A stretch of 33,713 nucleotides of DNA from Bacteroidales bacterium (GTDB lineage: Bacteria; Bacteroidota; Bacteroidia; Bacteroidales; UBA12170), in NCBI GenBank assembly GCA_021158405.1, contig JAGGUP010000104.1, positions 1 to 33,713 of the forward strand. Reading direction: 5' to 3'. The notes below the pieces were generated by a model. It searched no databases. It saw nothing but the letters and a program-made list of their open reading frames with translations, and was not told the origin of the DNA. This document shows, one piece after another, positions 1 to 33,713 of this stretch. Numbering within the stretch: position 1 is the first letter of the stretch; each line of letters starts with the position of its first letter. The translations under genes were made by a program, and so were the position numbers.

Positions 1-392
1 AACAATTTAGAAAGGTTTTGTATTTTTAGTTCCGCCATATAGTGTTGGTAATGAATTTGATTTGTATTGCTCAGCAAAAAAAGACGGTAATGCTGTTTTG
101 TTTTTTTCAATAGTTCAAATCTTTCTGGTTTAAACCCGATTAAAAGAGCATTCCATGCAACATCAATTTCTTTAGGCGTGTTTTTATTTGGAAGTTGCTT
201 GCTAAGTTCTTCGCGAAAAAGTAATGGAGAGATTTTTCCTGTCTCAAAATCTTCGAATAAACGCGTTTGAATGGCATGTCCGTATAATTCATCAAAATTA
301 GTAATGCCGAGCTGAATAAACGCATTCTTGGCCTTTTCATGATCAATATCATAGATGACACCGCCAAAATCGAAAATAATATTTTTTATCAT
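1..392 (-). CDS. HAD-superfamily hydrolase (3' end cut by window edge)
   Basis: The reading frame begins at an ATG whose first base is 392 and runs off the left edge, so only about 130 N-terminal residues are present. It opens MIKNIIFDFGGVIYDID, the HAD motif I with its phosphorylated Asp, followed by a helical cap region. Motif II is visible near residues 112-119 as LFLLSNTN. This layout is typical of subfamily IA hydrolases related to YihX or epoxide-hydrolase N-terminal domains, which dephosphorylate small sugar phosphates or similar metabolites. The substrate cannot be read from the sequence. Motifs III and IV would lie outside the window. The gene is separated from the upstream flavodoxin by a terminator, so it is probably transcribed on its own. 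Confidence 0.85.
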   Translation of the reverse strand, partial: MIKNIIFDFGGVIYDIDHEKAKNAFIQLGITNFDELYGHAIQTRLFEDFETGKISPLLFREELSKQLPNKNTPKEIDVAWNALLIGFKPERFELLKKTKQHYRLFLLSNTNQIHYQHYMAELKIQNLSKL

Positions 393-470
393 TGGATGCT
401 CAATAAATGGTTTTACTTTCAATCATTTTATACCTGTTTTTTCCTTTCCAATCTGGAATAAAATGAGGCT

Positions 471-515
471 ATGGAAAAAAACGAAAGCCTGAGTATCTAG
501 ATATGCTCAGGCTTT
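471..515 (-). terminator. Rho-independent terminator after the flavodoxin gene
   Basis: A perfect 10-bp stem (AAAGCCTGAG at 484-493, CTCAGGCTTT at 506-515) is followed on the minus strand by CGTTTTTTTCC. It lies 18 bases past the flavodoxin stop codon and before the HAD hydrolase start. Confidence 0.85.
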
Positions 516-533
516 GATTTATGAAAAAAGAAA

Positions 534-1046
534 TTAAAATTCTTCCTTAATCTGTTTTACCCAAGCTTGAATTCTTTCTTCAGAAAGTTCAGCTTGTTGA
601 TCTTCATCGAGAGCTAAACCGACAAAGGAATTGCCTTCAGCTGCTTTTGAATCGGTGAAATCATAACCTTCGGTTGACCATTTTCCAACCATCTGAGCTT
701 TCACATTAACAAAAGCAGCATAGATAGTTCCTAGTCCGTCAACAAAATTAGAAGGCCATAATACCTGATCACCCAAACCAAATAAGGCTACTTTTTTATT
801 TGAAAAATCATGTTTTCCTAAGATAGTAATGAAAGCGTTCCAAGGGCTTTTGTTTTTTGTGCCTTCCCAAGTTTCAGCACCTAAAGAAGAAGTACCTACA
901 ATAAATTTATTGTATTGAACCAGAGTGTCTTCAGTTACCTTATCCACAGAGACTATGTCAATTTCGCCAAATTCTTTAGCAATCATATTAGCAGCATTTT
1001 CCACGTTGCCACCTTTAGGCCAAAATATCAAAACGGTTTTATTCAT
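534..1046 (-). CDS. fldA: flavodoxin (long-chain, FMN-binding)
   Basis: This 170-residue protein is a small electron carrier that binds FMN and would serve low-potential redox enzymes in the cytoplasm. The size and the later motifs (VGTSSLGAETWEG near 50-62, FGLGDQ near 89-94) match long-chain flavodoxins. The phosphate-binding loop is atypical: residues 8-16 read FWPKGGNVE where most flavodoxins have a Ser/Thr-rich TxTGNT loop. The rest of the fold looks intact, so I call it a flavodoxin with a variant FMN phosphate loop, not a broken gene. It ends just before a strong terminator and appears to be a single-gene unit or the tail of the psd transcript, 136 bases downstream of psd. Confidence 0.87.
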   Translation of the reverse strand: MNKTVLIFWPKGGNVENAANMIAKEFGEIDIVSVDKVTEDTLVQYNKFIVGTSSLGAETWEGTKNKSPWNAFITILGKHDFSNKKVALFGLGDQVLWPSNFVDGLGTIYAAFVNVKAQMVGKWSTEGYDFTDSKAAEGNSFVGLALDEDQQAELSEERIQAWVKQIKEEF

Positions 1047-1182
1047 AGAATAGTTTTTTTACTTATTTAAAGGGTAAAATTAACAATTTTTCCCTTATCG
1101 GAGGAAATTAAATGGCTTAGAATCCAAAAGATATTAAAATAAACGTAGTTTAAAATCAATCAAAAGAAAAAGAAAAAAGAGT

Positions 1183-1842
1183 TTAATTGAGTCGTGCTAA
1201 AATGGTTTGACCGCCAACCACCAAATCTTTTAATTTCACATCGATTTGAGTGCCGAGAGGCAAGAAGATATCAACGCGAGAACCAAATTTGATAAAACCA
1301 ATTTCTTCGGTTTGTTTTAAGGTCGATCCTATATTAGCATAACAAACAATTCTACGTGCTAAGGCACCTGCAATTTGACGTACAAGAATATCGGTATTGC
1401 TTTTTAACTGTATTCCAATACTTGTGCGTTCATTTAATGTAGACGATTTTGGGTGCCAAGCAATTAAATGTTTTCCGGGATGGTATTTGAAATAAATTAT
1501 TTTTCCTGTCACAGGCATCCAGTTAATATGTATATCTGTAGGCGACATAAAAACAGAGACTTGAATGCATTTTTGTTTTAAGAATTCGTTTTCAAAAACT
1601 TCTTCAATAGCAACTATTTCTCCGTCAGCAGAAGATAAAACAGCCCCTTCTATTTCTTCATATAAGCGAGATGGAACTCTAAAAAAGAAAATTATTCGAA
1701 AATAAACAAAAAGAGGAATGATAATAATAACAGCTTGTAACCACAGAATAGAAGGTAATTCAAAAAGAATACCCATAGTCAGTGCCAAGAGTATGACAAA
1801 AGCCACTATAATCGTAACGTATCCTTCTTTGTGAAGTTTCAT
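1183..1842 (-). CDS. psd: phosphatidylserine decarboxylase proenzyme (short type)
   Basis: This 219-residue protein decarboxylates phosphatidylserine to phosphatidylethanolamine at the inner membrane. Hydrophobic segments cover roughly residues 8-50. The soluble part carries the SPTDIHINWMPVTG stretch and, near the C-terminus, the self-cleavage motif KFGSRVD. Cleavage between Gly187 and Ser188 would give a large beta subunit and a 32-residue alpha subunit with an N-terminal pyruvoyl group. The length and FGSR motif are those of the short PSD-A/archaetidylserine-decarboxylase-like class, not the longer LGST enterobacterial type. It lies 99 bases downstream of cdsA, which supplies CDP-diacylglycerol to the same pathway. 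The phosphatidylserine synthase gene is not in the window. Confidence 0.93.
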   Translation of the reverse strand: MKLHKEGYVTIIVAFVILLALTMGILFELPSILWLQAVIIIIPLFVYFRIIFFFRVPSRLYEEIEGAVLSSADGEIVAIEEVFENEFLKQKCIQVSVFMSPTDIHINWMPVTGKIIYFKYHPGKHLIAWHPKSSTLNERTSIGIQLKSNTDILVRQIAGALARRIVCYANIGSTLKQTEEIGFIKFGSRVDIFLPLGTQIDVKLKDLVVGGQTILARLN

Positions 1843-1941
1843 TGGCCGTGTCTATATAAGATGAAAATCAAAATAGCTAACTAATTATCAATTGTTTGAA
1901 AAGCAAAGCAAATTAAAAATAAATTTTAATTTGCTTTTAAT

Positions 1942-2766
1942 TTATGCAAGCAAATATAGGAAAAAAACGATAAAAGGCAATGCGAAATTAGCGGCATCAA
2001 ATCGATCTAGAATTCCTCCATGTCCAGGCATGATAGTGCCACTATCTTTAATGTTCAGACTGCGTTTTAACATAGATTCAACCAAATCGCCATAAATGGC
2101 TGATGGAACCACAATCGCAGCCAGAATAAACCAAATGCCAAGATCGAGTGTATGCGTATAGGTTCCAAGTAACCAAGCTACTCCAAAAGTTGACAGCCCA
2201 CCTCCAACAGTTCCTTCCCAAGATTTATTTGGCGATATCCTTTTAAACAATGGATGTTTCCCAAAAGTGCTTCCAAACAAGTAAGCGAAAGTATCGTTAC
2301 CCCAGATCAGAAGAAATATTCCGGTAAGCAGCCAAGGTTCAAAATTTGGTTCTCCACCTACGGGGAATTGATTAACAAAATGATAGAAAGCAAAGGGGAG
2401 AGCCACGTAGATAATGCCTATCAATTGATAAGCAATTTGAGTAAAAGGCTGTTCCGCTTTTTTATACAATTCAAAAATAAAAAGAAGAAATATCAAAGGA
2501 AGGATCCCAAAAAGAACCCCTGCGTTTAACCAAGAAAAAGCCCAAGCGGTTAACAAACTGTATATAATGAGTCCTAAAATGATACCTCCCACATCGTTTC
2601 GAATGAGTCCTGCTTTGGTAAACAAGCCATAAAATTCTCGTAAACCAAGTCCGGTTAGTATAAATAAAACTGCAGCAAGTGCAAGTGGATGCCAAAATAT
2701 TGAACCAAGAATAATACTGGCAAATACAGCACCTGAAAGTGTACGGATTAAAAGCGTTTTAAACAT
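1942..2766 (-). CDS. cdsA: phosphatidate cytidylyltransferase (CDP-diglyceride synthase)
   Basis: This 274-residue polytopic membrane enzyme makes CDP-diacylglycerol from phosphatidic acid and CTP, the branch point of phospholipid synthesis. Multiple hydrophobic spans cover the N-terminal two thirds. The family signature is at residues 231-257, with SMLKRSLNIKD followed by HGGILDRFD, which carries the metal-binding Asp residues. The upstream conserved block NDTFAYLFGSTFGKH (157-171) and SPNKSWEG (178-185) are also present. Only 6 bases separate its start from the stop of the upstream LUD gene, so the two are almost certainly co-transcribed, with psd following downstream. Confidence 0.96.
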   Translation of the reverse strand: MFKTLLIRTLSGAVFASIILGSIFWHPLALAAVLFILTGLGLREFYGLFTKAGLIRNDVGGIILGLIIYSLLTAWAFSWLNAGVLFGILPLIFLLFIFELYKKAEQPFTQIAYQLIGIIYVALPFAFYHFVNQFPVGGEPNFEPWLLTGIFLLIWGNDTFAYLFGSTFGKHPLFKRISPNKSWEGTVGGGLSTFGVAWLLGTYTHTLDLGIWFILAAIVVPSAIYGDLVESMLKRSLNIKDSGTIMPGHGGILDRFDAANFALPFIVFFLYLLA

Positions 2767-2772
2767 AGAGGT

Positions 2773-3420
2773 CTATTCGATAATGTCGTCTACAAAGAAA
2801 ACATAAATTTCTTTAGGACCGTGCATTCCCATGACTAAAGTTTTTTCAATATCGGCCGTTCTGCTCGCCCCACTAATTTGTGTAATCATACTGGGGAGTT
2901 TTCCATTGTACTTTTCCTGCATTCCGGTGAGCGCATCTTTGGTTTCCGGAACCAATTGTGAGGCATAAGCCACGACTAAATGTTTTTCAGGGAAGAAATT
3001 CAATCTTCTTCCTGAAGAAAGACCGGAAGAAACCATCACAGAACCAAAACGAGCAATCAGAAATTCACAAGAAGTAAGGGAACTGCGAAGCGTCTTAAAA
3101 TCCTCAACCTTATCTGTATAACTTATTTCAATAGAATTAAGCAGGGTTTTTAATGCAGGTTCCCTGCAAAATAAGGGTTGAACTTCTTCGGCTAAAACAA
3201 ATGTTTTTAAAACGGATTTCAAATCCTCTTCATCTTCACAATAGATAAACTTACCACCCAAATCAGTAAACTCTTGTGCAAAATTTAACGCCAGAGACTC
3301 ATCAAGTTCATGATAAATCTTTGATTCAAGATCAACATTTGAAAATGGATTGGGCGTTTTACCCAAAAGCGAATTTCGAATGCTTTTTAAGACTTTTTCT
3401 CGTGAAGTTGTTTCGTCCAT
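2773..3420 (-). CDS. LUD-domain protein (LutC/YkgG-like)
   Basis: This 215-residue protein matches the LUD (lactate utilisation domain) family. Typical features are FGSVMVSSGL near the middle and LVMGMHGPKEIYVF near the C-terminus. Family members such as LutC belong to L-lactate oxidation complexes with LutA and LutB, but neither partner gene is here. Instead the gene is sandwiched between ftsH (15 bases upstream) and cdsA (6 bases downstream), so a role outside lactate use is possible. I recall this placement in other Bacteroidota but cannot verify it here. No signal peptide or membrane segment is seen. The fold assignment is confident; the function is open. Confidence 0.85.
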   Translation of the reverse strand: MDETTSREKVLKSIRNSLLGKTPNPFSNVDLESKIYHELDESLALNFAQEFTDLGGKFIYCEDEEDLKSVLKTFVLAEEVQPLFCREPALKTLLNSIEISYTDKVEDFKTLRSSLTSCEFLIARFGSVMVSSGLSSGRRLNFFPEKHLVVAYASQLVPETKDALTGMQEKYNGKLPSMITQISGASRTADIEKTLVMGMHGPKEIYVFFVDDIIE

Positions 3421-3435
3421 ATTTCAAAAGATTTT

Positions 3436-5547
3436 TTACTCCTTTGTTTCTTTCGAGGAGGTGTTTTCGTCTTTCTTTAAAGATTTCTTTCTTGGCGTTT
3501 TTGGTTTTAGCGTTTCTTCTGGGAGTGCTTTTGGTTTTTTTTTCACTCTTTTCGCTTTAGGCTTACCATTTTCTCTTTGTAAACTGATATGCTCTTTTCC
3601 TTCATCCCAAGGACGTTCACCAAAAACAGCAACTAGGTCTTCGCGGAAAATAACTTCTTTTTCCATCAATACCTGAGCCAATTGGCGTAGACCGGCTTCG
3701 TTTTCCCGAAGTATTTCAACAGCCTTGGTATAAGCTCTTTCGGCAAGTAATTTCACTTCGCTGTCAATCGTCTCTGCCGTTTTTTCGCTAAAAGGTTTAT
3801 TGAATTGGTATTCTTGCTGTCCGGTTGAATCGTAGTAAGATATATTTCCAATTTTATCATTTAAGCCAAAATAAGCAACCATATTGAATGCTTGTTTTGT
3901 TACTTTTTCAAGGTCGTTTAAAGCGCCTGTAGATACTTTATTAAAGATTACTTTTTCTGCAGCTCTTCCTCCAAGGGTCGCCACCATTTCGTCAAACATT
4001 TGTTCAAAAGTAGTGATCTGTCTTTCTTCAGGTAAGTACCATGCAGCTCCCAGAGCTTTCCCACGAGGAATAATAGTCACTTTTACTAAAGGATTTGCAT
4101 GTTCGAGCAACCAGCTGACGGTGGCATGACCCGATTCATGATGTGCAATTACTTCCTTTTCATGTTTCGAAATAATTTTATTTCTTTTTTCCAATCCTCC
4201 AATAATACGATCTATTGCATCATAAAAATCTTGTTTGTCTATTTCTTTTTTATTTTGTCGAGCCGCAATAAGAGCAGATTCGTTGCAAACATTGGCAATA
4301 TCAGCACCAGAAAAACCCGGTGTCTGTTTTGATAACATATTGGAATCCACTCCTTTACTTACAGTAAGAGGTTTCATATGCACATCGAAAATAGCTTTTC
4401 TTTCTGTCAAATCGGGAAGCTCTACGTGGATTTGTCTGTCGAATCGACCGGCACGTAAAAGAGCAGTATCTAATATATCGGCGCGGTTAGTGGCTGCCAA
4501 AATAATAACGCCGGCATTGCTGCTGAAGCCATCCATTTCTGTAAGAAGCTGATTTAACGTGTTTTCTCTTTCGTCATTTCCTCCAGTCATAGCATTTTTA
4601 CCACGAGCACGTCCAATCGCATCAATTTCATCGATGAAAATGATACAAGGTGCTTTTTCTTTCGCTTGTTTAAACAAATCGCGTACACGAGAAGCGCCAA
4701 CACCAACGAACATTTCCACAAAATCTGAACCTGATAGAGAGAAGAAAGGTACTTTTGCTTCCCCCGCCACTGCTTTTGCTAAGAGTGTTTTACCAGTCCC
4801 TGGAGGGCCTACCAATAAAGCTCCTTTTGGAATTTTTCCTCCCAGATCGGTATATTTTTTCGGCCTTTTTAGGAAATCAACAATTTCCATCACTTCCACT
4901 TTTGCTTCTTCTAAGCCGGCAACGTCTTTAAAATTTACGCTAACCGCCGATTCCTTATCAAATAATTGCGCTTTTGATTTCCCGATATTAAAAATCTGTC
5001 CGCCGCCACCGGCACCACCCTTATTCATCATACGCATAATAAAGAACCAGACTCCAATCAGAAGGATGATGGGAAATATCCAACCGAAAATATCTTTTCC
5101 CCATTCACGGCGAGTTTCATTAGTAATATAGACAGGATTCTTTACGCCTTGTTGTTCATTTTGAACGCGTTGTTCAAAGGTTTCTATCGATCCTATTTGG
5201 TAATAAAAATCGGGGCTTGGAGCACCAAAATTTGTACTTGTTGAGTTATTAGTGCCTTTATTAGTATATTCAGATAGCTTATCTTTCTTGATATATATTT
5301 CTGCAATTTCTTTATTAACAAGAGTCAATTTTTCTATATCCCCATTTTGAAGCATTGATTTTAATTCGCCCCAATTGGTTTCTTTTGAAGTATCGGTTCC
5401 TCCCAAAAATTGTAATCCGATAAAAATAACTGCTAAAATCCCATAAATCCAATAGAAATTAAATTTCCCCTTTGATTTAAGGGGATTCGAATTTTGGGAT
5501 GTTTTCTTTTTCTCCGTTTTGTTAGTTTTGTTTTTTTGCTCTGTCAT
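3436..5547 (-). CDS. ftsH: ATP-dependent zinc metalloprotease FtsH
   Basis: This 703-residue membrane-anchored AAA+ protease degrades misfolded membrane and short-lived regulatory proteins. Transmembrane spans lie at about 31-48 and 153-172 with a periplasmic domain between. A Gly-rich linker follows (177-183). Walker A is GPPGTGKT (247-254), the pore loop is MFVGVGA (279-285), and Walker B is IIFIDEID (302-309). The arginine-finger region [10 protein letters not shown] is at 363-372. The protease site is HHESGH (469-474, HExxH), with the third zinc ligand Asp in ALNDLEKVT (Asp545). The C-terminus after about residue 655 is a Lys-rich, low-complexity tail, longer than in the E. coli protein. 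It lies 31 bases downstream of rsfS and heads the LUD-cdsA-psd run. Confidence 0.98.
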
Positions 5548-5578
5548 TCTGTCTGATTCCTTAATAGTTTGTAGGTTC

Positions 5579-5950
5579 TTAGTTTTGAATTGTATCTATT
5601 TTAGCATCTGCCCAAAGACCTTCAATATTATAAAAGCGTCGGGTAGATTCTTGAAAAATATGTACAACAACATCAATAAAATCAACTAATATCCATTCTT
5701 TATTTTCTTTTCCTTCCGTAAAAACCGGTTTTTCGCCTAATTGTTTATAGACTTGTTCAGCTACACTATCAGCAATGGCATCTACCTGTGAAGTAGAGGT
5801 TCCGTGGCAAATAATAAAGTATTTACTAATGGAATTTGGCATTTTAGAAAAGTCAATTTTAGTTATTTCTAAGCCTTTTTTTTCTAGTATTCCAAAAATA
5901 ATAGTTTCGGCTAATTTTTCTGCTGAAACGGCTTCTGTATTTTTTCTCAT
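5579..5950 (-). CDS. rsfS: ribosomal silencing factor RsfS
   Basis: This 123-residue protein is of the RsfS/Iojap family. It binds ribosomal protein uL14 and blocks joining of the two ribosomal subunits when nutrients are scarce. The family core is clear: KKGLEITKIDF, YFIICHGTSTSQVDAIAD and KEWILVDFIDVVVHIF, ending RRFYNIEGLWADA. The length is normal for the family. It is the first gene of the rsfS-ftsH-LUD-cdsA-psd group, and a TATTTTTG -7 box lies about 26 bases ahead of its ATG. Confidence 0.96.
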   Translation of the reverse strand: MRKNTEAVSAEKLAETIIFGILEKKGLEITKIDFSKMPNSISKYFIICHGTSTSQVDAIADSVAEQVYKQLGEKPVFTEGKENKEWILVDFIDVVVHIFQESTRRFYNIEGLWADAKIDTIQN

Positions 5951-5975
5951 TCAATAATTTGAATTAATATTTATG

Positions 5976-5983
5976 CAAAAATA
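5976..5983 (-). promoter_or_regulatory. -7 box for rsfS operon
   Basis: TATTTTTG on the minus strand matches the Bacteroidota TAnnTTTG box and lies 26 bases upstream of the rsfS ATG. No TTG was seen at the usual -33 distance, so only half of the promoter is supported. Confidence 0.5.
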
Positions 5984-6098
5984 AGTAAAATAGATGTTTA
6001 GGTGTTATTAATTGCTAATTACAAACAAATAAAAAGCCAAAATGTTCAATTCGGACGTTTTAACCGATAGATTATATCTTTTTAACAAAGAGATTTCA

Positions 6099-7013
6099 TT
6101 AATGAACATCCATGTCGGCTTTCATATAAATCAGGTGTTTAAGCGTAATAAGAATTTCCTGCATATACTCCGTAACAGCTTTTACACTCCCTGGCAATGT
6201 ATAAATTAGAGCTGATCCGATTGTCCCTGCAACACCGCCACTTAGCAATGCATTTGGTTTTAAACTTCCATATTTCATACGAATATGCTCCATAATACCC
6301 GGAATTTCATGATCTAACATTGGTTTAACAACAGAGAGTGTAATATCTCGAGTTCCTATACCAGTGCCTCCTGTTGTGATGATTAAATCGTAATTCTTTT
6401 GCGTTGCATCTTCTATTTGAGCTTGCAATTGCTTCCGATCATCAGCTATAATTTGTTTATCGATGGATAAATCCCAAGCAATTTTTTCAAAAAAAGCAGT
6501 TAATTTTTCAGCAATTAAAGCCCCGCTTTTGTCTTCGTAGATTCCTTTGCTTGCTCTGTCGCTTAAGGTAATTAATTTGGTATGAAATACTTTTGGGACA
6601 TAGTTTAAACAATCTCCCGCCTGTAAGTTTCCTCCTTCCAAAACACGCATAAAAATGCCCACTTTTGGCATTACATAATGGCCTATTTCACGAAAAGAAG
6701 AATGAAAGGGTTTTCCTACCTGGCTGACTTCTAAAATAACACTATCATTAACAAAACGATCGAATGCTTTTACCTTTGTATCATTTAAACCTTCTACCCG
6801 AATATTTTCTGCAAATTCACCGGTTTCGGTTGTTCTGCTCGAAGTTATTTCCCTGAAAGTATCAATGTGGGATTGATCAATCATACTCACCGGACGTGAA
6901 GTATTGGCATGTACATCGCCAATAACACCACTTTTGTTGAGTTCAATTTTCTTTGCTTCGTATTTTCGACCTCTTTCAGCGGCTAGGCTGACGGAAATAA
7001 TTTTTAATTCCAT
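6099..7013 (-). CDS. MOSC domain fused to MogA/MoaB molybdopterin-binding domain
   Basis: From the ATG at 7013 this is 304 residues. Residues 1-140 form a MOSC domain (GDVHANTSRPVSM, GEFAENIRVEGL, GIFMRVLEGGNLQAGD). Residues 145-304 form a MogA/MoaB-type domain with IITTGGTGIGTRD (211-223) and ALLSGGVAGTIGSALI, which bind and adenylylate molybdopterin in molybdenum cofactor synthesis. MOSC domains bind molybdenum cofactor or carry sulfur. This MOSC lacks the cysteines seen in the neighbouring stand-alone copy: it reads GKPFHSSFREIGHYVMP. The ORF could extend 9 residues upstream to 7040, but the -7 box overlaps that start, while AGGAG precedes the 7013 ATG, so I prefer 7013. No other cofactor-synthesis gene is in the window. 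Confidence 0.9.
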   Translation of the reverse strand: MELKIISVSLAAERGRKYEAKKIELNKSGVIGDVHANTSRPVSMIDQSHIDTFREITSSRTTETGEFAENIRVEGLNDTKVKAFDRFVNDSVILEVSQVGKPFHSSFREIGHYVMPKVGIFMRVLEGGNLQAGDCLNYVPKVFHTKLITLSDRASKGIYEDKSGALIAEKLTAFFEKIAWDLSIDKQIIADDRKQLQAQIEDATQKNYDLIITTGGTGIGTRDITLSVVKPMLDHEIPGIMEHIRMKYGSLKPNALLSGGVAGTIGSALIYTLPGSVKAVTEYMQEILITLKHLIYMKADMDVH

Positions 7014-7037
7014 ACTATTTGCTCCTAATTTAGATTG

Positions 7038-7045
7038 CAAAAATA
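7038..7045 (-). promoter_or_regulatory. -7 box for the MOSC-MogA fusion gene
   Basis: TATTTTTG on the minus strand overlaps the alternative upstream start codon at 7040. Transcription would begin around 7031, which rules against translation from 7040 and favours the ATG at 7013. No -33 TTG was found at standard spacing. Confidence 0.5.
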
Positions 7046-7076
7046 GGAAAATAAAGACTATTAAATCAGTGAGACG

Positions 7077-7174
7077 ATCATTTCAGGAGTGAAACGAACT
7101 GAAATGATTTAGTCGAACTGATCCCGAGAGTTTACATTGAGCGCAGCCGAAATGTAGCCGAGGGATCTCTTGGG
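7077..7174. repeat. hairpin-rich intergenic element between the two MOSC genes
   Basis: The 285-base spacer between the MOSC genes holds two consecutive structures. First is a perfect 10-bp inverted repeat, ATCATTTCAG (7077-7086) with CTGAAATGAT (7099-7108). Then comes a nested pair: CCCGAGAG (7123-7130) with CTCTTGGG (7167-7174, one G-T pair), enclosing TACATT (7133-7138) with AATGTA (7151-7156). The segment around GAGCGCAGCCGAAATGT resembles short interspersed repeats I recall from other Bacteroidota, but I cannot confirm this without a search. It could act as a terminator for the upstream MOSC gene. The rest of the spacer, to 7298, shows nothing clear. Confidence 0.5.
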
Positions 7175-7298
7175 TTATATTAAATCGTTGAGCTCTTCCT
7201 GACATGCCGGATTCGGTTTTCCACCCCTTAAGTGAGTTAAAATAATATTTCTTTACTGATACCCTGTCTGCTTGCGGCGAGGTTGGTTTATAATTGGT

Positions 7299-7739
7299 TT
7301 AAGCGCTTTGAGGTATGTAAATCATTTTGTCTCCGGCCTGAATTGTTCCTCCTTTGAGTACACGAGCGAATATGCCTTCTTTTGGCATAACGCAAGAACC
7401 TATTTCGCGAAAAATAGCGCAATTGTCACCGTGACATTTCTTGCCTATTTGTGTTATTTCAAGTTCTGTTTCACCAATTAATAATCGGTCACCGGGAATA
7501 GTTTTATACAAAACAATGCCCTCGGTGGTTATATTTTCTGCGAATTCGCCATAAGCCACATGACGTTTAGCTGCCAGAGCAAATTTCTCATTGCTTTCCT
7601 TGGCCAACAAGCTGACTTGCCGATGCCATTTTCCGGCGTGAGCATCATTTTTAACACCGGTGGCGGTTAATTCTATAGATTCAACAGGAATTTTAATAGT
7701 CCCCTTTTCCTCAGAAATATTTACAGATACAATATGCAT
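7299..7739 (-). CDS. stand-alone MOSC-domain protein
   Basis: This 146-residue protein consists of one MOSC domain, a beta-rich fold found in molybdenum cofactor sulfurases and mARC/YiiM proteins. Conserved segments are GVKNDAHAGKWHRQVSLL (28-45), GEFAENITTEG (64-74) and VMPKEGIFARVLKGGTIQAGD (117-137). Three cysteines typical of this small-MOSC subgroup are present at 102, 107 and 116 (GKKCHGDNCAIF and GSCVMP). It is paralogous to the N-terminal half of the next gene downstream on the same strand, where all three are replaced. It probably handles molybdopterin or sulfur transfer; no partner is identified. Confidence 0.88.
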   Translation of the reverse strand: MHIVSVNISEEKGTIKIPVESIELTATGVKNDAHAGKWHRQVSLLAKESNEKFALAAKRHVAYGEFAENITTEGIVLYKTIPGDRLLIGETELEITQIGKKCHGDNCAIFREIGSCVMPKEGIFARVLKGGTIQAGDKMIYIPQSA

Positions 7740-7762
7740 TTTTGTCTTTTTTTATGAGCGCT

Positions 7763-7770
7763 CAAAAGTA
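7763..7770 (-). promoter_or_regulatory. -7 box for the stand-alone MOSC gene
   Basis: TACTTTTG on the minus strand, 24 bases ahead of the ATG at 7739, matches TAnnTTTG. A -33 TTG at standard spacing was not found. Confidence 0.4.
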
Positions 7771-7898
7771 CAAAATATTATATGTAGTTATTTATATAGT
7801 ATTAAAATTATCGTATTTCTTCAGCCTTTTCCGGTAGTTTTAAATAAAATGCGTTTATGGTCTCCCTTTGAGAATCATATTTTTTTTGGTATAATTGA

Positions 7899-8264
7899 AT
7901 GAATGTCTTACTTTCGTTAAAACTTAATCGGGTGGAGATAACTATTAGGGATGCGCAAAAAACAGTAGATCAGTGGATTAATGATGTTGGGGTTCGCTAC
8001 TTTAATGAGCTGACGAATATGGTTATACTCACTGAAGAGGTAGGGGAAATGGCTCGTATTATTAGCCGCACTTATGGAGAACAGTCGTTTAAGGAGAGTG
8101 ACAAAAAAGGAAATTTGTCAGATGAAATGGCCGATGTACTTTTTGTGCTGATATGTTTAGCAAATCAAACAGGGGTGGATCTAACAGATGCCTTTAAAAA
8201 GAATATTGAAAAGAAAACAAATCGCGATAGCGAACGACATAAAAACAATACAAAACTGAAATAA
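7899..8264 (+). CDS. MazG-like nucleotide pyrophosphohydrolase
   Basis: This is a small all-alpha NTP pyrophosphohydrolase of the MazG-like class, which hydrolyses (d)NTPs to NMP and pyrophosphate, often clearing non-canonical nucleotides. The metal-binding motifs are LTEEVGE and DEMADVLF, giving the EExxE...ExxD signature, with one domain only. The ATG at 7899 gives 121 residues. A GTG at 7932 would give 110 residues starting VEITIRDAQ, which fits the usual family N-terminus better, so the true start may be 7932. It is followed 16 bases later by the outer-membrane protein gene. Confidence 0.85.
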   Translation: MNVLLSLKLNRVEITIRDAQKTVDQWINDVGVRYFNELTNMVILTEEVGEMARIISRTYGEQSFKESDKKGNLSDEMADVLFVLICLANQTGVDLTDAFKKNIEKKTNRDSERHKNNTKLK

Positions 8265-8280
8265 ATTTAAAACCTAAAAC

Positions 8281-9693
8281 ATGAAAAAAAATTCTAGCAT
8301 GCTAATTCTAGTGCTTTTTCTTGCATTTTCATTAAATGCGCTAGCACAGGAAGAAAAGAAAGAAAAAACCGAAGATGTTAAAACCGGATGGAACGTAGGT
8401 GCTTTGCCTGTTGTTTCTTTTGATAGTGATATGGGTTTTCAATATGGTGCCTTATCCAGTATTTATAATTATGGTGATGGAAGTCGTTATCCGGAGTATG
8501 ACCATATGTTTTATGTAGAAGCTTCAAAATTCACTAAAGGAAGTAGCATTTTCCGTTTTGCTTATGAAGGCGATCAACTAATAGAAGGCGTTCGAGTTAA
8601 CTTTGATTTAGGCTATTTACCAGATGATCTTTCTGCATTTTATGGATTTAATGGTTATGAATCTGTTTATAATGCCGGATGGGAAGATCAAGAAGATGCT
8701 GCTTATATGAGTAGGATGATTTACAAACATAAGCGCAATTTATTTCGTACAACCGCTGATTTTGTTGGTGATTTGGGTATAGGAAAATTACAATGGTCAG
8801 CCGGAATAGGATATTATAATTTTAGTATTGGATCTGTTGATATTGATAAATACAATGATGGAGTGGATGCGAATGATCCTGATTATTTGCCAAGTTTGAC
8901 AGATGTTCCGGGTTTATATGAAAATTATAAGGCTTGGGGATTGATTCCTGACGCTGATGCAGAAGGAGGAACCATGGTCACTTTAAAAGTAGGATTAACC
9001 TACGATTCAAGAGATAATCGTCCGAACCCAAATAGCGGAATTTGGACAGAAGCCGGGTTTTCTTATTCACCAGCATTTTTAGGCAGCGCCGAACAAGGGT
9101 TTGTGAAATTTTATATTACACACCGTCAGTATTTTACTGTTATAAAAAACCGTTTAACTTTTGCTTATCGGGTAGGATTCCAAAACACAATTGCCGGAGA
9201 AACACCTTGGTATGCACAAAACTTGATGGTTATTGCTGCCAATCGTTCTGCTTTTTCCGAAGGTTTAGGTGGAAGCAAGAGTATTCGTGGAGTATTGCGT
9301 AATCGTGTTGTTGGTGATGGATTTGCTTACGGTAATTTTGAAGCTCGTTTAAAAGCGGTTAAGTTTAAGTTTATCAATCAGAATTTTTATATTGGCATCA
9401 ATGGATTCCTTGATTTAGGTCAAGCTGTAACTTTAATTTCAATTGAAGATCAGGTAAATGCACAGAATTCATTAATTACACAGGATTTAACTGAGGTAAA
9501 CGATTTATATGGCACAAGCATAACATCTGCAAATTATTTCGACTTTGGCTCTGAAAGCTTGCATATTGGTTATGGAGCAGGTTTAAAAATCGTTATGAAT
9601 CAAAATTTCATTATCAGCGTGGATTATGGAATGGCTGCTGCTACAGAAGATGGAAGTTCAGGAATGTATATTGGATTGAATTACCTATTTTAA
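8281..9693 (+). CDS. Omp85/D15-type outer-membrane beta-barrel protein
   Basis: The protein has 470 residues with a clear signal peptide (hydrophobic to about residue 20, then ALAQEEK) and a final aromatic residue (GLNYLF), as in outer-membrane barrels. The C-terminal half carries Omp85-family features: LTYDSRDNRPNPNSG near 240 and GGSKSIRGVLRNRVVGDG near 325, equivalent to the VRGF/Y loop of BamA and TamA. No POTRA domains are seen before the barrel, so it is not BamA itself. It belongs to the short surface-antigen (D15-like) group, whose function is mostly unassigned. It is probably co-transcribed with the MazG-like gene and ends at a strong terminator. Confidence 0.85.
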   Translation: MKKNSSMLILVLFLAFSLNALAQEEKKEKTEDVKTGWNVGALPVVSFDSDMGFQYGALSSIYNYGDGSRYPEYDHMFYVEASKFTKGSSIFRFAYEGDQLIEGVRVNFDLGYLPDDLSAFYGFNGYESVYNAGWEDQEDAAYMSRMIYKHKRNLFRTTADFVGDLGIGKLQWSAGIGYYNFSIGSVDIDKYNDGVDANDPDYLPSLTDVPGLYENYKAWGLIPDADAEGGTMVTLKVGLTYDSRDNRPNPNSGIWTEAGFSYSPAFLGSAEQGFVKFYITHRQYFTVIKNRLTFAYRVGFQNTIAGETPWYAQNLMVIAANRSAFSEGLGGSKSIRGVLRNRVVGDGFAYGNFEARLKAVKFKFINQNFYIGINGFLDLGQAVTLISIEDQVNAQNSLITQDLTEVNDLYGTSITSANYFDFGSESLHIGYGAGLKIVMNQNFIISVDYGMAAATEDGSSGMYIGLNYLF

Positions 9694-9702
9694 GAAATGT
9701 TT

Positions 9703-9741
9703 AACCTGATAGGTTTTTAAAACCTGTCAGGTTTTTGGATT
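9703..9741 (+). terminator. Rho-independent terminator after the barrel gene
   Basis: A 14-bp stem with one G-T pair (9703-9716 with 9720-9733, arms AACCTGATAGGTTT and AAACCTGTCAGGTT) is followed by a T-rich run. It starts 10 bases after the plus-strand stop codon and faces truA, which converges on it. Confidence 0.85.
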
Positions 9742-9752
9742 TTTTTATAAAT

Positions 9753-10517
9753 CTAAAAGGAATAAATCCAATCCGGATATTCCAGTTTTACCAATGCCAA
9801 ACCATGCGCCGGTACAGACCATCCGGCATTGCTTCTATTTTTACTTTCTATAATTTGTTTAAATTCTTCTAAGTCAATTTTTCCGCTTCCTACTTCCAAA
9901 AGCGTTCCCACAATAGCCCGTACCATATTTCTTAAAAAACGATCGGCTTTGATGGTAAAAACCCAAACCTCGTTTTCATTTTTCCATTCAGCTTGCATAA
10001 TTTTGCAATTATTAGTTTTTACAAGGGTTCCTGTTTTAGAAAAGCTGGTAAAATCAATATAATTAAATAACAAATTAGCAGCTTGATTCATACGCTCAAA
10101 ATCGAGCCGAGGAAATGCTGAAAGGTATGTGGTTTCCTGATCGAAAGGAGATTTGTTTAGACGAAGACGATATTCATACGTTCTGCTTAAAGCTTCAAAA
10201 CGACTATGAGCATCTTTATTTACTTTAAAAATGCGAAAGATAGCAATCTCATTGTTCAAATAGCTGTTTAATTTGAAAGATAACCGGTCAGTATTTAATG
10301 GAACGGTATCGAAATCTAAGTCGAAATGAGCAAAAAATTGACGCGCATGAACACCCGTATCCGTTCTTCCGCATCCCACAATATCAACCTTCTGTCTAAG
10401 CAATATTTCCAGAGCATTTTGCAAAGTTTCCTGCACAGTAATTGCATTCGGCTGAATTTGCCAACCATGAAATTTTTTACCGTTATACGCCAATTCGATA
10501 AAATACCGACTTATCAT
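9753..10517 (-). CDS. truA: tRNA pseudouridine synthase A
   Basis: This 254-residue enzyme isomerises uridine to pseudouridine at positions 38-40 of tRNA anticodon arms. The catalytic motif GCGRTDTGVHA is at residues 48-58, with the nucleophile Asp53. The N-terminal RYFIELAYNGKKFHGWQ and the later DRFLRNMVRAIVGTLLEVG are the conserved TruA blocks. The length is usual. It has a well-matched promoter of its own (10537-10566) and is divergent from the M28 peptidase gene. Confidence 0.96.
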   Translation of the reverse strand: MISRYFIELAYNGKKFHGWQIQPNAITVQETLQNALEILLRQKVDIVGCGRTDTGVHARQFFAHFDLDFDTVPLNTDRLSFKLNSYLNNEIAIFRIFKVNKDAHSRFEALSRTYEYRLRLNKSPFDQETTYLSAFPRLDFERMNQAANLLFNYIDFTSFSKTGTLVKTNNCKIMQAEWKNENEVWVFTIKADRFLRNMVRAIVGTLLEVGSGKIDLEEFKQIIESKNRSNAGWSVPAHGLALVKLEYPDWIYSF

Positions 10518-10536
10518 AGGGATAATTTATTCTTGA

Positions 10537-10566
10537 CAAAAGTAGTCGCTTTTTTATCTCTGGCAA
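10537..10566 (-). promoter_or_regulatory. truA promoter (TTG-N19-TACTTTTG)
   Basis: On the minus strand a TTG (10566-10564) is followed after 19 bases by TACTTTTG (10544-10537), matching both halves of the Bacteroidota vegetative promoter consensus. The -7 box ends 19 bases before the truA ATG. Confidence 0.7.
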
Positions 10567-10685
10567 AACCTTGAAATAGTACTTGATCCGGATTTTAAAA
10601 AGTAAATTAAACATCCTTTGATTTTAATTTCAAGCCTTTTAATTGTCATTTTTTATGTAATTTCGTAATCTAAAAATTTAAAACT

Positions 10686-12455
10686 ATGTCAAAAAAATTT
10701 CTTTATATTCTGCTTGGTCTTTCGACCTTGTTTTTACTTGATTCCTGTCGTATAGAAAACCCCGAAATTACCACTCAGGAAATCAATGATCATATTCAAT
10801 ATCTTGCATCTGATGCTTTAAAAGGACGCTATCCGGGAACGGAAGAAAGCATGTTGGCAGCCAATTATATTAAAAATAATTTTGTTAAAGGTGGATTGGA
10901 AGCTATCGGTGAAAAAGGTTTTCAAAAATTCAAAGTTGTGACTGCAATAACTGCCGGAGATAATAATTCATTGCAGTTTGGTGAATATAATGGAGTTTTT
11001 AATGTCGATTATGCTCCTTTTTCATATACTAAAAATGCAAATTTGGAAGCTGAAGTCGTTTTTGTTGGTTATGGCTTTTCTATCGATACGGATAAAATAA
11101 AATGGGATGATTATGCCAATATTGATGTTGTAGGAAAATGGGTTCTAATTCTTATGGGAGATCCTGAAACAGATGATCCAGACAGCCCGTTTGCTCAATA
11201 CGCAGGTGAACGTGACAAGGTAATTACGGCCAAAGACAAAGGCGCTGCCGGTGTTTTGTTTGTAAATGGACCTGTATTTGACAAAGGCGATAAATTGATT
11301 GGTTTGAATTTTGATAAAACGCGTTCCAATGCTGGAATACCTGTTATTCATATAAAAAGAGATTTTGCTGATGCTTTCCTTGAAGGAAAAACTATTGAAG
11401 AACTCGAAAAACTAGCGAATGAGAAACGTGCTTCGGTTTCTTTTGCAAGTGAAAAATCTATAAATGCAACTACAGATGTGCAACAACAGAAGGTGGAGAC
11501 GGAAAATGTCTTGGCTTTTATTGAAGGAAATGAACTGAAAGACGAAATAATTGTTTTGGGAGCACACTGGGATCATCTAGGTATGGGCGGACCAAACTCG
11601 GGTTCTCGAATGCCAGATACAGTCGCTGTGCATTATGGTGCTGATGACAATGCTTCGGGAGTAGCCGGTATCCTTGAGGTGGCTGAAAAACTTGCTCAAC
11701 AAAAAGATTTAAAACGAAGTGTGTTAGTGATCGCTTTTGGTGCTGAAGAAATGGGACTTTTAGGGTCTGGCTATTTCACGAATAATCCATTATTCGAGCT
11801 TAAACAATTAAAAGCAATGGTAAATCTCGATATGATTGGTCGCTTAAAAGAAGATCATAGTATGATGATTAGTGGAACGGGCACTTCTGTGGAAGGAGAG
11901 ACTTTGTTGAAGAATTTAAATGCAGATTCTGCCTTTATAATGAGTATGCAACCCGAAGGTTTTGGGCCATCTGATCACGCTTCTTTTTATGCAAAAGATA
12001 TTCCTGTATTTTATTTGAGTTCAGGTGCTCATGACGATTATCATACTCCTTTTGATCAAGCCGACAGAATTAATTTGGAAGGCGCAAAATCAATTGCTGA
12101 TTATACCTATAATTTAATGCTGAATCTTATCAATAGAGAGGAAAATTTGACTTTTCAAGAAGCAGGGCCAAAACAAAGAGCAAGCGGAGGAAGAAGATAT
12201 AAGATTACTTTGGGTATTATGCCCAATTTTACATCGGCAGAAAACAATGGACTGGGTGTTGATGGCATTAGAAAAGGTGGCCCCGCAGAAGGTGCCGGAA
12301 TGAAAAAAGGCGATCGCATTGTGGCTATAAATGGACTGCCCGTGACCAATATTTACGAATATATGAGTCGGTTGAATAAGCTGGAAGCAGGAACAACAGT
12401 TACTGTGGATGTTATTCGTAATAATGAAAAAGTAGTTTTATTGGTTCATTTATAA
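10686..12455 (+). CDS. lipoprotein M28-family zinc aminopeptidase with PA and PDZ domains
   Basis: This 589-residue exported peptidase has a lipoprotein signal ending LLDSC, with Cys21 as the likely lipidated residue. A PA domain spans about 120-240. The M28 catalytic domain spans about 275-485, with zinc and catalytic residues visible in AHWDHLG (His294), YGADDNASG (Asp320), FGAEEMG (Glu354/355), NLDMIGR (Asp382) and DYHTPFD (His453). A PDZ domain fills about 505-589 (GGPAEGAGMKKGDRIVAINGL). It would trim peptides in the periplasm or at the cell surface. Homologues with this layout are common in Bacteroidota. It is monocistronic, and a MITE-like repeat starts 5 bases after the stop codon. 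Confidence 0.93.
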   Translation: MSKKFLYILLGLSTLFLLDSCRIENPEITTQEINDHIQYLASDALKGRYPGTEESMLAANYIKNNFVKGGLEAIGEKGFQKFKVVTAITAGDNNSLQFGEYNGVFNVDYAPFSYTKNANLEAEVVFVGYGFSIDTDKIKWDDYANIDVVGKWVLILMGDPETDDPDSPFAQYAGERDKVITAKDKGAAGVLFVNGPVFDKGDKLIGLNFDKTRSNAGIPVIHIKRDFADAFLEGKTIEELEKLANEKRASVSFASEKSINATTDVQQQKVETENVLAFIEGNELKDEIIVLGAHWDHLGMGGPNSGSRMPDTVAVHYGADDNASGVAGILEVAEKLAQQKDLKRSVLVIAFGAEEMGLLGSGYFTNNPLFELKQLKAMVNLDMIGRLKEDHSMMISGTGTSVEGETLLKNLNADSAFIMSMQPEGFGPSDHASFYAKDIPVFYLSSGAHDDYHTPFDQADRINLEGAKSIADYTYNLMLNLINREENLTFQEAGPKQRASGGRRYKITLGIMPNFTSAENNGLGVDGIRKGGPAEGAGMKKGDRIVAINGLPVTNIYEYMSRLNKLEAGTTVTVDVIRNNEKVVLLVHL

Positions 12456-12459
12456 AATT

Positions 12460-12590
12460 ATACCAATTTGAGATCAAAATTGCCGATATAAATTCTAAAT
12501 GTTTTTTTGTTTCACAAAGTTCAAATTTTTACTGAAGTGAAACGTAAAAAGATAATAAATTTGTCGGTAGTTTTGGTGTTAATTTGGTAT
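12460..12590. repeat. MITE-like repeat, copy 1
   Basis: This 131-bp non-coding element is nearly identical to 23296-23427. It begins ATACCAA and ends TTGGTAT, giving short terminal inverted repeats. If the element is taken as TACCAA...TTGGTA, a TTA triplet flanks it on both sides. Internally GTTTCAC and GTGAAAC can pair. It carries no ORF of note and lies between the convergent M28 peptidase and GME-fold-like genes. Confidence 0.8.
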
Positions 12591-12626
12591 TATGGAGGAC
12601 GAGTCGAAAACGGGATCTTGAAAAAA

Positions 12627-13319
12627 TCAATTTTCCAGAAAGAAGATCCCTCCTCCATCAAAAAAAGGACCCTCATAGAGTGTGATGAGTTCAATATTTT
12701 GTTTAGCAATAAGTGTTTTAAAGGCTTTTCCCCAAGGATGAAAATCGGGATTTCCAAGTACAAATAGTTTTCCTGAATAAAAACCCATAGCTCCACCAAT
12801 AAAACCATGCAACATACCGGGTAGAAGAATTTTATCAGGCGAAAAATAATGAACGTCTAAATTCCGGTTTTTTAAGGCTTTTTCAATGCCCTTATCGGAG
12901 GTAATAAAATTTTGCGAAGGAAGTGCCAGCAAGCTGCAACGCGTATAAGCCTGTGAGACATTAATAAATTCAAGCTGTTTGTTTTGTTCCAGAATGCAAA
13001 GGTCACTAAGCCCTTTTTTATGAAAAAGAAAATGTTCGGTAAGCACACAATTGTAAAAACTTGTATCGGGAAATTTGACTCCAATAGGATTTTCTCCAAG
13101 GATATAAGGAATGTTATTTTTTTTAAAAAGCGAGAAATAATACTCCGGTAAATTAGGAGCGCAGATTAAAGTATGAGGCGTTTGGCAAAGAAAAATATCC
13201 GGATGCCCTGATAGAGCTGCATAAGTAATGGTATTTGTTTCAAACTCAATAAGCTCACCAAATTGACTCAATTTTGTTTTGGCTTCCTTCGGGATGCGTT
13301 TGTCAATAACAATCAGCAT
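12627..13319 (-). CDS. uncharacterised protein, GME-fold-like (resembles DUF6873)
   Basis: This 230-residue protein has no signal peptide or membrane span. Its end, LYEGPFFDGGGIFFLE, with FVLGNPDFHPWG upstream, resembles the DUF6873 family, which is placed in the guanidino-group-modifying (amidinotransferase/arginine deiminase) fold. I make this link from memory of the motif, so it is moderate. No catalytic Cys in the usual C-terminal position is obvious, so enzymatic activity is unproven. Its start overlaps the end of the upstream radical SAM gene by 17 bases, which implies translational coupling and a shared function. Confidence 0.7.
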   Translation of the reverse strand: MLIVIDKRIPKEAKTKLSQFGELIEFETNTITYAALSGHPDIFLCQTPHTLICAPNLPEYYFSLFKKNNIPYILGENPIGVKFPDTSFYNCVLTEHFLFHKKGLSDLCILEQNKQLEFINVSQAYTRCSLLALPSQNFITSDKGIEKALKNRNLDVHYFSPDKILLPGMLHGFIGGAMGFYSGKLFVLGNPDFHPWGKAFKTLIAKQNIELITLYEGPFFDGGGIFFLEN

Positions 13320-14310
13320 AGAAAGAGTAATTGATCAATTTTTGGTCGGTCTTTATTTTTACGGCTTCAAATCTAGTTTCTAATAATTTCAAGTTCGAAC
13401 TTCCATATCCTATGGCGTGATTCAGTTCTTGTTGGGCTACATAAATAATTAACGATTTATCCCTTGTAAATTCAAGTTTTTCTAAAAAGCGATCTTTCCA
13501 TAGTTCACTCAAAACCAATTCCCTGAAAGATGGATGATAGGGCCCTGCAATCAATGATTTGCTGTCGGTAAGTTCCTCAGCAGGGTGTAGGCCAACGCGA
13601 ATAATATTTAAATTGGCATTTTGAAAGATTCGATAAATATCTTTGGTCCAAAGAACAGCTGTATCTAAACTCAAAGGCTCGTACTTGCCTTCTTCGTATT
13701 GTTTGGCAAGCTCAGTTCCTTTAATCACCAAAGTGGGATAAATACGTACATCATTGGGTTGTAACACCACAATTTGCCGGGCTGTTTCTAAGGATTTTTC
13801 TTGTGTATCACCAGGCAGGCCAAGCATAATTTGTAAACCTAAATTAAATCCGGCTTGCTTTATTAATTTAGAACTATCTATTACATCTTGAGCCGTATGC
13901 CCTCTTCCGGATTTAATCAGAACACCTTCATCCATCGACTGTGCACCCAATTCGATTGTTTTAACTGAAAATTCTTTTAATAAAGAAAGGACTTCAGGTG
14001 AAATATAATCGGGACGAGTAGATAAGCGAATAGATTGCACACTTTCACTATCTACGTACTTTTGTGCAATATGTAAAAACGCACGTTGCTCTGCAGGTGG
14101 AATTCCCGTAAAATTACCACCAAAAAAACCAATTTCAATATAGGCTTTTTCAGAAGGTAAAGTGTTTAAGTATTTTTGAATAATTTCATCAACTTCTTCT
14201 AAACTAGGAGATTTGATGGAGCCTGAAATTTTCCGTTGATCACAAAAAACACATTGAAAAGGACATGCCAATTCAGGAATAAAAATAGGTATGGTAAAGT
14301 GCTTTATCAT
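13303..14310 (-). CDS. radical SAM protein (Elp3/HemN-like)
   Basis: The protein has 335 residues. The 4Fe-4S cluster motif ACPFQCVFCDQ holds Cys16, Cys20 and Cys23 in the CxxxCxxC spacing that generates the 5'-deoxyadenosyl radical. Further conserved parts are RLSTRPDYISPEVL, VKTIELGAQSMD, LQIMLGLPGDT and RIYPTLVIKGTEL, a pattern close to the Elp3-like and HemN-like radical SAM branches. The C-terminal part (about 265-335) is shorter than a full acetyltransferase domain, so tRNA-modifying Elp3 activity is not implied. The substrate is unknown. The gene is coupled to the GME-fold-like gene through a 17-base overlap and is divergent from glmS. Confidence 0.88.
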   Translation of the reverse strand: MIKHFTIPIFIPELACPFQCVFCDQRKISGSIKSPSLEEVDEIIQKYLNTLPSEKAYIEIGFFGGNFTGIPPAEQRAFLHIAQKYVDSESVQSIRLSTRPDYISPEVLSLLKEFSVKTIELGAQSMDEGVLIKSGRGHTAQDVIDSSKLIKQAGFNLGLQIMLGLPGDTQEKSLETARQIVVLQPNDVRIYPTLVIKGTELAKQYEEGKYEPLSLDTAVLWTKDIYRIFQNANLNIIRVGLHPAEELTDSKSLIAGPYHPSFRELVLSELWKDRFLEKLEFTRDKSLIIYVAQQELNHAIGYGSSNLKLLETRFEAVKIKTDQKLINYSFYADCY

Positions 14311-14359
14311 AATAATTAGATGCGTTTAAATAGGAATTAGTGTTCGTCGCTGTTTTTTA

Positions 14360-14374
14360 ATACTTTAAAAGTAT
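14360..14374. promoter_or_regulatory. 15-bp palindrome between radical SAM gene and glmS
   Basis: ATACTTTAAAAGTAT is a perfect 7+1+7 inverted repeat in the 253-base divergent spacer. It could be an operator for either gene, but in AT-rich DNA this is weak evidence. Confidence 0.3.
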
Positions 14375-14448
14375 ATAAAATTTGGGAAATAAAAAATATT
14401 CAATTGCAAATATTTAATATATTTCTAGTGTAAATAAGATTATTGCTG

Positions 14449-14456
14449 TATTTTTG
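14449..14456 (+). promoter_or_regulatory. -7 box for glmS
   Basis: TATTTTTG matches TAnnTTTG and lies 107 bases ahead of the glmS ATG, which implies a leader of about 100 bases. No -33 TTG at normal spacing was seen. Confidence 0.45.
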
Positions 14457-14563
14457 GTACCGAAAATATCAGAAATAAAGTGAAACTAGGGATCTTAATT
14501 TTATCATTTTTATTTTATTACTGATATATTAACGCGAAAACTTTAGCACCTAAACATGTAGAT

Positions 14564-16402
14564 ATGTGTGGAATTGTTGGATACATTGGCCCAAAAGAGG
14601 CTTATCCCATTATAATAAAAGGATTAAAAAGATTAGAATACCGAGGATATGATAGCGCAGGAATAGCATTGTCTAACGGTGATTTGAGATTATATAAGAA
14701 AGCGGGTCGTGTAAGCGATTTGGAGGCCAGTGTTAAAGGACTCGATGTTAAGGGTACTATCGGGATTGGCCATACCCGTTGGGCCACTCATGGCGAGCCA
14801 AATAAGGTAAATGCACACCCTCATTATTCGCAGAACAGAACGTTGGCGATGATTCACAATGGAATCATAGAAAATTATGCTTCGCTTCGCGAAGAAATGC
14901 AAGTCCGTGGTCATAACTTTTTGAGTGAAACAGACTCGGAAGTGCTTATTCATCTGATTGAAGATGTTCAGCAATCAGAAAGCGTAGATTTAGTTGAAGC
15001 GGTGCGTATAGCGCTTAATCAGGTGATAGGTGCTTATGCGATTGTAATTTTAGCAAAAGGGGATAATGATACATTAATTGCCGCTAGAAAAGGAAGTCCC
15101 TTGGTCATTGGAATTGGAGAAGATGAGCATTTTATTGCTTCGGATGCAACTCCATTAATCGAATATACCAAAAATGTGGTTTATCTGAATGATGAAGAAA
15201 TTGCTATCATTCCGCGAAATGGAGATATGCGAATCATCACCATTGCAGATCAGGAAAAAACACCTTATATTCAAGAATTGGAAATGAATCTAACTGCCAT
15301 TGAAAAAGGTGGTTACGATCATTTTATGTTGAAGGAGATTTTCGAGCAGCCCCTTTCTATCCGCGACAGTATGCGTGGCCGATTAAGAATGGCTCAGGAG
15401 ACGATTGCTTTAGGAGGAATCTCAGAATATGAAGATAAAATGGCTGCTGCTAAACGAATTATTATGGTGGCTTGTGGAACCTCTTGGCATGCTGCTTTGG
15501 TAGGTGAATATTTGTTTGAAGATATTGCACGTATACCCGTTGAAGTTGAATACGGATCAGAATTTAGATACCGCAATCCGATTATCAATGAAGACGATGT
15601 GGTTATTGCAATTTCTCAATCGGGCGAAACAGCCGATACATTAGCAGCTATTCGCATGGCCAAATCAAAAGGAGCTACCATCATTGGAATTTGTAACGTG
15701 GTTGGATCGAGCATTGCTAGAGAAACAGATGCCGGCAGTTATACCCACGCCGGACCGGAAATTGGAGTTGCTTCAACAAAGGCTTTTACTGCTCAGGTTG
15801 CAGTACTCACTTTAATGGCATTACGATTAGCAAAAAAACGAGGCACTATCGAACGTACCCGTTTTCATCATCTGCTTTATGAACTCGAACAAATTCCTTT
15901 TAAAGTAGAAAAAACTCTGGACGTAAATGAAAAGGTGATGGAGATTGCTAAGCATTTTGTCAATACACGAAATTTCTTGTATTTAGGACGAGGATATAAT
16001 TTCCCCATAGCTTTAGAAGGGGCATTAAAACTCAAAGAAATTTCTTATATCCACGCTGAAGGATATCCGGCAGCCGAAATGAAACACGGCCCTATTGCTC
16101 TTATAGATGAAAACATGCCCGTTGTTGTAGTGGCTACAAATAAAGGTACTTACGAAAAAACAGTCAGTAATATTGAAGAAATACGCGCCAGAAAAGGGAT
16201 CATTATTGCTATTGTTACAAAGGGCGATACGGAAGTAAAACGCTTGGCAGATTATATTATCGAGATTCCCGAAACCGAAGAAATGTTAGTTCCTTTATTG
16301 GCTTCAATCCCTTTGCAATTATTGGCTTATCATATTGCTGTAGATAGAGGTTGCGCAGTGGATATGCCGCGTAATCTCGCTAAGAGCGTAACGGTAGAGT
16401 AG
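14564..16402 (+). CDS. glmS: glutamine-fructose-6-phosphate aminotransferase (isomerising)
   Basis: This 612-residue enzyme makes glucosamine-6-phosphate from fructose-6-phosphate and glutamine, the first step to UDP-GlcNAc for peptidoglycan and LPS. The N-terminal glutaminase starts MCGIVGYIGP, with Cys2 the nucleophile after Met removal, and includes GHTRWATHG. Two SIS sugar-isomerase domains follow, with ISQSGETADT and ALEGALKLKEISYIHAEG. The C-terminus [13 protein letters not shown] is the standard ending. The gene looks intact and full length. A second, decayed copy of its last part (about 100 bp) lies 1.4 kb downstream, after the ATPase gene, so this 3' end may have been replaced by recombination. 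Confidence 0.97.
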   Translation: MCGIVGYIGPKEAYPIIIKGLKRLEYRGYDSAGIALSNGDLRLYKKAGRVSDLEASVKGLDVKGTIGIGHTRWATHGEPNKVNAHPHYSQNRTLAMIHNGIIENYASLREEMQVRGHNFLSETDSEVLIHLIEDVQQSESVDLVEAVRIALNQVIGAYAIVILAKGDNDTLIAARKGSPLVIGIGEDEHFIASDATPLIEYTKNVVYLNDEEIAIIPRNGDMRIITIADQEKTPYIQELEMNLTAIEKGGYDHFMLKEIFEQPLSIRDSMRGRLRMAQETIALGGISEYEDKMAAAKRIIMVACGTSWHAALVGEYLFEDIARIPVEVEYGSEFRYRNPIINEDDVVIAISQSGETADTLAAIRMAKSKGATIIGICNVVGSSIARETDAGSYTHAGPEIGVASTKAFTAQVAVLTLMALRLAKKRGTIERTRFHHLLYELEQIPFKVEKTLDVNEKVMEIAKHFVNTRNFLYLGRGYNFPIALEGALKLKEISYIHAEGYPAAEMKHGPIALIDENMPVVVVATNKGTYEKTVSNIEEIRARKGIIIAIVTKGDTEVKRLADYIIEIPETEEMLVPLLASIPLQLLAYHIAVDRGCAVDMPRNLAKSVTVE

Positions 16403-16443
16403 AATTTTAAATTAGCCCTTAATTTTTTTCCGATTAGTGGTTT

Positions 16444-16452
16444 AGGCAACTA
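16444..16452. repeat. direct repeat AGGCAACTA, left copy
   Basis: AGGCAACTA occurs here and at 17753-17761, bracketing the DUF4143 ATPase gene. This copy contains the ATPase stop codon. It may be a target duplication or a chance match; nine bases is short. Confidence 0.3.
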
Positions 16453-17664
16453 GAATGAAGTACTCAAAAAATCTTTTAGGTGGAGGTGTTCAATTCCTTC
16501 AATATTTCCACCTGCCATTTCATCCATGCTTACTACTATTTTTCGGTGATTATCGTTTATAGATAATAGATTTCCGAATTCTCTTTCCTGTGTTTTTTCG
16601 TTAGTAATTAAATAGGCGCATTGCACATAAATTTTAATACCCGATTTTTCAGCAACAAAATCAATTTCTTTATCCCCAACACTACCTACTGTTATCTTAA
16701 ATTCTTGAAATACTAAGTGCTTTAAAACTACATTTTCAATAAGTTTGTTTATATGCATTGGTTGAAAACCAGTCCACGCGTTGCGTAAACCGAGATCTTC
16801 AAAAAAATATTTTTCGTTAATCTCAAAAATTCTTTTTCCTTGCAAATCAGAACGTGGAACTTTAATAAGATAGTAAGAGTCAAGAATATATGAAATGTAA
16901 TTCGAAATAATTGAAGCCGAAATTTTTTGTCCTTGCGATTTGAGGAACTTGCTAATGCTTGCCGCAGAGAATAAACTGCCCGTATTATCAACCATAAAGC
17001 GAATCAAATTCTCGAGCATAGCTACATTGCGAATCTGATGCCTTTTAATCACATCTTTTAAAAGTACAGTTGCATTAATCGATTTTAGATAATCAAATAC
17101 TACATCATCTTCTAACGGTAGACTTTTTAAATTTGGTAAACCGCCAAATTTCAAATAGAGATGTAAACTAGTGTTATCATTTGCTAATGAGTGAAATTCG
17201 AGAAACTCCAAATAACTTAAACTATGAATACGGATTTCTATATAACGACCGCTTAATCTATCAGCCAGTTCTCCTGTTAGAATTTCAGCATTACTTCCGG
17301 CACACCAAATATCTGCTCGCCCTTCATTTAACAGGCTTCGTAAAACTTTTTCGAATTCTTCAATTTCTTGAACCTCATCAATAAAAACATAGGTTTGTTT
17401 GCCTTCATCAATGGTTTGGTTTAGATAATTCATTAAATCGTTTGCCGATTTGATAAAATCAAATTCCATCAATTCTTTATCGATAAATATTATTTGTGCA
17501 ACAGGATTGATTTTTAAAACCTCATCCATAACCTGCAACATCATATAACTTTTTCCTGTTCTTCGCTGACCAGTAAAGACTTTAATCAAATTTTTATCTA
17601 AAAAAGGGAGCGCTTTTTGTAGATATGATGATCTTTTTATATATGTTTTTTTTGAAAAGCTCAT
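16450..17664 (-). CDS. AAA ATPase with DUF4143 C-terminal domain
   Basis: This 404-residue protein belongs to the widespread AAA/DUF4143 ATPase family, abundant and mobile in anaerobic bacteria and archaea, function unknown. Walker A is GQRRTGKS (32-39), Walker B YVFIDEVQE (92-100), and a sensor-like WCAGSNAEIL follows. The C-terminal region contains GDKEIDFVAEKSGIKIYVQ, like a PD-(D/E)xK nuclease core, though the usual ExK is replaced by a V-Q pair, so cleavage activity is doubtful. It lies antisense just after glmS and is followed by a decayed glmS 3' end, which suggests horizontal gain. Its promoter region holds two matching palindromes around the -7 box. Confidence 0.88.
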   Translation of the reverse strand: MSFSKKTYIKRSSYLQKALPFLDKNLIKVFTGQRRTGKSYMMLQVMDEVLKINPVAQIIFIDKELMEFDFIKSANDLMNYLNQTIDEGKQTYVFIDEVQEIEEFEKVLRSLLNEGRADIWCAGSNAEILTGELADRLSGRYIEIRIHSLSYLEFLEFHSLANDNTSLHLYLKFGGLPNLKSLPLEDDVVFDYLKSINATVLLKDVIKRHQIRNVAMLENLIRFMVDNTGSLFSAASISKFLKSQGQKISASIISNYISYILDSYYLIKVPRSDLQGKRIFEINEKYFFEDLGLRNAWTGFQPMHINKLIENVVLKHLVFQEFKITVGSVGDKEIDFVAEKSGIKIYVQCAYLITNEKTQEREFGNLLSINDNHRKIVVSMDEMAGGNIEGIEHLHLKDFLSTSF

Positions 17665-17668
17665 TCTT

Positions 17669-17730
17669 AAATAAATTAAGTATACTTTATTTATAACACA
17701 AATATACGAAATAAATTAAGTATGCTTAAT
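17669..17730 (-). promoter_or_regulatory. promoter and paired operator-like palindromes of the DUF4143 ATPase
   Basis: The sequence AAATAAATTAAGTAT occurs twice, at 17669-17683 and 17709-17723, exactly 40 bases apart. Each copy starts an inverted repeat: ATTAAGTATACTTTAT (17675-17690, one mismatch) and ATTAAGTATGCTTAAT (17715-17730, arms perfect). A minus-strand -7 box TATATTTG (17706-17699) sits between them. Two sites flanking a -7 box about four helical turns apart suggest binding by a dimeric repressor. No regulator gene is adjacent. Confidence 0.55.
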
Positions 17731-17752
17731 GCAAGAGTAAAAAAATAAAAGA

Positions 17753-17761
17753 AGGCAACTA
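17753..17761. repeat. direct repeat AGGCAACTA, right copy
   Basis: This is the second copy of the 9-base repeat at 16444-16452. It lies between the ATPase promoter region and the glmS remnant. Confidence 0.3.
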
Positions 17762-17783
17762 AGTAATACAATTGTATTTTAAA

Positions 17784-17896
17784 ATTCCCGAAACAGAAGA
17801 AATGCTAGTTCCTTTATTGGCTTATCATATTGCTGTAGATAGAGGTTGCGCAGTGGATATGCCAAGAAATTTGGCTAAATCTGTTACCTGGAATAA
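17784..17896 (+). pseudogene. remnant of a second glmS 3' end
   Basis: Bases from about 17784 match the last part of glmS (16265-16402). The first stretch is nearly identical at the base level. Compared with glmS, 24 bases (8 codons, SIPLQLLA) are missing, exactly between two copies of TTATTGGCTT, which points to slippage. The last codons, encoding PRNLAKSVT, are the same amino acids but differ at almost every synonymous site. Restoring one G before TGGAATAA (17889-17896) would give VTVE and a stop, the normal GlmS ending. So this looks like the tail of a divergent functional glmS allele that later decayed. No start or N-terminal part is present. The rest of the 17665-18094 spacer holds the ATPase promoter and AT-rich sequence. 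Confidence 0.85.
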
Positions 17897-18063
17897 GCGT
17901 ATCATCCTTTTTTATTCGAAATATTAACGTAGAGTATATTTCTAGTATTTTCTTATTTTGATGCTGTTTTAACTCGTAAGTAATTGAATTCAATTTAGTT
18001 TCATTATTGTTATTTTGTTATCAATATAAACGAAAAAGCATAAAGCTATATCGTTGAGTTTAG

Positions 18064-18071
18064 TATTTTTG
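18064..18071 (+). promoter_or_regulatory. -7 box for the flavin-reductase-like / TDH / acyltransferase operon
   Basis: TATTTTTG matches TAnnTTTG and lies 23 bases ahead of the ATG at 18095. Transcription would start near 18078, past the alternative TTG start at 18074, so 18095 is the better start. Confidence 0.5.
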
Positions 18072-18094
18072 CATTGCAAAATTCAATAATTAGT

Positions 18095-18556
18095 ATGAAA
18101 AACAGAGCACTAGAAAACACGCGAGATATTATAGATATCATTCGAAATTGTGATGTATGTTATGTTTCTATGGTAGATAAAGAAAGCAAACCCTATGTAA
18201 TTCCTATGAATTTTGGTTTTGCCGATAATGCCATTTTATTACACGGAGCCAAAGAAGGTAAGAAAATAGAACTACTCAAAAACAATCCTAATGTGTGTAT
18301 CGTTTTTAGTACCGATCATCAATTGCGTTGGCAAAACGAAGAGGTTGCTTGTAGTTGGACTATGAAATATCGCTCAGCGTTGGCTTATGGAAAGATAGAA
18401 TTTATTGATACTGTTTCTGAGAAAGAAGCTCTTTTTCATCAGTTTATGAAAAATTATTCTCCCAAAGATTTTAAATTTAGCAAGCCTTCACTTGAAGAAG
18501 TTCAAATAATGAAAGTCCCTATTGATAAACTTGAAGGACGTGCATACGGATTTTAA
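18095..18556 (+). CDS. pyridoxamine 5'-phosphate oxidase-like (NimA-type) flavin-binding protein
   Basis: This 153-residue protein resembles the split-barrel FMN-binding family that includes PNPOx-like and 5-nitroimidazole reductase (NimA) proteins. Supporting segments are VCYVSMVDKESKPYVIPMNF, ILLHGAKEGKKIELLKNNP, VCIVFSTDHQL and YRSALAYGKIEFID. The usual reading is a flavin or F420-type reductase or a haem-binding relative; the substrate is not predictable. It is the first of three closely spaced genes, 23 bases ahead of the threonine dehydrogenase. A TTG start at 18074 would add 7 residues but conflicts with the -7 box. Confidence 0.85.
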   Translation: MKNRALENTRDIIDIIRNCDVCYVSMVDKESKPYVIPMNFGFADNAILLHGAKEGKKIELLKNNPNVCIVFSTDHQLRWQNEEVACSWTMKYRSALAYGKIEFIDTVSEKEALFHQFMKNYSPKDFKFSKPSLEEVQIMKVPIDKLEGRAYGF

Positions 18557-18579
18557 ACTTATTTTAAATATAGATACTC

Positions 18580-19551
18580 ATGGAAAATATATTGGTAATT
18601 GGCGCTGCCGGTCAAATTGGGTCAGAGCTTGTAATTGAATTGCGGAAAAGATATGGAGCACAGCAGGTTTTTGCTACCGACATTAAACAAGCGCCTGATG
18701 ATGTGGTGAATGGCGGTCCTTTTGAGATTCTGGATGTATTAGATGGTAACCGACTTATCCATTTTGTGATTCGTCACAAAATTACACAGATTTATCATTT
18801 GGCAGCTGTTTTGTCGGGCAATGCAGAAAAAATCCCTTTACAAGCCTGGGATATCAATATGCGTTCCTTGATGAATATTTTAGAATTGGCTAAAGAAGTC
18901 GATGCGATTAAAAAAGTTTTCTGGCCCAGTTCAATTGCTGTCTTTGGACCGACAACACCTCGATTTAACACGCCTCAATATACTATTACTGAACCAAATA
19001 CCGTTTATGGAATTAGCAAACTTGCAGGAGAACGTTGGATTGAATATTATTATAATCGCTATGGAGTGGATGTAAGAAGCATTCGATATCCCGGCCTTAT
19101 TTCATATAAAACCGAAGCCGGAGGAGGAACAACTGATTACGCTGTTGAGATTTTTGTTGATGCCGTGCGTAGAGGAAAATATACTTCTTTCCTATCTGCG
19201 GGATCCAAATTACCGATGATGTTTATGAAAGATGCCATCAATGCCACTATCAATTTAATGGTAGCCGATGAAGAAAATCTAAGCATTCATTCGGCTTATA
19301 ATGTGGCCGGAATCAGTTTCGATCCTCAAGAACTTGCAGAAGAAATTAAAAAGCATATTCCATCCTTTGAAATTGATTATCAACCTGATTTTCGTCAGGC
19401 TATTGCCGATTCTTGGCCGGCCAGCATCGACGATAGTGTAGCAAAAGCCGATTGGGGCTTGAATTACGAATTTGGAATAAATGAACTTACCGAAGTAATG
19501 CTCGAAGGTGTTAGAAAGAAATTAGGAGATACAGTAGATAACGAAGATTAA
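18580..19551 (+). CDS. L-threonine 3-dehydrogenase (short-chain, GalE-like)
   Basis: This 323-residue Rossmann-fold enzyme is of the extended SDR class. The NAD site GAAGQIG is at residues 8-14, the catalytic region has SSIAVFGP, and VYGISKLAGE carries the YxxxK pair. The segments RYPGLISYKTEAGGGTTDYA and the downstream MMFMKDA are characteristic of the epimerase-like threonine dehydrogenases known from Bacteroidota and Thermoplasmatota. They oxidise L-threonine to 2-amino-3-ketobutyrate, which KBL then splits to glycine and acetyl-CoA. The kbl gene is not in the window. The acyltransferase gene follows after 15 bases. Confidence 0.9.
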   Translation: MENILVIGAAGQIGSELVIELRKRYGAQQVFATDIKQAPDDVVNGGPFEILDVLDGNRLIHFVIRHKITQIYHLAAVLSGNAEKIPLQAWDINMRSLMNILELAKEVDAIKKVFWPSSIAVFGPTTPRFNTPQYTITEPNTVYGISKLAGERWIEYYYNRYGVDVRSIRYPGLISYKTEAGGGTTDYAVEIFVDAVRRGKYTSFLSAGSKLPMMFMKDAINATINLMVADEENLSIHSAYNVAGISFDPQELAEEIKKHIPSFEIDYQPDFRQAIADSWPASIDDSVAKADWGLNYEFGINELTEVMLEGVRKKLGDTVDNED

Positions 19552-19566
19552 TTCAAACAATCAGGA

Positions 19567-20436
19567 ATGGCATATAAGATCGTTTTCATTTTTTTAAAGC
19601 TTTTATCGCGGCTCCCTTTTTGGTGCTTGCACCGAATTTCTGATATTTTTTATTTCTTGCTCTATTACCTTATACGCTATCGCAAGAAGGTGATTATAAG
19701 CAATTTGAATATTGCATTTCCCGATCACTCAATCAAAGAAAATAAAAAAATAGCTCGAAAATTTACTCGACATTTTGCTGATTTTATAATAGAGTCTTTA
19801 AAAACACTCAGTATTTCCGAAAAAGAATTGCAAGAAAGGTATATTTATCAAAACCTGGACTTAGTGCAAGAAAAAATAAAGACTGGTAAAAGTTTAATGA
19901 TAATAACCGGTCATGCTGCCAATTGGGAATGGGTGTTTTATTTAAATCAAGTATTGAAAATAGTAACTTGGACAGCTTACACGCGTTTAAGCAATCCTGT
20001 TTTTGATAAGTTAATGGTGATTAATCGCGAGCGTTATGGATTTAAAGTTGTGCCATCAAAGAAAGTAGCCAATTTTTTTGTGAAACTCGAAAAGGAAGGA
20101 ACACAATTTGTTAATTGCTTGATGTCGGATCAATCGCCTCCTGCCAATTATAAATACCGAGCACTATTTCTGGGGCAGGATGTGCCTTTTTATATTGGTC
20201 CGGAAGCATATGCAAAAAAATATGATCTGCCCTTATTTTATGCAAGTGTTAAAAAAGTGGCGAGGAGTAAATATACAGTTGAATTTATTCCTGTAACAAT
20301 GAATCCTCGAGAAACAGAAGAAGGATGGATAAGCTCGGAATATATCCGATTGATGGAGAAGGATATTCGGTGTGCACCGGAATATTATTTATGGTCTCAT
20401 CGCCGTTTTAAGCATGTAAAGCCTTCTACATCATAA
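19567..20436 (+). CDS. lysophospholipid acyltransferase, LpxL/HtrB family
   Basis: This 289-residue protein is of the lipid A biosynthesis acyltransferase family. The catalytic HX4E motif is in TGHAANWEW (His116, Glu121). An N-terminal hydrophobic segment around 5-38 anchors it to the inner membrane. Other family blocks are NLNIAFPD, SDQSPPANYKYRALFLGQDVPFYIGPE (key residues spread over about 193-219) and the terminal LWSHRRFKH. It probably adds a secondary acyl chain to lipid A or an aminolipid. It is the last gene in the 18095-20436 run. Confidence 0.9.
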   Translation: MAYKIVFIFLKLLSRLPFWCLHRISDIFYFLLYYLIRYRKKVIISNLNIAFPDHSIKENKKIARKFTRHFADFIIESLKTLSISEKELQERYIYQNLDLVQEKIKTGKSLMIITGHAANWEWVFYLNQVLKIVTWTAYTRLSNPVFDKLMVINRERYGFKVVPSKKVANFFVKLEKEGTQFVNCLMSDQSPPANYKYRALFLGQDVPFYIGPEAYAKKYDLPLFYASVKKVARSKYTVEFIPVTMNPRETEEGWISSEYIRLMEKDIRCAPEYYLWSHRRFKHVKPSTS

Positions 20437-20461
20437 ATTGAAAGATAACTTATTCTTGATG

Positions 20462-20502
20462 ATTCAATTTTATTGAATTGTATAAAAAAAGCATTATCTT
20501 TG
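20462..20502 (+). promoter_or_regulatory. promoter of the REC-histidine kinase gene with overlapping inverted repeat
   Basis: TTG (20473-20475), 19 bases, then TATCTTTG (20495-20502) match both parts of the Bacteroidota promoter consensus. A perfect inverted repeat ATTCAAT / ATTGAAT (20462-20468, 20472-20478) covers the -33 element and may be an operator. Confidence 0.65.
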
Positions 20503-20523
20503 GGATAAGCTTATACCCAGATT

Positions 20524-21660
20524 ATGGAAACGCAGAATGTGCCTCGTATTCTTGTTGTTGATGATTTACAGGAAAATGTATTGAGAATTACCGGAGCTAT
20601 TAGTCATCTCGACACTCAAATATCAACAACAAATAGCTCTTTGGAAGCTTATCGTATAACACAAGAATTTGATTTTGCTGTACTTATTCTTGATGTCCAT
20701 ATGCCCGAAATGAATGGTTTTGAATTAGCCGAATTAATCAAGCAAGGCAAAAAGAATGCAAATACACCCATTATTTTTATTTCAGCAGTTTATTTTGACG
20801 ATCATAGCATTTTTAAAGGGTATAAAACAGGAGCGGTCGATTATATTGTAAAACCTGTCAATCTAACAATTCTGGAATCTAAGGTGAAAGTATTTCTTCA
20901 GCTCGAAAGAACTCGTTTGGAATTAGAAGAAGCTAAGAACGAGGCTTTCAATGCGAAAGAGGAAAAAATGATGTTTTTGGCTAAGATAAGTCACGAAATA
21001 CGAAATCCACTCAGCGCTATCATTGGTATTCTTGATTTGCAGGGCGATGATGAACTTTCGTCTAAGTGGATAGAGCGTTTTCAAATGATTCGTTTCTCGG
21101 CTAATCATATGCAATATTTGCTCAACGATTTGTTGGATTTGAGAAAGATGGAGTCTTTTGCCTTGAGGATTGTCGAGAATCCTATGCAATTACTCAGAGA
21201 GGTTGAACATATTATCAAGGCAAACGAGGTGCTAATTAAAGCTCAATCAAACAAAATTGAATTGAAAATAGATCCCGCTATTCCTGAAATTATTTTAGGA
21301 GATTCTCTTCGTTACAGACAAATTCTCTTAAACCTTTTGGGCAATGCCAATAAATTTACGCAAAATGGATTGATCCGTATTCAGGTGGAAGTTTTAGAAG
21401 ATTCTCAAGATTACTATTTAATAAAAACACTTGTTCATGACAGTGGTATCGGGATATCTGAAGAAGAGCAAGGCGATTTGTTTAAACCTTTTTCCCAGCT
21501 CAATCAAAACATTACAAAGAAATATGGAGGAAGTGGATTGGGCTTGGTAGTAGCAAAAAATCTGGCACAACTTTTAGGTGGCGATCTCAATTTTAGCAGC
21601 AAAATAGGTGAGGGTACTCGTTTTTGGTTTACAGCTAAATTTGGGAAATTCCCTATTTAA
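20524..21660 (+). CDS. hybrid response regulator-histidine kinase (soluble)
   Basis: This 378-residue protein has two parts. Residues 8-125 are a receiver domain with Asp57 as phosphoacceptor (AVLILDVHMPEMNG) and Lys110 (YIVKPVN). A coiled linker (about 128-150) leads to a HisKA domain with His157 in FLAKISHEIRNPLSAIIG. The ATPase domain shows the N-box LLGNANKFT, HDSGIGISEEEQ and YGGSGLGLVVAKNL. There is no signal peptide or membrane segment, so it works in the cytoplasm downstream of another kinase or as an internal relay. No output or partner regulator is adjacent. It has its own promoter. Confidence 0.94.
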   Translation: METQNVPRILVVDDLQENVLRITGAISHLDTQISTTNSSLEAYRITQEFDFAVLILDVHMPEMNGFELAELIKQGKKNANTPIIFISAVYFDDHSIFKGYKTGAVDYIVKPVNLTILESKVKVFLQLERTRLELEEAKNEAFNAKEEKMMFLAKISHEIRNPLSAIIGILDLQGDDELSSKWIERFQMIRFSANHMQYLLNDLLDLRKMESFALRIVENPMQLLREVEHIIKANEVLIKAQSNKIELKIDPAIPEIILGDSLRYRQILLNLLGNANKFTQNGLIRIQVEVLEDSQDYYLIKTLVHDSGIGISEEEQGDLFKPFSQLNQNITKKYGGSGLGLVVAKNLAQLLGGDLNFSSKIGEGTRFWFTAKFGKFPI

Positions 21661-21720
21661 GATAGATAATATTCAAAGAAAATGCAATAGCTTTTCAATT
21701 CATTTTATAAATTCCTACTT

Positions 21721-23259
21721 ATGTTAGTAAAAACATTTGGTAGCACTCTTATTGGTGTAGACGCAATTACAATTACGGTTGAAGTGAGCATAGATCAAGG
21801 AATTAATTGGTATCATGTAGGTTTACCCGACAATGCCGTTAAGGAAAGTCACCATAGGATTGAAGCCGCATTAAAACATATTGGCTATAAAATTCCGGGC
21901 AAAAAAATTGTGATTAATATGGCTCCCGCCGATATTCGCAAAGAAGGATCTGCTTATGACCTAACCATAGCCATCGGAATTCTGGCAGCATCGGGTCAGA
22001 TAAAAAATAAAAATCTGAGTGATTATTTGATTATGGGTGAGCTTTCGCTCGATGGAGGTTTGCAACCTATAAAAGGAGCGCTTCCGATTGCTATAAAAGC
22101 GAGAGAAGAAGGTTTTAAGCGATTTATACTGCCTAAGCAAAATGCCAGAGAAGCCGCCATTGTAAACAATTTGGAGGTATATGGAATTGAGAATATTACA
22201 GAAGCCATTGATTTTTTTAATGATAAAAAAGAATTAATCCCCACTTTAGTCGATACAAGAGAGGAGTTTTATTCCAAACTGAGTAATTACGAATTTGATT
22301 TTGAAGATGTTAAAGGACAGGAAAATATAAAAAGAGCCTTGGAGATTGCTGCCAGCGGAAGTCATAATGTAATTTTTATTGGGCCTCCCGGAGCCGGAAA
22401 AACGATGCTTGCAAAGCGAATTCCTAGTATTTTACCTCCTTTAAGCTTAAGTGAAGCATTGGAAACAACAAAAATTCATTCGATAGCAGGAAACCTTGGA
22501 AATGTCGATTCACTTATTTCCGTGCGCCCATTTCGTGCACCACATCATACCATTTCCGATGCAGGCTTAGTGGGTGGTGGAAGTTATCCAATGCCGGGAG
22601 AAATTAGTTTAGCTCAAAATGGCGTTTTATTTTTGGATGAATTACCCGAATTTAAACGGACTGTCTTGGAGGTTATGCGACAGCCGATGGAAGATCGAAA
22701 AGTACGTATCTCACGATCCAAAATATCGGTGGAATATCCTGCAAATTTTATGCTTGTTGCTTCTATGAATCCTTGTCCGTGTGGATATTATAATCATCCG
22801 GAAAAAGAATGTGTGTGCGCTCCGGGAATGGTGCAGAAATACTTGAATAGAATATCCGGGCCGCTATTAGATAGAATCGATATTCAAGTGGAGGTGATTC
22901 CGGTTCCTTTTCGTGATTTAGCCGAATCTCCTTCTTCGGAAAAAAGTGTGGTTGTGAGAGATCGAGTAATCAAAGCGCGTAAAATACAAGAAGAGCGTTT
23001 TAAAGATTTAGTAAATATCCATGCCAATTCTCAAATGAATACAAAGCAAATGCAACAATATTGTCAGTTAGAAAAAGAAGGCCATCAATTGCTTAAGAAT
23101 GCGATGGAAAAATTACAGCTTTCAGCCAGAGCCTACGATCGGATTTTAAAAGTTGCACGCACAATAGCCGATTTAGATAACTCAAAAAATATTCAAAATA
23201 ATCATTTAGCCGAAGCAATTCAATATCGCAGTTTGGATAGAGAGAGCTGGGGAAACTAA
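21721..23259 (+). CDS. comM: YifB/ComM family Mg-chelatase-like AAA ATPase
   Basis: This 512-residue protein has an N-terminal Lon-S5-like domain (about 1-165) and a ChlI-type AAA+ domain with Walker A GPPGAGKT (around 221-228) and Walker B LFLDELPEF. A zinc-finger-like MNPCPCGYYNHPEKECVC and the C-terminal ChlI helical domain follow. ComM is a hexameric helicase that helps branch migration during natural transformation in Proteobacteria; the role in Bacteroidota is inferred. The length is typical. It is probably transcribed separately from the kinase (60-base gap), and a MITE-like repeat follows its stop. Confidence 0.94.
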   Translation: MLVKTFGSTLIGVDAITITVEVSIDQGINWYHVGLPDNAVKESHHRIEAALKHIGYKIPGKKIVINMAPADIRKEGSAYDLTIAIGILAASGQIKNKNLSDYLIMGELSLDGGLQPIKGALPIAIKAREEGFKRFILPKQNAREAAIVNNLEVYGIENITEAIDFFNDKKELIPTLVDTREEFYSKLSNYEFDFEDVKGQENIKRALEIAASGSHNVIFIGPPGAGKTMLAKRIPSILPPLSLSEALETTKIHSIAGNLGNVDSLISVRPFRAPHHTISDAGLVGGGSYPMPGEISLAQNGVLFLDELPEFKRTVLEVMRQPMEDRKVRISRSKISVEYPANFMLVASMNPCPCGYYNHPEKECVCAPGMVQKYLNRISGPLLDRIDIQVEVIPVPFRDLAESPSSEKSVVVRDRVIKARKIQEERFKDLVNIHANSQMNTKQMQQYCQLEKEGHQLLKNAMEKLQLSARAYDRILKVARTIADLDNSKNIQNNHLAEAIQYRSLDRESWGN

Positions 23260-23295
23260 AGTTAATGTGCTGATGAATTAATATGATAATGAGTT

Positions 23296-23427
23296 ATACC
23301 AATTTGAGATCAAAATTGCCGATATAAATTCTAAATATTTTTTTGTTTCACAGAGTTCAAATTTTTACTGAAGGAAACGTAAAAAGATAATAAATTTGTC
23401 GGTAGTTTATAGCGTTAATCTTGGTAT
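23296..23427. repeat. MITE-like repeat, copy 2
   Basis: This 132-bp near-copy of 12460-12590 is in the same orientation. The first 41 bases are identical. It differs by a few substitutions, a missing T near 23374 and a changed 20 bases near the right end. It begins ATACCAA, ends TTGGTAT, and TTA flanks both sides. The right-hand TTA (23427-23429) is also the stop codon of the minus-strand DsrE gene. Confidence 0.8.
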
Positions 23428-23783
23428 TAAAAGGTGATAACCTGATAGCCATCTACAAACAATTGACGTAAGCTTGGGTGTTCTTTATATTCTGAGATTA
23501 GTGGAATATTTGCGGCTAGCACTTTTGATTTTACACCAAAAACACTGGCGCAGAAAAGACAAACACCTGTGATATTGCTTTTTATGCTGAGGTATAGTTC
23601 GTGAAACTTATGATTTTTGTCTTCTAAAGCACCAATCCAACGGGCACCAGCACCTTCAAAAATAATTTTAAGATCATCGCCATTTTCAATAGCTTCTTGA
23701 GCTAGCATAAAAGCGTTAGAGATTTTTCCGAGTGATTCCATAGTTTCTGTATCCGATAGGATTACAATTGCAATTTTTGTCAT
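23427..23783 (-). CDS. DsrE-family protein with CxxC motif
   Basis: This small 118-residue protein of the DsrE/DsrF-like fold is related to sulfur-relay proteins. Conserved features are the N-terminal KIAIVILSDTE, AFMLAQEAIENGDDLKIIFEGAG, and ITGVCLFCASVFG with Cys75 and Cys78. The CxxC pair could bind sulfur or act as a redox switch. It lies 244 bases downstream of a zinc anti-sigma/ECF sigma pair on the same strand, so regulation by that sigma factor is possible but unproven. Its stop codon sits at the edge of a MITE-like repeat. Confidence 0.82.
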   Translation of the reverse strand: MTKIAIVILSDTETMESLGKISNAFMLAQEAIENGDDLKIIFEGAGARWIGALEDKNHKFHELYLSIKSNITGVCLFCASVFGVKSKVLAANIPLISEYKEHPSLRQLFVDGYQVITF

Positions 23784-24026
23784 GATATTTCTTTTTTGAT
23801 GTTATTATTCAATTTTTGATTAGATAGTCGAGAGAAAATCAAAACCTGACAAGAAATAAAATTAATGTGGGGGTATTATAAATTTTAGACATCACGCTAC
23901 ACTTTTTTATTAGTGCATTAGTGGCAATTAGATAGCCAAAGCAAATTAATACAACAAAGGAAGTTATTGTCGAAAAGAGTTAATGAAAAAGTAAATTTGG
24001 AAATGAACAGCAAATTAATGAAACAA

Positions 24027-24290
24027 TTAGCTATGTTTAATTTTTTCTTGAATACTTATTTTGAGTTCGTCAACATCAACGGAAAGGCCTTCTTTATTTA
24101 AAGTAGCATTCAAAGCAGTATCTATTAGGGTAGTTTGTTTTTCGTAATTTCTACACGCTTTGCACATCGATTTATGTGCTTTTAATTGAAGATTTTCAAT
24201 ACAATTTAAAGGAGTGTCAGATTTCTTATTGATCAAATCTGTTGCTTTTAAGCAAGATAGAAACATATAGTGCATTATTTTTTTTACCAT
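24027..24290 (-). CDS. small zinc anti-sigma factor (ZAS-like)
   Basis: This 87-residue protein has the zinc anti-sigma signature HKSMCKAC, i.e. His39-x3-Cys43-x2-Cys46, with further cysteines at 13 and 30 that could complete the site. No membrane span is present, so it would be a soluble, possibly redox-responsive anti-sigma factor. It starts 4 bases after the ECF sigma stop codon, the usual place for a cognate anti-sigma. The family match rests on the motif and context because the protein is short. Confidence 0.8.
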   Translation of the reverse strand: MVKKIMHYMFLSCLKATDLINKKSDTPLNCIENLQLKAHKSMCKACRNYEKQTTLIDTALNATLNKEGLSVDVDELKISIQEKIKHS

Positions 24291-24294
24291 TTTA

Positions 24295-24852
24295 CTAATT
24301 TTTAAACCAGTTGTCTTCTACACATTCCCTCAATTGTAATTTAGCGCGATGAACAATCTGCCAATAATTAGTAGGGCTTATCTCTACTTCCTGACAAATT
24401 TCCTCTCCTTTTTTATTCATTAAATATTTTAGCTTAACGCAAGTGCTCCACTGTTCGGGCAATGCATCAAGACATTCTTTTAAAACGGCTAAAAAAGCCG
24501 GGCTATCAAGTAAATTATCAGAGTCCTCATGCCAATCGCCGGGTTGCTTGTCTTTTTTCCATTCTCCATTGCTTGTAAAGAATTGTTCAAACGATTGGTT
24601 TTCCATTCTTTGAGGTGTCTTCACTTTACTTCTGTAGTGATCAATGATTTTATAATTGAGAATAGAAAACAACCATGTTTTTGGGGAGCTATCTCCTTTG
24701 AAAGAACTTATTTTTTCGGCGGCAGCCAAAAAAGTATCCTGCACCAGGTCTTTTGCTATTTCCATATCCGAAACTTTATGAAAAGCCCATGAATACATAG
24801 CTTGAGTGTGTTCATCAACCCAATAGGAAAGGGTACTTTTATCTTTTGCCAT
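24295..24852 (-). CDS. ECF-type RNA polymerase sigma factor
   Basis: From the ATG at 24852 this is 185 residues. The sigma-70 region 2 shows DMEIAKDLVQDTFLAAAEKI and SPKTWLFSILNYKIIDHYR, and region 4 shows LPEQWSTCVKLKYLMNKKGEEICQE (key helix-turn-helix) and NYWQIVHRAKLQLREC. It resembles ECF factors paired with small zinc anti-sigma proteins (TIGR02943-like, recalled from memory). A longer frame could start at 24882, but a -7 box TAGATTTG overlaps that start, so 24852 is preferred. It is operonic with the anti-sigma gene; DsrE may be a third member or a target. Confidence 0.92.
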   Translation of the reverse strand: MAKDKSTLSYWVDEHTQAMYSWAFHKVSDMEIAKDLVQDTFLAAAEKISSFKGDSSPKTWLFSILNYKIIDHYRSKVKTPQRMENQSFEQFFTSNGEWKKDKQPGDWHEDSDNLLDSPAFLAVLKECLDALPEQWSTCVKLKYLMNKKGEEICQEVEISPTNYWQIVHRAKLQLRECVEDNWFKN

Positions 24853-24879
24853 AGTTTTCTGTTTGAAACAGCGATTGAA

Positions 24880-24887
24880 CAAATCTA
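24880..24887 (-). promoter_or_regulatory. -7 box for the ECF sigma gene
   Basis: TAGATTTG on the minus strand matches TAnnTTTG. An 8-bp inverted repeat AAAGGAAT / ATTCCTTT (24900-24907, 24921-24928) lies just upstream and could be an operator or the lptF/G terminator. Confidence 0.45.
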
Positions 24888-24946
24888 ATGAATTATTTTA
24901 AAGGAATGTTTTTTATTGAAATTCCTTTTGGGAATAGGAAGAGGCT

Positions 24947-26404
24947 TTAATCATCTTCTTTTTTCGGAATAAATGGAATCAGTTTATGCAATCTATCAAA
25001 CATGCGCTTATAGGTTTCCGAATCGAATAGTGGAGCATCCGAAGTAGCTTTATAAGTTAGAAAAACGCCTAAAGGAAGAAACACCATTGATGCCAACCAC
25101 ATACCAAAGAAAATATCCATACCGCCGGCAACAGAAGATCGTTCGCCAATCATAGATAAAACATAATAAAGAACAAAAAACAAAGTGGACATCACTACAG
25201 GCAAGCCCAATCCTCCTTTTCGAATGATAGCTCCCAAAGGAGCTCCTACAAAGAACAGGATTAAACAAGCAAATGAAAGTGTAAATTTTTTATGATAAGC
25301 GATCGAATGCTTACGGATAATTTCTTCTCGGTGTTCAAAATCGAGATAGTGGTATTTAATATTGTCTTTTGCTGTGCGACAAGCTGCCAAAGCTTTCTCT
25401 ATTGCTTTTTCGCGGAGATGAATATCCATCTGAAACATTAAGCTGGTATAAACTAATTTTTGAGTATCAACAGCCATTTCATTTTCTGTTAAGCGGAGCG
25501 AGTCTAAATGGACATATTGAGTCAAACGATTTTGAATATCTCGTTTAAAATACTTTTGTTTTTTTGCTAAACTGATTTTTAATGAATCTTTCGATCGACT
25601 GAGCTGTTCCAGATTCATCATATGATAACTGGATTTAAATAGGTTTTCATTCGTTCGGTTTAGACCGTTGTCTATTTCAAACCTGATTTGCTCTTCTTGA
25701 AACTCCATACGCTGAAACGGACGGGTTTTTCTGTAATCCTGCCGATCTAATTTCTCCTCATAATTAACACCATTATAAAGCGTAAACAAAATAGCGTTTC
25801 CATTAGGTGTTTGTTGCATCAAACCCGATTGCGCTGTGGTGAGTTTGGTATTGCCGGCCTTTTGCGAGTGGTCGTATATAGTGACATCATTTATGCCTTC
25901 ACCATCATCTTCTCGTGAACCAATCCGAAGCACATATTCACCTAAATCACGATTAAAAATACCTTCCTTCATTTTGAAGGCCAACTTCTGATGCTGCACG
26001 TCGTAGAGTAAAGAGCGGAATTTTAAATTAGCTACCGGCAACACAAAATCGGAAAATAGAAAAGCAAAAATACTGATAAGAACAGATAATATAATGAGTG
26101 GACGCATCAAGCGTTTTAAAGAAATACCGGAAGATTTTAACGCAACCAACTCATAATGTTCACCTAAATTACCAAAAGTCATAAGGGAGGAAAGTAAAAT
26201 AGCTAAAGGCAATGCCATAGGCACAAAGGTGGAAGAGGCGTAAAAGATCAGTTCCAATAAAATATACCATTCTAAACCTTTGCCAACCAAGTCATCAATA
26301 TAGAGCCATAGAAACTGCATCAACAAAATAAACAAGGTAATAAAAAAAGTCATTATAAGTGGGCCTACATAGGTTCTTAAAATGAAAATATCGACTTTCT
26401 TCAT
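24947..26404 (-). CDS. LptF/LptG family permease (YjgP/YjgQ)
   Basis: This 485-residue inner-membrane protein is of the LPS-export ABC permease family. LptF/LptG with LptB extract LPS from the inner membrane. Three N-terminal spans (about 15-35, 48-75, 101-125) and three C-terminal spans (about 375-395, 402-422, 432-455) enclose a large periplasmic region. Family blocks are LPLAILLSSLMTFG, ALKSSGISLKRLMRPL and GAPLGAIIRKGGLGLP. Bacteroidota usually have two such genes apart from each other; which one this is cannot be told here. A -7 box TATCTTTG (26428-26435) lies ahead of it. Confidence 0.92.
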   Translation of the reverse strand: MKKVDIFILRTYVGPLIMTFFITLFILLMQFLWLYIDDLVGKGLEWYILLELIFYASSTFVPMALPLAILLSSLMTFGNLGEHYELVALKSSGISLKRLMRPLIILSVLISIFAFLFSDFVLPVANLKFRSLLYDVQHQKLAFKMKEGIFNRDLGEYVLRIGSREDDGEGINDVTIYDHSQKAGNTKLTTAQSGLMQQTPNGNAILFTLYNGVNYEEKLDRQDYRKTRPFQRMEFQEEQIRFEIDNGLNRTNENLFKSSYHMMNLEQLSRSKDSLKISLAKKQKYFKRDIQNRLTQYVHLDSLRLTENEMAVDTQKLVYTSLMFQMDIHLREKAIEKALAACRTAKDNIKYHYLDFEHREEIIRKHSIAYHKKFTLSFACLILFFVGAPLGAIIRKGGLGLPVVMSTLFFVLYYVLSMIGERSSVAGGMDIFFGMWLASMVFLPLGVFLTYKATSDAPLFDSETYKRMFDRLHKLIPFIPKKEDD

Positions 26405-26427
26405 CAGATTGGTTTGCTAATTTTTGT

Positions 26428-26435
26428 CAAAGATA
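26428..26435 (-). promoter_or_regulatory. -7 box for the LptF/G gene
   Basis: TATCTTTG on the minus strand matches TAnnTTTG, 23 bases upstream of the ATG at 26404. No -33 TTG at standard spacing. Confidence 0.45.
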
Positions 26436-26513
26436 AAGCTTTCGGTATTCTCCTCCGTCATTTTACAGACGAAAAAGAAGGAATGAATGCTTAGCTGCTT
26501 TTTTAAAAAGAAC

Positions 26514-26521
26514 TATTTTTG
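26514..26521 (+). promoter_or_regulatory. -7 box for the proline-racemase-family gene
   Basis: TATTTTTG on the plus strand matches TAnnTTTG, 13 bases before the ATG. With the LptF/G box it forms a divergent promoter pair in a 130-base spacer. Confidence 0.4.
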
Positions 26522-26534
26522 AAAAAAAGAAGCA

Positions 26535-27569
26535 ATGAACCTAAAAAGCAATTGGAAAATTCCGGCAGATTGGCTTAACATTTCAACCATCGATATGCAC
26601 ACGGGAGGCGAACCATTGAGAGTGATAGTAGATGGTTTGCCTGAAATAAAAGGCGAAGGCATTTTAGCAAAACGTCGTTATTTTAAAGAAAAATTCGATT
26701 CCGTCAGAAAAGGATTGATGTGGGAACCTCGTGGCCATGCCGATATGTATGGTGCTGTAATCACAGAACCGCAAAGCGATGACGCCGATTTTGGGACTTT
26801 CTTTTTGCATAACGAAGGGTATTCTACCATGTGTGGCCACGCCATTCTTGCTTTATGCAAATTAGTATTAGAAACAGGAATGATAATAAAAGAAGGCGAT
26901 AAGCCACAGTTGATTATTGATGCTCCTCCCGGTAAAATTATTGCTTGGGCAAAGCGTAAGAATGGAATTGTAGAAAGTGTGAGTTTTCATAATGTCCCTT
27001 CATTTGTTTATGCATTGAAGGAAGAGGTTTTTGTGGAAGGCATTGGTTTAGTTTCTTTTGATATTGCTTTTGGAGGTGCTTTTTATGCTTTTGTTGAAGC
27101 AGATTCCATCGCTTTGAGTCTTGATAGCTCAAATTATTTGCAACAAATTGATTGGGGACGTAAAATAAAACGGGCTATTATGGATAAAATAGAGATAAAG
27201 CATCCTTTCGAAAAAGAGCTTAGTTTCCTTTATGGGACAATCTTTGTAGGAAAATCTAAAGGGCATAAATATCACTCAAAGAACATCTGTGTTTTTGCCA
27301 ATGGCGAAGTAGACAGAAGCGCTACCGGATCAGGAATAAGTGCGCGTGCTGCTTTGCATTTTGCTAAGGGCGAAATTGCAATTGGAGAAAGTCTTCGCAT
27401 AGAAAGTATTGTGGGATCAACAATGGATGTCGAAGTTGTGAAAGAGGTTTCTTATGGTTCTTTTTCGGCGGTTATTCCAAAAGTGAGTGGAAAAGCGTAT
27501 TTTACTGGTAAGCACGAATTTATTTTTGATCCAAATGATCCTTTTCGTGAGGGTTTTATCTTTCGGTAA
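26535..27569 (+). CDS. proline-racemase family enzyme, probably trans-3-hydroxy-L-proline dehydratase
   Basis: This 344-residue protein is of the proline racemase superfamily. The first active-site Cys is Cys100 in TMCGHA. The position of the second Cys, in DRSxCG of racemases and 4-hydroxyproline epimerases, is Thr264 here (DRSATGSG). Thr at this place is the mark of trans-3-hydroxy-L-proline dehydratase, e.g. human L3HYPDH with Cys104/Thr273, which makes pyrroline-2-carboxylate. Other conserved blocks are DMHTGGEP (20-27) and the GSF/FTG C-terminal region. It is transcribed alone. The reaction call is inferred from the residue pattern only; no reductase for the product is nearby. Confidence 0.88.
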   Translation: MNLKSNWKIPADWLNISTIDMHTGGEPLRVIVDGLPEIKGEGILAKRRYFKEKFDSVRKGLMWEPRGHADMYGAVITEPQSDDADFGTFFLHNEGYSTMCGHAILALCKLVLETGMIIKEGDKPQLIIDAPPGKIIAWAKRKNGIVESVSFHNVPSFVYALKEEVFVEGIGLVSFDIAFGGAFYAFVEADSIALSLDSSNYLQQIDWGRKIKRAIMDKIEIKHPFEKELSFLYGTIFVGKSKGHKYHSKNICVFANGEVDRSATGSGISARAALHFAKGEIAIGESLRIESIVGSTMDVEVVKEVSYGSFSAVIPKVSGKAYFTGKHEFIFDPNDPFREGFIFR

Positions 27570-27627
27570 TCTAGTTTTAATTTTTAATTTTTTCTTCTGC
27601 TATTCAGTTAACAAGCGGAAATTTATG

Positions 27628-27635
27628 TAGCTTTG
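27628..27635 (+). promoter_or_regulatory. -7 box for the pta operon
   Basis: TAGCTTTG matches TAnnTTTG and lies 71 bases ahead of the pta ATG, giving a leader of about 65 bases. No -33 TTG at standard spacing. Confidence 0.45.
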
Positions 27636-27706
27636 TAAACTTAATTTTATTTTTTTAATCGACTATTTTACAGATATTTATAATATAATTTAAGAAGAAC
27701 GCACAC

Positions 27707-28714
27707 ATGGAATTTACAACAAAAATTCGGGAGCAGGCTATAAAAGCCCATTCACGCATTGTTTTACCCGAAGGAACAGAAGAAAGAACTTTAAAAGCGG
27801 CTGATTTTGTCCTTTCTGAGGGCATCGCTGAAATTATTTTATTAGGAAACGCAAACGAAATCAAGGCGCAAGCAGATAGTTTAGGTCTGAAGAACTTGGG
27901 AAAAGCCAAAATCATCGATCCTAAGAATAATCCAGACAAGGATAAATATGTGGATTTGCTTATGAAAATCCGAGGCGAAAAAATTGAGAGTCGCGAACAA
28001 GCCAGTACTTTAGTAGATGACCCACTCTATTTAGCTACGCTTTTAGTAAAAAATGAAGAAGCCGACGGCGAAGTGGCCGGAGCTCGAAACACCACCGGCG
28101 ATGTATTACGTCCCGCTTTCCAAATAGTAAAAACTTTACCTGGAATTAGCGTGGTTTCAGGTGCTTTTTTTATGCTTTTTGAGAATAAAAATATTGGAGA
28201 TTATGGGATGATGGTTTTTGCCGATTGTGCTGTTCATCCTAATCCAACAGCTGAAGAATTGGCACAAATTGCAGTTTCTACAGCTCATACGACTAAAGCA
28301 ATTGCCAATATGCAACCCCGTGTTGCCTTATTGAGTTTTTCGACCAAAGGAAGTGCAAAGCATGAAATGGTGGATAAAGTTGTTGAAGCCACTGCATTGG
28401 CACAGAAAATGGCTCCAGAATATCAATTCGACGGAGAATTGCAAGCCGATGCAGCAATTATTCCTGCTATCGGAAGTAAAAAAGCTCCAGACAGTACTAT
28501 TGCTGGTTATGCAAATGTTTTGGTTTTCCCAACTTTAGAAGTGGGAAATATAGCATATAAACTGGTAGAACGCTTAGCTGGGGCTCAGGCTGTAGGTCCC
28601 GTTTTGCAAGGAATGGCAGCCCCAATTAACGATTTATCTAGAGGATGTTCTGTTGAGGATATCATAAATATGGTAGCTATAACATCTTTGCAGGCTGCCG
28701 GTAAAAAAGCTTAA
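27707..28714 (+). CDS. pta: phosphate acetyltransferase
   Basis: This 335-residue enzyme transfers acetyl between CoA and phosphate, linking acetyl-CoA to acetyl phosphate. It is the short single-domain Pta without the N-terminal regulatory part. Typical blocks are RIVLPEGTEERTLKAADF, EVAGARNTTGDVLRPAFQIV, FADCAVHPNPTAEELAQIA and LQADAAI with IAGYANVLVFP near the end. It is first in an operon: the dehydrogenase-like gene starts 11 bases after its stop, and ackA follows. Confidence 0.97.
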   Translation: MEFTTKIREQAIKAHSRIVLPEGTEERTLKAADFVLSEGIAEIILLGNANEIKAQADSLGLKNLGKAKIIDPKNNPDKDKYVDLLMKIRGEKIESREQASTLVDDPLYLATLLVKNEEADGEVAGARNTTGDVLRPAFQIVKTLPGISVVSGAFFMLFENKNIGDYGMMVFADCAVHPNPTAEELAQIAVSTAHTTKAIANMQPRVALLSFSTKGSAKHEMVDKVVEATALAQKMAPEYQFDGELQADAAIIPAIGSKKAPDSTIAGYANVLVFPTLEVGNIAYKLVERLAGAQAVGPVLQGMAAPINDLSRGCSVEDIINMVAITSLQAAGKKA

Positions 28715-28725
28715 AATATAAAGCT

Positions 28726-29709
28726 ATGAAAGAAAGATTAGAAGATTTTTCCTTAGGGAAGAAAATGATTAAAGAGGGTGACCTTCAGAAAATAGGTGTG
28801 GTTGGCGCCGGATCTACCGGACAAGAAATTATACGTTTAGCTGCACGCAAGGGTATAGAAGTGGCTTTTGTGGATGTTAGCGAAGAGCAGGTTAAGGAAA
28901 TATTGGTTCGTATTGAGAGAGCTTTAGACGCAAAAATCAATCATTGGGGTTTAACTGAAGGAGAAAAACGAGCCATGATGAGCCGAATTAAAGGATCGGC
29001 TGATTATTCCATATTGAAAGGTTGTAATATAGTAATAGAATCGATTAACTCTAAAAAACCGGGAACAAGTCTTCTTGAGCGCAAAGAGGTTTTTCGAAAA
29101 ATTGAAGAAGTAATTTCGCCCAAGGCAACTATTGCCTCCAATACAGCAACCTTAATGATTTCAGAGATATCTTCTATTCTAAAGCATCAGGAAAGAGCTA
29201 TAGGCATGCATTTTATTTTGCCTCTCGATCACGTGAAAGTTGTAGAAGTTGTTCGAACAGTACGTACTTGTGATTTCACGATGAATTGTATAAGTAAATT
29301 CCTCAAAATGCTCGAACGTGAATTGATTGAAGTTCAGGAATCGCCTGGAAATATTAGTACCAGAATGATTGTTCCTTTAATTAACGAAGCTTGTGCTATT
29401 TTGTTAGAAGGCGTTGCAGATGTGGTTCAAATTGATAAAACAATAAAAAACACCACTGGACTCTTATCAGGTCCTTTTGAAATGGCCGATACTATTGGTT
29501 TAGATAAAGTTCTGAAATGGATGGAGAATCTGTATAATGAATTTGGCGATATTCGTTATAAACCATCACCTTTTATTAAACGTTTAGTACGTGCAGGAAT
29601 GGTTGGACGAAGAGCTGGTGAAGGTTTTTATCTTTATAAAGATGGAAAACGTATTCAGAAAAAAGGGAATGTTCTAAATTTAGGACGAAATAGTAAAGCA
29701 AACCATTAA
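28726..29709 (+). CDS. 3-hydroxyacyl-CoA dehydrogenase-like protein with altered active site
   Basis: This 327-residue protein belongs to the 3-hydroxyacyl/3-hydroxybutyryl-CoA dehydrogenase family. The N-terminal NAD fold has VVGAGSTG (25-32), the middle ASNTATL (137-143), and the C-terminal domain has GPFEMADTIGLD (249-260) and GEGFYLY (298-304). The catalytic His (His162, GMHF) and Glu (Glu174, VVEVV) are kept. The usual Asn-Pro after His-Phe (HFFNP) reads HFILP, and the SPGFIVNR block reads SPGNISTR, losing the conserved Asn. So substrate or activity may differ from fatty or butyrate metabolism. It sits between pta and ackA with 11-base gaps on both sides, clearly co-transcribed. Confidence 0.88.
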   Translation: MKERLEDFSLGKKMIKEGDLQKIGVVGAGSTGQEIIRLAARKGIEVAFVDVSEEQVKEILVRIERALDAKINHWGLTEGEKRAMMSRIKGSADYSILKGCNIVIESINSKKPGTSLLERKEVFRKIEEVISPKATIASNTATLMISEISSILKHQERAIGMHFILPLDHVKVVEVVRTVRTCDFTMNCISKFLKMLERELIEVQESPGNISTRMIVPLINEACAILLEGVADVVQIDKTIKNTTGLLSGPFEMADTIGLDKVLKWMENLYNEFGDIRYKPSPFIKRLVRAGMVGRRAGEGFYLYKDGKRIQKKGNVLNLGRNSKANH

Positions 29710-29720
29710 GTAAGGAAATT

Positions 29721-30935
29721 ATGAAGATTATTGTTTTGAATTGCGGTAGCTCATCTATTAAATATCAACTGTTTGATATGCCCAGTCAACAAGTTATTGC
29801 AAAAGGATTGGTAGATAAAATTGGTTTAAAGGGAGCACTAGTTAAACACGAACGAGATGATGGTGTAAAAACTACACTCGAAGGCGAAATATTTGATCAT
29901 AAATTAGGTATAGAATATGTTTTAGGTATTTTACTCAGCGAGAAATACGGAAGTATTAAAGCGCTGGAAGAAATTAATGCAGTTGGTCACCGAGTAGTTC
30001 ATGGAGGAGAGCGTTATGGCGGATCTGTTCGTATCAATGACGCAGTAATTGATGCTTTAGAAGAGACCATTGATTTGGCTCCTCTGCATAACCCGCCCAA
30101 TTTGGATGGTATTTATGCAATTAAGGAGCTGTTGCCAAACGTTCCTCAAGTTGGCGTTTTCGATACGGCTTTTCACCAAACTATGCCAAAATACAGTTTT
30201 TTGTATGGAGTCCCCTATTCTTTGTATCAAAAACACGGTATCCGTCGATATGGTTTCCATGGTTCCAGTCATAAATTTGTTTCTGCTAAAGCCGCAGAGT
30301 TTTTAAATAAGCCTATTAATGAGCTGAATATTATTACTTGTCATTTAGGTAATGGAGCTAGTATAGCAGCAGTTCAAAAAGGAAAATCTATTGATACCAG
30401 TATGGGAATGACGCCTATCGAAGGTTTAATTATGGGAACACGTAGTGGCGATTTAGATATTGGAGTATTGTTTCATATCATTAAGAAAGAAGAGATAGAT
30501 ATAGACACAGCTAGAACCTTAATTAATAAGCATAGCGGAATGTTAGGCATTAGTGGTGTTTCTTCTGATATGCGCGATATTGAAAAAGCCGCTACTGATG
30601 GTAACGAACGTGCTATAACAGCTTTGCAAATGTACCAATACAGAATTAAAAAATACATTGGATCTTATGCTGCCGCTATGGGAGGAGTGGATGCAATTGT
30701 ATTTACAGGCGGTATTGGTGAAAACGATTGGCTAACACGTCAGAATTCTGTGGATGGGCTCGAATTTATGGGTATAGAACTTGATAAATCAAAAAATACC
30801 GGAATGCGGGGTAAAACAATGGATGTTTCTACTGATTCTTCCAAAGTTAAAATTTTGGTAATTCCTACTAATGAAGAATTGGTGATTGCTTCGGATACTT
30901 TTGAGATTTTAGATAAAGGCTTGGATAAATTGTAA
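29721..30935 (+). CDS. ackA: acetate kinase
   Basis: This 404-residue enzyme converts acetyl phosphate and ADP to acetate and ATP, completing acetate fermentation with Pta. It opens MKIIVLNCGSSSIKYQLF, the phosphate-binding Asn-x-Gly-Ser-Ser signature. Further blocks are GHRVVHGGERYGGS, YGFHGSSHKFV, HLGNGASIAAV and VFTGGIGEND. The length matches the family. It is the last gene of the pta operon and ends 5 bases before a strong terminator. Confidence 0.98.
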   Translation: MKIIVLNCGSSSIKYQLFDMPSQQVIAKGLVDKIGLKGALVKHERDDGVKTTLEGEIFDHKLGIEYVLGILLSEKYGSIKALEEINAVGHRVVHGGERYGGSVRINDAVIDALEETIDLAPLHNPPNLDGIYAIKELLPNVPQVGVFDTAFHQTMPKYSFLYGVPYSLYQKHGIRRYGFHGSSHKFVSAKAAEFLNKPINELNIITCHLGNGASIAAVQKGKSIDTSMGMTPIEGLIMGTRSGDLDIGVLFHIIKKEEIDIDTARTLINKHSGMLGISGVSSDMRDIEKAATDGNERAITALQMYQYRIKKYIGSYAAAMGGVDAIVFTGGIGENDWLTRQNSVDGLEFMGIELDKSKNTGMRGKTMDVSTDSSKVKILVIPTNEELVIASDTFEILDKGLDKL

Positions 30936-30940
30936 AGTGT

Positions 30941-30980
30941 AGTCATACGATGACTTTAGGTCATCGTATGACTTTTTCTA
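30941..30980 (+). terminator. Rho-independent terminator after ackA
   Basis: A perfect 14-bp stem (30941-30954 with 30960-30973, arms AGTCATACGATGAC and GTCATCGTATGACT) with a 5-base loop is followed by a run of Ts. Confidence 0.93.
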
Positions 30981-31027
30981 TCAATACTCCGTTAAGAAAT
31001 TAACAATATAGGTTTGAAAATTTTAGG

Positions 31028-32557
31028 CTATCTTAGAAATGAGCCAATCGTTTTCAAAGCATAATTTAATCGAGTCAGGGTATCTTTCCGACCAATAAAT
31101 TTAATTATTTTAAATAGATCAGGACCTATGCCGTCACCTACAATTGCCAACCGTAGCGCATTCATTACGGCACCAAAACCCAGTTCGTTTTTCTCAATAT
31201 ATGCTGCTGTTAAATCGTGCAAAGACGTTGCTTCCCATGTTTCAGCTTGAGAAAACAAATCATGTAAATCGTTGATAATTTGCGGTGTATTTTCTTTCCA
31301 GCGTTTTTTCACTACTTTTGGATTAAATTCGCTTGGTGCCAGAAAAAAGAAGTAAGACTGCGCCCAAAAGTCACTAATAAACACAGCACGTTCTTTAATA
31401 AGATCAATAACTTCTTCCAATTTTTCACTCTCCAAATGGATTTGCTTTTTCTTTAGCTCGTCCTGAAATAAGGAAGCTAATTCGGCATTTGATTTCGAAC
31501 GTAAATAATGCTGATTAAACCATTTTGCTTTTTCAGGATCGAATTTAGAACCCGATTTTCCAACTCGATCAAGCGAAAAAGCATCAATCAATTCTTCCAT
31601 CGAAAAAACTTCTTGTTCTGTTCCAGGATTCCAGCCCAAAAGAGCAAGCATATTGATAAAAGCATCCGGAAAATAACCATCCTCACGGTAGCCTGAAAAG
31701 ACTTCGTTTGAATTAGGATCGTTCCATTGAATAGGAAAAACCGGAAATCCCATTTTATCTCCATCGCGCTTACTTAATTTTCCTTTTCCGATCGGCTTAA
31801 GAATGATAGGGAGATGAGCAAATGCAGGCGCTTCCCAACCAAATGCCTTATATAATAAGACATGTAAAGGAGCAGAAGGCAGCCATTCTTCGCCTCGGAT
31901 CACATGAGAAATCTCCATCAAATGATCATCCACAATATTGGCCAAATGATAGGTCGGCATTCCATCCGATTTAAATAATACTTTATCATCCAGCATAGCT
32001 GTTTTTACTTGGACTTCACCTCGGATTAAATCAGTAAAAATAACTTCTTCCTTCTCAGGCATTTTAAAGCGGATAACATAGGCTTCGCCAGCTGCTAATT
32101 TTTCTTCAACTTGAGCATCAGAAAGCGTTAGAGAATTATTTAATCTCCTCCGACTTTCGATATTATAAGTAAAAACATTACCTGCACTTTCCGCTTGTTC
32201 ACGCAAAGAGGTCAGTTCTTCGGAGCTGTCAAAAGCATAATATGCCCAGTCATTATCAATCAGAGTTTTGGTATATTCTTGATATAAGGCTTTGCGTTCC
32301 GATTGGCGATAAGGGCCATATTCGCCTTTGCCGTCTATTCCTTCGTCAAATTTAATGCCACACCAAGCAAGCGATTCTTTGATATATTCTTCTGCACCCG
32401 GCACAAAACGAGTCTGATCCGTATCTTCAATCCGAAGAATAAATTTTCCGCCTAATTTTTTGGCAAATAAATAATTATACAAAGCAGTACGAACACCACC
32501 CATATGTAATGGGCCGGTGGGACTTGGAGCAAAACGTAAACGAACGGGACTTGACAT
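31028..32557 (-). CDS. gltX: glutamyl-tRNA synthetase
   Basis: This 509-residue class I synthetase charges tRNA-Glu. The HIGH-like motif is HMGG (18-21) in APSPTGPLHMGG, and the KMSKS-like motif is KLSKR in IGKGKLSKRDGD. The anticodon-binding all-helical domain fills the C-terminal third. The length is typical. No glnS-like neighbour is present. It converges with the pta operon and has a -7 box ahead of it. Confidence 0.97.
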   Translation of the reverse strand: MSSPVRLRFAPSPTGPLHMGGVRTALYNYLFAKKLGGKFILRIEDTDQTRFVPGAEEYIKESLAWCGIKFDEGIDGKGEYGPYRQSERKALYQEYTKTLIDNDWAYYAFDSSEELTSLREQAESAGNVFTYNIESRRRLNNSLTLSDAQVEEKLAAGEAYVIRFKMPEKEEVIFTDLIRGEVQVKTAMLDDKVLFKSDGMPTYHLANIVDDHLMEISHVIRGEEWLPSAPLHVLLYKAFGWEAPAFAHLPIILKPIGKGKLSKRDGDKMGFPVFPIQWNDPNSNEVFSGYREDGYFPDAFINMLALLGWNPGTEQEVFSMEELIDAFSLDRVGKSGSKFDPEKAKWFNQHYLRSKSNAELASLFQDELKKKQIHLESEKLEEVIDLIKERAVFISDFWAQSYFFFLAPSEFNPKVVKKRWKENTPQIINDLHDLFSQAETWEATSLHDLTAAYIEKNELGFGAVMNALRLAIVGDGIGPDLFKIIKFIGRKDTLTRLNYALKTIGSFLR

Positions 32558-32578
32558 ATTTCTCTTTTAAATCGGCTG

Positions 32579-32586
32579 CAAAGGTA
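32579..32586 (-). promoter_or_regulatory. -7 box for gltX
   Basis: TACCTTTG on the minus strand matches TAnnTTTG, 21 bases ahead of the gltX ATG. Confidence 0.45.
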
Positions 32587-32678
32587 AGCAAGATGAAATT
32601 AGATTGAAAAGAATAACGATTGAAAGTTTAGTGCTTAAGAGTTAGTATTATCGTTTGCCCGATTTTCTACATACTTAT

Positions 32679-33713
32679 TCAACGGACACTCTTAGTTTTA
32701 CTGATAAAAAAAGATTCATCAATCACAAAATAGAGTCCAAGGGCATGCGAAAGATCCATATTCATAACATCATAATAAGCATCTGCTTTTAAAATAATTT
32801 TAACCGACTCGGTAATCGGATGCATCCATTCCATTTTTGCCGTTATCAATTTTCTTTTTTCTTGTGAGAAATTTTCATCCCAATCAGATACGGATAGAAA
32901 TAAATACTCACCTCTAGGAGAAATAAATTTATTTGATGACCAGTAACCGAGCATGGAATGGAAATTCTTGTTGTTATAATGAACTTTAAAATAAACGCCT
33001 TTTCCTTCTTTAAAAGGCTGTGAATTAATCCCACTTTCCGGCAAACCCCAACCATGATACAAGAAAAACAGAGGTTCAAAAGATAAACTCTTCTCTGTAT
33101 TTATTTGATAGTTAATATTTAAGCCTGACATTCCATTAACAATCGAAGCAACAGGATTGGGAGAAGAATCAATTTGTCCTCCTTTATGAGAAATTAGAAA
33201 TTGTATTGGTAGCTCAACCCGGAGTTTCTGAGATTGATAGGCAATAAATTTACTTGTATTTCCAAAAACAAGCTCTTCCTGATAAGGACTATTTGTGAAA
33301 ATAAATTTCTCCCAGTTTAACCACAAATCCGATTCAATTCTTGAAGTGTGGTAAAGAAATTGCATGCCGTATTCTATATTGTCTTGGTAATAGCGGTCAA
33401 ACCGATAGAGTGGTTCTTCCAACTGATGATTTAAAGCTCCGTAAAGACTTCCTAAAATAAGCTCTAGGTTTTTAGTCAATTTATGTTGGATAGAAAAAAG
33501 AGGAATCGCTTGAGTAAAATGATCTATTCCGCTGTATTTAAGCAAATAAACACCTGCGGTAGCTTTTGTGTTTTTGGCAAAATAATATTCAATACTCGGT
33601 TTTAAGAAAAAGCCCAGACCTGTATAACCTTTCGAGAAATCGTTAAAATATTCATTGTTTTTTATAAAGGAAGTGCTTTCAATTCTGAGGGAGATTTCTC
33701 TTTCACACGAGTC
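32679..33713 (-). CDS. outer-membrane beta-barrel-like protein, N-terminus cut by window edge
   Basis: The open frame continues in phase to the right edge, so at least 344 residues are present and the start lies outside. The sequence is rich in alternating polar and aromatic residues with repeats of the type IEYGMQFLYHTSRIESDLWLNW (key residues) and GVYFKVHYNN, typical of antiparallel barrel strands. The C-terminus ends without an aromatic (FISKTKSVR), so it may not be a canonical barrel end. I do not recognise a family. The TTG at 33545 is not the true start, since coding continues upstream (EYYFAKNTKATAGVYLLKY). It is probably a surface or porin-like protein. Confidence 0.65.
   Translation of the reverse strand, partial: DSCEREISLRIESTSFIKNNEYFNDFSKGYTGLGFFLKPSIEYYFAKNTKATAGVYLLKYSGIDHFTQAIPLFSIQHKLTKNLELILGSLYGALNHQLEEPLYRFDRYYQDNIEYGMQFLYHTSRIESDLWLNWEKFIFTNSPYQEELVFGNTSKFIAYQSQKLRVELPIQFLISHKGGQIDSSPNPVASIVNGMSGLNINYQINTEKSLSFEPLFFLYHGWGLPESGINSQPFKEGKGVYFKVHYNNKNFHSMLGYWSSNKFISPRGEYLFLSVSDWDENFSQEKRKLITAKMEWMHPITESVKIILKADAYYDVMNMDLSHALGLYFVIDESFFISKTKSVR

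Follow-up and report, generated by a model that had tools for sequence, protein, structure and literature searches.

Duplication and probable exchange of the glmS 3' end beside a PDC-S01 ATPase gene in a Bacteroidales genome

In the genome of a Bacteroidales bacterium, the 3' end of glmS is present on both sides of an inverted ATPase gene, and the duplication has two layers, a nearly identical core and a divergent last stretch of codons. The unit that contains the ATPase gene extends little beyond the gene itself, and the pattern extends beyond glmS to other loci of the ATPase family, where direct duplications of flanking DNA occur in excess. It is somewhat probable that the ATPase gene (16450-17664) is a single-gene mobile unit which inserts with a long target duplication and that, at glmS, one junction was formed through homology, with the end of the gene being swapped. 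The window considered here is the whole stretch of DNA that was analysed (33,713 nt; GenBank assembly GCA_021158405.1, contig JAGGUP010000104.1, forward strand), and all coordinates refer to it.

Organization of the glmS locus

The live glmS gene encodes glucosamine-6-phosphate synthase (612 amino acids), occupies positions 14564-16402 on the plus strand and has full-length relatives with 56-90% amino acid identity. It ends in a duplicated core of 102 nt (16265-16366), 24 nt of which are deleted in the relic, followed by an exchanged end of 12 codons including the stop codon (16367-16402). A filler (16403-16446) separates the glmS stop codon from the ATPase unit on the minus strand (16447-17747), which consists of the gene (16450-17664) and about 83 nt upstream of it. 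A second filler of 36 nt (17748-17783) lies between the unit and the relic.

As the earlier note had recognized, positions 17784-17896 hold a second glmS 3' end beyond the inverted DUF4143 ATPase gene. A repeat search pairs the two copies in a repeat of 65 nt (92% identity; 16319-16383 with 17814-17878) and another of 40 nt (95% identity; 16265-16304 with 17784-17823). The relic is recovered by tblastn with glmS as the query (E=2.6e-14), and a profile of the glmS end detects it at 2.1e-22 among 44 stretches downstream of glmS (from 31 genomes, several of them present twice), with nothing else below 1.8. A protein search of the genome at E<=0.001 finds the live gene and the relic as the only glmS matches. 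The plus-strand relic consists of a core (17784-17861), which has lost 24 nt between TTATTGGCTT repeats, and a native glmS end (17862-17896) that lacks a single base before TGGAATAA; both lesions are as the earlier note described them, though the identical run which it put at about 40 bases is 50 nt long. The relic is followed by a stretch (17897-18002) that reaches to the upstream region of the next gene. This stretch is absent in G006, where DNA matching window position 17745 abuts DNA matching 18003, and its comparison with the DNA after glmS in relatives gave no clear match (best p=0.045, 10 tests).

Two layers of duplication

Differences between the live gene and the relic are distributed very unevenly, with 2 in the 78 aligned nt of the core versus 14 in the last 35 nt (Fisher p=6.5e-7), and all 14 of the latter are synonymous. 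The uneven distribution indicates that over about 100 nt the two copies go back to one recent duplication and that they represent different alleles only in the final 12 codons, counting the stop. An old duplicate that has decayed is ruled out as the source of the 14 differences, since all of them are synonymous and the adjoining core has so few. The shared core carries GTAGAT (encoding VD), which is missing from all 10 relatives compared, suggesting that the lineage's own glmS was duplicated; judged by its sequence, the core is a recent copy of that gene.

The comparison of gene ends covered 10 relatives, the rows of G007 and the gene after the relic having been set aside. The closest counterpart of the relic end is the normal glmS end of G006, with 2 differences, whereas 8 to 13 of 36 positions separate the live end from every one of the relatives. 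The foreign-type part of the live gene would accordingly comprise the last 12 codons only, with the native-type end retained in the relic. A donor of the live end among the sampled congeners is ruled out; the nearest live-type end, that of G004, is still 8/36 positions apart. At four-fold sites, about 0.6 differ between G000 and G004, G005 and G006, so an intact relic cannot be old.

These results narrow the proposal that two functional glmS alleles meet at this site. The last 12 codons are indeed different alleles, but the core is the lineage's own duplicate, which does not fit two full alleles. That an insertion gave the live gene a different, functional end and displaced the original remains the best reading.

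The ATPase and the boundaries of its unit

The product of the ATPase gene (404 amino acids) has AAA_14 and DUF4143 domains (Pfam, 4.2e-28 and 1.5e-12), an AlphaFold model with a mean pLDDT of 88, and a match to the PADLOC HMM PDC-S01 at 4e-133 over residues 6-401 of 404. Two palindromic, operator-like repeats, AAGTATACTT and AAGTATGCTT, lie just 5' of the ATPase start (17669-17730). Inverted repeats are enriched upstream of the ATPase family, in a comparison for which the stem limit of 9 was taken from an earlier comparison and control upstream regions came from ORFs of 150-900 amino acids.

The C-terminal domain is predicted to have the PD-(D/E)XK core fold. Its model has a mean pLDDT of 83, and most of the named high rows in a structure comparison are PD-(D/E)XK nucleases. 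Matches include 4qbn (Z 9.0, rmsd 2.8, 87 aligned), 6hz4_M (Z 8.4, rmsd 3.3, 115 aligned) and 8q41 (Z 8.1, rmsd 3.3, 123 aligned), which are VRR_NUC, a McrBC chain and Can2, respectively; the top row, 2czr (Z 9.5), is a TBP-interacting protein. Foldseek gave a best E of 6e-3 with modest structural scores. Residues E310, D335 and Q348 are invariant in 13 aligned sequences, and in none of the 13 does a lysine stand two residues after Q348 to complete a catalytic D...(E/Q)xK motif. Searches by sequence returned no solved structure at E<=0.01, no NCBIfam model at 0.1 and nothing convincing in PHROGs. PMC12988326 also assigns PDC-S01 to the PD-(D/E)XK superfamily, ranks it fourth in abundance among the defences of prokaryotes as a whole and describes experimental validation of most PDCs as pending. 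PDC-S01 is an abundant, unvalidated candidate phage-defence family.

Homology to copies in other contexts delimits the unit. Loci L062, L200 and L201 belong to three genera, yet their identity of 90-91% begins 73-136 nt ahead of the start codon and extends 13-14 nt past the stop codon, and homology of the window's unit to L068 and L081 stops at about 16447. Similar ATPases in unrelated contexts have little in common beyond the gene and roughly 100 nt upstream. In agreement with the earlier note, Pfam scans of 21 distinct window proteins, with the other ORFs inspected by eye, revealed no integrase, tyrosine or serine recombinase, or Tn7-like (tnsABCD-type) gene.

The glmS locus in related genomes

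An ATPase gene occurs at the equivalent glmS position in G004 (whole, 84% amino acid identity), in G005 (a piece at a contig edge) and in G006 (a remnant of 38 amino acids), which indicates that donors of a glmS end together with an ATPase exist in the genus. The relic is absent from the same site in G004 and G006, and searches for a hidden relic in G004 or G005 did not find one (lowest p 0.064 and 0.07). Three genomes of other species (G002, G008 and G009) have a single glmS end and no ATPase in the DNA read, and their downstream genes differ. The earlier note held that its reading would fail if relatives without the ATPase carried the same remnant. No readable relative was found to have a remnant of the window's type, the sequence past glmS being limited to 159 nt in G005 and 377 nt in G009. 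G007, however, lacks the ATPase after glmS and carries a probable glmS-tail relic directly 3' of the stop codon (p=0.0012, best of 30 loci). The G007 relic looks older than that of the window and separate from it.

It is possible, if unlikely, that the ATPase is a bystander, already resident next to glmS in the ancestor of G000, G004, G005 and G006, and that the relic stems from a later, unrelated recombination in which the tail was exchanged with DNA of a relative and a local duplication occurred. Vertical inheritance of the ATPase at glmS is conceivable because ATPase and glmS are equally diverged between G000 and G004 (80% and 79% nucleotide identity), and both the position of the gene in G004, G005 and G006 and the probable tail relic of G007 agree with such a history. 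A resident ATPase, however, would be expected beyond the relic, next to the following gene, and not between the live end and the relic, and the excess of flank duplications beside the family at many other sites would have to be coincidence. Arrival of the ATPase by insertion remains the preferred reading.

Flank duplications beside other members of the family

With flanks of 600 nt and E<1e-5, in a test that followed trials of other settings and was not blind, the idea having been suggested by the loci, direct flank duplications were found at 24 of 104 testable ATPase loci and at 7 of 191 control ORFs (p=5e-7). The discovery part of 55 loci includes those that suggested the idea; the replication loci on their own show direct flank duplications in 10 of 49 cases (p=3e-4). 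A tight geometry, with limits set after the loci had been inspected, is seen at 13/104 ATPase loci versus 1/191 controls (p=8e-6). Inverted flank repeats are not in excess (2/87 ATPase loci and 2/171 controls). No flank duplication accompanies the ATPase at 80 of the 104 loci, so that relics decay fast or most insertions leave none.

Ten identifiers (duplicates or refetches) had been dropped from the first locus set beforehand, and eight loci were skipped for short flanks (L059, L078, L087, L115, L132, L135, L149 and L150). A second clade, reached via the positive locus L062, contributed 17 testable loci among 23 new ones, and a further retrieval, mostly of loci already in the set, is excluded from the counts. 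Some ATPase loci are close relatives at one site and hence non-independent, for example L121/L128, L136/L141 and L137/L140. Control ORFs were chosen mechanically on the same contigs with ATPase genes masked; some of those retained, at L109 and L113, adjoin ATPase units.

Flank repeats vary in length from 29 to 260 nt. The duplicated pieces, with translations read by eye, include the 3' ends of etfA (L069), tRNA-Arg (L151) and a glycosyltransferase gene (L122) and the 5' ends of creD (L113) and a glycosyltransferase gene (L109), and intergenic DNA is also among the targets. Differences between copies rise towards the unit for glmS, etfA and tRNA-Arg but not for creD, and are mixed elsewhere. 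Exactly two copies each of the creD and tRNA pieces were found in their genomes, one per flank, and the genomes in which duplicated pieces were unique, G250 and G062, are incomplete (68% and 85%). The L062 flank repeat has a partial third copy. It is highly improbable that most flank repeats were present beforehand, as dispersed intergenic repeats or tandem duplications of a kind common in these genomes, with ATPase genes accumulating at them: the L206 repeat is partly dispersed (its first 46 nt occur in many places) and those of L068, L139 and L215 resemble intergenic repeat families by eye, but the same-contig controls are low, the creD and tRNA pieces were found nowhere but at the two flanks, and several duplicated pieces are coding or tRNA ends.

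No clear strain-level empty site was seen in Moraxella and Lactobacillus plasmids among the 40 rows listed from 99 and 66 records, and relatives of the creD locus provided no useful one. In an Acinetobacter branch of the family (about 33% amino acid identity), the ATPase occupies a slot near BREX genes where other plasmids have a Fic gene, which looked like cassette exchange.

Proposed route of insertion

In the proposed mechanism, the unit would be little more than a STAND-like ATPase, with a PD-(D/E)XK fold in its C-terminal domain, and a promoter region of its own that contains palindromes. It would have arrived recently at the glmS 3' end in this lineage, duplicating about 100 nt of glmS sequence belonging to the host itself. 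The incoming DNA would at one junction be joined in frame to glmS, within conserved sequence around GTGGATATGCC, and supply the foreign-type, synonymous last 12 codons; the end exchange follows GTGGATATGCC, which is identical in 5 of the 10 relatives. The other junction would join an upstream point in the second glmS copy without visible homology, and here the 36-nt filler shows none by eye. Given an in-frame junction and a synonymous new end, the live gene would stay intact while its native end was displaced as the relic. Duplication and swapped end presumably arose in one event, with a relative that carries the ATPase beside its glmS as the likely donor. The route would be recombination in which one end is homologous and the other is not, perhaps set off by a cut of the ATPase/nuclease.

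Insertion of a site-specific element typically leaves a restored gene end and a displaced original end, and this hallmark of integrase islands is present at glmS. An element with a tyrosine or serine recombinase could have entered glmS at its 3' end, rebuilt that end from a copy which it carried and since lost all but the ATPase, and a tRNA-Arg 3' end is among the targets of the family as well. Such an origin is nevertheless very unlikely, given that no recombinase is among the 21 scanned proteins, the boundaries of the unit lie close to the ATPase gene wherever it occurs in an independent context, the targets include 5' ends and intergenic DNA with repeats of such variable length, and the core is that of the host lineage and not an element-borne site.

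Under the preferred reading, insertion with a long target duplication, the similar scars that flank other copies point to a route by which the ATPase family may spread. A repeated scar, with the target duplicated and the gene end kept or exchanged, beside one gene and roughly 100 nt makes this a concrete and testable route for PDC-S01, and self-spread may account for part of its abundance in defence surveys. At glmS, nature offers a clear case of an essential gene in which a synonymous, foreign-type set has replaced the last codons, most likely in the course of an insertion. A bolder and rather doubtful extension is that PDC-S01 ATPases are autonomous one-gene transposable elements that find gene ends. 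Nicks set far apart by the PD-(D/E)XK-like domain, or by a partner, would then let the unit be copied in together with about 100 nt of target. Moving between the same sites of different species, such an element would carry a synonymously recoded end that leaves the target working and perhaps no longer recognised. If so, a very common candidate defence gene would owe its abundance to self-spread.

Comparison with known systems

Tn7 inserts at the glmS end (attTn7), a fixed short distance downstream of the gene, with a target duplication of 5 bp. The ATPase unit shares this place of insertion but differs in that no Tns genes were found among the 21 window proteins scanned, the change starts inside the gene and the duplication spans about 100 nt. 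By its HMM match, the window protein belongs to the family that PMC12988326 treats as a defence candidate, in an account whose accessible part does not mention target duplication. Among the titles and abstract openings found for DUF4143, COG1373 and PDC-S01, a survey mostly outside subscription papers and no proof of absence, none concerns target duplication by the family, and COG1373 is listed in one table row of PMC10782964 as one of the genes shared by transfer.

Insertion with long target duplication is known for restriction-modification genes (Nobusato et al. 2000, as cited in passages of PMC1643837, PMC3154945 and PMC3031569), and the flank scars tie PDC-S01 to this older observation. 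As far as those passages describe them, both cases involve a small gene unit with long, variable direct target duplications on both sides. The ATPase unit differs in representing another gene family (STAND-like ATPase, PD-(D/E)XK fold, PDC-S01) and in the exchanged synonymous end of the live glmS copy, and the genomes compared here showed no strain-level empty site for it. Displaced 3' ends formed by homology-facilitated illegitimate recombination have been proposed for T6SS effector-immunity modules and Rhs (PMC5361080). These resemble the route proposed for glmS, which would likewise have one homologous anchor, one non-homologous joint and an old downstream part kept as an orphan. For T6SS and Rhs, however, the anchor lies in a toxin locus and the new part codes for something else, whereas glmS is a housekeeping gene and its encoded end stays the same.

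A displaced copy of the glmS 3' end

In the window, glmS ends on the forward strand with a stop codon at 16402, and 47 nt beyond it lies an AAA_14/DUF4143 ATPase gene (16450-17664) on the opposite strand. The upstream region of the ATPase gene and a short filler are followed by a second copy of the glmS 3' end (17784-17896; the relic). This remnant had been proposed in an earlier note and is borne out by its matches to glmS (tblastn, 2.6e-14) and to a glmS-end profile (2.1e-22), which was run over 44 downstream stretches of 31 genomes and had its next match at 1.8. Within the same genome, a protein search (E<=0.001) returned the live glmS and the relic, and nothing else. The outer edges of the insert carry a 13-nt AT-rich inverted repeat (92%), with one arm directly after the glmS stop (16402-16414) and the other at the start of the relic (17775-17787), which may be due to chance.

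The duplication has two layers. In the first, the core (live, 16265-16366; relic, 17784-17861), 2 of 78 aligned positions differ, and the relic has one 24-nt deletion between TTATTGGCTT repeats, as the earlier note had read it. The run of identical bases, put at about 40 in that note, is 50 nt long and includes GTAGAT (VD), which occurs at the corresponding place in glmS in none of the 10 relatives compared. The second layer spans the last 12 codons, counting the stop; here 14 of 35 aligned positions differ (core versus end, p=6.5e-7) and the relic lacks one base of the live end; all 14 differences are synonymous, which agrees with the previous description of the PRNLAKSVT codons as differing almost only at such sites. 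Since about 0.6 of four-fold sites differ between this genome and its congeners G004, G005 and G006, the relic, in which PRNLAKSVT can still be read, is recent. The relic end has 2 differences from the ordinary end of G006 and 5-10 from those of the remaining relatives. Against each of the 10 relatives, the live end shows 8-13 differences in 36 positions. Judged from these alignments, the two-layer pattern and the ends of the relatives indicate that the core of the relic is a duplicate made in this lineage and that the last codons of the live glmS were exchanged. The suggestion that two glmS alleles meet here consequently holds for the last 12 codons and is not supported for the core.

Host DNA was thus duplicated and a gene end exchanged beside an ATPase unit that has sharp boundaries and is repeatedly associated with such duplications. 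In the most likely course of events, the incoming DNA would have come from a relative whose glmS has the ATPase next to it and would have joined the host glmS at a conserved stretch, with a second, non-homologous joint on the other side. If the joints formed on two sister copies, about 100 nt would be doubled. The ATPase may have driven the insertion or been a passenger in it.

The glmS end in related genomes

The genus was sampled with 11 genomes, and the glmS end was readable in eight congeners. G004 has a whole ATPase gene after glmS in the same orientation (84% amino acid identity), and in G005 the gene is cut by the contig edge. In G006 it is reduced to 38 amino acids; the last 38 codons and the upstream region are left (L035, about 6253-6436), as expected for a decaying unit. 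DNA matching window position 17745 directly adjoins DNA matching 18003 in G006, so the relic and adjacent filler are absent there. The DNA read downstream of glmS showed no ATPase in G001 (partly masked), G002, G007, G008 or G009 (377 nt only); G003 yielded no match to glmS, and that of G010 runs to residue 420, where the contig ends. Directly 3' of its live stop, G007 carries what is probably an older relic of the glmS tail (L032, 962-1043; p=0.0012, the best among 30 loci tested), which ends in GTGGAGTAA. G004 encodes an 854-residue protein (L036, 2281-4845) rich in DDDGDGV-type repeats that, by eye, are like those of thrombospondin type 3; its gene separates the ATPase from the next conserved gene and is not found at the corresponding place in the window or G006.

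Boundaries of the unit

Among the ATPase genes, seven pairs with 74-88% DNA identity lie in different surroundings and have no match beyond the homology on either flank. The homology starts anywhere from 112 nt before to 7 nt inside the gene start, and it gives out at points from 39 nt short of the stop to 21 nt past it. Other pairs compared have flanks in common and look like inherited copies of a single locus. The clearest example is provided by L062, L200 and L201, from three genera (90-91% identical), where the homologous stretch takes in 73-136 nt upstream of the start and 13-14 nt downstream of the stop; in L062 a target copy starts at +12, the end of the unit. L085 and L087, at a matching locus in two congeneric genomes, have ATPases that are 94% identical in DNA; one has 142 extra nt between the ATPase and the next gene, bounded by a ATTATTTC-like repeat. 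Among Acinetobacter plasmids (L161, L170, L171), a distant PDC-S01 relative lies between an HNH and a DUF4236 gene, near BREX genes; the equivalent slot holds a hypothetical and a Fic gene on another plasmid and two hypothetical genes on a third.

Repeats flanking and preceding the ATPase genes

By one fixed rule, which scored direct repeats (E<1e-5) between 600-nt flanks, flank repeats were found at 24 of 104 testable ATPase loci and were absent at 80, versus 7 of 191 other ORFs on the same contigs (p=5e-7); these controls are ordinary ORFs rather than mobile single genes, and the ATPase loci include a few that are not mutually independent. The genomes were one per species, many of them metagenome-assembled. 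A replication set of 49 loci (same family and a second clade) alone gave 10 positives (p=3e-4). A tight geometry, in which one copy had to start no more than 70 nt beyond the stop and the second copy to end 60-240 nt ahead of the start, occurred at 13/104 loci overall and 6/49 in replication, versus 1/191 controls (p=8e-6 and 3e-4), its limits having been set after the loci were seen. Inverted flank repeats had no excess (2/87 ATPase loci, 2/171 controls).

Gene ends are frequent among the duplicated pieces; the genes are named from their translations except for the tool-called tRNA. The pieces include the 3' ends of etfA (L069, a Saganbacteria record) and of tRNA-Arg(CCT) together with its apparent terminator (L151), the 5' end of creD (L113), glycosyltransferase gene ends (L109, L122), the C-terminal end of a protein that is probably secreted (L120) and a terminator-like stretch starting at a stop codon (L062). 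The etfA copies have a gradient of differences like that of glmS, with a few amino acid changes. In their genomes, which are 68% and 85% complete, the creD and tRNA pieces were located exactly twice, once on either side of the ATPase. A third, partial copy exists of the L062 piece, and the piece at L206 is dispersed over its first 46 nt.

Inverted repeats were sought in the 110 nt before the ATPase genes of the fetched loci. Stems of at least 9 nt were present at 56 of 109 loci, versus 21 of 216 control intergenic upstream regions (p=5e-16); those of the window lie at 17669-17730. Their sequence varies between the loci printed. They look like a candidate operator for self-regulation or, possibly, a recognition site for the unit end.

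Relationship to known ATPases and defence systems

Residues 3-299 of the ATPase resemble the STAND-type archaeal ATPases 2qen and 2fna (Z 17.9, rmsd 3.2-3.4 over 266-268 residues). Modelled separately, the C-terminal part is similar to PD-(D/E)XK nucleases, with modest scores; the predicted cutting activity is uncertain because the motif lysine is absent in 13 of 13 sequences. PADLOC assigns the protein to PDC-S01, and COG1373 is the COG of this ATPase family. One table row in PMC10782964 includes COG1373 among genes shared by transfer. PMC13356809 describes PDC-S01 as the most frequent individual locus in rumen genomes and PDC systems as typically poorly associated with other defence loci.
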